Assembly: GCA_023212725.1 (NCBI GenBank)
Contig: JALBYF010000017.1
Span: forward strand, 62,001-126,000
Direction: 5' to 3'
DNA length: 64,000 nt
Source: Tranzscheliella williamsii
Taxonomy: Eukaryota > Basidiomycota > Ustilaginomycetes > Ustilaginales > Ustilaginaceae
Numbering within the stretch: position 1 is the first letter of the stretch; the number at the start of each line of letters is the position of its first letter. The translations under genes and the position numbers were made by a program. Positions 1 to 64,000 of this stretch are shown here, piece by piece. Below the pieces are notes generated by a model. That model made no database searches. It had not been told where the DNA came from and was given only the letters and a program-made list of their open reading frames with translations.

Positions 1-844
1 CGCGCTGGTATAGCTGTTTCTGTCCGCTCGCAGTCCGATACTACGGCTCGCATCGCGGATAGTCCCGGCCTCAGCACGGCGACTAGGCGTCTGGCTTTCT
101 GACTTGTAGCGACACACGATTGCCGTATGACGATGACGCAACGTCGCTGCCGGGATTTGTTACAGGCACCCTTTCTTTCCACGTCCGCGTCTTCTCAGTT
201 GTCTCAAGGAGCGGTGCTGTTCGGTGAATGTCCACGAGGTGGTCGTTCGACCTGGCGGGGCGCTATGCTCGTAAGCGCGGCGTCGAAGTACGCCCCAACG
301 CAGGATACGGCGGCACCACTCCGTAGATGCATCTACGGAGTGGTGCTGTCACGGCCCTCCTGACAAAGCGGTCTGCCAGCCGAGACACCTACGTATAGGG
401 CCGATCCTGTCGCGCCGATTCGGGCAAGCAGCCCACGCTGACCGTTGCGAGACATCGGTCGACGGACCGCCCTCCTCCGCACCCAGCCGCCACCTCCACC
501 GCGTTCAGCGCGCGAGGATGAGCATAATGCAGATTTCCATGCCGATACAGCCACGCCAGAAAGCATACGTCACGATGGGGCACGTCTGACAAAGGAGGCA
601 TACCTCGGCGTCGCCTAGACATGCGACACTTGACCACCGTGGCGGAGCAGAAGCGGTAAGCAACTGCTCCGTGCGGCACTCTTATTGAAACGTAGATGGC
701 AATGTGCCTTCCTCCAACAAGCTATGCACAAGCCCAGCTAGCTGTTCACGTGTATGAGCTCGGTGGATCGTCATTGGTTCACCACATCATATGCGCTGGC
801 GCTACAACGAGGGGAGACAATGGCAGAGATGGCAGGTGCACAGT
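1..844. other. No gene recognised; left-edge intergenic DNA
   Basis: Only short open frames occur here, on both strands. Their translations are low-complexity or random and none looks like a known family. The one structured element is the perfect palindrome at 313-346, listed separately. The stretch lies downstream of the JmjC gene, which ends at 845. It may hold that gene's 3' UTR and part of the neighbour beyond the window. Confidence 0.6.
313..346. repeat. Perfect 34-bp palindrome (two 17-bp arms, no spacer)
   Basis: The arm GCACCACTCCGTAGATG is followed directly by its exact reverse complement. Pairing continues imperfectly just outside: 312/347 and 310/349 could form G-U pairs, and 311/348 and 309/350 are complementary. 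The centre is ATGCAT. As RNA or cruciform it could form a hairpin of about 17 bp or more. Its function is unknown. It lies about 500 bp past the 3' end of the JmjC gene, outside any supported coding region. Confidence 0.9.
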
Positions 845-2359
845 TCAGAACCACATCGACACAGAGAAACTCGGTGTGAGGCTGCGCAGCGAATGCCACC
901 ATCCTGGAGGCATAAAGAGGAGGTCTCCTGGCTGCAGGATTGCGCTGGCCGCTGCATGCTGCAGTCCGGGCGGTAGAGACGAGACGGGGCCGAAGACGTC
1001 AATAGACGAGGTGTTCGCCATCATGGAATCCGCGATCGACGCGGCCTCCGTCTCTAGCTGCTGCGAGTGGTCGGGCCGAGCCGAGACATCGTCAAGCTCC
1101 GTAGGTCTGGCTGCGATAGATCCAAGGCGGTCGAAGGCGGGGGGCGCCACCCAGATCTCCTTAGATCCGACCACTTGAACAAAGCAGTTGTAGTATGGAT
1201 CATGATGAGCCGGCGATACTGTGCCAGGTGGCCCGATCCACAGATTGGTGATGACCCCATCCTCGACCTGCGGTGCTTCGTATGCAGGCCAATCGGGGTT
1301 CGCGCTGGGAGAGGAGAAAACGTAGTCTGGCAAACGAAAACCGCGTCGAAGCGCAGGAAACTGCCGTGTGAGATCGTGCTGCGCCATGTACAGCGTCGGC
1401 ATGGGCGGCTCGGATGCATCTGCTGTTGCTTGTGCCGGGCCATCCCAGCCGCAACGGTCGAGAAAGTCAGACCAGAGCATGATATCCTGTCCCCAATCGT
1501 CGTGGAGGTAGTTTGCCCCCACTTCCACGGGTACCACCCTACCTTCACCGGCCAAATCGAGAAGCGTTTGTTTTGAGGCCCAGCCAGTGCCACAGGTACG
1601 GGTGGACTGCAGGGCAGGCCACTCCTCCTGGCGTGCATAGCTGCGTACGATGAAGGGCTGGCTGCGAATCGAGTTCTCGTCGGAGCTGAGCTCGAAGAAG
1701 GCTGGCGCTTTTTCGTACTCAAATTCGCGTATCGATTGGCTTGCTGAAGCTTTCGGTGTGTGGATCTGTGTTCCTCCTTCATACCAGGAACTTTCTGCCT
1801 CTGAGAGTGCGAGTCTCGGCTTTTTGTGCGGCGGGTTTGGTCCGCTTTCGCCGACAGTATTCTGTACGCGCGTGGACGGCGGAAGTTGCTGTTGTAGAGC
1901 AAAGATAAGCTCGTGGCAGAGAGCCTCCCTTCCAGGACCACAGGCACCTGCGACGATCAAGACGAGGTCCAAGTCTCGAATGCATTCCCGATAGTTGAGG
2001 TCTAGAATGGTCGCAGGTTCCTTTCGCAGGCAGCTTAGCGCCATACAGGCCTTAAGAATGAATGCGTCGGTATAAATGCTTCTCCAGACCCCGGGGATAT
2101 CGTCGTACTTGTACGTGACGAACTTTTCTTGCGATAGACGGACGAGGGCGTTGATGAGGTCCGCTACTGGATAGAAAGCATCCGCTGTCAGTTCGCCCAT
2201 CTCTTGCTTGACTCGGGAGACCAAGCGTGCCAGACGGCGGGCAGCAGGAGTACTGTGTGCATTGCTGCCGAACGGGCTGGCAGCGAGGGCTTCCAGAGCT
2301 GAGTGAACAAGGTCGGGGACGTTGTTGCTAGCATTCTGGCGCGCCGCCTTGAGGCACAT
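845..2359 (-). CDS. KDM8: JmjC-domain protein, JMJD5/KDM8-like 2-oxoglutarate oxygenase
   Basis: This 504-residue protein ends in a JmjC (cupin) domain. The Fe(II) ligands are visible as His385-x-Asp387 in AHHDPYYN and His489 in PPGWWHSLRSL. Other JMJD5-type landmarks are VPVEVGANYLHDDW, MAQHDLTRQFPALR and the ending SFSVSMWF. The N-terminal half looks alpha-helical, as in animal JMJD5. Members of this family are 2-oxoglutarate-dependent arginyl hydroxylases, also reported as histone demethylases or histone-tail proteases, and act in nucleus and cytoplasm. The frame is open further upstream to a GTG at 2407, but 2359 is the first ATG. A short upstream exon is possible. The gene is divergent from the DDHD gene. 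Family assignment is firm; the substrate is unknown. Confidence 0.85.
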   Translation of the reverse strand: MCLKAARQNASNNVPDLVHSALEALAASPFGSNAHSTPAARRLARLVSRVKQEMGELTADAFYPVADLINALVRLSQEKFVTYKYDDIPGVWRSIYTDAFILKACMALSCLRKEPATILDLNYRECIRDLDLVLIVAGACGPGREALCHELIFALQQQLPPSTRVQNTVGESGPNPPHKKPRLALSEAESSWYEGGTQIHTPKASASQSIREFEYEKAPAFFELSSDENSIRSQPFIVRSYARQEEWPALQSTRTCGTGWASKQTLLDLAGEGRVVPVEVGANYLHDDWGQDIMLWSDFLDRCGWDGPAQATADASEPPMPTLYMAQHDLTRQFPALRRGFRLPDYVFSSPSANPDWPAYEAPQVEDGVITNLWIGPPGTVSPAHHDPYYNCFVQVVGSKEIWVAPPAFDRLGSIAARPTELDDVSARPDHSQQLETEAASIADSMMANTSSIDVFGPVSSLPPGLQHAAASAILQPGDLLFMPPGWWHSLRSLTPSFSVSMWF

Positions 2360-2905
2360 AGGCACGCTAGCCTTGCGCGCAATCACCCTGCTTGACAGTC
2401 TCGTCACGAAGAAGGGAGCAGCGAGGCCACTCTTATAAGATATCGGATCGCTTCCGCCGCTTTAGAAAAGGTGGAGGCTGTCTTCCATGCATCTACAGGT
2501 AACTCAGCGACTTTTTGGCTTTCAAAGTGGCAGAAATATTAGTTTTTTCCCCGGCAGTTTTAGGCATATTCACAGTCACAGTCAACAATCATAGCACGTC
2601 ACATGCAATCCCAAATATGAATCACAGCGAGTAGTGATGTATTCGGCCCTATCCAACGTCCTTTTGTGAGACTTTTTGGTAGTCTGGCCAACATGCATGT
2701 ATGCGGATATAGCGAGCCCATTGCTCGCGGTGTTCGCCTGTGAGCATAGCCGTAGCCATTCACGCTATAGCCATCTATCTACATCACAGTACCGTCGCTG
2801 CCTACAGCTCAGGCAGCTCAAGACCTATGCTTGCACTTCGCCGAAAGGTGCAACTATACTCAGCATCTACGCCGACAGACTAGCAATATCGCAGCCGTCT
2901 CAGCG
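2360..2905. promoter_or_regulatory. Divergent intergenic region (JmjC gene / DDHD gene)
   Basis: About 545 bp separate the two divergent start codons, so both promoters should lie here. The part at 2500-2760 is AT-richer than its surroundings. The open frame from the + strand gene extends back to a TTG at 2831 but contains no earlier ATG. I recognise no binding site. Confidence 0.5.
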
Positions 2906-5900
2906 ATGAGAACGGATGAGGGCCGTTCCACTACAGGCGCCGACGCCGACGCCGAACCGCACGCTCCTAAAACCGATGCATCTACCAAGGACAGACGTGC
3001 TGACTTTATTCGACAGGCTTCTTTGCCGATCGACCGGCGTAGAAAGTCCTACGGAAGGCGCAAAGGATCATCGGAACCGCTGGAGTCATCAAGTGGCACT
3101 GAGGACACACAGCCGCCACCCGATAGACCTGTCGAAGCTATCAGCGAAGCCTACGATGAAGAGCAGGAAGAAGAGCGCCCTCCTCTTCACACCAGATGGC
3201 TTCACACCACAGAGGCCGGTAAAGGATGGGTCTCCTTCTCTGTACGCGACAGCCGAAGGCTCGAAACCGCGTGGAACCAATGGACACAAGGAGAAGGCGG
3301 CAATATCGACATGCCGAAACCGCCCGAGGTCGACGGCAAAGTTCAGGCCGGCGAAATTAAAGACGATGCCGAATGGGTGCCTACCAACCCCGATGTCGAT
3401 GGGCCCATTCATAAAGTACCCGTGGGTGTAGACAGACTCTACGATGCTGACCTCGAACAGCTTCATATGAGCCCAGTCTTTTGGAGAGGGCCCAAGTTGC
3501 GCATCACTCGTGCCAGCTGGTTCTTTGAGGCCAGTAAGCTTTCGCCATGCTCGGCAGCGCTCGCCGCCGAGCTTGAGTCCCATTTCCAGACGTTGCGTCC
3601 CTGGCTTCCTTCCTATACAGACGAGCTCAAGTCTTCTGTTTCGCTAGGCTCCGACGCGGAGGACAAACTCAAATGTCCCTTGAAATCGCTCAAAAACGCC
3701 TATGTCATCTTTCAGGGGCCCAGATTGGCCCGCCTCTATAGTGACGGATTCTCCACTCGTCTGTCGAAACAGCTTTTCACTGCTTGGAGCGGCGAACATA
3801 GTGGCGGTCAGCTCCTTATCCGTGGCTATCAGACACAGTACCAGCTGAACGAAATCAAACAAGGAGTTGCTCCTAGGGATCATAAGCAGAGACAGACCTC
3901 GAAGAAGAGGACCCAGTCTGGCAAAGCCGATGCCGATACCGTCGTCAATGAAACCACCGATGATGGCAACCTGGAAAACAAGCTGGCTGAAGCGCTTCGC
4001 AGCGACGAGCAACGACCCGTGCTCGTTGAAGATGCCGAGATCTCCGATGTTGCCATATCACATCTGATGGCTAAGGTTTTGCCAACATCTAGCGACCAAA
4101 GTGACCACCGAGGCCTCACCAGTAGCATATCTCAGCCTTCCCTAAATATAGACAAAACCCACATCAACGCCACAACTGACACAAGCAACGTCGGAGCAGG
4201 CGCTACTCTTCGCAGCCTCTCCACTGCCGCAGCTGAAAGCGAGTCGTCAAGTTCAGCCCCAGCAAACGAGCTGCTTCGGTCTGTTGCCTCCAGACTTGGG
4301 GTGTGGACTGGTTCCGAAACTCCCAAATCTACCGACGGGTCTGGAACGCTGACTCCCGCTCAACACGAGGCGATCGACATCTCCTTCAAGGAGGCGCAGA
4401 GTAAAGTTCAAGAATTGCCCGATCCCGACCGCAGCGTCCACAGGCGTTCCCAGGATGGTGCAAAGGCAAAGGAGAGTGGCGACGACGGGTCGAAATCAAC
4501 TATCGATTTCGACGATCCTGAGGCCTTCGACGATGCAGAAGAAGAGGAGCAAGATGATCGTGAGAGTGATCAGCCACCCGAGTTGCTGTTAGCCATCCAC
4601 GGGATCGGCCAGAAACTGGCGGGGGACTGGAAGAGCTTCGACTTCACCCTTGCCATCAACACTTTCCGTGCCCTTTTGCAGTCGCGAATCGATACGGTCA
4701 AGCCACCAAGTGATATCGGAGGCGGCGGTCTTGCTGGAATCGCCCAAAAGCGCCGCATACAGATCATCCCCGTGTTATGGCAAGCGGGCTTTCACCAGGA
4801 TGAAAGTGAAGAAAGTGCACGATCGAAAACCTGCCAAGAAGAGGATGATCCCGAATACGATAATGGCCTCGAGCTTCAAATGGATCACATTTTTGGTGAT
4901 GATGGCATTCCAATCGTCCGGACTATGATCAAAGACGTGTTGTCAGACATCCCAATGTACCTTTCTCAGCACAAAGCGCATATCATCAAGTCGGTGATCA
5001 ACGAGGCGAACCGCCAATACCGGCTATTTGCCAAAAGGAACAAGGAATTCGAAACGAGGAAGGGTAGAACTCACATTGTTGCGCACAGCCTGGGTACTGC
5101 CATCATAGCTGATGTTCTGTCCAATCAGCCGAACAAAGTGGTACCGGTCAAGGATCTGCCCGTAAGCCAAGTGCAAGACAACGCGAAGAAGCACCTGGTC
5201 TTCAACACACATAGCTACTTTGCTATCGGATCTCCTGTTGCGCTCTTCTTCGTCATCCACCGGTCACAGTTGATCGCTCGAAGCGGGCTGGTGCCGACAT
5301 GGAATCGGGCAGAGGACAAGCCGGGTGTCACCCTGGATCAACAAGGAAAGTACGGATGCTTCGCTGCCTCCTGCTTTTACAATATCTGGAATCAGTACGA
5401 TCCGGTCGCCACACGGGTGAGCCCATGCGTCGATGTTGAGTACGGCAAGCAGCTCAAGCCGGTGCCTCTCAACAAAGCGGTCCGAAGCGTACTGCGCGCG
5501 GACGGCGGTGCTACCAATTTCGATCTCGCTGAAGATGGTGGTACGGAGACCATTGCACAGGGCCGAAGTGCAGAGGCGGAACACGCAAGCCAGAGACGCA
5601 AATCGGCGAGGAAGTCGAAAGGATTCTTCGAATCATGGGGCAGAAGGGCGGGCGAGGCCGCCACGACGTTGAATAATGCAAAGAAGGCATGGGACCGACC
5701 GCAATCGAGCGGCGGTGATGCCAGGGATGCAACGGCGGCGCCAGAATCGGTGGAGCATCAAGCTGGAGAGGAGGTGAAAGAAGGCGGCGACAGCGCAGAA
5801 GATGTACAGAAGCGGATCGCCATCAAGGCGCTAGAAGAGGAGCAGAAAAGGGTCGAGCGAGAAAAGGCGAGCGAACAAGAAGAAAAGAAGGATATCCGCC

Positions 5901-6246
5901 CCAAGCGCAAGGCACGGGCGGAGTCGAGGCTGCGTGCTCTGAATCCGATGCGGCGGGTGGACTTTTACATGCCTGTGGAAGGCTACAGTCTTCTAAGCAC
6001 CATCAACCAGTATGCAGTAGGTATTGAGTTGCCGAGTGGCAAGGCGGATACTAAGCCCGTCGCGCTACGTCACTGACGAACACGCTGATCACCTTTGGTT
6101 TTGCCCTTTGATAGGAGCTGATGACGGCCCACATGAGCTATTGGACCAAAACCGACTTTGCAGACTTCCTGATCACCCAGCTGCTGGCCGACCCGGAACG
6201 CCTCGAACGAAGCCTCGACTTTCGGGAGGTAGAAGGGTGGGAGTAG
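2906..6246 (+). CDS. DDHD-domain phospholipase (phosphatidic-acid-preferring PLA1-like)
   Basis: I propose two exons, 2906-6016 and 6115-6246, giving 1080 residues. The lipase core starts at LLLAIHGIGQ and has the nucleophile elbow HIVAHSLGTA with Ser728. The four residues that name the DDHD domain can be placed: Asp832 in QYDPVA, Asp1019 in RVDFYM, His1043 in TAHMSYW and Asp1051 in KTDFADFL. The last two are supplied only by exon 2, through donor gca|GTAGGT and acceptor GATAG|gag, both phase 0. Family members deacylate phosphatidic acid and other phospholipids at ER, Golgi or mitochondrial membranes. The N-terminal 200 and the stretch around residues 330-560 are charged and disordered. A Lys/Glu-rich coiled stretch precedes the final domain part. 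2906 is the first ATG of the frame. Confidence 0.88.
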
Positions 6247-7057
6247 GAATCGCGCTTGCCGCTCTCTCACGACACGATAAAATGCAGGATATTGGTTTCC
6301 GCTGCTTGTTCTGCTTCCTCTCCGTCCGCATATACCCCTTCCCTTACATTACGTACAGAAAAGGTCTGTGGACCGAGAGGCCTTCTCGCACGTCCCTCAT
6401 CGGCGCCTGAGTACGACACAGCCTTTGTCTGCTTGCGTTTAGATAAGATGGAAACGATCTGCAGATCTGCGCAACCTGCACCGCCCCTTTCTTCTATTCG
6501 TAACTGGCCTGCACACCGTACTTGTATTCAGCCCGGCCTTTTAATTGCTGGTATATAAAAATCATATTCATAAATGTTACGAGAGTCGACCGTGTCGAAC
6601 TCAGGTTAGATACTTTCAGGGTCCTAATCTGGAAGTATTACGATTCGTATATGACGCTTGGTAGGCGGAGCAGGTTCGTTGTCTCCACATTCGGGATGTG
6701 CGGTTCATGCATTCAATTCACTTCACGCTCACACCTTTGACCATCGGCGTATCCTCTGCTCATCACGCATCGCGCACGTCACACCGTCACTGTGGATCTG
6801 TGACTTGGCCAAAGTGTCAGTCGGACCGACCGCGGGAGCGCAATTTGCTGAGTCGAAGCTGATGAACAGCTATTCGCACACGCTTTCCTCCTTCCATCTC
6901 AACATCCAAACAAATTCTTTACAACTTGCTGTCAGCTCTCCTTTTCGCCAGCGTCGTCGACCTCACCTCGAATCTGGCTGGCGTAGCGAATAGATGCGGA
7001 AGCGGCCCTAGTAACTCAGCAGGTCGCTCCGTGCCAAGGACGGGATAGAGCGTCAAC
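6247..7057. promoter_or_regulatory. Intergenic region upstream of the arrestin-like gene
   Basis: About 810 bp contain no credible gene. A TATA-like run TATATAAAA lies at 6552-6560, roughly 500 bp before the arrestin ATG; its role is uncertain. The last 150 bp are pyrimidine-rich and probably form the 5' leader. Confidence 0.4.
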
Positions 7058-9886
7058 ATGTCTCAGCCCAAGCTCACCCTTCGCCCGCCTCCGCATCGCG
7101 AGCTCATCCAGGGCTATCCCGGTATTGTTGCGTCGGGCTCTCGGCCTCCGGCTCATGTAGCAGGTACCGTCGAGGTGCGCCTGGGCACCAAGGGGCTCAA
7201 AGCAGCGTGGCTTCGCATCGAGCTGCGCAAGCTTGAGACGCTTCCCGGAGGCGAAAGCTGGGGCGAGCTCATCGGCAAAGGTCCCATCGATGTATGGTCA
7301 GCACGCAAGGATGAGGCGCACAAGGCAGAAGCCGAAAAGGGGTGGGAGCTCCTCCAAACAGCCGACTTTCCCTTCCAGGTCGCCATCCCCGAAGGTTTGC
7401 CCCCCAGCGCAAAGCTCGAAAAGCAGGCCGGCGTCGCCTACGAGCTCGTCACCTCCCTCTGCGTCCGCAGCAAGAAGGGCCTTCTCAAGAAGGAGATCAC
7501 CAGTTCCGTCATCCAAAACACTCATCCTCTTTGGCTCGACAAGCACGAACTCCACCCAGCCTGGCCCATCTACCTACTCCCTGACCACCAGGAGACATTC
7601 CAAGACGACCTGAGCGTAAAGATCTTGAGGAATCAGACCTGCTTTGGACCCGGCGACACCGTCGAACTTCGCGTCATCGTCACTTCTGAACGCGTCTCCC
7701 CGATCAAACTCAAGAGCGTTTCTTTTGCCATCAAAGAGACCATCACATTCAAGGGCGGAGCCAAGAAGACCTTCAGCTCCAGCAAAGCCGCCTCACAGAA
7801 GTCTGAGACCCTCTCTGCCAAAAGCAAGAGCTTCGGCAAGAAGATCTACAAGGGCGATTCGCATACTTTCGACCTGGCCGCTCAGATACCCCGAACCCAT
7901 ACGCTCATGACCATTCAGACAGCAAAACACCTCGAGGTCTCTTATACCCTGCGTATCCAGGTTGAAACGGGAAAAAAGCCCATCATCGTCGACCACTTGC
8001 CCATCACCGTCTCCCACTTCACCAGAGCCGCCAGTGAGGCTATGGTCGAGCGAATCGGTTATGTACCCGGGCTTTCGGGCCCTCCGGATGCCATGGACGG
8101 GCTTACCTACACGGTAGAACGTAGCAACAGTGCAGCTAACAGTTCCAGTGGAGGCGCGCCTACCATTACTCGCTCCATGTCCTTCGCCGGATCCACGATC
8201 TCCGGGGGCCGGAACGCGTATCCCGGATACCCTGGTGGCGATTTGAGGAGGAGGGACACTATGATGACACAAGGAACCGCCATCAGTGGGCCTGGCATGG
8301 CGGGCCGTGGAGTGCCCGGCCAAGTATTCTCCTGGGGCCAGTACGGATCAGCGCAGCCGTTCGCCGCCGCCGCTGACGCACCCCGTCCTGCGTTTGCCGG
8401 CCCGTCCAGCATCTACGAAGGCCAAGAGCTAGCTCCGGAAGAGACTAGGGCTTTATTCCACTCGTCCAACAGGCCCCAGAGCGCCATGGTGCTGGGTACT
8501 CGCGTCGACCCAGTCCTGCTGCCTGCCTCCACGTACCACAGTCAGAGCGGTGGGGTGACGCCGGTCATCCGGGAGGGAAGCGAAGACGAGCACTTCTCCG
8601 CCCAAGCAGGCAGCCGACCGTATCAGCCGAACGGTGGATATCAGCAGCAGCATTCGTACGGCGATCTAGGAGACAGCAGTGCGGCCCACCCACCGCAACG
8701 GCAGCGATCATTGTCCAACCCGACATCACGATACCCTATCCAACAGCCACGACCGCAGTATGCTTCGCAATTCCGGCCAGCGCCGCAGCAACGTGTGCAG
8801 TCGCAACCGGAAAACGAGTGGAGCCGAGCTAGGTTTGCCGACACGAACAGCACGGTGGCCTCCGATACCTCCTATGTCGCGTCGGCCGAGGTGGAGAAAG
8901 AGCGGCTCTATGAACGGGCGCGCCAACAGGCCGAGCGGAACCAACGACGAGCCGATGAGCGGCGGGCTATTAACGGCGGCGCCTCGATTTCTTCGCCCAC
9001 TATCGCCAGTCCTCAGAGTCGTCCGTTCAGCATGCTGAACACGGGGTCTGCGGATGCAGCCGGTGGCTCGAGCTCGTCCTGGGCCGGCGCGGCCACGCCG
9101 CTTCTCTCGGCGGAGGCGGAGAAAGCACGGCTGTTCGAGCGGGCGCGGGCGGAAGCGGAGAGGTACCAGAGCTCGTTCGCGCAGGGAGCTGCGTTCCCTG
9201 CTGGTGGCGACACTGCCTCTTCGTCGCCGCGGGCGTCGTCGTCGGGGACGGATTCGAGGCGGACGAGCGGGGCGTACTGGACCGATGGGGTGCGGGGTGG
9301 GGCTACGGCGGAGGAGGCGGCGGCGGGGGCGAGTACGGTGGTTTCTGGCCGGCCGGCGCCTTATCCGTCGTACGTGTCTGCCGAGGAGGAGAAGCGGCGG
9401 CTGTATGAGCGCGCCAAGGCGGAAGCGGAAGCTTTTCAGCGCGGCGCCGCGGTGCCGGGCGCCTGGCCCGGCACCGAGCCGGTGGCCGCGGCTGCCGAGG
9501 CTGGGTCGTCCGGCTCGGCGCTGACAAACGCCAGCGTGCCATCCGCCCCCGCCCTCTCCGCCGCTGCGATCAGCGAGAAGGAACAGCTGCGGCGCTACTA
9601 CGCCGCGAAAGACGCGGTCGAACAGCACGTCGGCGCCCCCGCCGTCCAGTCCTACCTCACCGCCTCCGAGCAGCAGACCGCCCAGGAAAAGGAGCGCCTC
9701 GCCGCACACTACGCGCGCAAAGCCGCGCGCGCCGCTGCCCGCCACACCCCCCCCGCCCCTACCCTCGCCCCCCTCCCCAACGACCCCTGGCGCCCGCGCT
9801 ACAGCTCGCTCGACGCGCCACCTCCCGACGACGCCGGCACGCCCCCCCCGCGCCCGCCCAAAATTCCCCTCCGCGCCCCCCGCTAG
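7058..9886 (+). CDS. Arrestin-fold adaptor protein with coiled C-terminal repeats
   Basis: The protein has 942 residues on one exon. Residues 1 to about 335 read as an arrestin N- plus C-lobe pair, with strands such as VAGTVEVRL, LKAAWLRIELRK, DTVELRVIVTS and HLEVSYTLRIQVE. In fungi such proteins often recruit ubiquitin ligases to plasma-membrane transporters. I see no PPxY ligase-binding motif, so that role is only inferred. Residues 340-600 are disordered and rich in Ser, Gly, Gln and Pro. From about 609 a unit of the type SAExEKxRLYERAxxEAExxQ recurs at about 609, 683 and 774, with degenerate copies near 838 and 874. The tail is Pro-rich. The gene converges on YPD1 with only 97 bp between the stop codons. 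Confidence 0.7.
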   Translation: MSQPKLTLRPPPHRELIQGYPGIVASGSRPPAHVAGTVEVRLGTKGLKAAWLRIELRKLETLPGGESWGELIGKGPIDVWSARKDEAHKAEAEKGWELLQTADFPFQVAIPEGLPPSAKLEKQAGVAYELVTSLCVRSKKGLLKKEITSSVIQNTHPLWLDKHELHPAWPIYLLPDHQETFQDDLSVKILRNQTCFGPGDTVELRVIVTSERVSPIKLKSVSFAIKETITFKGGAKKTFSSSKAASQKSETLSAKSKSFGKKIYKGDSHTFDLAAQIPRTHTLMTIQTAKHLEVSYTLRIQVETGKKPIIVDHLPITVSHFTRAASEAMVERIGYVPGLSGPPDAMDGLTYTVERSNSAANSSSGGAPTITRSMSFAGSTISGGRNAYPGYPGGDLRRRDTMMTQGTAISGPGMAGRGVPGQVFSWGQYGSAQPFAAAADAPRPAFAGPSSIYEGQELAPEETRALFHSSNRPQSAMVLGTRVDPVLLPASTYHSQSGGVTPVIREGSEDEHFSAQAGSRPYQPNGGYQQQHSYGDLGDSSAAHPPQRQRSLSNPTSRYPIQQPRPQYASQFRPAPQQRVQSQPENEWSRARFADTNSTVASDTSYVASAEVEKERLYERARQQAERNQRRADERRAINGGASISSPTIASPQSRPFSMLNTGSADAAGGSSSSWAGAATPLLSAEAEKARLFERARAEAERYQSSFAQGAAFPAGGDTASSSPRASSSGTDSRRTSGAYWTDGVRGGATAEEAAAGASTVVSGRPAPYPSYVSAEEEKRRLYERAKAEAEAFQRGAAVPGAWPGTEPVAAAAEAGSSGSALTNASVPSAPALSAAAISEKEQLRRYYAAKDAVEQHVGAPAVQSYLTASEQQTAQEKERLAAHYARKAARAAARHTPPAPTLAPLPNDPWRPRYSSLDAPPPDDAGTPPPRPPKIPLRAPR
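8882..9740 (+). repeat. Five spaced protein repeats in the arrestin-like tail
   Basis: Three clear copies of a charged helical unit, (S/A)E-x-EK-x-RL-(Y/F)-ERA, start near nucleotides 8882, 9106 and 9378. Looser copies start near 9570 and 9677. The spacers are Ser/Gly/Ala/Pro-rich and unrelated to one another. The constant unit with variable spacers suggests duplicated binding helices rather than a simple microsatellite. Confidence 0.65.
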
Positions 9887-9983
9887 CCGCACACACGTAA
9901 CGCAGCAGACAGTGATGGGCGTAGCATTGCATACGTGAGCAGTAGCAACGTGCGCCGAGTGCGAGCTGATCGGTATATCGCGG

Positions 9984-11130
9984 TCATTCCTTCTCCGTGT
10001 CCGGCTTGGCCACGGGTGCGTCAGCCTCGGGCTCGGCGGCGGGCTCGGCGGCCTCCTCCTCCTCCTCGTCGTTGGCGGTTGGCTCAGCGTCGCCAGCATC
10101 GTCAGCGCCGTCAGCATCGTCAGCGTCGTCCTCGTCTGCCTCGTCATAGAACGCCTTGAGCACCTTTTCGGCCTCCTTGTACTGGACCTTGACGTCGCGG
10201 AGCGTCTCGGTGATGCGCTTGCTGGCTTCGGCCTCGGTGAGCTCGCTGACGCCGTCCTCCTCGTGGCACTTGCCGTAGTGCTGCATCGACTCGCAGCTGT
10301 CGCGCACCTTGATCACGCCCACCGCGGCGGACGAGCCCTTGAGGAAGTGGCCCAGCGTAGACAGCTCTGGCAGGTCCTTCTTGGCTAGCGCCGTGTCCAT
10401 CTTGAGAAACGTGCTCTCCGCCTGGTCAAAGTAGTTCCAGACAATGCTCTTGCTAAACTCGCGGTCGTCTTCGTCGTCCATCTCGAGCAGCTGCGAGAAG
10501 ATGTCCATGTCGATAATGGACGGAGACAGGTCGCCTAGCGAGCTGCTGGCGCCATCGAAAGCCTAGCTCCGAGAAGACACATGGCACCACACATCGATGC
10601 GAAAAGACCAGCGCAAGACCAAATATGATGCATGCAGCGTCGTCGATGCCAAGAGCGAGCACGAATGGCACGAGATCAGCCGGGCGGCCGCGCAGGAATG
10701 AGTCAGGAGAGGTAGTCCGCAGAGGAGAGGAGGAGAAAAGAACCAAAAAGAGGGAAGCATTCGTCAGCCTTGCGCTACTGACACCGAGCTTGCTTATCTG
10801 ATGAATCGGAGCAACGGAAGAAGCGAGCTCAACGAACTCGGGGCCATGAAGGGACGTCTGCCTAGTTCGCTCGGCAGGATTGCAAGGCGTTCTGAGGGGC
10901 TCCCGCGCAGATGGGGCGACAGGAACATCGGCACGAGGTGCGCTGCTGCAGACGGCCATCGAGCCGGCTATGCAGGAAGCGCACGCTCGCCACTGTCCAC
11001 CGCCGTAGCAGCTGCTGGCGGACACTGCTACTGCTGACAGCCCCGGTTACGAGGCTCATGATGAATGGCAGCGCTTGGGATCGCTTCAACGTCGCTGCTG
11101 ACAATAGACGGAACTTACCTCGCCAGACAT
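9984..11130 (-). CDS. YPD1: Histidine-containing phosphotransfer protein Ypd1
   Basis: I propose exon 1 at 11130-11119, only 12 nt encoding MSGE, and exon 2 at 10562-9984, giving 196 residues. The donor is GAG|GTAAGT and the acceptor GCTAG|gct, both phase 0. Exon 2 opens with AFDGASSSLGDLSPSIID, the usual lead into the HPt helices. The phospho-accepting His76 sits in LGHFLKGSSAAVG. Ypd1 relays phosphate from hybrid histidine kinases to response regulators such as Ssk1 and Skn7 in osmotic and stress signalling. The last 60 residues form an Asp/Glu/Ala tail (ADEDDADDADGADDAG) that is absent from the compact HPt core. The intron is long for this genome (556 nt). The first exon is inferred from splice signals alone; the ATG at 10508 is an internal alternative. 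Confidence 0.85.
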
Positions 11131-11941
11131 GATGCGAAGAATGTCTATTTGTGTGGCCGGCCAAGTGGATAGCTTGCGCGGAGGGGGGGAGAGGGGCTAG
11201 CTGCAGGGGATGAGACGGATCCGATGCGGTGCGGATGAGAGCGGGCGCTGGCTGGCCTGTGGTGGGAGAGAAGCGCGGACAATTGGACGGGAGCAGCCGG
11301 TACGTATCGCCGAGGTGAGCACGATGTCCTGGTCGCAGAAGAGAACCCGGGACAATGACGGAAGAGAGCAAGGTGGCGATAGTGGCAGCGAAGATCGCAT
11401 CGAGTAATTGTGATTGTGATTCACCCGAGCTTGCGCAACGCGCCAAATGTTAATTTCTTAGCCGATTTCAAGACGCACAGACGAACATCGCTCGGCCCCT
11501 GCAATCACAGAATCACAGAATCATAGACATCTATCTACCTTTGCCCTCCGCTCCTTCGACCCTCTTCGACCCCTTCGACGCCTTCGACTCCTCTCCCTGC
11601 CCACACTCTCACTGGACCGGTTCCGATCCCTCGGGATAGTATTGTAAATTCCGCTGCTCACCGCGTGGAATCGCTCTGCAGCGTAAGCGGAATACTAAAG
11701 CAACAGACACGGTCACTCAAAGTTGCCCGCTTCTGTCGCCACCGGCAGCAGATGTTCCTCACGGCTGTTGACTGAGCATTGTACTCGGTCTGCGTAATTA
11801 CTCTAGAAGGGTTGTTTTGGGATTGGCATTCTTGAAGGAAGAGCATTACATGACGGATCGATCACCACACAGCCGTCACTTCCGTCCCGCCGGGTCTAGC
11901 GTCGAGAGGCGCACCTACGCTTTATTTGCGCAGAATTCTGT
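11131..11941. other. Intergenic region between porin and YPD1
   Basis: No gene is visible in these 810 bp. The unit CTTCGAC recurs four times at irregular spacing around 11554-11592, and AATCACAGA-like repeats occur near 11505-11525. The part next to 11131 should hold the YPD1 promoter. Confidence 0.45.
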
Positions 11942-13027
11942 TCAAGCCTCGAAGGTGACCGATGCGCCGAGCTTGTGCGCGTTGGCAGAGGCCTGGGCGT
12001 CGCTGAGCTTGGCAGTGTCCAGGGCAAGACCAAAGGAGGCCTTGACACCGGGTCGGAGCGCCTGGGTGTAACCGAGGCAGAGGATACCGGCGTTGTTGAC
12101 CTTGGCCTTGACAAAGGCGGCGTTGTCGAGGTAGGTCTTGGTACCAACCTCGAGGTTGACGTTACCGTTGGGGCTCTTGGAGTCGTAGGTAGCTCGGGCA
12201 CCGGCCTCGGTGTCAGCGTTAACTCGGTGGTAGTAGCTGGCAGAGTAGGTGCTCAGGTTGCCGAGACCGTGGAAGGTAACGGCGTAGTCAGGGGCGTGGA
12301 AGCCAGCACCGAGGTTGTATCGGCTCAGCTTGCCCTCCTTGACGTCGTAGCTAGCTTCGGCACCAGCGAGGAATCCATCCCGACCGAGAACGGCGTCGGC
12401 AGTGAAAGTAGGACCCTACACAGGACAAGGTAGCATTAAACGGGCGGAACAGATGCGTTCTACGGGTTAGCGCTTTGCCATGCAAAAGCAATCATCCAGT
12501 GCAATATGTGGCCTACTCACCTTGAAGAGGTCCAGGTGCTGTCGCGTGTGGAGACCGGGCTGCTTGTAAGTGGAAGCGAAAAGGGCGTTCTTGGTCTGCT
12601 TCTCAGGTACGAGGGTGGAGACCAGCTCAAGCTTGAGGCCCTTGGCAATGTGGTTCTCCAGCTCAATGTGGTTTCGCAGAACGTTGGCGGTGGACCAAGC
12701 CTGGGTGAAGGTAACACCGTTCTTTCGGTCCTCCCACTTGGCCTCGAGGTCTCCGTTGATAGCCTGAGTCTTGGAGTCTCGGATACCAAGCACTCGGAAA
12801 GTAACACCGTTGGGAGTCTTGGTCTTGACTTCGAGCGAGTTGCCGTGGATGGGGTAGTCCTTGGAAAGAAGGTCAGAAGCGGCCTTGCCTAGTCGCAGTC
12901 AAAACAAGAGATTGCGGAGAAAATAAAAAAGTCAGAACCGTCTGCGACCCGGAAAAAAGCTCAGCCGTTAGCACATACCGAGGTCCTTCCACGAAGGGGG
13001 AACGGGCTGAGAAATGACGGGAGCCAT
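11942..13027 (-). CDS. POR1: Mitochondrial outer-membrane porin (VDAC)
   Basis: I read three exons, 13027-12979, 12888-12521 and 12415-11942, giving 296 residues. The start MAPVISQPVPPSWKDLGK and the helix AASDLLSKDYPI match the VDAC N-terminus. Alternating hydrophobic strands follow (LEVKTKTPNGVTFRV, GLKLELVSTLVPEK, PDYAVTFHGLGNLSTYSASYYH), and the ending LGASVTFEA is typical. The donors are GTATGT and GTGAGT, and all phases agree. This beta-barrel is the main metabolite channel of the mitochondrial outer membrane. The length fits the family (about 283). Codon use is strongly biased, as expected for an abundant protein. Confidence 0.95.
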
Positions 13028-14746
13028 GATGTCTGTTTGCGGCCATAAGGGAGAGGAGATGCGTCAGTATGACTCTGCAATGAAAGACGGCCGCAAAGTC
13101 TCGATTTGTAGAACCGCACGTGCCGGTCGGAAGACCGGGTGAAGCCGGACGAGGTATCGAGTCTCGCGCCTGAGGCGTGCTCGCGACGATACGTACTAGC
13201 TTATGGAGGATGGAGAGATGCTAGGAGTGAGAAAGCGGGATAGAGAGGTTGGTGGAGGCAGAGGAAGAAAGAAAGGACGGTGGGCTCTGCGATGGCGATG
13301 GGGCTTTGCCGGTGTTGTTGAGTTCCGAAGATGAGCGAGACGTGCGTCCGCAGTTGGCATCATTGGGCTGTTACGAGGCACCACAGCAGCAGCAAGGCGG
13401 CGAACGGATCAATCAATGAGACGATCGCTCTCCTTCCTGCTTTCAAGAGTTGTAGTTGACGCGCCATTGCCAAAATCAAGCTAAGGGCCATCTCGGAAAC
13501 GCGAGACTCATAACTACATATTATTGTCGCCTGCTGGCCTTTTCACACGTTCTCACCCGTCTGGACCCAAGACTACAAAATCAAGAGCGAGACAGCCGCC
13601 CTGGCCCTACCCGTTTTTAAATGGTATGGTAGCTGAATGATCGGGGCTTGCGAAATCCAGGCGACGAGTAGTTCCAGAATTGTATTCGCATAGCAAACGG
13701 CCGCATTTTCACTTGACAAGCATTATTAATGTCGCTACTCTAGTCTCGACACTACTAGTAGTACGCCTTGATCTACCTGTATCGGATCACGTGAAGACTA
13801 TTAGGCGGAAACGCATCGACACTCACAAATCACATCACAGTTCGCAACCACGGATGCGCGCTAGACAAGCTGATCAAGGTGCTCAGTTGCAGCTCTGCTC
13901 CTGCCAGTGTAACGACGTCATCGAATACTGTCCATGCTGCGCGGCGGTGGCAGTCTTCGATATGAGATGGTACTTAAGCGGTTGGGTCATCCGCCTTTCT
14001 GTTAGGCCGGAAGAGAGAACGGCGAGGATAGCATTGTGGATAGAAGCACCCAGATTACCGTCAGTGGAAAGAGGCCCCATGACCCGAAGGCAAGTTAAGT
14101 TGAGCACTGGCCGAGAGTCATTTAACAGCTCGCTGGAATTCGAGGGCAACGCACCAACGTGACTTGGGCATGTATAAGGGTACAAGTCCGTGCGCTCAGC
14201 TCTTCTGCCTGTGCATGATTCAGTACACTCAGCCCGTCTTCAATAAAATTGATTCCATTCCACGCCCAGCCAAGAGACGAGCGGGCGAGCAACCTCACAT
14301 CCATTGGCGGTGGCCTAGATTCTGCGAGCAGGTCACTTTGCTGTCTGCATCCGCATCATCGTGGAATTTCTAGCCTCGCGCTTCTATGGAATTTCAGAGC
14401 TAGCTTGACCTGGATTTCCCACAACTCCAAGCGGTCGAAATAGCATCGCATGCTAGGGCCCCGGCACACAATCGTTGCCGCTCTACCACCACCGTTTCTT
14501 CAACAGACCTCACTCGACCACACTCCCGACAGCAACCGCCCGTAGCACCGCACGCTCCCCCTTCCGCTCTTTAACAGCAAGTCCCCTGCTGCTCCGGTAC
14601 CAGGACCCGGCGAGCAAGTTCTAGTTGTTACTTGAAATTGCCGCATACGTCTGCTTTCAAGGGCTTTAGCAGACTGGTTGACTCACTACGCCGCATAGCG
14701 AACCGATCTCTCACCACATTGCCACGTAGACTACCAGAAGAACAAG
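13028..14746. other. Long intergenic region (porin / endosulfine divergent promoters)
   Basis: About 1.7 kb lie between two divergent genes. The longest open frames (for example 13680-14162 +) translate to sequence without family character. A 12-bp palindrome ACTACTAGTAGT lies near 13750. The stretch at 14480-14590 is a CT-rich probable leader for the endosulfine gene. I see no RNA gene. Confidence 0.5.
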
Positions 14747-15205
14747 ATGTTGCCCGCACAGCGGAACAAGGTCGACATCTCTTCGCTCAATGAGGAGGAA
14801 CAGAAGCTGTTTCGGTTGTACGGAAAGCTGCCCAAGAAGGGTCTGCTGCAGAACAAGCTCACAGAACGCAAGTACTTTGATTCTGGTGATTATGCTTTGT
14901 CCAAAGCTGGTAAAGCCCCGCAGCAGTCGGTCGGCACAGCCATCCCAAATCCGGAAATGATTCCTCATGCTTCCACAGTCACCTGTCCTGGCGCCAATGC
15001 CGTGTCGCCTCCGGGTTCTCATCCCGGCCTAGCAGGTTCATCCCAGTCCGGTCCGATCAACGTCCCTGGCGCTCCCGGTCTTGTTTCACGGCCGCAAGTT
15101 AGTGCCTTCCCCATCAGTGGCGCGAGCTCAAGTCCGGGCAAAGAGGCCAGTTCACTTGGTCGAGAGGAGCACGTCGTTAACGCCGATGACGCTATGGAGG
15201 ACTAG
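14747..15205 (+). CDS. IGO1: Endosulfine/ARPP-19 family protein (Igo1-like)
   Basis: This 152-residue single-exon protein has the endosulfine core in its first 60 residues: SLNEEEQKLFRLYGKLP followed by RKYFDSGDYALSKAG. Ser46 in FDSGDY is the site phosphorylated by Greatwall/Rim15 kinases. The phosphoprotein then inhibits PP2A-B55, controlling mitotic entry and, in yeast, quiescence. The remaining 90 residues are Pro/Ser/Gly-rich and disordered. The length is close to that of the fungal proteins. Confidence 0.93.
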   Translation: MLPAQRNKVDISSLNEEEQKLFRLYGKLPKKGLLQNKLTERKYFDSGDYALSKAGKAPQQSVGTAIPNPEMIPHASTVTCPGANAVSPPGSHPGLAGSSQSGPINVPGAPGLVSRPQVSAFPISGASSSPGKEASSLGREEHVVNADDAMED

Positions 15206-16541
15206 AGCATCTACCTGCCAATGTGTTTCCACTGTGTTACCGCGGTGGATCACTTGACTCGGCGGGTAGGCTCGCAATGGCATATGCTAGCTTGGCTTAG
15301 ATCATCCCAGATGGTCATCAAGAGGAGAATAGTCAAAAGTCTCTTCTCGGTTCGGTTCCGTCCAGTTTTGCGGCTCTTGAAGGTTCCCTCGATTCGATCC
15401 TCGACTCAATCCCGCTTTGAACACATACTCTAAGGTCCAGTAAAGACTCTCGAAGAAATGAGGGCCGCTAGTGGTCGCTTGGCAGTTGGCCTTTCCCTTG
15501 TGGGACGCGCATAATCCTCGGGTCAGTTTGCAACCAACGTATATTTAGCGAGGAGTTATGCTTGCTCGGCGGCAGCTACTGGCCTCTGTCAATCATCAGA
15601 CACCAGCAGACGGCTGCGACATACGTGTTCGTAAGCTTGGGCGGTGACCCGAAGCCTTGTCGACCGCATCGCCGCCGAGACCGCCTTTACTAAGCTCGAC
15701 GTCCAGTCTTTCTTCCACTGTTGCCGACCGACATCACAGTCAAATCCGCTGCGCGTTGTCTCCATGTTTTGGTGAATCGGGACGCATGTACAGTAGCATA
15801 ATGTAAGCTGCCTTCCAGCGTATCTCGTCGCTCCCTGCGGCTGTGGTAGACACTAGATGGTGTAAGTGTCCTCAGAGCGTTGTGTCTGGTCTTGTTGCTG
15901 GCGCCTATCGTGTATCTTCGCGCCGACTGTTAGGTTCTTGTTCGGCAAGCAAGGAGGAAGCGGCGTGCAAAGCCCGAGTTCGGCGACCTCAAGGCTGAGT
16001 TCACGTCTCTCGATCCGGAAGCCAAGCAACGTCAATGCAGATGTCAGATTGCAGGGCGCGGCGTCGCTAGCCTTCCTCGCTCGCCTGACCGCTGTGCTCT
16101 TGCCGCGGTCTGCTGTGCTGGCCTGCTGGCCTGCTGCCCTGCTGCACGAAGGCGGACTGGAAATCAATTTAACGCTATTCGTCGAGGCGCCGGTTGGATT
16201 ACCAACCCAAGCCAGGCGGGGCATATCAGGCAGAGCAGCACGGTACCACAACGACAAGCACCTGTGTGCGTGTGCGTGTGCGTGTGTGTGTGCCAGCACC
16301 CCGCGTTTTTCACGTCCAAGATCAGTCAAGTCAACCTGTCAATTGGCGGTGACTTCCGGTTACCACCACGATTTAGGTTCCTCCCAGTTCTTCCCTACAT
16401 TAGTATGGCAGGCCCGGCACCTGCTTCTTCCCCACATTCACTTCGCCAGCTTGTAGCCCGTAGACACAAGCACACGCTTCTTTCCTTCGCACCTCTTGTG
16501 TCTGGGGAGTTTTGCTGTGCGTTCTACTCTAAGACCTGATC
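15206..16541. other. Intergenic region upstream of the P450 gene
   Basis: I find no convincing gene in 1.3 kb. Overlapping frames at 15853-16329 (-) and 15866-16456 (+) are open but have no recognisable domain, and part of them is only the TG repeat. The CT-rich last 150 bp probably contain the P450 promoter and leader. Confidence 0.45.
16263..16292. repeat. TG/TGTGCG microsatellite
   Basis: A 30-bp run of alternating TG with interspersed TGCG units lies about 250 bp before the P450 start codon. Alternating purine-pyrimidine DNA of this kind can be length-variable. Confidence 0.85.
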
Positions 16542-18239
16542 ATGAGGGCCGAGATAAGCACTCTGTCCCTGTCCGACAACTCTGTCGTGGGCAGGGTCGT
16601 ACATGGCGTGCTCCAGCGTCTGCCCCAGTCCTTTCTGGGCCTCGTGGCTCTCGCCACGGGCTCGGTACTGCTGCTGCTGGCGTCGATGGTCGGCTTTATC
16701 TACTTCAAGACAACGGTCTACCCAGAGCACTTCTCGCGCTTCCGCCATCTTCCGGGTCCGAAGTCCCGGCCGTTTGTGGGCACCATGATCGAGATGTCCA
16801 TCGCACCGGGCGCCCAGTCCGAAATCAACTGGTCGCGCAAGTACGGCAAGGACGGCAGATTCAAGAGCACTTTCCTCTTTGGGCGAGAAGCCATCCACTT
16901 TCTCTCGCCCAAGGCTCTCCGCCAGATCCTTGTCGAGGATCCGTACAACTATCCCAAGCCCAGCTTCGCCTGGAAACTCTTGGGCCTCGTCGCCGGCTAT
17001 GGTCTGCTCACCGTCGAGGGTGACACGCACAAGAAGATGAGGAAAACCATGAACCCCGCCTTCTCGCTCACCAACCTGATCGAGCAGTTCCCCGTCTACT
17101 ACGACAAGACCTATCCATTAATCGAGATTATGAAAAAGGAGGTTGACGCCTCGAAGCAAGACTTTGCTGTGATCGACTGCGACGCCTACGTTAACAAGGC
17201 TTTGCTGGACATCATCTGCCTCACCGGCTTTGGCTATGACGCCGATTCGGTGCACAACCCAGACAACGAGCTGGCGTCCGCCTACCATGCCGTCACCAGC
17301 ATGCAGAATGGTAAAAACCAGGTGCGGCTTTCGGTGCTGCTCAATCTGCCGTTTGGTGATGCGGTGCTGGACTGGTGTTCGGACGTGAGCGGGTGGGAGT
17401 GGGCGCTCAAGAGGACCACTGACGGAACGGGATGGAATGTGCTTTTCAGGATGCTGAATGCGATGCATCGGATCAAAAACGTTGCCAAGGGAATCCTGCA
17501 CCAGCAGCTGCGGTCGGGCGAGCGCGCGGCGAGCAAGGGCGGCTTCAAGGCGATCATCGACATTATCGAGGAGACCTACTTGGCGGAGAACGATGGCAAG
17601 GCGAAGAACGTCAAGCAGGCCGAGCGGGACATGATTACGCAGGTGCTTACCTTCCTAGGTGCGGGGCACGAGACGACAGCGTCCGGCGTCTCGTGGGCGC
17701 TGTGGAATCTGGCGTCGCATCCCGAGGTGCAGGACAAATTGCGCGCCGAGTGCGGTGCGCTGATCGAGGCGGACGCGCGGCCGCCGTACTCGGCGGTCAA
17801 GGCGCTGAGCTACCTCGACGCGGTGATCAACGAGACGATGCGCCTCACCCCGCCCGTCCCGCGCTCGGTCCGCCAGGCCAAGATTTCGTCGTACATCGAC
17901 GGCCTCTACGTCCCCGCCGGCACCATCCTGCCCATCTCGAGCCGCGCAATCAACACCAACCCCGACGTCTGGGGCCCCGACGCCGACGAGTTCCGCCCCG
18001 AACGCTGGTTCGACCTCCCGGAAAACTACGACCGAACCTACTCGATGCTCACCTTTATCACCGGCGCGCACGGCTGCATCGGCAGGACCATGAGTTACCT
18101 CGAGATGAAGGCTGTCCTCTGCCTCCTCATCGCCCACTTCCGCTTCGAACCCATCACCCCCACCCAGAGCCCCGTCATGGACGCCCTCATCACCATGAAG
18201 CCCAAAGACGGCCTCCCACTCAAGGTCTTCCGTGTCTAG
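16542..18239 (+). CDS. Cytochrome P450 monooxygenase, membrane-anchored
   Basis: This 565-residue protein is on one exon. A hydrophobic anchor lies at about residues 32-55, followed by the proline hinge FRHLPGPKSRP. The I-helix oxygen-binding motif is GAGHETTAS, the ExxR motif is ETMR, the PERF region is FRPERW, and the heme loop is FITGAHGCIGR with Cys512 as the thiolate ligand. His replaces the more usual Arg in the heme loop (FxxGxHxCxG). It is probably an ER monooxygenase using NADPH-P450 reductase. The substrate cannot be told, and no biosynthetic cluster surrounds it. Confidence 0.93.
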   Translation: MRAEISTLSLSDNSVVGRVVHGVLQRLPQSFLGLVALATGSVLLLLASMVGFIYFKTTVYPEHFSRFRHLPGPKSRPFVGTMIEMSIAPGAQSEINWSRKYGKDGRFKSTFLFGREAIHFLSPKALRQILVEDPYNYPKPSFAWKLLGLVAGYGLLTVEGDTHKKMRKTMNPAFSLTNLIEQFPVYYDKTYPLIEIMKKEVDASKQDFAVIDCDAYVNKALLDIICLTGFGYDADSVHNPDNELASAYHAVTSMQNGKNQVRLSVLLNLPFGDAVLDWCSDVSGWEWALKRTTDGTGWNVLFRMLNAMHRIKNVAKGILHQQLRSGERAASKGGFKAIIDIIEETYLAENDGKAKNVKQAERDMITQVLTFLGAGHETTASGVSWALWNLASHPEVQDKLRAECGALIEADARPPYSAVKALSYLDAVINETMRLTPPVPRSVRQAKISSYIDGLYVPAGTILPISSRAINTNPDVWGPDADEFRPERWFDLPENYDRTYSMLTFITGAHGCIGRTMSYLEMKAVLCLLIAHFRFEPITPTQSPVMDALITMKPKDGLPLKVFRV

Positions 18240-18651
18240 CCGTTCTCCTTCTCCACCTTATCCGCCCTTGCCCCTTGTTCTAGTCACGTCTCTCGTCCCC
18301 TTCCCGCTGCCTAATGGATACCATGGAGCTGTTCCTCCCTGCCTGTGTACGAGGCGCGCCTGTGTAATTTTTGATTCTCCTTTTCTGCATGGACCGTCAT
18401 AAGAAGAGGGCGGGGTGAGAACATGGCGCGACAGATAACCAACTCGAACAATGCGGTCTAACAGTCAACAGTGCGAGTCACTCGTCATGAACCGAATACC
18501 GTGGGCCTTAGCCTCTTCCCTCCATCACAAACCACTCTCGTCGCGGCCGCTCACTCGCCACATCCATATGTCTCCACCGCACCTCGCCTTCGCTAATGCG
18601 TCTAAAGGCAACCGCAAAAACAGGCAAAAAGGATCCCCGGTGAGGGGGGTT
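18240..18651. other. Gap between P450 and tRNA
   Basis: No coding signal is seen. The region holds the P450 3' end and, on the minus strand next to the tRNA, two T-runs that can end Pol III transcription. Confidence 0.45.
18626..18630 (-). terminator. RNA polymerase III terminator of tRNA-Ile
   Basis: On the minus strand a TTTTT run begins about 22 nt after the discriminator base of the tRNA. A second T-run follows about 10 nt later. Confidence 0.6.
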
Positions 18652-18754
18652 TGCCCCGTACTGGGCTCGAACCAGTGACCTTCCGTTGTAATCTCAGTAT
18701 GCCTGAGGCACCGTTTATTAGACGGATGCGATAATCCAACTACGCTAACGAGGC
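18652..18754 (-). tRNA. tRNA-Ile (anticodon AAT) with a 28-nt intron
   Basis: The acceptor stem pairs GCCTCGT with ACGGGGC over seven positions, including one T-G pair, and the discriminator is A. The A box reads TAGCGTAGTTGG and the T arm is ACTGG-TTCGAGC-CCAGT. The anticodon stem TCCGT/ACGGA closes the loop CTAATAA, which gives anticodon AAT for isoleucine. Between positions 37 and 38 lies an intron at 18715-18688. Without it the mature tRNA is 75 nt including the discriminator. Confidence 0.93.
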
Positions 18755-19302
18755 TGTGCTGAAGATCTTGCTTCTGATTGGCATGATAATTCAGAAGTGA
18801 AAACAAGCGGAGGAACGGTGTAAAGCACGTGACTGTGATCGATCAAAAGTTGTGAGTGCGAGTCCGATAACGAGCCCGCTGCTGTTGCTGAAGCAAGACG
18901 CCGTGTTGAGGGCAGGCGGAAGCGTGCAGGTGGGCAGCCGGATAGCGACTCCCGTCGGGCTGTACAAGGAGGGATTACGGCTGAGCGACTGTGCGCGGTG
19001 TCCAGTTTGGCACAGCGGAAGGCACAAAGTTCTTCGTAGAGCTAATTCCCAATTATCATGGATTCAGTGTGAGAGTACTGCTGCTGGGGATGGGAAGGCT
19101 GAATTGGAACGGCTGGAAGAAATGGGAATGAGCGAATGGGAGTGGATCGTCATTTCTCGTTTTCTGAAGCCGTGGCTGGCGTTTGGCAGAAGCCTGCAGA
19201 CGCAAAGTAGAGCGGGCGAGGGCCTGTCCTCGTGACCGCATCCATCGACACCATCAATCGCATCTGCTTCCCGTGCCGCTCGTTTTCACCGATAGCCGAA
19301 CC
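18755..19302. promoter_or_regulatory. Intergenic region, tRNA-Ile and EBP1 upstream sequences
   Basis: This 548-bp stretch separates the 5' ends of the minus-strand tRNA and the plus-strand EBP1 gene. No gene is seen. The EBP1 frame is open back to 19183, but the translation there lacks family similarity. Confidence 0.4.
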
Positions 19303-20478
19303 ATGTCGACAACACAGCAAAAGCCAGCTGCTGGCGCCGCCGCCGGTGCGCCTGCCAAGGAGGAGAGCTTCAACGACAGCATCCTGCCCAAGTACAAGGT
19401 TGCGGGTGAGATTGCAGCCAAGGCGATCAAGGCGGTGATTGCTGCTGCCGCGGAGGGCAAGACTGTGCTCGAGCTCGCCGACCTCGGCGACAAGATTCTC
19501 GAGGACGAGACCGCGGCGGTGTACAAGGGCAAGAGCATCACCAAGGGCATTGCCTTCCCCACCACGCTCTCGCTCAACCACGTCGTCTGCAACTTCTCGC
19601 CCATCCCCACCGACGAGGAGCAGGTGACGCTCAAGAACGGCGACGTGGTCAAGGTGCAGCTCGGTGCGTTCATCGACGGTCTGCCCGCCATTGCCGCCGA
19701 GACGTTCGTCGTGGGCGCCGACGCCGCCAACCCGGTCGAGGGCCGCGCAGCCGACGCCATCAAGGCGGCGCTCGTCGCCGCCGACGTCGCCATCCGCGTC
19801 ATGAAGCCCGGCGTGCTCAACACCGAGGTCAGCAAGGAAATCGAGGCCGCCATCAAGCAGTTCGACTGCAAGGCCGTCGAGGGCATGCAGTCCAACCAGT
19901 TCGCCCAGAACGAGATCGACTCCAAGAAGAAAATCGTCCTCAATGCCGAGCCTGGCTCGCGCCCCGACATCGTCAAGCTCGAGCAGGACGAGATCTACGG
20001 CGTCGACATCTCGGTCACCACCTCCGCCGATGGCAAGACGCGCTCCGACGACAGCAAGACCACCATCTACCGCAAGACGAACAACACCTACTTGCTCAAG
20101 CTGCAGACCTCCCGAAAGGTCCTCTCCGAGATCCAGAAGAAGGCCGCCGCCTTCCCGTTCAACCTCAAGTCGCTCGATGACGTCCGCCGCGCGCGCATCG
20201 GCGTCCAGGAGTGCTGGAAGCACGGCCTGCTCACCCCCTTCCACGTCCTCGAGGACTCTGACAAGAAGGCCATCACCGCCCAGGTCTTCTTCACCGTCGC
20301 CATCAACGCAAAGGGCGCCATCCGCCTCACCCCTGCCCCCTCCTGGGCCACCGACGACAACCTCAAGCCCTCCAAGCAAATCACCGACGAAAAGCTCAAG
20401 GCCCTCCTCGCCTCCGCCGTCCGCCAGACCAAGAAGAAAAACAAGGCCAAGTCCGACGCCCCCGCCCCCTCCGCCTAG
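19303..20478 (+). CDS. PA2G4: Ebp1/PA2G4-like protein (catalytically dead methionine-aminopeptidase fold)
   Basis: This 391-residue protein spans the pita-bread fold from KYKVAGEIAAKAIKAVI to the end. Recognisable segments are GIAFPTTLSLNHVVCNFSP, VTLKNGDVVKVQLGAFIDG and HGLLTPFHVLED. At the first metal-ligand strand the usual Asp is replaced (VKVQLGAFIDGLPAIAAETF), so it should not be an active peptidase. The C-terminus is Lys-rich (RQTKKKNKAKSD), as in PA2G4, which binds ribosomes and structured RNA and affects growth and translation. I chose the ATG at 19303 because the family begins there; the open frame runs 40 codons further upstream. Confidence 0.92.
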   Translation: MSTTQQKPAAGAAAGAPAKEESFNDSILPKYKVAGEIAAKAIKAVIAAAAEGKTVLELADLGDKILEDETAAVYKGKSITKGIAFPTTLSLNHVVCNFSPIPTDEEQVTLKNGDVVKVQLGAFIDGLPAIAAETFVVGADAANPVEGRAADAIKAALVAADVAIRVMKPGVLNTEVSKEIEAAIKQFDCKAVEGMQSNQFAQNEIDSKKKIVLNAEPGSRPDIVKLEQDEIYGVDISVTTSADGKTRSDDSKTTIYRKTNNTYLLKLQTSRKVLSEIQKKAAAFPFNLKSLDDVRRARIGVQECWKHGLLTPFHVLEDSDKKAITAQVFFTVAINAKGAIRLTPAPSWATDDNLKPSKQITDEKLKALLASAVRQTKKKNKAKSDAPAPSA

Positions 20479-20703
20479 CTCCTCCCCTCCCACTCCCACA
20501 CCCCCGCGCCTCCTGCATGTAGCCGTGTTTTCCACCAGGGACCCTAGCTAGCCGCCACGCGCGTTGCTTTCCACAGTCAGTCCGGTCAATGCCCGCTCGA
20601 TGTGCCACAATGTCCGTGCACAGGCTCGCTCTGCGGTTGTCAAATGTCTGTGTTGGTGTCGAGCCGTGCGCTTGCGGTACAGGGGTGTAGCGAACGCGGG
20701 GTG

Positions 20704-23700
20704 CTACAGTGCAAGGTCGTCGTGCAGCTCGGGGTCGTCGGGCTCGATCAGGGTGCCTTCGCTCTCGACGAGCGCGGCGTAGGCACGCATCTGTGCCTCG
20801 GCGTCCGCGCCGCTCGTGACGTCCGTCAGCGCGCACGGCAGCGCGCGCAGGTCCAGCGCCGCATGCTGCCGGTCCGCCCGCATCGTCGCTGGCCGATCCG
20901 CGCCCGCACTCTGCTTGCGCGCCGGGTTGAATTTGGCGCACCGCGCCTCGCTCAGGCCGTACACCTCCTTCAGGTGGTTTCGCAGCAGCAGCGCCATCCC
21001 GGCTACCACCGACATGCGCGCCGCCGTGATTGCGTCCGTCCTGGCCCTCTCGCCCTCCTCGTCCCCCGCCTCGTCGAGCTCTCCCCGCTGCGCCGCTCGG
21101 TTGCCCTTGACAGCCTCGAGAGAAGGGCGGACCACGCCAGTGTCCGCGTCTCTAGAGGTTTGGTGCGCATCGGTGATCCCGTTGGAGGTATGGCCGGCCG
21201 TGACCGCATCTGATGCCAACTCCAACTGCCACTCGCCGGTCAACCATGGGTTTCGGGACAGTTGAAACGGACTGATCAGCTCAGCGTTTGAGCCTTGCAT
21301 TGGTGCTGGTGGCGTTTTGGCAACGCCGTCGCAAGCCTGTGGGTCTGGCGAGGGCCGCAATTCGTGCTGCGGTAGGTGACTTTGTATCATGTACAGGACC
21401 TGCATCCCGGAAACCGCCAGGATTGAACGAAGCTCGGCGATGACCAAAAGAAGCTCTTCCATCGTCTTGTAGTCAAGCATGGCCAGGTTATCCGCTATAA
21501 ATCTCGCAAAGAGCGTCTCCTCCAGACTGCAGTCCGATGCTGCGGTGTTGACGTCCATAGCCTTGACAATCTGTTTCAAAAAATCCAGCCTGGTTGCCCT
21601 TCGATCTCTGAGGAGACCATACCATGCATCAAACATAGCTACCGGGACAGCGTCGACCCGATAGCCTCGGAGCGTCTCGGGGGTCGATAGGCCGAGCTGA
21701 AATCTGAAGGCGGAGCGAGCCGAATCCAAAAATCGCGCCTGCACCAATGAGGCATGTTTAGATGCGAGGTGACTGTGTAGTTCAAGCGCTTTGCTGCGAA
21801 TCTTGCGGTCCTCCATGGTTTCTAGAGACACGAGGTAGGGAACACACTGTATCGGGTGAGATAGTCCTTGCAGCACGGTATATCGCAGGATATCGATCGC
21901 TGTCCTTTGCAGAGACGGATTGGAGGCCTCCAGAGTGGCTTTCAGCACGTCTTCGGAGTAACGCTGCATCATCGCCGAGCCCACGCCTGTGTCCGCAAAG
22001 CTTTCCGTGTTACCGACTAGAATCGTCATATCCACGCTGCCAGCGTTTGAGTCGTCCTGCTTTCTGCGGCCAGCACCGACATTGACAACGGCCTGGTCCG
22101 GACCGCGTCGCACCGCGTCTGCGCTCAAAAAGTCGAGGATGATCTTGAGTAGAGTGGCCCGATCTTGCAGCGATCCCATGGCGAAGATGTCGTCCATCAT
22201 AGTTGTCATCGCAGATCTTGTCATGAGAGTCGGGTGCGCCCGGAAGATGAATCCCAAGTTTTGCAACGAGACCGATCGCACCACTTCACTTCCTGTCTTG
22301 TGGATGTCCAGCAGCGCTTCAGAGATAACATCCACCAAAGAGCGCTGGCTTAAGGCATCAATCTCGGCGGCAAATTCCGGACGCTGTTGTCGGATTTCGT
22401 CGAAATTTGCATGTTCACACAACGAGGCGGTGAGCGACATGAGCGTGCTCCAAGCCTTGCTATTCTCCACCTTCTGTCCCTTGAGAGCCATCTGACGCAT
22501 GGCCTGCACACGCACGAGGCATGCTTTCAGCGTCTGGATCAGAAGACGGAAGTTGTGCGTGTGGATCGTAATGACGGCGCAGTAGCAAGCGATCATCTCT
22601 TGGAGGAGTTGGAGGCCCGCTTTGGGTGGAGGGCGATTAATGAGCGGGCGGAGACTCTTTTCCAACGCTTCGGCGAAGGCCAGAGCGGTCTTGGGCATGT
22701 GTGGCAAGCAGGAGCGAAAGATTTTGAGGAGCAAATCCATGATCTGCACTTCTTCTGACGTCTGTGCCGCTTTCAGATACGGCAGCAGCAGCTTTGCTTT
22801 TGAGAGGGTCAAAATGGCCGGGTTCGTGGAAACGAGGAGCTGCACGATGCGAATGCGTTTCACGGTATCCATGGTCGACACTTCGCTTGATTCTACGAGA
22901 CTATTGATCATCGAATCGCCCAGCTTCTGCATTCTAGTATGAAGTTCGGCAGCCTCGGCATCCGACTTGTCTTTGAAAATCCTCCGAAAGATATCCTCAA
23001 TTGGTGAGGGACGCTCTTTGATGACTTCGGCAACAGCCATGATGATATTGACGGTATCTGTTGTTCTTTCATCGATCTGTACATCATCGGATTCCGTGGT
23101 GCCATTGTGCGGGCCGTCTCCCGTGGTCTCGTTCGTAACACCATCGTTGACGGGACTGCCCCTGCGTCGGGAACGACGCATATCTCCTAGATCAAGACCA
23201 AGCCACATTTCGCCGATCGTAAGTACTGCCATATCCTGGACGACGACATCTTCGTCATTAACACATCGAACGATACGGGCGCATGAGTCGATACGCATCG
23301 CTTGATCTTCTGTAGTTTCATGGATGCTTTTGAGCAGCCGCACCATTCGTTTCCTGACAGAAAGGCCAGTGTCCAGAATTCGCGCTGCTAGTTGCTTGTA
23401 ATACTTGGGCAGATACTGAGGCTTTCGAAGCAAATAATTGCCGAAAAGCCCTACGGCACTGTCTCTTACCGCGTTGCTGGAGTCTCGGAGACGTACTTCG
23501 ATGGCAGCACGGATGGATTCCTGATCTAAAAGATCAAGATCGATCTGCGCAATTCGATCGATGGCACGCAGCGCCTTGCTCCGGTTGGCGATCAACTGAC
23601 TGTTGAGGCCTTCGATCAACCAGTCGCGTATAGTACTATAAGATATCATCGAGCTGCTGGCGAGCAAAGCTCTTTCAGATAAGTCCATCACCATCGCGGA

Positions 23701-26700
23701 CATCTTATCATCCGACACCAATTGCGGCACGGACGGATCTAAGTCGTACGGCTTCATGCTAGAGAGTGCCATCATCGCTTTTTCAAGCTCCTCCCTGAAG
23801 TGGTGCAGCTTAGTAATGCATACTGCATTCTCCTCATCGGTGCTGGTATGCATGCTTTCCATCTCTTCATTGGCCTTGGTGTATGCCAGAGCAAGCTCGC
23901 CCTGTGCTAGGGCCAAAAGATATTCGAGGATACCCTCGGTAGATTGGTCCTCGCTCCCGGATCTGGCAAGGAACCGAGAGATGGTCGAATAAGTCTGGAC
24001 GAGATCCTGCACAGCTTGGTGATCTTGTTCGCGCAAAGCGCGAAGCATCGACAAGTAGTCCCACATCATCCACTTGTGGCTTTGAGCCGAAGCGGGTGGG
24101 GTTGAATGTGCATCTGACATTGTCGTCTCGTCAACGCAATGCCCGTCCACATCCTTTGCAACCTGGAGGCTGACCTCAGGCTTTGAATTGGCCGAATCCG
24201 GCTGCAAATTCAGCTGGCTCTGACGCAATCGAGCAGCAACTAATCCGAGCTGCTCTAAAGCAAGGCCCTTAGCGTCAGGGTGACTCTTAGGATCCTCAAG
24301 ATACGCGCCAAATACCCTGCAAAAGGCGCTAAGCATCAATGCTGCTGCAGGCCATTCAGGTAGGTAGAGAGCACTCAGCAAATCTTGGACCATCGACTCG
24401 ACGACCAAGGCATGGCTCATCTCTTGAGATGACTTTGATACTTTGGTTTGTTGTCCGATGCGCTGGAGGAGATAGGCCGCTATGGAACGGGCTGACTGAT
24501 TGGCACCTTCAAGGCCCCTCTTCCAGATAGCTACCTCTATGTCTCTGGCAGTTGTCGAAGGAGCGTTTGCGTCTGCAGCAGCATTGAATGCCTCCAAGAC
24601 CACTTCCACGACAGGGGCACCTTCAGTGTCTGATACCATTTCTTGGTCGGTTTGTCGTTCCGTGCTGCGTGTGAAGCGTTCAGCGGCTGTGCGAGCGTAA
24701 TCTGCGATCCCGTGTGATGCTGCCTGAATAAGTTGCAAAAGCAATGCGTTGATGGAGTGTATACCTTTTCCGTTGCGCAGACTGTACTGGCGACGATTCT
24801 TCTTCATGTCGGTGACTTTCGTCAAAGATGTCAGGATTTCCTCAATGATCCATTGGCGCTGATCTTGGGCTTTCGCAAAAATGCTACGCAAAAGAGCAAG
24901 GGCCGGTAGGCGGAGCGTCTTCATCGAATTGGACCCGCCAAGGGACTGGAGAGCCGATCGACCACGAGCTGCCGCCTTAGCGTTGTCGCTGGAGGCGCTT
25001 CCGCTGACGGATTCTGGCTCGAGGACGAAGAAAGGCCCGAGGGCAAGGTAGACGGCACTGATGATAATGGAATCGGACAACGCTACGGACGGCATCACCA
25101 CCATCCTTTGAACGAAATAGAGTGCCGAACACAAATGGGTAAAGAGGTCAGATAGGGTGTTGCGGCAGATGACACCGATGCTGGAAGTATTCTCTTCGGT
25201 GGCCGGGATAGTCTTCTTCTTTCGAGCTTTTTGTGGCGCCAGAGTATCGATGAGTAGCGTGAGACGAGGGTGCGGTGCTGTGGCGGTGCTACTGGAACAT
25301 GCTTCGATAAAGGGTAGGATGACTTTGTCCAGACAGCTCTTGACGGCCTCGAAGCAGGACTTGATCAGGTCTTCTGACATGATCTGCTTTGGCAAGATAT
25401 CGCCTGTCAAAATGCTGAGACAGCATTCTGCCGCCAAAACACTACGATCGACGGTGGTAAAAGCGGCATGAAGTGCTACTAGACGCTCGGTAGATTCCTC
25501 AGAGTTGGTGAGCCCGGAGTCCGTGGCCCCGGATGCTGACACTTGATCGGCAGAGGAGTGTGCCGTCTCTGGGCCATTGTCTGTTGTTTCCTGGACGTCA
25601 CCAATGGTGGGTGACTTGGATGGTGACTGCGAGGTTCGACCTGTTCTGAGAGCTTGCTTCTGCTTGCTGGGAGATGAAGAGTCTAGTGGCAGTCGCCGAC
25701 TAGAGGCGGATGGGAAGGGTTCCAGGTCCTCACTCAATTTCGTGGTCCGTTCGAGAAGCGTGAGCAATCGCACAAGCTCGTCTGCTGGTATTGCACCAAG
25801 CCCGATGGAGTCGGGCATAGCTGTTTTAGCTGAAACGTCGGACAAAGGTCGAGAACATTTGACTACGAGCTTCAAAAGCTTTTGCAGAGCGGCTGCACGA
25901 AGGACCAGGGTGAATGGACCGGTAGAGCCAGAAGGCGAGGATAACTCGATGATCTCGAAGAAGGGATCGGCTGCGATGGAGAGACTTTGCCCAGGCAGCA
26001 TGACCTGCAAACTTTCTTTGTCCGGCAGAGAATCGTCTGCCTCGAACAGATCCTCCATGAATCCATGCAGCTTGGCGAGCGGCACCCTACGATTGCTCGT
26101 CTTGACCGGTCCGCTGCTAATCTTGGCAGGACTTTGATTCTGGACAACGACGGTTTCGGCTCCTTTGGTGACGGGTGTGTTCCACGTGTCTAGCATATCG
26201 AGCTCATCCCAATCACTGCCTTCGGCATCCATGCCGGAATCAGAGTCCTCAACCATTTCGTTCATTAAATCCGAGAAGGACTTCTTACTCTTCCTTTTCT
26301 TCTTTCTTTTGAGTTTATCTGGCTTCGGCGACATTGCAAAGTCATCGCCTGGACCAAGTGGGTAGTAAGGAGGAAGGGCTGTAAGATCAACGCAGACAGA
26401 GAAGTCCGCTTCTGCGCCTTGGCGATGCTCTTCGAATGTAGCATGAGCGACATGCCTGTCGTTTTTGCTCTTGCTGGGCTTCTTGGGCCGTACGTACGTC
26501 GATGCCCCATTGGCGGCACCATCGCTCGATTTCGGAGGAGGACCGTTGATATGAACTTCCGTTCGCAAATGATCGGGGTTCGCTTCCTGCTTGAACTTCT
26601 TGGTGCGCTTCTTCTGAGGCATCTGGCCGTTGTGTGCTGCTTCCTTGCGTTTCGCTTCCTTCTTGGAATTGAGGTTTGCAGCTACGGGAGGGCGCAATGC

Positions 26701-29231
26701 TCCTGTGGTCGACAACGTGGTGTCTGATGGCTGTTTCAAGAGAGAAAGCCGCGGTGGCGGACGATCGTGAAGCTGCAAAGCAGAGACCTGTGCGTGAGGA
26801 GAGAAGAGATTGAGAGGATCTGGACTCTCCTGGACAGACACAAAGTTACGAGATGGAAGTGGTGGTGTCTGCGGCTCTTCGACCTCTCCTTTTGATGGCA
26901 CAAAGCGGCTCGTTGAAGTCGTTACCTGCGTATGGTTTGAGGCAGACGCAAAGAATTGGCTAGGTGGCACGGTGCGCTGAAGAGATTCTGTGGCTTTCTG
27001 GCGTGCGTCGATCTGCTGGTACCAAGCATGTGGCTTTGGCGAAGCCTGTTGAGCGCGCAGCTGGCTATTAGCTGGCCTAGCTGCCGGCACGCCCGACACT
27101 TTCTTGACTGATGTAGTCGATGATTTCGGCGTGCTTTCCGAGCTGGATTTCATGTGATTGATGTGCGCAGTTTGGCTGTATTCTTGCTTGCCTTTGCGTA
27201 CGGCCATGGCAGCATCCAAAGTCGAAGTAGGGTAAGCCGAGGCGCTCCTCTTCACTACCGACTCAGTTTGTGCCAAGGGCGAGATGAGCGTATTGTCGAG
27301 ACTACTGCGGTGCCCTGCCGCGTCGGGCGCGGAGGGGGGATGTGACTTGGTCCAAGCTCCGTGATCAGAAGCGATCGAATGACTGGGCGATCTAGGTCCG
27401 TTCATTGTAGCTAGTGGGTAGGTAGACGAGACAGGATAGCGGTGGCTCAACTGTGAAGGACCAGCGTGTTGGCCCAGCTCCTGAGCGTGCGCAGCTGCAA
27501 CAGATGGGGCCTGCGCTTGACCAGGATACTGTTGCTGAGTGGAGCCCCAGGCAGCTTCTAAACTATTGGACCAACGCGACTGAGGCGCTTCACGAGGTCG
27601 GAAGGGTCGATCTGGACTCATCACAGCGGCTGTATCGTGGGCCGCAGGAAAAGAAAATGATAGCTGATTCTGACCTTTAGAGATATCGACTGGCTGATAA
27701 CCATTTGGTGCTTGTGTTGATGAAGTACTACATGGACGGAAATGAATGAAAAAAAAATCGTAGAAGAGAAGAATCAGTATATGATCATATGGGCCAGGTG
27801 GCTGACCCGAACGGATACATCATGATTCGGACGAGGCTTAAAAGAAACAACAGAGCTAGACGCAAACCATGTCATGTGCGAATCTGCGCGGACAAAGGTA
27901 AGCTAACTTGAAAGTGGCTCAAAAGCATGGATGAAGCCAAACTAGGCAAGATCATCTCCCTCGCCCACTTCCATACGTGCTGTGTTTGCAGACGCAACGG
28001 AACAGACGAGATCGAGGTGGCTCATCTTGAGCATCTACCGTCATCCCTGTTCAAGACGCTCAGCCGTTGCACCGCTCATGTCTAGTACGACAGAGATGGA
28101 TCGTGTCAGATTATACCTACCTATGAGGCAGTCGACCCGCCAGATCATTCAACGGTTTATGCATTTGCGCGGGTAACGTGCCATGAGGAGACGACTCACG
28201 CCGTACCCAAGGCGCATCAGCGGGCAAGACACTTGGATCCTGTGTAAACGGCGGCAGGGAGCCCGAGGCTTGTCGAGCGTGTGCTTGAGGCTGCCATGGA
28301 GGCGGATACGATGTAGGGCTGGCGTACATCTTTGATCGCGGTGTCGGACTTGTTTGGAGTGCTATTACAGATCAAGATATGTCAGATACCTTCCAACGAT
28401 CCTAGCGCGAGAGTCGCGGCGGCACAAATATGCCCACCGACACAACATACCTCGAGTATTCGACCTATGCATACCTGCCTGAGGCAATTCGCCATGGTCC
28501 GGCCGCAATCGTCCATGATGTGACTGGACAGGAGTAGGTGTTTCGAGGCCTGCCATAAGGTTGAACGTCCGAGCCGGCACAGCGCTACCACTTCTGTACG
28601 CTTCAGACATTGGTGACGGCGATGTGAGCCCGTCAGCAGGGCGAGCAGAGCGACTGACTGGCGTGCGTGTTTCGAAAAAGCTGCCATGTTGCTGCAGTGG
28701 CGAGGCATAGCCGGCGACGGGACGTGATGCTACCATGTCTTGACGTGAGAATTGCGGATAATGGAAGGAAGTAGAGGCGGGGTGGGAGGTCAAGTGAGAA
28801 GACCCGTTATACTGCGAGTGGTGCCATGGTTCGCCAGAGTGAGGCCCGACGTGTCGTTGGCTTGGGGATGGTAAGCGCGGAGCCGAAGTGTGTTGGGAGG
28901 GAGTCGCATGCGGGTAGGCTGGATGGTACAGCTGGCTAGCAGCTTGGGAAGAAGGAAGCTGCAATGCTGGTGACGGCGGCATCTGAATCACTCTTTCCGA
29001 ATGGGGCAATGGCCTTAAGCTGTTGTGAGGCAACTGTTGCTGTAAGTTTTGAGGTTCGAGGCTGTAATGATCCGGCTGCTGCTGTAATGAAGTGCTTGGA
29101 GAGACGCCAGGCTGGGCCGTGTATTGTTGCGGCAAAAGGTGCGCATGGATGTATTGCGGCTGCGTAGGAAGTTGAGACGTATATGATTGCTGTTGGCCGG
29201 CCTGCCAGCCAGTGTGGTGGGGCTCGTCCAT
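20704..29231 (-). CDS. SCC2: Cohesin loader subunit Scc2/NIPBL/Mis4
   Basis: Three exons are proposed: 29231-28451, 28361-28121 and 27727-20704, giving 2681 residues. The last exon holds the conserved HEAT-repeat body, including LRDSSNAVRDSAVGLFGNYL, LDTGLSVRKRMVRLLKSI and VQDMAVLTIGEMWL, which are hallmark Scc2 sequences. With Scc4 this protein loads cohesin onto chromosomes. The first 700 residues are disordered and rich in Gln, Pro and Ser; in other fungi the N-terminus binds Scc4. The exon 3 acceptor is preceded by a strong pyrimidine tract, and phases 1 and 2 match at both junctions. The ATG at 27624 would give a shorter protein lacking the N-terminal exons. The long basic stretch KLKRKKKRKSKKSF near the middle of the N-terminal region could be a nuclear signal. 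Confidence 0.9.
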
Positions 29232-29907
29232 GTTTCTGGTGGGTATTCACGGAAGCGGCGAAATTGAGTATATACGAAGGAGCCTTACGGACGAAAGAAA
29301 GGAAGATGCCACAGCCACAACCGCTGAGGCTATCGCGAGAAAGTCATGGACGTGGTAAGGTAGCTCTTTCTAGCCATGTCACTTAAGGGAGCAGGTCGTA
29401 GACTATGAACGGCTTAACGTGCCGAGAGTCTCCTCCTCCTGTTTTGGTGGGGCGTCCGGCCTGGGCAACCTGCGCGTGCGGCACAATGAATCCTGACGTC
29501 GCAATATGAATGCGTTGCAAGTGCAATACACAGTGGTGCAGGTACTGAGGAGTGCTGCAGAGAAGAGAGACGATTCACCAAGCTGAAGGCGGCCAAGATC
29601 AACAGCTGTAGGTCTCGGAGTCAGTCATCTGTCGAGCGAGCGCTGCCACTCATATTTTTTGAATACTAATCATGGATATCTTGGCCGGAAGGGAGTCAAC
29701 TCACGCTAAACCCTTCAAGCTGAACACGTCTTCTTATACGCTTTCTCGGCCGTACAGACTCGCAACTGTGACACGGACCTTCTATCTCAGTATTAATATT
29801 TATTGGCAATTGGCCACGAACCGAGCTTTCGCAAAACCATCCATCCTTCTTCTCATCTTCACTTCCATCTTCCGGATCATCAACGGTACTCACACCGCAT
29901 TGGTATC
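29232..29907. promoter_or_regulatory. Divergent intergenic region (SCC2 / unknown 1335-residue gene)
   Basis: About 675 bp between two divergent ATGs. No gene is supported. AT-rich sequence lies at 29650-29810, including ATATTTATTGGC near 29797, and likely holds the promoter of the plus-strand gene. Confidence 0.45.
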
Positions 29908-32900
29908 ATGAAGAGGGCTTATCCCTACACTGGGCCGAATCCATCTGCCTCGGCTCAGCAAGGCGGGTACGGTCAGCCGCCTCCTCCAGCTACTCCAGCT
30001 CCGCCGCTGCCTCAAGCCGGCCCACCGCCCCCCTCGACCTACGCCAATTACGGATATGGGAATGTCCCACCTGCTCGAGCAAACAACACTGCATCCGCAG
30101 CTGCGAATGGCAGTGGTGTACAGCCGGGCCAATGGAATCAGCCATGGCAGCAGTACTATGGCCAACAAGGCGCCGTTCCTGGCGGTCCACCGTCACAGAC
30201 ACCACATCAGCACCTGCCTCAGCTGAATCAGAATAGAGTTACATCCGGTCCCCAAATTGCTTCTCATGCTTCTCCGCCACAATCCTATTCTCCCCATCAG
30301 CCCCAGCAACCGCAGTTGCAACCGCAACCGCAACCTCAGCAGCAGCAACAGCAAACAGCTGCCTACTACCCCTATACTCCCCAGCCTGTTGCGTCTCAGC
30401 CAAGGCCACCTGCTGCTTCTGCATATGGCTATGGTGCAACTCAACAACACGCGAACGCGCCAGTTGGTGGCTACAACCCATTGGCACCCCAAACTTCCAC
30501 CCCGCAGGTAGGTCCGCCAAGCAAAAAGGCGCGTTTCAACCAGCCTTCCGCCCCGGCTCCTGTTCCCGGCGCTATTCAACCTTATCAGCCTGCCCCTGTG
30601 CCGAATGTTGCTCCTTCACCGCATTCGTACGGTTGGCAGGGAGCCACTGCCGGTCAGCCGTCCTTTTTTGCGCAACAGTCTCCCGTAGCAGCCGGCACTG
30701 TCGGTCGTCCACCGGGTGGCCGAGGCGGCGGAGTGGGCATGTCAAACAGGGGGGGCGGGCATATGACTCAGCCAAGCGGTTTCGGTAGGGGTACAGGGCG
30801 AGCTGGTTCTCAGAGCCAGGGACATATGGGACAGCCTTTGCTCGACCAAAGGGGACCGATACCGCCAGGTTTCAATGCTAGCGGCAATTTCCGCATGCAA
30901 AATGCACATGCCTCTGGCTATGTTCCTCGCGGAGGAAATCATTCCGCAGCAGGTGCAGGGCATCCGGCTGGCCAGCGGGGGATATCCCAAGGCCGGGCTG
31001 GGATGGCGCCCCAGCAAACCGGCCAGGCAGGGCGCCGAGCTTCTTCGTCAAGTTCTACGCAGGGTGAAAGGAAGGCGAGTTACGCTCAGAACCGGGACAG
31101 CGCTGCCAGTGGTAATTCCGCCAAGCCGGGCTTCAGCTCGCAAAACATGATCCCTGTCAATGCTCCTCGTGGTCCGACTGGACTGCGAAGCAAGGGAGGC
31201 GCCGGAGGTACAGAGGCGGCGCCGTCCACTTCTAAAGGAGTTGGTGCTGCCGCTGCCTCTAAGGCCCTTGGCGGCGACCGTCAGCCTACCCGAGGTGGTG
31301 CCGCGCTCGGCAGCGGTAAAGCTGCGCTTGCTTCCAGTGCTGCCGACGGAGTGGTGCCTGCCAATTCGAAGCGCGCTCATACCGACTTTCGAATTTGTGG
31401 TCTTGAGATCAAAGAACTCGGTTGGTCCTGGTTGGCTTCGAATGTCCTCAAAGATGAGGATGATGTTGAAGGCTTCCGCGAACACGCCATAGCGGACCAA
31501 GATGATGATGCGACCACGGTGGAGCATGGTGATACAGATGACCAGCGCGCCGAGTCAGCTGATGATCATAGCCATGCCGCGAAAGATGTGGACGACAGCG
31601 TACCCGCCGCCACAGAAACCGCTGCGGCTCCTGACGGAGGACTCAAAGGATCAGAAAGCGCAGTGGCTGCTGAACCGGACGTTCCTGTTGAAGTCGTTAC
31701 TCAGACGCAGACAGAAGAAGACGCAGAGGTGGACGCAGATGTGGACGATAATGCCAAACCGCAGGAAAGCTCCTCGAGCGGTGGCGAGAATTCAACTGCG
31801 CCTTCTCAGCAGCCTGATCCTGAAACTGTTAGTCTACCCGTAGAAACGCCCAAAGACCCTAAAGTCGAGGCGAAAAAGCCTCTACTTGAAGGTAAACCCG
31901 CGAAGGCCAGGCCGAAGGTTGCAGCTGGCTTGCGCGAGTCCACACGCTTGCGTCTCTGTTTCGCTGCCATGCCCAACGCTGGCCCTGAAGGTGCTCCCAG
32001 TGGTCCGAAGGCGGAGCAGCCCGACGTCGTTCTCCCACCCGCGCCGGTCTCCGCCACGGTATCTCAATCTCAGAGTGAAACTATCGCTTCTCAGGACGAT
32101 GCTGTCAATGCCGAGACAAGGTCGAATCCTGACAGCAAAGATGGAGACGAGCCTCCCTCTATTGCTGACGGTGCAGATGCGGATCCTGACGTATCTGTAA
32201 AGCAGGAGGAAAACAACGAGGACCAAGCAGCAGAGGTACAGACCACCGTCGGTTCAGAGTCGACGGAAACCGGGCTTCCGACTGAAGACGCTTCAGAAAC
32301 TGCGATGCCCGAGATCACCAAAGCTGATGCTGATGTTTCGGACGAGAAGAACAGCAAAGATCAGGGCGAGGCAGAAGTCCAGGTCAAGGAGGAGAAGACT
32401 GATTCTGATACAACGGCCGCAGCACCCTCCTCCGTCGACCTTGGAGAGAATAAGTTGCAGACGGCCACTGAAGCGCAGCCGACCGCCAAAGGTCCTCCGC
32501 CGATCTCTCTGAACCGCGCGTACATCTCGTATGCCGGTACCCGCAAGCGCCTTGCCCTTGATGCCGATGTGATCAAGTCTGTTAGAATCTGCCGTTCCGA
32601 GTTCCGGGTAGAGATCGTCGTGGATGTCTCCCAGCCTCCCGTGCCTCCTGTCGCCGCTTCGAAGAAGGGAGGAGAGGAATATCTTGTCTCCAAGGGCGTT
32701 CTCGTAAGTACCAGGCCGTCATCTGTGTCCATCGCCAGGAGGAAAGGACACATTCACTGACGCTTATCGCCCCTTCATATATTGCCTCCATCAGCTTGAG
32801 GTCAGAGAAAAGGAGCAGGTCAATTATAGCGCCGTGTCACGAACCGAGGTCGAAGAGATGTGGAAGCAGAGGCGAGACAGTACCGACGTGACGCCCGCTA

Positions 32901-34006
32901 GTGTTGGCAGCGAGCACGCCTCTGCTGGCGATGCAGGCCAGGGGGCTGGCGACGAATCGAAGCTGGGTGCGGCGGCGGCGGAGGGGGAGGGCCAGAGCGC
33001 ACCCGCGTCCGGAGGTGCCAGCCCGGCTGGCGGAGCGTCGCCGAGCGGCAAGCCGGGGACAGGGCCGACGGCGGAAGTGCCTCCGTTCTTCCGGCTGGCG
33101 GGCGACCAAGCGTCTGAGCTGACGCTCGTCGTTCACCTCGACCCCACCTCACCGCTCGCCGAGCCCAAGTGGGTCAAGAACAACGACGTCGACGAGCTGT
33201 TGTCGAGCCTGCAGAAAGGCAGCGGCGATAGCGCCGCGAGGCTCAGTGCTGCCGTTGCGAGCCATGTCTGGGCTGGCAAGATAGAGGTCGCTGACCCTGA
33301 TCCTCCGCCGTCCATTGAAGGGTTCCTGCACGACTGGGTCAAAGAGTCGTTCATTGGTGGGCAGAAGGAGCGCCGTAGTTTCGTGGATGATCTGTTCGGC
33401 AACCGGAAGATCAAGGGCCGAGGCCGACCTGATGGCGTGGAGGGCGAGGTCCGGGCGGCAAAGACCACGAAGGGTGGTGAGGGGGAAGCGGATGGCGACA
33501 TGGTCGACGAGGATGCAAGCACGCAGGAGGGAGAGGGCAGTGTTGGGGTCGAGAGGGGGCGGGAGACGGACGGGGAGCGGGATGCGCGGGTTGCGCGCGC
33601 GTATGTCGAGATCGTGACGCGGCTGATCAAGGGCGAGCGGGCGGTGGTGGCGGGGGGGGTGGCGCGGCGCGGGGCGGGCGGTGGCGAGCTGGGCCGCATG
33701 CTGGCGGGCGCGACGCTGACCACCTCGGCCACCTACCCCGGGCTCGCAATGCTGGGCCTGCTCGACGTCGCCCTCGACGCGCGCGCCGACCCCACCCGCG
33801 TCCGCCACCAAGTCGCCGCCCTCCTCATGCACCTCCCCGCCCCCCTCCTCTTCAAGGCCATCGACCTCACCTGGAAGGACGTCGTCGAGCGCGGCCGCCG
33901 CTCCCTCCCCGCCCCCCCACCCCCCGCTCCCCGCACCCACCGCTCCCCCTACCCGCACCCCCGCCACCACCCCCACCCCTTCGCTGGCGCCAAGCGAAAA
34001 AGATAG
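29908..34006 (+). CDS. Unrecognised large disordered protein (1335 residues)
   Basis: Two exons, 29908-32703 and 32795-34006, are joined at phase 0 (CTC|GTAAGT and CATCAG|CTT). Residues 1 to about 490 are Gln/Pro/Gly/Ala-rich with RGG-like patches (GGRGGGVGMSNRGGG). Three short ordered-looking blocks interrupt the disorder: TDFRICGLEIKELGWSW near residue 493, STRLRLCFAAM near 675, and a larger one at about 865-960 (AYISYAGTRKRLALDADVIKSV, SEFRVEIVVDV, crossing the intron). A further block around residues 1020-1125 reads SELTLVVHLDPTS and IEGFLHDWVKESF. Long acidic stretches lie between. I do not recognise the family. RGG-like patches hint at RNA or chromatin association, but this is inference only. 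It is divergent from SCC2. Confidence 0.75.
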
Positions 34007-34237
34007 TTCACCCACCACGCACTCCCCCCCTCGCCGCCGAGGGCTTGCAATCGAGCGGTGCGTATCTTCCCACTTCTCGTGCACGATTGACAGCCGCACT
34101 GCAGCACACAACAAAGCTAGGTAAAACAATACGAGCCAGCCGCAGAGCAAAACTACTATACAATACAGAAGGGCGAACGAGACGGAGCCGGAGCCGCGGG
34201 GCTGCGTGCGGGATGGGAAGCGGGGTCGGGTGGATGT

Positions 34238-37200
34238 CTAGGCGTAGAACTTCTTGTTGATGAGGTGTACGAGCAGGTTAACGCTGAACTCGGCTGCGCC
34301 GTCGAGGATGGTGATGGTGGGCTGGTTGTTGAACTGGTGTTCGAGCAGGTCTTCGATGCGCAGGTCCGTGCTGAGGCCGGTCGAGGCACCTCCGAGCAGC
34401 TCGATTGTGAAGAGGCCCGGCTGGTCGGACGAGATGGTCAGGTGGATCACATCCGCTCCTGCCGACCCCGCACCGGCCCCCTTCGTTCCGCCGACCAGCG
34501 GGCTGGCAACGGCGGAAGGCTTCAGCATGCCTTCGATGACTACCAGAACGCCCTTTTCTAGCAACTTGTGCGCGGGGTACTTGTACGAGCCAAACTTGGG
34601 TACTTTGCCGCCGTTCTGCTTCAGGCTGCGCAGATGAAAGTACTGCTGACTAAACGGCAGCACAAAGCGCTTTTTGCCTTTGCGCCCGCCTTGCATGGTC
34701 TGCATACTCGCGTCGATGTAGGAGTGGTAGCTGTTGATCTGCTCTTCCAGATACGACTTCTTTTCTCCCAAGGTTTTCAGTGTAGCATGCATCGCCGCCT
34801 TCTCGTTATGCCGCTGGATGCGCTTTCGATGCTTGTTGCGGATATCGATGGCAATGGCGTTGAGCATGTCCTGGTACTTATTCCCGCGTGAGACCTTGCC
34901 CAGCTGTTCAAGTCGCAGCATGTTTTCCAGCGTCCGTGCTTTGAGCTCGGCAAACGAGAGGCGCCGCACGTCCTCAAGCTTGCCTCCTCCGCCGTTGCCG
35001 CCGTACATGGGTAGGCCTGGGGGTCGCAGTCCGCGCTGTCGTTGCCGTTCGGCAGCGATTTCGAGCGAAACGATCTCCTCCCACTGCAACTCTTCCTGAT
35101 CGGTGACCGGAGCAACAAATACATCCACCAACGTCTTTCCAGACTGCACTTTCAACAGGGACAGGACCAGCCGCTTGGTTTCGACAAACAAGGCTTTCGT
35201 CTCCGCCTCGGGGTCTTGCAGCGTAGCCATGCGAGAGACAAGCTCAAAGGTGATCTCGCTCTCTCGTGCCGAGTTCAACTCTTGACTGTGGGAGACTGGC
35301 GCGGCGCCCAGCTCGCCTAGGATGACGCGGAGCGGATCCTCGGCATGAGGCGCAAGATGCTCAATCTGCTCCGACAGCAGCAGATGCATCGAGTAAATCT
35401 CGTTGGGCGAGATGTAAATAACCGGTTTCTGCTGGACAGTGTGATCCAGGAACTCGTCTGCGTTGAACTGCAGCTCGGCATCAGGGCAGTCGATGATGGT
35501 GTATAGCCACTTGGTGAATCGTTCCGAGGCATGCGAGACATACTCGTTCAGCGGCTGCAGGTACGGGTTGTCGTCTGAAAACAGCTTGCCCACGGCAATC
35601 TGCGTCAGCATCTTGGACACCTCAGAAAGGTTCTTCCGCTGCACTGGCCCGACCAGGGTTTCGACGACATCGAACCCTTCGGGAGCAACAATAGCAGGGT
35701 TCAGGTAGCGATAATAGATGAGGTGTCCCACAACTTTAATCAGTGCGTCTTCGGGTTCGTTGGGGAACTTGCTCTGTAACGAGCGGAACACTTCCCTCGC
35801 AATGTATCGCACGCCGTAAGGCACCTTGCGGGTCGAACCGAGAATGGCAGACAGGAAGGCCTCTGTGGTGGCCCGCAGCGACTGCAGATGGCGGATGAAG
35901 ATGGTTCGGGCCATAGGGTCGGCAAGCGCTTCGTGGAAGGTGGCCTCCAGAGGTCGGCGACTTGGTTGGCCCGTTTCCATCTCCTCCTGGTTGATGGTAG
36001 CACGGTAGATGGCGCACGGATCGGTCACGAGGTCTAGGCCTTCCTGCTCCATGATCCCTTGAACCAAAGGCGACAGTAGAGTTTTGAGATACTTGCGCTC
36101 GTTGGTGCCTCGGTAATACTGTGCGATCAGCTTGATAAACTGTGCGTTACCCCGGATGAACTCTTGGACTGTGTTGACGAATCCGAGCTCCTCTTCTACA
36201 CATCTCTGGAAGAGTTTTAGCAGCAGATATTCTTCTCGGGCCTTCTGTGCGTAGCCAAAGAGTGTAAGAACAATCTTTTCGACTTGTCGCTTGTCCTTGT
36301 CCAGCATATCAATCTTGCCTACCCGTGCGAAGAGGCGAGCGAGGTACTCTGGTCGAGTTTGCAGGGCGTAGAAGAGCTCTTGGTAAAGTTCCAGCTTTCT
36401 TCTGGATGCTCGATCCAAAGCATGGTCGGCGAAAGGATCGTTGGCAGCGACAAGAACCGAATTGCGACGCTGATAGGCAGCTGCAGCATCGCGCTGACCA
36501 AGCAGACCACGCTCGTTCTTGGCTTTGATCAGCTCCTCGATGCCGATCTTGTTCTTGACGAGTAAGGCGATCTTGGTATCGAGTTCAGAAACGTCGGTCT
36601 CTAGCGTCTGGTTCTCACGAATGCTTCGGACGACCAGTTTGCGGAGACGCTCGACCTCGATCTCATCCTCGAAGTCCGCATCGGAATCATTGAGCAGATG
36701 GCCGAAGTTCTTGATAGTGGCGACAGGAACGTTCTTGCCCATGGTCAAGCTTCGGTACTGCTCGCCCTGCTGTCGGCCTCGGAAGATACTCTGAATCTTG
36801 ACTACTTTGTCCATGTGATCGTGGTAGTGGCGCAGACGGGCAAAGTGAGCTCTCCTGCTGAGCAGACCGCGTACAAGAGACTGCAGATGGACGGCGACGG
36901 GTTCGCTCTGGATCAAATGGTTCTTCCACCAGTCGTATTCTTGTCGGACGAGAACACCACGAATGGCGGCTTGAATGCCGACTACATCGGGCGTGACGAA
37001 GTCGAGCTGCTTCTTTTGCTCTTGGTGTTTTCTCCTCGCCAGAGCCGCTCGCGCGAACGATTGCAGACCGCCCACCGCCACTTTGACCTCTACCTTTTGC
37101 AGCGCAGATCGCATTTGTACATGGTTTTTGCGGGCCAACACGCCTCGAATCTGAGCTTGGACTCGAGTGATAGCGTCGCTAGAGTTTCGAAGACCACGGA

Positions 37201-39568
37201 TCGTCCCAAGTAGCTTCTGCTTGGCCAACACTGATCTACAGGCAGCCTGCAGTTTGATAACATCCTCGGTAGAATCGCCAATGCGGAAGATGAGGTCATT
37301 GTATGCTCGGCGCGCCAGATGCCCCCTGATCTGAGCCTGTAGGCCCACTACACCAGCCTCGTGCTGATCCAAAGCCTTGATGTTCTGGTAGAATCTACGG
37401 CGGAAGAGAGCGCCGCGTGCACGCGCTTGAAAGTTTTCGAAGGCAGCAGCATTGCGATGATCGTAGATGCGCTTAACATGCTCGGCGTGGGATTGACGGG
37501 AAAGGTGTGCACGCACGGCTGCCTGGATGCCGATGTAAGTACGGGTGCTTGTGCTGAGGGCCGCCTGTTTGCGATGGTGAAATCGTCTTGCAAGGATACC
37601 CCGAATCTGGGCCTGGATCATTGGTGCCCAACGCGACACAATACGGTCGTCCTCCATCTGACGCTGCCGTGCTTCTTGTTCGAGTATACGCAGTCGCTCG
37701 GCTTCCGCAGCAGCTGCAGCCAACCTTGCTTCTTCCTCGCGCCGGCGCCGAATTTCAGCCTGCACGCGCTGGGCAAAGTCGATCCTGGCGAGAAAAGCCC
37801 GCGAAGCGGTCTGTAGAGCTACTACTGCATCGACATTCTCGTAGAGCTCGCGGTTGATTCTGTCCTCCTCGGTCTCGGGTTCGGGTTCGGGCTCGATGTT
37901 CATCTCTTTAGCCAGTGCCTTTCCGACGCCACCAAACGAAGGCATGGCGACGCCAGAGGCGTCGAGACCTTTCTGTGTCTTTTGCAGCTGGTCGTCGGTA
38001 AATTCGAGCTTGCCGATCAGGTTCCCAACCTTCAAGGCTCTGCCCTGCCTTGCTAAGACGTGACTGAGAGCGTGGATACAGTAAACCACCTTGGGGAAGT
38101 TCTTCTTCTCATAAAGATCGGTCAGCTCGAACTGGAAGAAAATGGGAAGGCCCACCTTGTTGATGAACTTGAAGAAGTAATTGATGTTGTCGGTATGTCG
38201 ATACTGGAGCTTGGGATGAACAAAGATCCTAGGCACGCAGTCTGGCTCGAACATTTTGGCGAGTTTAGCTAGGAATATACCGTCTCTCATCTCGTTTTCC
38301 ATCTCGACAACGTGACCGAGCTGCTCGCCCACTTGAAGCTCCATCCATTCCTTTGCTTCTCCACAGTGGCATAGGTACTCGTACGCCTGAAGCAGATGAC
38401 GCTGGGTGTCCATCCACTTGCTACCGCTGGAAAAGGGGAGGGAGGAGGTGGCTGAGGGTCGACCAAGGGCCATGGTGCCGGGTCCATCCGCTCGAGCGAG
38501 TCGAATGCGGCCATGTAGGCCGGCAACATCCTCTGCGCCGGTGGTGATGCCTGGTAAAACAATCTCCCCTCCCTGGTCTTCACTCTCCATGCGACCAGGC
38601 CTGGACGGCTTCTGCCAGCCCTCTTCCATGGTGGGCTGCAAGTGGAGACCATTGATACCATTGGCCAGACCTTGCGTACCGCCATCGATGCTATGGGTTT
38701 TCTGGCCTCGAGACTTGCCCACCGTCATTCGTGTGTGGCCCGAGTCTGCGCCGCCAGGGATGTCGTCGCTTTTCTGCGTGAAATTTTTGATCATTTGCAG
38801 CGCACCGACGCTGGAGCGTTTCAAGTCTTTGACGCCCCCGAGATGCAACTGGGAGGGCCCATGGTGGGAGGAGTTGTTACTGGTGCCGGTGCCGTGGCTC
38901 CAGAAGCTGCCTTGGGTCGGCGTGGGGGGAGACTGAATCCAGGAGGCATCGTCTTTCTTTGGTGACGAAAGCGGCGAGTCGTTACTGCGTTCGCCTTTTG
39001 TGGGAGACAAAGCTCGCTCGTAGGGTTCTTTGGTGGGTGAGTAGGCTCGAGCTCGCCCGACAGTGGAAGAGTTGAAAAGGTTGTCACGAGGTGCAGGTGG
39101 CATGGAAAAGGGACGCCCGTTGGCGCCGCCGCGGGAGGCTGAGGGGAGCGTTACTTTGCTGAAGGTGGCGGGCGCGTACGCCGAGGGTGAAGAGGCGGAT
39201 TCCCTCGATCCGGAGCTGGTAATGCTTCCGTTGGACTCGAACTGAGCCGGTGAGGGTTGCGCGTGCGGCGAGACGGCAGGGGGCTGAGCAGAACCAGTGG
39301 CGGCAGCCGAAGCTCTTAGCTCGGCCGTACGTTGGGGGTCGAGCGAAGCTGTATGGCGATGGGGGGCGGGAAACCTACGGACGGAGCCCGAGTGCTGTAG
39401 GCCAGTTGGACCGGATGGTCGATTGACGCCATCGGCAGGGGAAGAGAGCGAGAAAGTGCTACTGCGCGATGCGGAGCGTTCGAGGTATTTGGACTGGTAA
39501 GCAAACGGAGTGCTTCGCGCCGTCGGGCTTGCGGCTGGAAGCTGAGGTTTAGCCTGCTGATCCATCAT
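34238..39568 (-). CDS. IQG1: IQGAP-family cytokinesis scaffold (Rng2/Iqg1-like)
   Basis: This 1776-residue single-exon protein has the full IQGAP order. A disordered Ser-rich head spans about 1-380. A calponin-homology domain follows at about 390-500 (EYLCHCGEAKEWMELQVG, IFVHPKLQYRHTDNINYFF). About eleven IQ-like helices lie at about 580-950 (for example VGLQAQIRGHLARR). A RasGAP-like domain lies at about 1110-1290 (YYRYLNPAIVAPEGF), and a RasGAP C-terminal domain follows at about 1500-1750. Such proteins bind actin, calmodulin or myosin light chains and Rho GTPases, and organise the contractile ring. The open frame extends back to a GTG at 39622; the first ATGs are at 39568 and 39565. Confidence 0.95.
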   Translation of the reverse strand: MMDQQAKPQLPAASPTARSTPFAYQSKYLERSASRSSTFSLSSPADGVNRPSGPTGLQHSGSVRRFPAPHRHTASLDPQRTAELRASAAATGSAQPPAVSPHAQPSPAQFESNGSITSSGSRESASSPSAYAPATFSKVTLPSASRGGANGRPFSMPPAPRDNLFNSSTVGRARAYSPTKEPYERALSPTKGERSNDSPLSSPKKDDASWIQSPPTPTQGSFWSHGTGTSNNSSHHGPSQLHLGGVKDLKRSSVGALQMIKNFTQKSDDIPGGADSGHTRMTVGKSRGQKTHSIDGGTQGLANGINGLHLQPTMEEGWQKPSRPGRMESEDQGGEIVLPGITTGAEDVAGLHGRIRLARADGPGTMALGRPSATSSLPFSSGSKWMDTQRHLLQAYEYLCHCGEAKEWMELQVGEQLGHVVEMENEMRDGIFLAKLAKMFEPDCVPRIFVHPKLQYRHTDNINYFFKFINKVGLPIFFQFELTDLYEKKNFPKVVYCIHALSHVLARQGRALKVGNLIGKLEFTDDQLQKTQKGLDASGVAMPSFGGVGKALAKEMNIEPEPEPETEEDRINRELYENVDAVVALQTASRAFLARIDFAQRVQAEIRRRREEEARLAAAAAEAERLRILEQEARQRQMEDDRIVSRWAPMIQAQIRGILARRFHHRKQAALSTSTRTYIGIQAAVRAHLSRQSHAEHVKRIYDHRNAAAFENFQARARGALFRRRFYQNIKALDQHEAGVVGLQAQIRGHLARRAYNDLIFRIGDSTEDVIKLQAACRSVLAKQKLLGTIRGLRNSSDAITRVQAQIRGVLARKNHVQMRSALQKVEVKVAVGGLQSFARAALARRKHQEQKKQLDFVTPDVVGIQAAIRGVLVRQEYDWWKNHLIQSEPVAVHLQSLVRGLLSRRAHFARLRHYHDHMDKVVKIQSIFRGRQQGEQYRSLTMGKNVPVATIKNFGHLLNDSDADFEDEIEVERLRKLVVRSIRENQTLETDVSELDTKIALLVKNKIGIEELIKAKNERGLLGQRDAAAAYQRRNSVLVAANDPFADHALDRASRRKLELYQELFYALQTRPEYLARLFARVGKIDMLDKDKRQVEKIVLTLFGYAQKAREEYLLLKLFQRCVEEELGFVNTVQEFIRGNAQFIKLIAQYYRGTNERKYLKTLLSPLVQGIMEQEGLDLVTDPCAIYRATINQEEMETGQPSRRPLEATFHEALADPMARTIFIRHLQSLRATTEAFLSAILGSTRKVPYGVRYIAREVFRSLQSKFPNEPEDALIKVVGHLIYYRYLNPAIVAPEGFDVVETLVGPVQRKNLSEVSKMLTQIAVGKLFSDDNPYLQPLNEYVSHASERFTKWLYTIIDCPDAELQFNADEFLDHTVQQKPVIYISPNEIYSMHLLLSEQIEHLAPHAEDPLRVILGELGAAPVSHSQELNSARESEITFELVSRMATLQDPEAETKALFVETKRLVLSLLKVQSGKTLVDVFVAPVTDQEELQWEEIVSLEIAAERQRQRGLRPPGLPMYGGNGGGGKLEDVRRLSFAELKARTLENMLRLEQLGKVSRGNKYQDMLNAIAIDIRNKHRKRIQRHNEKAAMHATLKTLGEKKSYLEEQINSYHSYIDASMQTMQGGRKGKKRFVLPFSQQYFHLRSLKQNGGKVPKFGSYKYPAHKLLEKGVLVVIEGMLKPSAVASPLVGGTKGAGAGSAGADVIHLTISSDQPGLFTIELLGGASTGLSTDLRIEDLLEHQFNNQPTITILDGAAEFSVNLLVHLINKKFYA

Positions 39569-41444
39569 GATTCGCCTGTTGCAGGTGGATGCAGGCAACA
39601 GATCAGCTACAATTGCGAGCACCCAGGTTGGTGTTCAGCCGCTTTGTCGAGATTAGAAGACACAGCTGGAGCGGTTCAGTGCGCCAGGAGAGTGTTGGAC
39701 TCCAGCTTCGACCTTGTGCAGGGAGGAGAGTAACGAAGAAGTCGCCCCAGAACCAGATGGATGACGGTGGAAATATGATGTTGCCGGTGTTGTAACTGTC
39801 GTTACTGGGTCGTAGCACGTGCTCGTAACGTATCGTAAGCGCGTCTCTGTTGTTCGTGTCAGGATCAGTCGTAGAAGAGCGAAAGGACGCAACGCGGCGG
39901 GACTGGCGGTGGGCGGAAGGAAGGGCGCTGCGGTCGACGGATGTTGGAGAAGGGTCGGCGGACGGTGTCGAAGCGGATGAGATGGAAGAACGGAGAAAGG
40001 CAGCAGGAGAGAAGGAAGCGACGGGAGAGAAGCAGGTAATGGCGCTGCTGAGTCTAAGCCAGATGACGGCGTCCGGGTGTGAGGCAGACAGGGGAACAGG
40101 ACGAGCCGAGCAACACTCACACCTGCTAGCACTACTTCACACGCTCACATCACCGACTTATATTTTATATTGACCGTTCCGATCGAGTACCTACGTCCTA
40201 TTTCACGATGAGCGATTCACTCAAAAACTAGTTATACACGTACTATGGCTGCGCTTGTATTTTCAAGTGTATCGTGATTTTGACCATGTCATCTGCGCGA
40301 TATGGACGTATATATACTCTTTATACACACAACGATGCCCACTTTGCTCTGGTCTTCTCGGGCCATGGCGCATAGTGCTGACATGGTCTCTGGGGTCTCG
40401 ATGACGCGGGCTGAAGCAAGGCGAATTCGTGTATGCACGCAGCTTTCTAAGCTGGCAAATGCGACGAGGAGCCTAGCAGCAGCTCCCATCCGCTTCGAGC
40501 CGGAGTTCATTGCACTCTGTATATCCTACACGGACGAGCCCCCTGCCACTACGGCAAGCCCCAGATGAAGGCGGCATCGTGATAACCACTACAGTGCGAT
40601 GACCATGTCCCGCCCACGACAATCTGAGTAGACGGGGTTGCGAGCGCGTGTTCGAAGGTTAGCTGTTGTTCTCGCGTTGACTATTACAAACCGTTCCAAA
40701 ACAAGCACAGGATGGTATCCGTGACAGGGTCCTGATTTCGAATGTGCCGTATACAGATGGTAGTCACTCAGGGGTCCTGTTTGTACAGTTTGAAACATCC
40801 AGACTCACAGCACCACCGCCCCTTTTTCTATGCGCTGCTTTTGGCGCTCCTTAGGAACCACCTCGTACCTGGCATCCTTGCTCCTTTCTTATGAACTGCC
40901 GCGGGGCCAGATAGGCGGCGGTGTAGCGCCCGAGCTCGCACAGGCGCAGCGCCCACCGTCGGCGCCTTTTTATTGTTAGCATCGATGACGAAGCTCTCCC
41001 TTTCCGATGCAGCGGGTAGTTGACCTCGTGGAAGCTATGGCGCTGCCCGCTTTGGTGCGGCAAGTGTCGCCGCTGCCGGTCACCGGCCTAAGCAATAATT
41101 GGGCGTACGAGAAGGCGTGAAAGGCGGCGCGACGCCGTCACGTGACTTGATCCCTTGCTCTGTTGTACTCTAACATCCAAAGTTCGGCACCGCCGGCGAC
41201 GCAGCCTGCCGACACTCGCAGGCAGGCTTCAGACCAAGGCTGACAAGGCGATTGGCTGTGCTGCCCGACATCGAGGACGAGAGCAAAAGACAACTGCATT
41301 CATCGTGACTCGATACCTAGATACAGCAGGCTAGCTGCAAGGTCAGCATAACGGCGACCAAGCCTATTGCACCGTTCAGCGTGACCCACACTACCTGAGA
41401 AGCCAAGAATCCTACACCTGAGGGTTTATACCTGAGGGTCTGCT
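39569..41444. other. Long intergenic region between PEX19 and IQG1
   Basis: Nearly 1.9 kb contain no supported gene. The first 560 bp are pyrimidine-rich on the minus strand and probably are the IQG1 leader and promoter; the open frame at 39653-40132 (-) looks like untranslated leader. A CACGTG core inside GTCACGTGAC lies near 41140. No tRNA or repeat family was recognised. Confidence 0.45.
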
Positions 41445-42643
41445 TTACATGATGGTGCAGTCCTCGCCTCCTGCGCCGCCACCGAAGCCGGGGATGTTTT
41501 CGAGCTCGGCGGGCATGTCGCCGACAATCTCTGGCGGTGGCGCACCGCAGTCCTGCATCTGGTTCATCAGGTCCTGGATCTGGCCGGACAACTCCTTGTT
41601 CTTGCTGTCGTAGTTGGGGTTCTCGAACAGGGTTACGATCTGGCTGATGTACTGGCTCTGCTGTTCGTACCGTTTCCGATCTTCGGCCGAGATGTCTTTC
41701 GACTCGTCGCCGGTGAGGTAGGCCGGATACTTGTCTCGGAGCTCTTTGAGAGGCTCGTAGAGAATGTCACGCGACATGAGTTCGTCCATCATGCCTTCCA
41801 GCATCTTGGCAAACTCGGGATTGTCCAGATCGTCTCCGCCTTGGCCGCCGCCGAGGGCGGCGAGCAGCTTGGCCATTTCGTCGCCGTCTCCGCCGCCGAG
41901 CCCAGCGAATGGGTTGTCGGCAGCCGACGTCGTGGCGGTGGCCGAAGCGTCGCTCTCCTTGAGCTTGTTAAGTGTCGCCGCGATAGCATCATTGAAGTTA
42001 CCGGGTTTGCTCGTGTTGGCCGCAGCCGTGCCGCGCGGGGCTGAGGCAGCCGACTCGGGCACGTTGGCGGAAGTGCCTGCGCCTGCACCCGCCCCTGCAC
42101 CGGCGCCGGCCGCACCGCCTCCGAACCCAACCATCATGGCCTCGAACTGCTTCATCAGCTCTTCTTCGTTGAACTGCTGCTCCCCTTCAGCAGCAGCGCC
42201 AGCAGGAGCGGGTCCAGTCAAGCCCTCGGCACCTGGCTGTGAGCCAAGCTCCTTCATCAACGCTTGCATTCCTTGCGCCAGCTCTTTGGCAAAATCCTCC
42301 GAAAGCACATCATCCAGACCCTCACCAGCTTCCGCCCCTACCGCCGCGCTGTCTTTGTCCGCCGTCACCGCCGCTGTCGACGCGGAGGCAGGCTCGTCGG
42401 TGGACGACGTGGCTGGCGCCGTGGATGGCGCCGACCCGGAGCTCGATGGCTTGTTGAACTCCTCCAAGACGTCTGTAGAGGGCAAGGGGGCGAATGAAAC
42501 CTATTCATATTAGTATGTGCAGTATGTGCGAGCACGCAGAGAGCATGGGACTCACCATCGAGGTCGTCGAGATCCTCCACGTCGTCCGCCGCCGCGTCGC
42601 TCACTACTGGCGGTTTCTCCCGCTGATCTCCTGGTGCGGACAT
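41445..42643 (-). CDS. PEX19: Peroxisomal membrane-protein import receptor Pex19
   Basis: Two exons, 42643-42556 and 42472-41445, encode 371 residues. The phase-1 junction recreates DLDDLDDVLEEFNKP, the N-terminal Pex3-binding region. The acceptor CTCTACAG has a strong pyrimidine tract. The C-terminal domain reads EPLKELRDKYPAYL and QYISQIVTLFENPNYD. The protein ends in CTIM, a CaaX box for farnesylation, as in other Pex19 proteins. Pex19 is the cytosolic chaperone and shuttle for peroxisomal membrane proteins. The middle is Ala/Gly-rich linker. A TTG at 42485 that keeps the frame open is inside the intron and is not the start. Confidence 0.95.
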
Positions 42644-43143
42644 CCCTATCTAGATTGTTTCTACTTGACTGCGTAGGGGGCGTGGGCGAGGAGGAAGGTG
42701 AACAGGCTATTGCAATGTCGTGGCGAAGCAGATGTGCGGGGAAGGGCAGACGAAAATCAAAAGTCACGAGCGGTTTCCGGCTCGACTGCCCGGAAGCTTT
42801 GAAAGCGGCTAAGCGCCCGTCAATCCGAGTACAACCAATGGACAGGCCTTTTGAGCGCTCTTCGCGCAGATGCGTTGTTGGGCTCGGGCGAACAGGATCT
42901 GATCGGGGCCAAATTTCAGTACGTAATCGAGATGGATAGAACCACCCTTTATCTGGAGGGGATCTAACACGTCCGGTACTCCTCCCCCACGTCATGTGGA
43001 CGAGCTCAGGCAGGCTGTCATCATACATGGCTCGTGCCTTCCGCTGACTGTCCATAAGATCGTGCCTGTCTTCGAGGCTTGTTCAGCTCACCCATCATCA
43101 AGCTTCGATCTTGCATCGTTTTTAACCGCCAGATCTCGCAACC
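42644..43143. promoter_or_regulatory. Divergent intergenic region (PEX19 / Gfo-Idh-MocA gene)
   Basis: Exactly 500 bp separate the two divergent start codons. Open frames here are short and unsupported. I recognise no motif with confidence. Confidence 0.4.
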
Positions 43144-44321
43144 ATGTCAGCACCTTATGTCTGCAAGTGGGGTATGTACTCGTTCTTCACCGATGCGAAA
43201 GGCGATGGTATTGTCGCTTACCAACTCTGGTGTGCGGTGTTGTCCACGCAGGTATTCTCGCTACGGGTGGCATCGCCGAGAAGTTTGCCGGCGACCTTGT
43301 GCGCGATCCGGCGAGCCGGTCTGTCTCTGATGTCAAGCATGAGGTGGTAGCTGCTGCGTCGTCGTCTTCTGCGGGACGGGCGCAGGAGTTTCTGACCAAG
43401 GTGGGTGCGGCGAGCAGTGCCAAGGCGTACGGGAGCTATGCCGAGATGGTGGCGGATGCGGAGGTGCAGATTGTGTATGTGGCGACGCCGCACTCGCTGC
43501 ACTACGAGAATGTGCTGCTGTGTCTCGAGGCGGGGAAGCACGTGTGCTGCGAGAAGCCGTTTACCATCAACGAGGCGCAGGCGTCCCATCTGGCGCGCGT
43601 CGCCACCGCCAAGAATCTCTTCCTGATGGAGGCGGTCTGGACGCGCTTCTTCCCACTGGTCATCGAGCTGCAGCGCCTGATCCATGACGAGCGCGTGCTT
43701 GGAAAGATCAGCCGCGTCTACAGCGACTTGAGCGTCGCTTTCACGCCAGACCCACAGCACCGCCTCTTCAACCCCGAGCTCGGCGGCGGCGCGCTCCTCG
43801 ACCTCGGCATCTACGCGCTCACCTGGCAAATGCTCACCCTCTACCAGCACCCAGACAACCGCGCCACCGCCCCGCTCGTCCAGGGCAGCATCATCAAGAC
43901 ACCCCTGACCGGCGTCGACGAATCGACCAGCATGCTGCTCAACTTCCCCACCCTCGGCGCACAGGGTATCGCGACCACCAACATGGCCGTCCGCTCCTCC
44001 GCCCACTACGTCGTCCTCATCCAGGGCGACAAGGCCGACATCACCGTGCCCTTTCCGCCCTACCGCCCCGAGAAGTTCATAATCCACTACAAGGACGCAT
44101 CCGGCGCTTACACGGGCCAGTCGGACACCAAGACCTTCGAAATCCCCGGCCAAGGCATGTTCTGGGAGGCCGACGCCTGCGCACGTGCCCTCCGCGACGG
44201 CCGCCTCCAAGAACCACGCTGCTCCCTCGACGAGTCCCAGCTAACCATGCGCATCATGGACTCCGTCCGCTACTCGAACGACTTCAGGTACCCAGACCAC
44301 ATCGAGCACGTCCGCTCCTGA
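43144..44321 (+). CDS. Gfo/Idh/MocA-family NAD(P) oxidoreductase (dihydrodiol/xylose dehydrogenase-like)
   Basis: Exons 43144-43171 and 43252-44321 encode 365 residues. The phase-1 splice restores the Rossmann start CKWGILATGGIAEKF, which neither exon shows alone. Further landmarks are YVATPHSLHYENVLLCLEAGKHV, the catalytic-lysine motif EKPF, and GGGALLDLGIYALTW. The family includes trans-1,2-dihydrobenzene-1,2-diol dehydrogenase and NADP-dependent xylose dehydrogenases, which oxidise sugars or diols. The exact substrate is not visible. No targeting signal is seen. The C-terminus (HVRS) is not a peroxisomal signal. Confidence 0.92.
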
Positions 44322-44480
44322 GCCGCCCGCCCTTTCCACCTACTCACTGTAATCATCGCATAACGCGCTTGACGCAAGTCGGAAGAAATCTGTCCTGTAT
44401 GATGTAGTCTAAAAAGTGCACAACATTGGCGGCTTGCACCGCCGCGAGCGCGAGCAGCGCGGGTGGTGTGAGCTGCACGG

Positions 44481-46664
44481 CTAAGAGGAACCAAAGAAGC
44501 GCTTGACCTTGTCGGAGAAGCTGATCTGGACGCTTTTGCCGGCGGCGGCCGAGTTGATGGTGCGCAGAAGGCGGTCGTAGTAGGCGGGCTGGGACTTGGG
44601 CTTGAGGATGGACTCGGGCAGGGGGTTCTGGCTGTGCACCTTGTTGTGCAGCAGGTCCTCGAGCGCTTGTAGGCCCTTGCGTGCGTACTCGAGCTCGCGG
44701 GTGGACAGCTGGCGCATCCCCGGCAGCGGGTCCGGCAGCGGGTCGCCCGGCGTCTTGGCATGCACCTGCTCCGGATGCACAGCCGACTGCGACTGGAGGG
44801 GTAGCAACGCGGACTGCGCCGCCGCCTGGATACTGGCACCAAAGTTCACGTCCGGACGCAGCGGGTCGATCGGCCATGCCTGCGCGAGAGCAATGTATTC
44901 CTTGTAGAGCGACTGGATCGATTCGCGACTCGCCTGCTCGCTAGCCTCAACTTGGCTCGAGCGGCCGACTTGCTGACCGGCGGCTGAAGTTGCGTACCCG
45001 CGAACCTGCTGTTGCGGCGCCGATTTCGCCACAGAGGGGCTAGCAGCCGAGGCGCTCCGACTCACTTCGTCGCGGACCACGAGGAGGCAGCTCTCGATAA
45101 CATCGACTGCCTTGTCAACCTGTTCCCTGGTAACCGTCAGGCTGGGTAATAACCTGATGGTGTCGTTTCCAGCAGTAAGGATAAGCACGCCGCGCTGCCT
45201 GGCCAGGGCAACGACTTTGCCGGCATGGGACGGGTCTTTAGTGGAGACACCGGCAATGAGTCCCTTTCCACGAGGGTTAGGCTTACCCGATCCGGGCTCA
45301 TCAACTAGGAGGTCAGGGAACATGGTGACAAGTTGCTCCAAGCGACGGAAGAGGACTTGGCTAGACTCCTTCATACTGGTACCGAGATCATGCGAGCTGA
45401 GCCGGCCCAAGACGTGGTGGGCGACGCGAGAGGTTAAAGGACCACCGCCAAAAGTGGTACCGTGGTCACCGACAGCGATAAGCTCGGCTACCGCATCTCG
45501 CATGAGCACAGCACCAATCGGAAATCCATTGGCTAGGGGCTTTGCCATAGTCACCATGTCGGGATGCGCATCGACAGGATACTCGCTGTGACACCACAAA
45601 GTGCCAGCGCGGAAGAGGCCACACTGGATCTCATCATATATCAACATGGCGCCTACTTGGTCGCACCGCTTGCGAACTGCCTGAAGCCAGTCTACACTGG
45701 CAGGGAAGATACCGCCTTCGCCTTGGATAGGCTCCAGTATGACGCCAGCAGTTGTCTCGTCGATCAGGGAGTCAAGACCGTCGAAGGAGTTGTAGTTGCC
45801 GACCTTCACATTTCCGATGAGCGGCGCAAAGGGAGCCTGATACTTGGGATTGGGTGTCATGGAGAGCGCACCCATTGTACGGCCGTGAAAGGCGTTGTTG
45901 AAACTCACCAAGCCGGATTTCTGGTCGCCATACTTGGCTGATTGAGCCTTGCCAGCCTTCCTAGCGAACTTGAGCGCCGCTTCGTTGGCCTCGGTCCCCG
46001 AATTGGCGAGGAATACCTTGAGGCCGTAATCAGAGGGTGGGGCGTCGGGGCCGGCCTTGGCCAATTTGCTGGTTGCCTTCTCAAAGCCCATACCGCCATG
46101 TTGGTGAGTGAGCTTGACCATGCGATCAGCAAGCTCGCCAGACCATTCGTTGTGGTAGAGGTTACTGGCGTGGATGAGTTTGGCACTCTGATCGGCAGCG
46201 ATCTGCGCGATCTCTTTGTCGGCATGGCCAAGGCTGTTGACGGCGATACCAGATGAAAAGTCGAGGTATTTGCGTTCTTTGTGGCCCTGGTTGGTGCTGG
46301 GATCAGCGGCGGCATAGACATCAAGGCCCGAGCCACGGGTGAAGATGAGCTGAGGGCGCGAGTAGGTTGCCAGCACCGAGTGTGAGAAGCGGTCTAGGGT
46401 GTCGCCAATCTTGGAGCCTTTGGATGCATCGCCCTCTGGATGCGATAGAGAGATGTAGTCGGCACAAGGTTTCCTGCTGGTAGCATGCGTGGCGAGACTT
46501 CGTACTGCGCACGCAGCCGCTGTGCTTGTGATGGGCGCCGGTGCCGTCAGGGACGATGCTGTAGAGTGGGCTGTCACATTTCGGGCCACTCGGCCAGCGC
46601 GGTGGGCTAGACCAAGGGCTGAGGCAGCCGTGCGGCTGGATAGAGCCATGCGTGCTGCTGACAT
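44481..46664 (-). CDS. ARG8: Acetylornithine aminotransferase fused to a Cbp6-like domain
   Basis: One uninterrupted 727-residue frame. Residues 1 to about 60 are a Ser/Ala/Arg mitochondrial presequence. Residues 95-540 are a class-III PLP aminotransferase of the acetylornithine type, with ANSGTEANEAALKFAR, LEPIQGEGG, YDEIQCGLFRAG and the PLP lysine Lys375 in MAKPLANGFP. This enzyme makes N-acetylornithine in mitochondrial arginine synthesis. At 554-565 a second presequence-like stretch occurs (QQVRGYATSAAG). Residues 584-727 then resemble Cbp6/UQCC2, the cytochrome-b translation and assembly factor: SLYKEYIALAQAWPIDP, ALEDLLHNK, LKPKSQPAYYDRLLRTI and the ending VKRFFGSS. No in-frame Met occurs between the two parts before residue 640. 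Neighbours are Pex19 and the oxidoreductase, on which it converges. Confidence 0.88.
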   Translation of the reverse strand: MSAARMALSSRTAASALGLAHRAGRVARNVTAHSTASSLTAPAPITSTAAACAVRSLATHATSRKPCADYISLSHPEGDASKGSKIGDTLDRFSHSVLATYSRPQLIFTRGSGLDVYAAADPSTNQGHKERKYLDFSSGIAVNSLGHADKEIAQIAADQSAKLIHASNLYHNEWSGELADRMVKLTHQHGGMGFEKATSKLAKAGPDAPPSDYGLKVFLANSGTEANEAALKFARKAGKAQSAKYGDQKSGLVSFNNAFHGRTMGALSMTPNPKYQAPFAPLIGNVKVGNYNSFDGLDSLIDETTAGVILEPIQGEGGIFPASVDWLQAVRKRCDQVGAMLIYDEIQCGLFRAGTLWCHSEYPVDAHPDMVTMAKPLANGFPIGAVLMRDAVAELIAVGDHGTTFGGGPLTSRVAHHVLGRLSSHDLGTSMKESSQVLFRRLEQLVTMFPDLLVDEPGSGKPNPRGKGLIAGVSTKDPSHAGKVVALARQRGVLILTAGNDTIRLLPSLTVTREQVDKAVDVIESCLLVVRDEVSRSASAASPSVAKSAPQQQVRGYATSAAGQQVGRSSQVEASEQASRESIQSLYKEYIALAQAWPIDPLRPDVNFGASIQAAAQSALLPLQSQSAVHPEQVHAKTPGDPLPDPLPGMRQLSTRELEYARKGLQALEDLLHNKVHSQNPLPESILKPKSQPAYYDRLLRTINSAAAGKSVQISFSDKVKRFFGSS

Positions 46665-47508
46665 GGTATGCGATGCGATCTGCTACGCCCCAGGATCGAC
46701 GGAGAGAGAAGGAAGGAGAAAGCAACCAATTCGACATTTAAGATGTCATTATTCCTGTCAGAGCTCTTATCGAGGTGGATTTCGCATAACGAACAGCAAC
46801 TTCCCCTGCAAGCTGCTAGCATTTACAGGTTGTGACTCGTGGCTCCTTCATTACAATTAATACTGCGGGATCCTGCAGCAAGCAAGCAGGTAAAGGCGAA
46901 GGTGGAGAGCCACGGTACTTCAATGAATTCAGCTTGTATCACACACCTACTCGACTTACCGCTTATGGAAGAAAGTAAAGGGACTTTTTGGCCCGCTCTC
47001 ATTGACTGTGTCTTGACTCATACGACGACGTAAAATCCAAAGACCCTTGACCCAGCCTTCCCATTCTCTTCCTAACAACATTAACGCCGCTGACGGCTTG
47101 CGACCTGTCGTTTTCATTGTGACTCAACTTCACATTCACATGTCTGAGCCCCATAATTTGGCAGAGGCTGCACGGCAAAAGACAATATCAAATTTGCACT
47201 ACGCAACATGACAAACAAGGCCGAGGGACGGTGAGGTAGCTGGCAACAAGGATAGTGATGGTAAGATAAGCCGAGTGGAGATGTCTTTGAACAAATCAGA
47301 GAGATGAGGGCCGATGTGGCGACAGAAGTAGCCAGGTCGATACCGATGAGGATGGCACGACGTGCTCGGTACGTTGAGGTATGGTACAAGGCAAGAAAGA
47401 CGAGCCGCATGTGGCAAAGAAGAGGCAAAAGCGCTCAAAGTGGAGTAGCGCAAGGTCACAACCAAGTCGAGAGTCGAGAGCATGTCATGTCATTCTAGCA
47501 AATCTAGC
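46665..47508. other. Intergenic region upstream of ARG8
   Basis: About 840 bp without a supported gene. It carries the ARG8 promoter near 46665 and the 3' end of the polyglutamine gene near 47508. Confidence 0.4.
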
Positions 47509-49110
47509 TCATGCGGCACCAATACTGCCAGAGCTCGAGATCCTAGAACCGAAGCTCAGTCCGTTGCCACCAAAACTGGCTGCTCTAGGGCTGGCACATA
47601 GTTTTGACATGGCATCCTTCCGCAACCGGCTCTTCATTCGCGCCTGAAAGTTGAGGTTTAGAAACTCAGTAGGCTGCCCCTTTGGCTGTCTTCGAGGTTG
47701 GATTGGTGGCAGTGTTAAATGATTGTTGTTGATTGTAGCACTGACTGTGTTGGCTCTGGCATCGCGGGTGAACGCCCGACTCTGCGGCGCGGCCGTCAAG
47801 CTGATGGCTCGGGGAATCGCCTTGGGTGCTTGCATATCTTGTGTGGCGACAGCTCGGCCCAGCGAGCCGTACCTGCCATTACCGGTAGATTGCTGCTGTG
47901 AAGCGAGCAGCTTGGCGATAGGAGTGCTAACATCAAGGTCCTCCTCGCTCGTCTCGGGAGTTTGATCTCCTTCGACAAGGTCTCCGTCAGAGAAGGCACG
48001 CGAGCCTTCCGAAGCGCTGTCGTCAATGACAATCGACGGCGTCATAGTACGTGATCGGCTGGACAAAATGCTGTCCGCCGTGCCAGATGACGGCCGCTCG
48101 TTCATTCGCGAATGGAGGCTAGAGGCAGGCGATGACCCCCTCTGTACCGGTGGTGTCGCCATACGGTCCGGGCTGCCGTTCATCGCACCCGTGCGCCAGT
48201 TGCGCTGCTCAGCAGCGACCCATCCTTGCCCGTCGGTAGTCTTGCGTGAGTGGCGATCAGTGATCATTTGCAGATGTTGCTGCTGCAAGAGCTGCTGTAA
48301 ACTGTGATCAGCCGCGTCATTGTCAGGCGAGATATTGCCGCCATCGAGACCCATGGACTGATACAGTTGCTGCGCTTGTCGTTGTCGAAGGCTCGCCTGG
48401 ATGCTTGCTTGTGCCGCTTGGCGTTGCTCTTGAGCAGAAGCTGCGACGAACTGAGACTGTGAGGCATGCTGGGAGCCATAATCGCTGCCACCGTGCAGCT
48501 GAGAGAGAAGGAATCGCTGCTGAGCCGCCAAGTGCTGCTGACGCTGATGTTGTAGATTAAGCTGATTGTGCTGAGGCGGCTGCTGTTGAAGAACCTGCAG
48601 TCGCATCAGCTCGATTTGCTGCTGTTTCGCGGCGACTTGCTGCTGCTGCATCAGCTGTTGTTGCAGCTGCAGTTGCAACTGCAAAACGTGTTGTTGCTGT
48701 TGCTGTTGTTGTTGTTGTGATTCCTGCTTCGAGTACGGATCATACGCTTGGCCGTGAATGTTCCGGTAGCTTGAGTGCATATCATTTTGCTGGTGTGACA
48801 TGGCTGACTGCAGACGCATAGCAGCTAGCTGATGCTCGAGATTTGCCTGCATAGCGGACACATCATGTGCAGAGTTGCTGCTACGATAGGTTTGCTGCTG
48901 ATGCGGCTGCATCTGTGACTGCTGACGCGTCGCGTTTTTGGGCATGAAAGAAGCGTTCGAGCTGGAGTTGGTGCGTTGAGGGTGAGACCGCCCATTGTAG
49001 ATGGGGTTGATACCAAGACCTTCGGTACGAAGACCGCCAAGGAGGTCAGCCTGGGTCTGGTAGGCCGGCTGGAAAACAGAGGCCTGCTGATGTTGATGAG
49101 AGGCATTCAT
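47509..49110 (-). CDS. Unrecognised polyglutamine-rich protein (533 residues)
   Basis: The protein starts MNASHQHQQASVFQPAYQ and is dominated by Gln-rich coiled sequence over roughly residues 60-300, with a pure run of nine Gln. A Ser/Pro/acidic middle contains TPSIVIDDSASEGSRAFSDGD. A short conserved-looking C-terminal block reads EFLNLNFQARMKSRLRKDAM. I do not recognise a domain. Such composition is common in fungal transcription or RNA regulators, but that is inference. The frame is open back to a GTG at 49362; 49110 is the only ATG before the Gln region. A CCCCCAG acceptor-like site just upstream suggests a 5' leader intron or an upstream exon. Confidence 0.7.
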   Translation of the reverse strand: MNASHQHQQASVFQPAYQTQADLLGGLRTEGLGINPIYNGRSHPQRTNSSSNASFMPKNATRQQSQMQPHQQQTYRSSNSAHDVSAMQANLEHQLAAMRLQSAMSHQQNDMHSSYRNIHGQAYDPYSKQESQQQQQQQQQHVLQLQLQLQQQLMQQQQVAAKQQQIELMRLQVLQQQPPQHNQLNLQHQRQQHLAAQQRFLLSQLHGGSDYGSQHASQSQFVAASAQEQRQAAQASIQASLRQRQAQQLYQSMGLDGGNISPDNDAADHSLQQLLQQQHLQMITDRHSRKTTDGQGWVAAEQRNWRTGAMNGSPDRMATPPVQRGSSPASSLHSRMNERPSSGTADSILSSRSRTMTPSIVIDDSASEGSRAFSDGDLVEGDQTPETSEEDLDVSTPIAKLLASQQQSTGNGRYGSLGRAVATQDMQAPKAIPRAISLTAAPQSRAFTRDARANTVSATINNNHLTLPPIQPRRQPKGQPTEFLNLNFQARMKSRLRKDAMSKLCASPRAASFGGNGLSFGSRISSSGSIGAA

Positions 49111-51928
49111 GACGCTACTTTGAACCAGTGTTTGAGATGAAGCGGATGGAAGACCACGAGAGCGAATCTGGGGGGTAGTGATGTTACAGCTGGCAATCAC
49201 CGGAAATTGCGATGCTTTGTGAGAAAGATGCTTGAATGGGAAGGTATACAGTGGATGTTGAGGATCAGGCACCGAAAAAACGAGAGTTGAGAACCTTAAG
49301 AGAAGGAGACCTTGCAAAGGCTCGTTGTCGAGAGAAAGTGATACAAATCCGGCGTCAACCACGGGTTGGCGAGGTTAAAGAGTTGTTACAGAGCTTGGAC
49401 GAGGCGAGCGCCATACAAACTCGCACAGGTCACAAATGGGCTGCGCTGAGACAATGAGGTGAAGAGGTGTCGAGGCTGAAGTAAGGACTGCGGTCTACGC
49501 TAGCACTTCTCAGAGGCTTGATCGGTGATGGAGATACGCGATCGTAAGGGGGTCGACGCCGGTGAAGCACGAAACGTAGGCAACGGAAAAGGGATGATAG
49601 AAGGGGCCCAATCGGGTACTGTGCTTGTGACTCGTGTTGTGTCTTTATAATCCAGTCGAAACCGTTAAGTCGTGACTGTGAGCTGAAAAGGAGTTGTTTT
49701 TTTAGAAGGCGCAGCGAGATGAAGGCTAGGTGTAGTGGTGAAAAGGTGCCGAGGCGCGTCGGTTTGGGAAACGCCGCTGATGAAAGAGGAGTGACGTTGG
49801 GATGAAGGCGACTACAACGCACTGCCGAAATGATGTGATAGACGCCGAAAAAAAGGTTGAAATGTTGCGAGGTAGATGTGTAGCCGATAGAACGGTCCGT
49901 CCGGTTACCTGTGATAAGAGAGATGAAGAGGCTGCGATGACGAAAGCCAACGATGGACAGCGAGGTGCAACTACGCTGTTACCGGTAGGGTAGCTTTGAG
50001 ATGAACCGAAGATGAGCCAATCAAGCAGGGGCTTGTGTGGGTTTCAATCGCCCTAGGGCAGAAAGAGAGAAAGAAAGCGATGAAAAGCGATGAAAGCTAG
50101 CGAAGACAACGAGACGCCAACTGTCGGATCAGGTTGAGGCCAAAGGGCTGGATTGAAGAAAAGGGGTAGGGTGAACGACAAGTTCTGGAAGCCAAGCTGG
50201 ACACAGAGAAGGAGATGGGATGGAAACGGGAAGGGAACTGCGACAATGGAAAGATGGTGACGACGGAAAGGTGAAAAGAGCGGGAGGAAAGCGGAAGGGA
50301 CGTCAGCAAGGCCTTGAAGGGCGCCAGAGTCACGATCCCGCAGAACGGCAATGGCGCAGATTTCGACAGTCGTGGCTAGTACTTAGCGCGATCGCAGTCA
50401 ACGCAACTTGTCGCAGCACTTAAGCCAAGCTTGGCCGCATAGAAAAGACAATTGCTGAGCAAATATACAAACGACCATCACTTGAACGTACTGGCACTTT
50501 CCAACCAGCATGAGACAATTACAATATATACCGAAATATGACTTGACGCGCGCTACGACCCTAACGTATGCGAATGCGAATGCGATTACGAATAGCTTAC
50601 CCAGACTGAATTAGCGCAGCGCGACTCGGCGTCTCAATCTGGTTGTATGCAGATTTGGCCAGCGAGGTGGTAAATTGGCTGGAGTTTAGCGGAAGATCCG
50701 AAGTCGAGAGGCTGGGAAGAAAGGGATGATGTCTCACATCTTTCCCAGGGCAGGATACCACTTGCTGGGCTGTGTGTATGCTGGCCCATTTCCGATAAGG
50801 CGCCAACGAAACGACAGTCCGAAAGGCAAGAAACGGCAGTTGCTTGCGCAGTTGTAATTGCATACGAAGTTGTTGCTGTTCCTGTTGCCTGCCCCAACAC
50901 CGTTATGCGTGCCAGAGATGGGTCGAAGGCTTGGGCCATGCCCGTTTATCATGCATGTACGCGTCGCTGACATCTCGCATTCACAATGCAGCGGTCGCCC
51001 GCCACGCCCCGGAGATTGCCAAGTGGTACTAAAGCGATCTCACTTGCTCTTCCGCCGTTTAATGCGCTCCCTTGTTGGATTTGGGCAGGGAGAAACGAAC
51101 AAGCGTACTGGCACCGTGACTGTTGCAAGTGGGTACTCGACGGGGTCGGCTATTGTGCCGCTGTCCCGCTACGCATCAGTCCTGGTAGGGCCAGCGCACG
51201 TTTGTAGAGCTGAGTACGAAACAAGCTGCCAAGCTCTCAAGCTCAGGCTCAGAAGGCTGAAAAGCTCTTCCGCTGGAATGTCGATAGATCCATCTGCATG
51301 TCGGATGTTAATCGTCTTAGGCGAGGCCGGCCACGCCAGCAAAATCAGCGGGACAGGGAATAGAATGTTTTACTTATCTACCAGCTCGGCTTGGTGCTAA
51401 CTAGCGCGTGTTGGCATTCGACGAAACGTGTTGCCTGTCAAATTCACAGTGACAAACGTGAAGTCCACCATTCTTGCATTCCCATCACCAAGCGATGAAG
51501 GCCATGAAAACGCCATAGTCACAACGGACATTGCCCTTGCATCGCCTCGCCCGTTTACGTTTGCTTCTAGACCCGGCCGACTGCGACTAGGGACTCGGGA
51601 TGTGCGACTCAGCTTTCTGGTGAGGCAACAGCCCAACTTGTTGTCAGTCTGTGAGTGCTTACACGTTAGGCTTAAGACCTGCCAACCTAACATCCCGCGT
51701 CGCCCTCTGTGATTTCAGCCGTAAAGACCGCCACGGCCGACCGACATCTTACCTCGGCAGGTAACCAAGGGTGCCTGCCGGAACGTCGGCCCATATGGGG
51801 TCCCCGCAACTTGTCGTCTGCCAAACGCTGGTACTGCTCTTCCTCATGCATCTCACTTCTCCCTACTGCCATTAAGAGGCGACTGTTTAGCATACCTCCG
51901 CTTTGTGTACGTGCGGAACAGCGCCAGG
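49111..51928. promoter_or_regulatory. 2.8-kb divergent region without a recognised gene
   Basis: This is the largest gap in the window, between the polyglutamine gene (-) and the E1-alpha gene (+). Only short, unsupported frames occur. The minus strand from 49111 to about 50400 is pyrimidine-rich and resembles a long 5' leader. A GCGAAT-type short repeat occurs near 50570-50590. An unannotated RNA gene cannot be excluded. Confidence 0.45.
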
Positions 51929-53604
51929 ATGGTAGCAGTAGCATCCCTGTCCGGGAGGTTGCTCAGTCCAACACGGCTGTGTCGGGCCAGCGGTGCGGTA
52001 GTGACAGCGGTTGGTTTTCAGTGCTCGACGTCGCTGGGCCGCTCGATATCTACCAGCATGGTGCGGCGGAAAGACGGCGACAAGTCTCAAGGCCATCTTC
52101 CTGGTCATCCCGATTCTGTCTTCCTTACCTCGCTCAACGATAGCTTCTTCGATCGCGTCAAACCCAAAACGCTGTCGGGCAATGCCAACGCCCAAGGCGG
52201 AATCCCTACCTATAGACTTATGGACGGCGTCGGCAAGTTCCTTCCTGGAGTGACTGAAGAAATGGTCGACATTACCAAGTCGGAAGCGGTTCGGATGTAC
52301 CATACCATGTTGTTGCTGCCAGCGATCGACGTGATTCTTTACAACGCCCAGCGACAGGGCAGAGTCTCGTTTATGATGACCTCTTATGGAGAAGAGGGGG
52401 CGGTGATAGGAAGCGCGGCAGGCTTGGATAGCACCGATGAAGTCTTTGCGCAGTACAGAGAGTCGGGCGTACTGTTGTGGAGAAACTTTTCTCTGGACCA
52501 TCTCATGTCGCAGGTGTTTGGCGCGGAAGACGACCTTTGCGGCGGACGGCAGATGCCGATCCACTTTGGAAGCACACAGCACCAATTCCACACGATCAGC
52601 AGTCCGCTCGCCACGCAACTTCCCCAGGCTGCCGGCGCTGGCTACGCACTCAAGCGTATCAAGGGTAGAGAGTCGAATGTTGTGATTTGCTACTTTGGCG
52701 AAGGCGCCGCCAGTGAAGGAGACTTCCACGCGGGCATGAACCTCGCCAGTACCACCAAGAGCCCGGTGATGTAAGTGCGCCAAGATGACGCCGCGCTTCT
52801 CCGTAACGCGGCGCTCCTCCGTAATGTCGTGGCTGTCCTGGAGCTATAACTGACATTGTATTGGTACTATTGTCTCTATGTTGGGGCGGGTGTACAGCTT
52901 TTTTGTGAGGAACAACGGATATGCTATTTCCACGCCAGCGGCAGAACAGTTTCGAGGTGATGGCATAGCATCGCGAGGGCCTGGGTACGGCATGCTAACC
53001 ATCCGAGTCGACGGGAACGATGCGCTGGCGGTGCGCTCGGCGGTGAAATCGGCCAAGCAGAAGGCGGTAAGCGAACAACGTCCAGTGCTGATCGAAGCGA
53101 TGACCTATCGCGTGGGGCACCACTCGACGTCAGACGATTCGTCCGCCTATCGCTCCAAGCAAGCTGTAGAGAGCTGGAAGCAGATGGACAATCCGCTGCA
53201 TCGCATGCGCAACTTCCTAACCGACCGCGGCTGGTGGAACGATGAGCTGGACGAGCAAACCAAGGCTGCCCATAGGAAATCGGTCATCGAAGCGATGGGC
53301 CGGGCAGAAAAGAAGAAACGTCCCACCCTGAGCAGTCTCTTCGAAGGCACATATCGTGGTGACCTTCCCGGGAACCTCAAGGTAGGTTTCTATCCCGTTG
53401 CTTGCCACCTCCTGCCGCAGGTGCATCGACTCATCTCTTCTTCGCCGAACCCTTTTCTTTGATCGGCTTGACTGATGATCATAGGAGCAACGCGCCGAAT
53501 TGGCCGAGCTGCTTCAAAAATATGGCTCGCTGCCCGGATGGTCCAAAGAGCTCGAAAAGCACTCTCAAGGCGGCAAAGACATGGAACAGTATCTCGAAAG
53601 GTAG
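51929..53604 (+). CDS. BCKDHA: Branched-chain 2-oxoacid dehydrogenase E1-alpha, mitochondrial
   Basis: Three exons, 51929-52770, 52898-53381 and 53485-53604, encode 481 residues. The first 45 residues are an Arg/Ser-rich mitochondrial presequence. Thiamine-diphosphate E1-alpha motifs follow: SYGEEGAVIGSAAGL, RNFSLDHLMSQVFG and GEGAASEGDFHAGMN. The phase-2 splice restores SPVIFFVRNNGYAIST, and the phosphorylation loop reads YRVGHHSTSDDSSAYR. Exon 3 adds the C-terminal ELAELLQKYG. The enzyme decarboxylates 2-oxoacids from Val, Leu and Ile in the matrix. The frame is open back to a GTG at 51905, but 51929 is the first ATG. Confidence 0.95.
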
Positions 53605-53982
53605 CAGGTGGCAGATAGCCCTTGGTATTCGTCTTTGCCGCAGTCTTCACTTTGCTCGCATTGTAGGCATGGTCATCCCGTCGTGGTCGATCTATCGATC
53701 CTACTCAAAGCGTGTCTGAACAAGCTCACACGGAGTTGCGAGTGGGAGTGGGAGTGGGAGTGGGAGTGGGAGTGGGAGTGGAAGTGGGACTGAGGAGTTG
53801 AGTGAAAGTGGGAGTCTGGGTGTTAGATTCCTGCAGAAAGGGTTTATGTTTGTGGCGGCTGCTTGGGAGGAATTTGTGTTGGTTTAAGATGGATTTTTTA
53901 GTTTTCATTTAGGTTGGCGGGATGATCTTCCGTCCGGCCTCTGCCTGTCTAAGACGAGTGACGAGTGGAGCAAGGAGACGCC
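53605..53982. other. Intergenic region between E1-alpha and NUC1
   Basis: A 378-bp tandem-gene gap. Its main feature is the GTGGGA hexamer array at 53741-53788. No gene is supported. Confidence 0.5.
53741..53788 (+). repeat. AGTGGG hexamer repeat with G-quadruplex pattern
   Basis: Six perfect AGTGGG units run from 53741 to 53776, followed by two degenerate units to 53788. Consecutive GGG tracts with three-base loops fit the intramolecular G-quadruplex pattern on the + strand. The array lies 195 bp before the NUC1 ATG and 137 bp after the E1-alpha stop. Confidence 0.85.
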
Positions 53983-55113
53983 ATGTCGTATGTTGTGCAA
54001 GCTGGCCTGTTCGCAGGGGGGCTGGTGATTGGGGCGGGGGGCGCGGTGCTGCTAGCTGGCAGCCGCGAGCCGCGCGTTATCAGCGGTGGTGTAGTCGGGG
54101 CTGACAAGCCGGGGCCTCCTGGGCTGACGTCCACGCCGACGTTGGTAGATGCAGGTGCGGATTTGGCACAGCGGTACTCGAACAGCGACTCGCTCGGGCC
54201 GGCGGGGTATCCTGGGCCTGTTGCCGACTTTCTGCGCCAGGCGGCATATGTGTCGTCGTACGATCGCCGGCTGCGGCATCCTTCCTGGACGGCGGAACAC
54301 ATCACCGCTGCGTCGCTGCAGCGTCCGGCGCCGTCTCCCGACGCGCCCGGTGGGGGTGGTGGTCGGCCGGACCGGTCCAACTCGACGTTCAAGGAGGATG
54401 GGCGCATCCCGGTGCTCTTCCGCGCACGCTTGGCCGACTACTTCCGCTCGGGCTACGACCGGGGCCATATGGTGCCTGCCGCGGATGCCAAGAGCTCGCA
54501 GCTGGCCATGGACGAGACGTTCCTGCTGACCAACATCGCTCCGCAGGTCGGCCAGGGCATGAACAGAGACTACTGGGCACATACGGAAGACTTTGTCCGC
54601 AGGCTCACCGGCCGCTTCGCCGATGTGTATGTGTTTACCATCCCGCTCTACCTGCCGCGCCAGAGCGCAGACGGCAAGTGGCGCGTCTCGTACGAGGTGA
54701 TTGGCAGCCCGCCCAACGTGTCCGTGCCCACCCACTTTGCCAAAGTCATCCTCGGCGTCGGCACAGCGTCCGCCGCTGCGCCGCGCGCCGGCCCCACACC
54801 AGACTGGAAGACCGGCGGCCTCACCAGCAAGGTTGGCCTTCCCCCCTCGGGCAGCCTGATGGCACTCGGGGCGTTTGTCATGCCCAACAGCGTCATCCCC
54901 AACGAGGCCCCCCTGGAGTCCTTCGCCGTGCCCGTCGAAACAGTAGAAAGGGCCGCCGGCCTCACCCTCTTCCCGCCCGCCATCAAGGAGGCCGCCAAGC
55001 GTCTCTGCGACACGGTCCACTGCTCCATCATCGTCCGCGACTTTGCCGACAAGTCCAAGACCCTCTCCGCGCGCCCGCCCCAACCGCTACCGCTGCCCGC
55101 GCCGCGAACATAG
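53983..55113 (+). CDS. NUC1: Mitochondrial nuclease Nuc1 (endonuclease G family)
   Basis: This 376-residue protein begins with a hydrophobic segment (VVQAGLFAGGLVIGAGGAVLLAG) typical of Nuc1 membrane anchoring or targeting. The DNA/RNA non-specific nuclease domain has the catalytic motif YDRGHMVPAADAK with His162, then FLLTNIAPQVGQGMNRDYW, which carries the metal-binding Asn. The family degrades mitochondrial and nuclear DNA or RNA and takes part in cell-death-related DNA breakdown. I chose the ATG at 53983; an in-frame GTG lies 18 nt upstream. It contains no introns and lies in tandem with E1-alpha. Confidence 0.94.
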   Translation: MSYVVQAGLFAGGLVIGAGGAVLLAGSREPRVISGGVVGADKPGPPGLTSTPTLVDAGADLAQRYSNSDSLGPAGYPGPVADFLRQAAYVSSYDRRLRHPSWTAEHITAASLQRPAPSPDAPGGGGGRPDRSNSTFKEDGRIPVLFRARLADYFRSGYDRGHMVPAADAKSSQLAMDETFLLTNIAPQVGQGMNRDYWAHTEDFVRRLTGRFADVYVFTIPLYLPRQSADGKWRVSYEVIGSPPNVSVPTHFAKVILGVGTASAAAPRAGPTPDWKTGGLTSKVGLPPSGSLMALGAFVMPNSVIPNEAPLESFAVPVETVERAAGLTLFPPAIKEAAKRLCDTVHCSIIVRDFADKSKTLSARPPQPLPLPAPRT

Positions 55114-55347
55114 CCTTCACCTCCCATCGAGTACCACCAGCAAACACTGTCTGCCAAATGAGTCTGCCCGGATAGTAATTCAAGGAGAATGATAATCCAT
55201 CAGAAAAAGAAATAAAAATGCGGCGTAAAAAGAGGGGGCAAATCGAGTGGCAGTGCGAGCGACGAGCGTGCGTTGTCCGTGCCTTGGCTCGTCATCTTGC
55301 CTGTCTCGCCACATTGTCCCGCCAGCTTGCTTCGAAGATAGAGCAAG

Positions 55348-56445
55348 ATGAGTGTCGCGTCGATAGCGGCGATGGCGATGGCGGTGGGGGCGCCGCTGGT
55401 GTATGCGGACCAGGCGTACTCGATCTATCGCAAGCAGGATGCGCGGGGGTTTTCGCACGACGTGTGTGCGGTGCTGCTGGTTGCCAACATTACGCGCTGC
55501 TTTTTCTGGCTGGGCGAGCGGTTCGAGGCGGCGCTGCTGCTGCAGAGTGTGCTGATGATAGCGAGCCAGCTGGGGCTGCTCTATCTCTGTGTCCGCTTCC
55601 GGCCGATTACCGCAAGCTCGCGCAGCATCAGCAGCGACGGCGCAAGGCTTGTCTTCCAGGCGCCTGGCCACGGCCAAGAAGAAGAGCTCGACCCGCCCGC
55701 CTCGCCGTCCGCACCCGGCAGCGGCGAGCAGAACAGCCACGGCCCGCCGGACGAGGAGCAAGACAACGGGTCGTATCCGGACAAGCCGTCGCTGCTTGCC
55801 TCGCTGGGCTTGCACTTTGGGACTGGCTCCAGCTATGGCCGGCTCTCGTCGAGTGAGGCGCACTCGTCGGCGTCGCAGCCGCCGGCTTCGTCGTCTGGCA
55901 CGAGCATGTGGTCGCGGATGCAGGCCGGCCAGCGCCCGCTCCACTTCTGGCAGTGGGCCGACTACCACTCGTACTTGCTCTTTCTGGGCTTCTACACGGC
56001 GGTGGTAGGGTTGTTGTACGTGGCGCTGGCCTGGTCGGCGACGTTTATAGCCGTGCTTGGGTATGTGGCGCTGGGGCTGGAGAGCACGCTGCCGCTGCCG
56101 CAGCTGCTCGCCAACTACCGCCGCAAGTCGCTCGCCGGCTTCCGCACCTCGGTCCTCGTCGGCTGGCTCGCGGGCGACTCGTTCAAGCTGCTCTACTTTG
56201 TCGCCCGCGCAAGCCCGGCCCAGTTCACCCTCTGCGCCGCGTTCCAGCTCGCCATCGACCTCGCCATCCTCGCCCAGCGCTACCTCTACCGCCACAAGAC
56301 CGAACTCGACCAGCAGGCAGCATCCCCCCCACCGCCAGCCCCCCACCATCGCCCCGCTTCCCCCCCCGACGAAACACCCCACCACGTCATCCAGATCGAG
56401 CCAGACGACGACGACCTCGGCGACATCTCCACCGCACGCAAATAG
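55348..56445 (+). CDS. PQ-loop membrane protein (SLC66A2/Any1-like)
   Basis: The protein has 365 residues. It has two PQ-loop repeats in membrane segments, at about residues 5-85 and 200-310. The first reads GAPLVYADQAYSIYRKQDARGFS then VLLVANITRCFFWLG, close to human SLC66A2. The second carries LPLPQLLANYRRKSLAGF. A hydrophilic Ser/Pro-rich loop of about 100 residues separates the halves, and a charged cytosolic tail ends the protein. Yeast Any1, of the same family, antagonises phospholipid flippases at endosome and Golgi membranes. Other PQ-loop proteins export amino acids from vacuoles. The SLC66A2-like assignment is by pattern; transport activity is unproven. Confidence 0.87.
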   Translation: MSVASIAAMAMAVGAPLVYADQAYSIYRKQDARGFSHDVCAVLLVANITRCFFWLGERFEAALLLQSVLMIASQLGLLYLCVRFRPITASSRSISSDGARLVFQAPGHGQEEELDPPASPSAPGSGEQNSHGPPDEEQDNGSYPDKPSLLASLGLHFGTGSSYGRLSSSEAHSSASQPPASSSGTSMWSRMQAGQRPLHFWQWADYHSYLLFLGFYTAVVGLLYVALAWSATFIAVLGYVALGLESTLPLPQLLANYRRKSLAGFRTSVLVGWLAGDSFKLLYFVARASPAQFTLCAAFQLAIDLAILAQRYLYRHKTELDQQAASPPPPAPHHRPASPPDETPHHVIQIEPDDDDLGDISTARK

Positions 56446-56587
56446 CACTCGACCCCATCGTGAACGAATCGCCAGTGCAGCATCCAGGAAATAGTTTCTA
56501 TACAGACAATCCGATAGAGTATGTACAGCCGTGCGGGCGGGTACTTTGGTACGATCGCGTCCGAGGCTGGGTGGCGGATGTGGGAAG

Positions 56588-58200
56588 CTAGTGGGAGATA
56601 CAGCCTGCCTTGGGGGTGGGGGTGGGGGCGGGGGCGGTAAAGTCGGGGGCGGGGTGGGCTGCGGCGAAGGGGGTGAGGCCGAGGAAGGGTTCGAGGCGGT
56701 GGAGGCCGAGGCGGAGGGTGTCGGGCTGCTGAGTGAAGGTGAGGCGGAACCAGCCGGGGGAGGGGTGGTGGTAGATGGTGCCGGGGGCGAGGTAGACCTT
56801 TGCGTGGTCGAGCAAGCGCGTGACAAAAGCGGCCTCCTTCTTGCGGGCGGCGTCGTCGGTGTCGTCGGGACGGATGCCCAACGGCCCGCGCAGGTCGATC
56901 AGCAAGAAGAAACCCGAGACCGAGCCGAGGAAGGGGAGCGCATGGTGCGCGGCCCACTCGGTCACGAACCGGTACGCGAGACGCATCCGCCGCCTGTTCT
57001 CAGCGAGATACCACTCCAGATACCGCTTGTCCTCCAGCAGCGTATACCACAGCGCACCCGCCGGCGACGAGGTCTGCGCCAGCAACCCCATCGCCGCCAT
57101 CGCGCGGTGGAGCGCCGGATTGCGCTGCGAAACCAGCACCCCGATCCGGAACCCGTTCACGGCAAAGTCCTTGGACGCCGCGGTGACAACATGCACGTAG
57201 CTCGGGTCGAGCCCCGCCTCGGCGAGCGTGTCGATGGCCAGTATACTGTAGAACGTCTCTGGCGCTTCGCCCGCTGTCGTCTCCTCGCCGAAGCAAGACC
57301 GAGCATAGATTCTGATAAAGAGACGCAAGCGCGGGGTAGAGTCAGCATGGCTCGGTGGCAGGGGAGGCGTGGGTATACTTACTCGTCGGAGACAAAGTGG
57401 AGCTTGTACTTGGCGGCGAGTTTGGCGAGTGCGATGATGGTCTCTCGCGGGTAGATGGCGCCGGTGGGGTTGTGGGGATTGCAGAGCAGAAGCGCCTTGA
57501 CGTCGGTGCCGTTTTGCTTTGCGTTGAGGAGGGCGTCTTCGTACGCCTGGACGGTGTCTTTGGCAAACAGGGGCTTGCTGGACGCGCCGGCAGGGTGGGA
57601 GGATGGGGTGGGGAGGTGGACGGGGACGATGCGGGTCCGGGCTCGTGCGGTGAGGTCGTGGTCGAAGCCGTTGTAGTGGGGCAGGCTGAGGAGGACACCG
57701 TCGCCGGTGTCACAGAGCGCGGAGAAGAGCTGGTCGAGGATGCCGGTGGCGCCGGACGCGACGGCGAGCTGGTCGGGCTCGAGCTTCTGCAGCGGCAGCG
57801 GCGAGCGGTCGGCTTCGGGCCAGTCCGGGGAGTAGTGGTTGAAGAGATGGCAGAGCGCGCGCACGAGCCGCTTCGAGCACGTCAGTCGATCGGCATACGT
57901 CAGTTCGGCAGGCGCCAGCTGGAGACGATTGTGATGGGTAAAGTAGCGCAGCAGCTCGGCACGGCAGAGCGTGTTGTCCGCGACGCCCAGGTTGATGATC
58001 CCGTCCGGATTGGTGTCCGGGTCGTAGAGGTTGTCAAACAGCTTCTTGAACACAACCGGCGTCACAAACTTGGCATTGCGCTGTCCGCGCGACGAGAGCG
58101 TCGCCGCGCCGTCCTCGGCAGCCACTGGCGTAGGCTGCGAGAGCGAGATGCCTGCGACGGCTTGCGACAGGTTCTGGGTTTCTTCGGCGCCGTCAGCCAT
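56588..58200 (-). CDS. PLP-dependent class I/II aminotransferase (ACC-synthase-like)
   Basis: Exons 58200-57383 and 57311-56588 encode 513 residues. The phase-2 junction restores FVSDEIYARSCFG. Fold-type-I motifs include VASGATGILDQLF, CNPHNPTGAIYP and the PLP lysine Lys320 in TAASKDFAVNGFRIG. The family includes 1-aminocyclopropane-1-carboxylate-synthase-like proteins and aromatic or alanine aminotransferases; the substrate cannot be told. Another in-frame ATG at 58380 would add 60 residues without clear presequence character. It converges closely on the PQ-loop gene (142 bp between stops). The 3' half of exon 2 ends in a Pro/Ala-rich stretch. Confidence 0.9.
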
Positions 58201-59216
58201 GGTGGCGGCTTCTACTGCGTTGACAAGGCTCGAGGGTTGACAAGGCTGGAGGTATCGGTGGCCAGAAAGGAACGAAGCCGGCAAGACCACCACCGCCAAG
58301 CTATCTGCCCTTTCGAGGGGATGACCGGGGAAGTTGTTAGATTCCCTTGTCACCGGCGTATCCCACGCAGCTCCTGTCATTATTCTCTCAATGGTAAGCG
58401 CAAAGTTACGCTCGAGTCACAACATAGAAGCTCAACTTCCGGTAGGTCAGCCAGTGGGTAAAGCGGCAACACTGCTCTCATTATGGTCTTGCAGACTGGC
58501 TGTTGCGATCCTGCTTAGCATCTGCGTGTCTTCTGCTTAGCTTCTGTCAGACAGTTTATACCAGTATTGCTGCTTTGACGTCTGGTTGCTTACCAGAAGC
58601 TGAGCTCTTACACGGTGAATGCTTACTCCTGCATTGGGGAGAAGGCGGCTTCTCGGCAGGTGGATGTGTACTCTTGGCGTAAGCAGGAACGGCTTCGGGT
58701 TGGGGTGTTCCTCGCATTGTGATTAGGGAACAGACAAGTGTTAGATTCTACCTAAGTTTGCTCAGACAAGATCGCGATCGGGGAAAGGTCGTGTGGCCGA
58801 TTCTTCTTTGTCGTCCGATCGTTATTCCATTGACAAGGTGAAGTGAATCTGATTAGGACGCGTTTCTACGCTTCGAGTCGTGCTTAAGCAGGCACGGTGT
58901 GCGTAAAAGCGCGCTTCCAACGGTGCGGAAACGGTAAACAAGCCGACAGCAAGCTGACACGCTGCCATCACCCTGGGCAGGCAAGCCATCATGGCAGTCT
59001 TCCTTGACGGGGTAGGAGTGGGGGTCACAATAGGTCACAGTATGTCACAGTAGGAGAGGCGAGTCGACTGCGCTGTGAGCGTGAGCGAGTGAGTGAGCAA
59101 AAGGCGCGTTAACTCGATTGTGGAGGTGAGCGGCGCAGGCCTGTGCGCATGAACAACCAAGCAGCCTCTCGAGAGCCGACCCCGACTGCCACCATCCTCG
59201 GTTGGCAATCCAAAAG
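58201..59216. promoter_or_regulatory. Divergent intergenic region (aminotransferase / CLYBL-like)
   Basis: About 1 kb without a gene. A short tandem of GTCACARTA units (three copies) lies at about 59025-59055, around 165-190 bp before the CLYBL-like ATG. The part nearest 58201 is still open in the aminotransferase frame up to 58380. Confidence 0.45.
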
Positions 59217-60416
59217 ATGGCAAGACAGACCATGCTGGCGGCGGTGTCCAGGGTGCTTGGCAGCTCGAGCTGGGCGCGGCCCGCCACCGTAGCACGCAGG
59301 TATGCTGCGAATGCCGCCCCATCTATTTCGACGCAAGCGCGCCATCTGTCGGCCAGCGTTGCCCATAGGCAGCAGCAAGAGCAGTCTTCCACATTCGGGG
59401 CCGATTTGTCTGCGTCGACCAAGTCGTCTGAGGGATCGGCTGCGGCTGCCTCTGCTCGCTCCCGAAGGTCGATGCTATACGTGCCCGGTTCGTCGAAAAA
59501 GATGATTCAGAAGTCACGCTCCTCCACGGCCGATACCATCATCTTTGACCTGGAGGATAGTGTCGCGGCGCACAAGAAGGGGTCAGCGCGCGAGACTGTG
59601 TTTCTAGCGCTAGAAGCTGCGGCGCGGCCAGGACCGGAGCTTGCGGTCCGGATCAATCCACCCTCGTCCGACAAGACACTGGCAGGGGAAGATCTGGACA
59701 TGGTGTTGCCCTCGGTGCAGCTCGATGCGCTGGTGGTGCCCAAGGTCGAGCACCACGACGACATCCGCTTCATCCTGGACAAAGTCCGGGCGATTCGAAA
59801 TCGGGAAGAGCAGCAGCATGCCAGCTTGTCGCTCGTGCTCAGCGTTGAGTCGGCCGCGAGTCTGCTGCGGATGCCGACGATCATCGAGCGCATCCGTGAC
59901 GATCTGGCCACCGGCGGCACACCGCCCATAGCCCAGATTGTAGCGCTTCTGTTTGCCAGCGAAGACTACTGCGCCAGCACGGGCATCCAGCGCACGCCGG
60001 ACCGTCGCTCGCTCCACTTCCCACGCGCACACATGGCCACGATCGCCAAGGCATACAACCTCGCCGCGATCGACATGGTCTGTATAGATTACAAGGACGA
60101 GGAGTATCTGCAGCAAGAGTGTCACGACGGTTATCAGCTCGGCTTCGACGGCAAGCAGGCCATCCATCCCGCCCAGGTCGCCACCATCCAGCGCACCTTC
60201 TCCCCTTCCGAGGATGCCATCCGTCGCGCCGCCCGCATCCTCCACCTCTACAAAAAGGCAGAGACCGAACACAGAGGCGCCTACGGCTTCCAGGACGGCG
60301 ACCGCATGGTCATGATCGACGCCCCCATGCTCCTCCAGGCCCACACCGTCCTGGCCAAAGCCACCGCTGCCGGCATCCCCGTCCCCGACGCCAACACCAT
60401 CGACGCCAGCGCCTGA
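59217..60416 (+). CDS. CLYBL: CitE/HpcH-type lyase, mitochondrial citramalyl-CoA lyase-like
   Basis: The 399-residue protein starts with an Arg/Ala/Ser presequence of about 45 residues (MLAAVSRVL to ARHLSASVAH), so matrix import is likely. The CitE-like TIM barrel shows RRSMLYVPGSSKKMIQKS, TIIFDLEDSVAAHKK, LAVRINPP and a glycine/acid-rich motif ending in GFDGKQAIHPAQV. Mammalian CLYBL cleaves citramalyl-CoA to acetyl-CoA and pyruvate and so detoxifies itaconate-derived CoA esters. Equivalent function here is inferred. An in-frame TTG lies at 59202; the first ATG is at 59217, with another at 59232. Confidence 0.9.
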   Translation: MARQTMLAAVSRVLGSSSWARPATVARRYAANAAPSISTQARHLSASVAHRQQQEQSSTFGADLSASTKSSEGSAAAASARSRRSMLYVPGSSKKMIQKSRSSTADTIIFDLEDSVAAHKKGSARETVFLALEAAARPGPELAVRINPPSSDKTLAGEDLDMVLPSVQLDALVVPKVEHHDDIRFILDKVRAIRNREEQQHASLSLVLSVESAASLLRMPTIIERIRDDLATGGTPPIAQIVALLFASEDYCASTGIQRTPDRRSLHFPRAHMATIAKAYNLAAIDMVCIDYKDEEYLQQECHDGYQLGFDGKQAIHPAQVATIQRTFSPSEDAIRRAARILHLYKKAETEHRGAYGFQDGDRMVMIDAPMLLQAHTVLAKATAAGIPVPDANTIDASA

Positions 60417-60975
60417 CAGCTGAGCATCTCCCACCCATCCACCACTCTAGCCTAGCCTTCTCTTCGGCTTCTCCCTCCCGGCGTCGCGCTGTCTCTGCTG
60501 GTTCGTTCGCCTCTTTCTCTTCTGCCAATTGTATGCGCTGAGGATAACTACCCGACGTGGCAATCTAACATCCATAGTTGCCACCCCAAGCGCTCTGTGC
60601 AACCGTCTGACACTCGGCTCTTGCGCGGGCACCGCATGCGTAGGGGCGGAGACTGGGTGGCAACGAGCGAGGTAGACGGGCGAGTGAGGCGGGCAAGCTC
60701 GGTGGGGGAAGCGGAGGGCGGCTGCCGTTGGTCGAGTGCAAGCTTGGTAGGGCGGCAACCAGGGCGGCAACAGGTAGAGGCATGGCTGCATGTGCCGAGA
60801 CCGCCCCGCTTCGGTTCCCCGCTGGCGCTGTCTTGCGCTCTTCCGGCCGGCAACGCGCGAGCCGGCCAGCCGGCCAGCCGCCCCCACGCCCCACCCTCCG
60901 GCTCGATAGACCACCTTCTCCTCCCTCCCCGACGCTACCATCCCACTCCCCTGCCGAGACAGCGCACTCGCCACC
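60417..60975. other. Intergenic region before the kappa GST gene
   Basis: No gene is supported in this 559-bp tandem gap. The last 100 bp are CT-rich, and the context CCACCATG at 60972 is a good initiation site for the GST gene. Confidence 0.45.
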
Positions 60976-61802
60976 ATGAACAAGGTGCTCTTCTACTATG
61001 ACTGCGTCTCTCCCTGGTCCTATGTCGCGTTTCAGGTGATGCGGCGCTATCAGAAGCTGTGGGATCTCGAGATCGTAAGTGGTTCTTCTCTTCCACGTGG
61101 GTGTGCGCGACGGTGGGCGGGGTACTGACGTCGAAGAGAGTGGTTTGGTTTGGCTGTGGCTGGCGGCGGTAGACGTACAAGCCGGTGAATCTAGGCTACA
61201 TTATGAAGGTGAGTGTGGATGTGGCGGTGCTTGCGCAGGGGGGGCGGTACTGACGCTGGCGGTGTGTGCAGTATTCTGGGAACAAGCCGCCGATCACGGT
61301 GGCGAACAAGGGGGCGTGGATGTGGGAGGAGCGCGACCGGGCGGCGCAGTTCTACGGGGTGACGTTGAACCCGACGGCGACGTTTCCGATCAACACGCAG
61401 TGGCTGCAAGCGGTGCTGCGGGAGGTGGGGGAGGAGATGCCGGCGGCGATGGAGCGGGCGACGGCGGCGTGCTTCGCGGCGATCTGGCACGACGACCGCC
61501 CCGTCGCGACGCGCGCCGACCTGCACGCCATCCTCGCCCCCACCGGCCTCTTCCCCGCCCCCACCCTCAATGCGCTCCTGGACAAAGCCCTCACCCCCGA
61601 CGCCAAACTCCGCCTGCAAACAGAAGCCCAAGCCCTCGTCCAGAACGACCTCGCCTTCGGCATGCCCTACCTCATCATCACCCGCGCCGCCGACAACAAC
61701 ACCGTCCGCTGGTTCGGCAGCGACCGCTTCGAACAAATCGCCGCCTGGCTCCACAAGCCCTACCACGGCCCCTTTGCCGACGGCTCCGTCGCCAAGCTCT
61801 AG
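60976..61802 (+). CDS. GSTK1: Kappa-class glutathione transferase with peroxisomal AKL end
   Basis: Three exons, 60976-61074, 61173-61208 (only 36 nt) and 61272-61802, are all phase 0 and give 221 residues. The start [15 protein letters not shown] carries the catalytic Ser12, as in DsbA-fold kappa GSTs. Exon 2 supplies [12 protein letters not shown] and exon 3 starts YSGNKPP, so the joined sequence aligns with the family without gaps. The C-terminus SVAKL is a type-1 peroxisomal targeting signal, as animal GSTK1 ends in ARL. Its likely role is glutathione conjugation or peroxide handling in peroxisomes. HCCA isomerases share the fold and are an alternative name. Confidence 0.93.
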
Positions 61803-62050
61803 CTCCCCTCGCGGTCTATCCCTCCCTCGAGCCGTATCATCTCCGGCCTTTGTTCCCCTTTTGCTGACGTGGTGTGCACAGGCGCTGGCCGTGGCTGCCT
61901 CCGTAGCATGTTGCTCGGCAGGGCGTTTCCCGTGGGCAATACAGTTACAGCAGCTCAGAATAGTAAGCGATGGGCCATGCGGGTAGGCTACAGCAAGAGA
62001 TAAAGAGGTGCAAAGGAAGCGAGGCGTGGTGGGAGCGAGGAGGGGGATAA

Positions 62051-62977
62051 TTAGGATGGCCGCGGGAAGCGGTGGGCGAGGCGGGCGACAATGTCGTAGA
62101 CGGCGTCGAACTGGTCGAGGGTCTGGACCATGCGGGGGCGGTAGCGGCGGAGATGCTCTACGATGCGGACCGGGAGGTCCCAGGTGGCTGGGTGGAATGC
62201 GGGGGGGCCGGGGGAGGGGGGGGAGGGGGTGGCCGCGACGTGGGCGAGGGTGGCTTCGGCGATGAGGGCGGCGGCGAGGGTGCCGGAGCGGCCTACGCCT
62301 GCGGAGCAGTGGATCCAGACGGGAGCGGGGGGGTAGATGCGGGGGGTGGGGACGCGGTGGAGCTGGTCCATGAGCGCCAGCAAGAGCTCGCTGGGGAAGA
62401 CGCCGTGGTCGGGCCACGACGTCAGATGCAGCTGCGTCACCGACCATCCACCCCCGCGCTGCTGCGCCGCGCCAGGGTCCAAATGGATGCGCCGCTTCAC
62501 GAGCGTCGCCTCGCCACCGGCAAGCTCCACCACCTCGTCCGCCTCGAGCCGCACACGGCCGCCGCCCTCCAGCGCAAGCTCCTGCCCCTCACCGTCCGGC
62601 CAGTACCGATGCGACTTCAGCCGGCCGTTCTCGCACAGCGGCGTCAGGTTGAAGAGCACCCGCACCTTCTGCGCAGCCAGCGCGGCATAGAACCGCCCAA
62701 ACGTCGCCGGCAGCGGCGCCTGCGACACTACAAAACTCAGTGCTTCCGCCGGCGCCATCGGCGCAATGTACGACGCATTCAGATACGCACCGGGCAGCAG
62801 CGAGTGGTCGTACGAGTGGATGTCGCGGTATCGGTTGTGCGAAACGTTTTCCTCCGAGAGCGACTTTGCAGTCGAATAGCCCAGACACGGCTGCTCGAGC
62901 CGCAGCTCGTCCATCGCCTCCAGACTCTCATAGAGCGACGCCAGCACGCTCCGACTCGGTCTGCTGCCCAGCGCCAT
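62051..62977 (-). CDS. Classical protein tyrosine phosphatase
   Basis: This 308-residue single-exon protein is nearly all PTP domain. It shows the NRYRDIHSYDHS start, YLNASYI, FVVSQAPLPATFGRFY, the WPD loop TSWPDHGVFP and the catalytic loop WIHCSAGVGRSGT with Cys224. This family dephosphorylates phosphotyrosine, for example on MAP kinases. The C-terminus ends in helical sequence and there is no membrane segment. It is divergent from the partial gene at the right edge. Confidence 0.94.
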   Translation of the reverse strand: MALGSRPSRSVLASLYESLEAMDELRLEQPCLGYSTAKSLSEENVSHNRYRDIHSYDHSLLPGAYLNASYIAPMAPAEALSFVVSQAPLPATFGRFYAALAAQKVRVLFNLTPLCENGRLKSHRYWPDGEGQELALEGGGRVRLEADEVVELAGGEATLVKRRIHLDPGAAQQRGGGWSVTQLHLTSWPDHGVFPSELLLALMDQLHRVPTPRIYPPAPVWIHCSAGVGRSGTLAAALIAEATLAHVAATPSPPSPGPPAFHPATWDLPVRIVEHLRRYRPRMVQTLDQFDAVYDIVARLAHRFPRPS

Positions 62978-63514
62978 CGTGCCTGTGCGGCGAGCGTCTT
63001 TTCCTCGTACCTATCCGCTGTGCTAGTGGCAGTACCTCGCCGCAATCCGCTGCAGTGGCAAGTCTTGCGTGCCCAGTGGCAAGGCTTGAGCGCCGCAGTG
63101 GCAAAGGAGGAACGCTGCAGTGAGTAGTGTGAGTCAAAAGGAGCGGTGCTCCTTTCCGTCGGTCACCGCCCTCGAGACACGCCGGCTTCAACTTAACAGC
63201 GATGTACATCGAAGTCCGAATCTAACACAGTCGAGCGCCGATAGGGTGGTCAAAGCGGACCAGCCAAGCGCGAGTCGGTCAGTGCACAGCTTCTCGCTCC
63301 ACCACGACTCGCCTCACCCACGCCATACCCCCTCTCTTGCGCCGTCTCGTTGCAGGCCATCACAATGCCAGTCATCTGTATCGTAGAGAGCCACCCGCCA
63401 CGATTCACTGCTGGCCCGCAGGAGCACGTCACTAGCCGAGGCTCTCTGCCCTTTCTCTCTACGGTTGGAACAATACAACAGCGCTGCCGCCCGCGCCGCC
63501 CTTTCACGTCCAAG
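62978..63514. promoter_or_regulatory. Divergent intergenic region at the right edge
   Basis: About 537 bp between the phosphatase start and the secreted-protein start. Near 63035-63120 the phrase GCAGTGGCAA recurs in related copies. No gene is supported. Confidence 0.4.
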
Positions 63515-64000
63515 ATGCGGGTCACGGCGCTGCTCTCGGCGGCTGTTGCGCTGGCTTGCATAGATGCGCTACTGGTGTCGGCACAGCATCATCGCCAGAT
63601 CCCATTCTCCTATCCTATCGCTCCTACGCCGCACTGGCCGGCGTCATCGGCATCTTCGTACCGCGCTTCCTCCAGCTTGATGGAGGATGACGACCCGCTT
63701 GCTGTTTCTTCGCTGCGGCTTTCGCATTCAGGGCTTTACATCAATCAGCCGCACGCGCCTTCGTCGGTGCACCGGCCTACACATGACAATTTCACCGATC
63801 GGTTCACGCCGCAGCCGCTGGTGGTCTACTTTGACATGGACGTGTATGCGCCTGCCTCTGCCGTGGTGCGGCTGTCGCCCGTCAAGCAGCGAAGCCGCAG
63901 CCAGGTGATGCTCCACTGCGGCGACGAGCGAGGCGGCATCGAGAGCTGCGAGCAGGACGACCTGGCCGATGATGCACACAGGCTCGCTCGTGCACCTCAC
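63515..64000 (+). CDS. Predicted secreted or membrane protein, cut by window end
   Basis: The frame opens at an ATG and runs 162 codons to the window end without a stop. The first about 23 residues (MRVTALLSAAVALACIDALL, then VSAQ) look like a cleaved signal peptide. The visible mature part is hydrophilic and has an Asn-x-Thr glycosylation site (DNFT), a pair of Cys (LHCGDE and ESCEQ), and a strand-like segment LVVYFDMDVYAPASAVV. I do not recognise the family. Because the remainder lies beyond the window, neither length nor role can be judged. Confidence 0.7.
   Translation, partial: MRVTALLSAAVALACIDALLVSAQHHRQIPFSYPIAPTPHWPASSASSYRASSSLMEDDDPLAVSSLRLSHSGLYINQPHAPSSVHRPTHDNFTDRFTPQPLVVYFDMDVYAPASAVVRLSPVKQRSRSQVMLHCGDERGGIESCEQDDLADDAHRLARAPH

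Follow-up and report, generated by a model that had tools for sequence, protein, structure and literature searches.

A single gene of Tranzscheliella williamsii most probably encodes a mitochondrial tandem precursor, or polyprotein, that would enter mitochondria in a single import step and be cleaved at two presequences to give the acetylornithine aminotransferase Arg8 and the cytochrome b assembly factor Cbp6. The gene lies in a 64,000-nucleotide stretch of contig JALBYF010000017.1 (positions 62,001 to 126,000, hereafter the window), whose numbering is used below unless another contig is given.

Reading frame and domains of the ARG8-CBP6 gene

On the minus strand, positions 46664 to 44481 read from ATG to TAG as one frame of 727 amino acids with no internal stop, directly in the raw DNA and without a gene model. 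The chain begins with a complete Arg8/ArgD-type class-III aminotransferase, which a linker of roughly 50 residues separates from a whole UQCC2/CBP6 domain. The gene and its domains are located as follows.

44481..46664, minus strand: ARG8-CBP6 fusion gene, one unbroken open reading frame of 727 codons plus stop
45084..46280, minus strand: class-III aminotransferase domain of Arg8/ArgD type, residues 129-527, Pfam PF00202, complete to the profile end
44562..44906, minus strand: UQCC2/CBP6 domain, residues 587-701, Pfam PF20180 profile match
44484..44993, minus strand: predicted mature Cbp6 of 170 amino acids, residues 558-727, with a predicted first residue

An earlier note on this DNA had described a single frame holding a class-III aminotransferase and then a Cbp6-like domain, and had proposed a profile search of the tail. 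Both domains were recovered by Pfam. PF00202 (Aminotran_3) matched with E = 6.4e-91 (305.5 bits against a cut-off of 30.5; profile positions 25-403 of 403), and PF20180 matched the tail with E = 1.9e-15 (57.6 bits against a cut-off of 27.9; profile positions 1-89 of 90). Among 70 NCBIfam matches, TIGR00707 (argD) scored best with 390.9 bits, and the ornithine aminotransferase model TIGR01885 reached 217.4. Because the curated TIGR00707 cut-off is 410.05 bits, we keep the label 'Arg8-type' and assign no formal membership in this family, a model for naming bacterial and archaeal proteins rather than a defining feature of fungal Arg8. The top PDB sequence match was the acetylornithine aminotransferase 2ord, in which the lysine of TAKGLGGGVPIGA aligns with K375 in MAKPLANGFPIGA; we take this to be the PLP lysine. 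Compared with Arg8/ArgD acetylornithine aminotransferases, the window protein differs by its added C-terminal linker and CBP6 domain.

Like yeast Cbp6 and human UQCC2, the tail contains the whole PF20180 domain, and the partner CBP3 (UQCC1, PF03981) is encoded in the same genome as a separate gene on contig C66 (E = 9.6e-28; 7.2e-30 for its 407-amino-acid ORF). Unlike the fused arrangement seen here, yeast Cbp6 and human UQCC2 are described as separate genes. A PDB sequence search with the tail returned only rows at E values of 0.37 to 3.6, and Foldseek with a tail structure model of middling quality (mean pLDDT 70.5, pTM 0.55, 11 sequences) returned no matches at E ≤ 0.001. The full-length structure model was poor (mean pLDDT 40.7, 10 sequences) and was left unused. 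Within the window, a Pex19 gene neighbors the fusion gene at 41445-42485 (minus strand), and a gene for a GFO/IDH/MocA oxidoreductase (42996-44321, plus strand) converges on it across a gap of about 160 bases.

Fusions in relatives and copies in the genome

A survey of relatives for the same fusion, as had been suggested, returned nine further cases. Residues 540-727 were used as query against proteins of fusion-like length with a threshold of E ≤ 0.01; nine of 1,346 candidates matched (6.5e-60 to 1.9e-26), all nine carried both Pfam domains, and their identity to the window protein was 70-75%. Four of the nine bear the species names Ustilago bromivora, Moesziomyces antarcticus, Sporisorium scitamineum and S. 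graminicola, which we take to be smut fungi. The resulting set comprised ten fusions, the window protein (P0001) and the nine others (P0002-P0010), with a linker present in nine of the ten. The remaining record, P0007 from Sporisorium scitamineum, is missing the entire linker together with the residues immediately preceding it, reflecting either a wrong gene model with a mispredicted intron or an uncleavable splice form. Since the N-terminus of P0002 is unrelated, with a weak HAAS match below the family cut-off, and the start of Arg8 is missing, this entry is read from its sequence as chimeric or shortened.

Chimeric records such as P0002 and the gene-model trouble at the linker of P0007 are in keeping with an artefact of gene prediction or assembly that joins two neighboring genes. 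For the fusion studied here, this explanation is extremely unlikely: the fusion is common to ten sequences, and a gene-model artefact is rejected in view of a frame that is open in raw DNA and of the nine other fusions.

Both Pfam domains are already annotated on these fusion proteins in databases. Among the matches listed in the open-licence literature, no title or abstract was about an ARG8-CBP6 fusion. In a table of PMC7409079, EX895_002715 (P0009) and the Ustilago maydis entry UMAG_05671 both appear under the name acetylornithine aminotransferase, with no second domain mentioned there. At least P0009 also has the CBP6 domain and is, therefore, the likely supplier of Cbp6 too. A search for unfused tails with one query sequence found none among 183 candidates, and a profile built from ten tails found one among 2,162, a CBP6-only record of 158 amino acids (P0011) on an 878-base contig that may be a fragment rather than a true standalone CBP6.

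In the T. williamsii genome (18,183,561 bases or 18.2 Mb, 135 contigs), the PF20180 family search yielded one match, the fusion gene, and a search with the tail as protein query returned, apart from itself, a single row at E = 0.51 (13.9 bits). A hidden standalone CBP6 is, therefore, not supported by either the family or the tail search, with the proviso that these could miss a short-exon copy. The combination that the earlier note had weighed against its own reading, a separate intact CBP6 together with a tail lacking a profile match, was found in neither part: the tail matched PF20180, and a second CBP6 was not found in these searches. PF00202 gave at least seven matches in at least five genes, the fusion gene included. 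The other four have as best names OAT (681 bits, TIGR01885), GABA transaminase (651.2 bits, TIGR00699), an aspartate/GABA-family aminotransferase and a BioA-type ORF; a second ARG8 was rejected on the basis of these other names. Because no further CBP6 or Arg8-type gene was found in the genome, the fusion gene apparently supplies both Arg8 and Cbp6, a reading in which a short-exon copy or an incomplete assembly could mislead. The BioA-type aminotransferase forms the end of a 995-amino-acid ORF (C50:30026-34333), perhaps a biotin-gene fusion of the BIO3-BIO1 type.

The linker and its predicted processing site

Three features relate to targeting and processing of the chain.

46494..46664, minus strand: N-terminal presequence, residues 1-57, ending R55-S-L / A58-T-H, with an MPP/Icp55 site predicted by motif scan
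44994..45065, minus strand: internal presequence-like linker, residues 534-557, with three basic and no acidic residues from 534 to R555
44988..45002, minus strand: predicted internal MPP (-2R) and then Icp55 site R-G-Y-A-T, residues 555-559

Residues 551-563 read QQQVRGYATSAAG, within which R555-G-Y-A-T fits the pattern R-x-[FYL]-[AST]-[ST]; mature Cbp6 is accordingly predicted to start at A558. Statements in PMC8847149 describe Icp55 as taking Y, L or F off the -2R products of MPP and give the motif of the plant enzyme as RX(F/Y/I/L)|(S/A)(S/T), termed similar to those of yeast and mammals. The pattern was present in the linkers of all nine linker-bearing fusions, and R-x-L-A-T was present in the N-terminal presequence of nine of ten (the window protein and P0003-P0010; P0002 is without this region). 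Residues 81-520 of 11 proteins (P0001-P0011) contained one match in 4,478 residues, and this sole match is the linker of P0002, shifted by its short N-terminus. The motif alone is insufficient because one additional match, starting at residue 651 of the window protein, falls within the CBP6 domain. Of the shuffled versions of a single linker, 0.8 to 4.8% contained the motif, a rate to be read with the nine linkers being related and non-independent.

Composition points in the same direction as the motif. In the segment before the site, the nine linkers contain one D/E in 191 residues, 26 K/R in 191 (13.6%) and 43.5% S/A; D/E amount to 9.8% after the linker site and to 10.1% in the Arg8 body (101-500). 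The corresponding values for the N-terminal presequences of eight fusions, with P0007 omitted as having no linker and P0002 as having no N-terminus, are 0 of 260 for D/E, 15.4% for K/R and 40% for S/A. Q553 and R555 are identical in 9/9 linkers, and the remaining linker is variable in length and sequence. Motif, presequence-like composition and the same motif in the Arg5,6 linker of this genome (see below) thus argue for the second matrix-peptidase-like site that the earlier note had placed between the domains, with cleavage there as a prediction.

N-terminal regions of other mitochondrial proteins from the same genome show similar sequences: QQQARSFSTS for Hsp60, PRFFSTSA for MDH (malate dehydrogenase), VRPYTSSS for Cbp3 and HRSLATV for GABA-T (GABA transaminase). 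For ATP synthase beta, whose true first exon is uncertain, the region was AARNLATEA; OTC, with KRFSSS, showed a looser fit to the motif, and no N-terminus was located for citrate synthase in this comparison.

The window protein has methionines at residues 1, 6, 182, 192, 264, 269, 340, 370, 373, 388, 431, 448 and 650, the last of them inside the CBP6 domain. The previous claim that no methionine would let the second domain start alone, therefore, holds for this protein, with none between 448 and 650, but does not extend to P0006 and P0008, which have Met at the first linker position (Val in three, Leu in three and Ala in one of the other seven). In the window gene, the codon at this position, 534, is GTG (Val). 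Because Met in these two proteins stands where others have Val, Leu or Ala, the linker start is possibly what erosion has left of the start codon of a formerly independent CBP6; a site that simply favors hydrophobic residues would give the same picture. These positions, together with the CBP6-only record P0011, also agree with separate starts, in which a second transcript would begin inside ARG8, Cbp6 would start at the linker and the open fusion frame would be incidental. We regard separate starts as very unlikely for the window gene, which lacks an in-frame ATG between residues 448 and 650; moreover, a crude intron scan (GTRNG..CTRAY..YAG, 40-400 nt, gene plus 100 nt on each side) gave 65 candidates with no donor at residues 480-720, and P0011 comes from the short contig noted above.

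The linker may descend from a presequence that CBP6 carried as a gene of its own and retained upon joining behind ARG8. Such inheritance is disfavored by PMC3873243, where no recognisable targeting signal is reported for the aligned UQCC2/Cbp6 orthologs. The proposed cleavage is independent of this origin.

For the tandem precursor, we infer import, both cuts, the independence of the two products and the origin of the linker. One mRNA would give the 727-residue chain, which would enter mitochondria by means of its N-terminal presequence, and MPP and then Icp55 would cut after residue 57. A second cut at the internal presequence, R555-G-Y / A558, would release acetylornithine aminotransferase Arg8 (about 58-557, ~500 residues) and a Cbp6 of ~170 residues. 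The latter would pair with the separately encoded Cbp3 and help to make and assemble cytochrome b.

Known tandem precursors and the upstream region

Yeast Arg5,6 (acetylglutamate kinase plus reductase), previously proposed as the precedent, is an apt one. According to statements in PMC8847149, PMC8835746 and PMC10450427, MPP takes off its presequence and is also required for its internal cut. It resembles ARG8-CBP6 in combining two mitochondrial proteins in one precursor, in its internal presequence-type site and in having an arginine-pathway partner, but it joins two steps of one pathway, whereas ARG8-CBP6 pairs a metabolic enzyme with a cytochrome b assembly factor unrelated to it. The Arg5,6 of T. 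williamsii (C68:46500-53000) is a single frame with the kinase followed by the reductase. Its linker has two motif matches, RAFST (in TRAFSTMAR) and RGYAS (in RRGYASAV), located 22 residues apart, and the 37 residues up to the second match lack acidic side chains altogether. The presence of two processing-type motifs may mean that this linker undergoes two internal cuts.

The Rsm22-Cox11 tandem of Schizosaccharomyces pombe, cleaved after import according to PMC12375894 and PMC4381221, likewise joins two different mitochondrial proteins, one of them a respiratory-complex assembly factor. Unlike ARG8-CBP6, it pairs a mitoribosome factor with a copper delivery factor and includes no metabolic enzyme. 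The best reading is that ARG8-CBP6 belongs among the known mitochondrial tandem precursors (Arg5,6, Rsm22-Cox11), with unrelated partners.

These comparisons also bear on whether the fusion remains uncut, as a two-domain protein that would tether Cbp6 to Arg8 and physically link arginine synthesis to cytochrome b assembly. One continuous frame would suit such a protein, as would P0007, recorded without the cleavage linker. We nevertheless consider it unlikely because the conserved presequence-like linker would then be unexplained: a processing motif in every linker is unexpected for a plain tether, the same motif occurs in Arg5,6 of the same genome, and the S. pombe tandem is cut.

To our knowledge, few MPP-cut mitochondrial tandem precursors have been described. 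The union of a biosynthetic enzyme with an unrelated assembly factor, maintained across several smut fungi, raises the question of why such pairings persist, and the nine natural linkers, set beside Arg5,6, offer material for reading the rules of internal MPP sites.

Upstream of the fusion gene, one further feature provides a lead on its regulation.

47014-47020 and 47120-47126, no strand assigned: two TGACTCA sites in the 844-base gap upstream of the fusion gene, suggestive only

We take these to be possible Gcn4/Cpc1-type sites, which would weakly suggest that CBP6 had acquired amino-acid control. The 64-kb window contains six TGASTCA sites, below the nine expected from shuffles. From the window's own density, the Poisson probability of two or more sites in the gap is 0.003, a value for a gap chosen after looking. 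Cbp6 has been called rate limiting for the synthesis of cytochrome b. It is conceivable, if rather doubtful, that CBP6 joined behind ARG8 in smut fungi and thereby came under Gcn4/Cpc1-type amino-acid control, so that arginine demand would set assembly-factor supply from one precursor. Among six other genes, the 900 bases upstream contained no TGASTCA for Arg5,6, Hsp60, Atp2, MDH and Cbp3 (with the starts of Arg5,6 and Atp2 uncertain), and its absence at Arg5,6 counts against shared arginine-gene control. Upstream of Arg5,6 there is one shorter TGACTC only, and upstream of OTC one full TGASTCA site.
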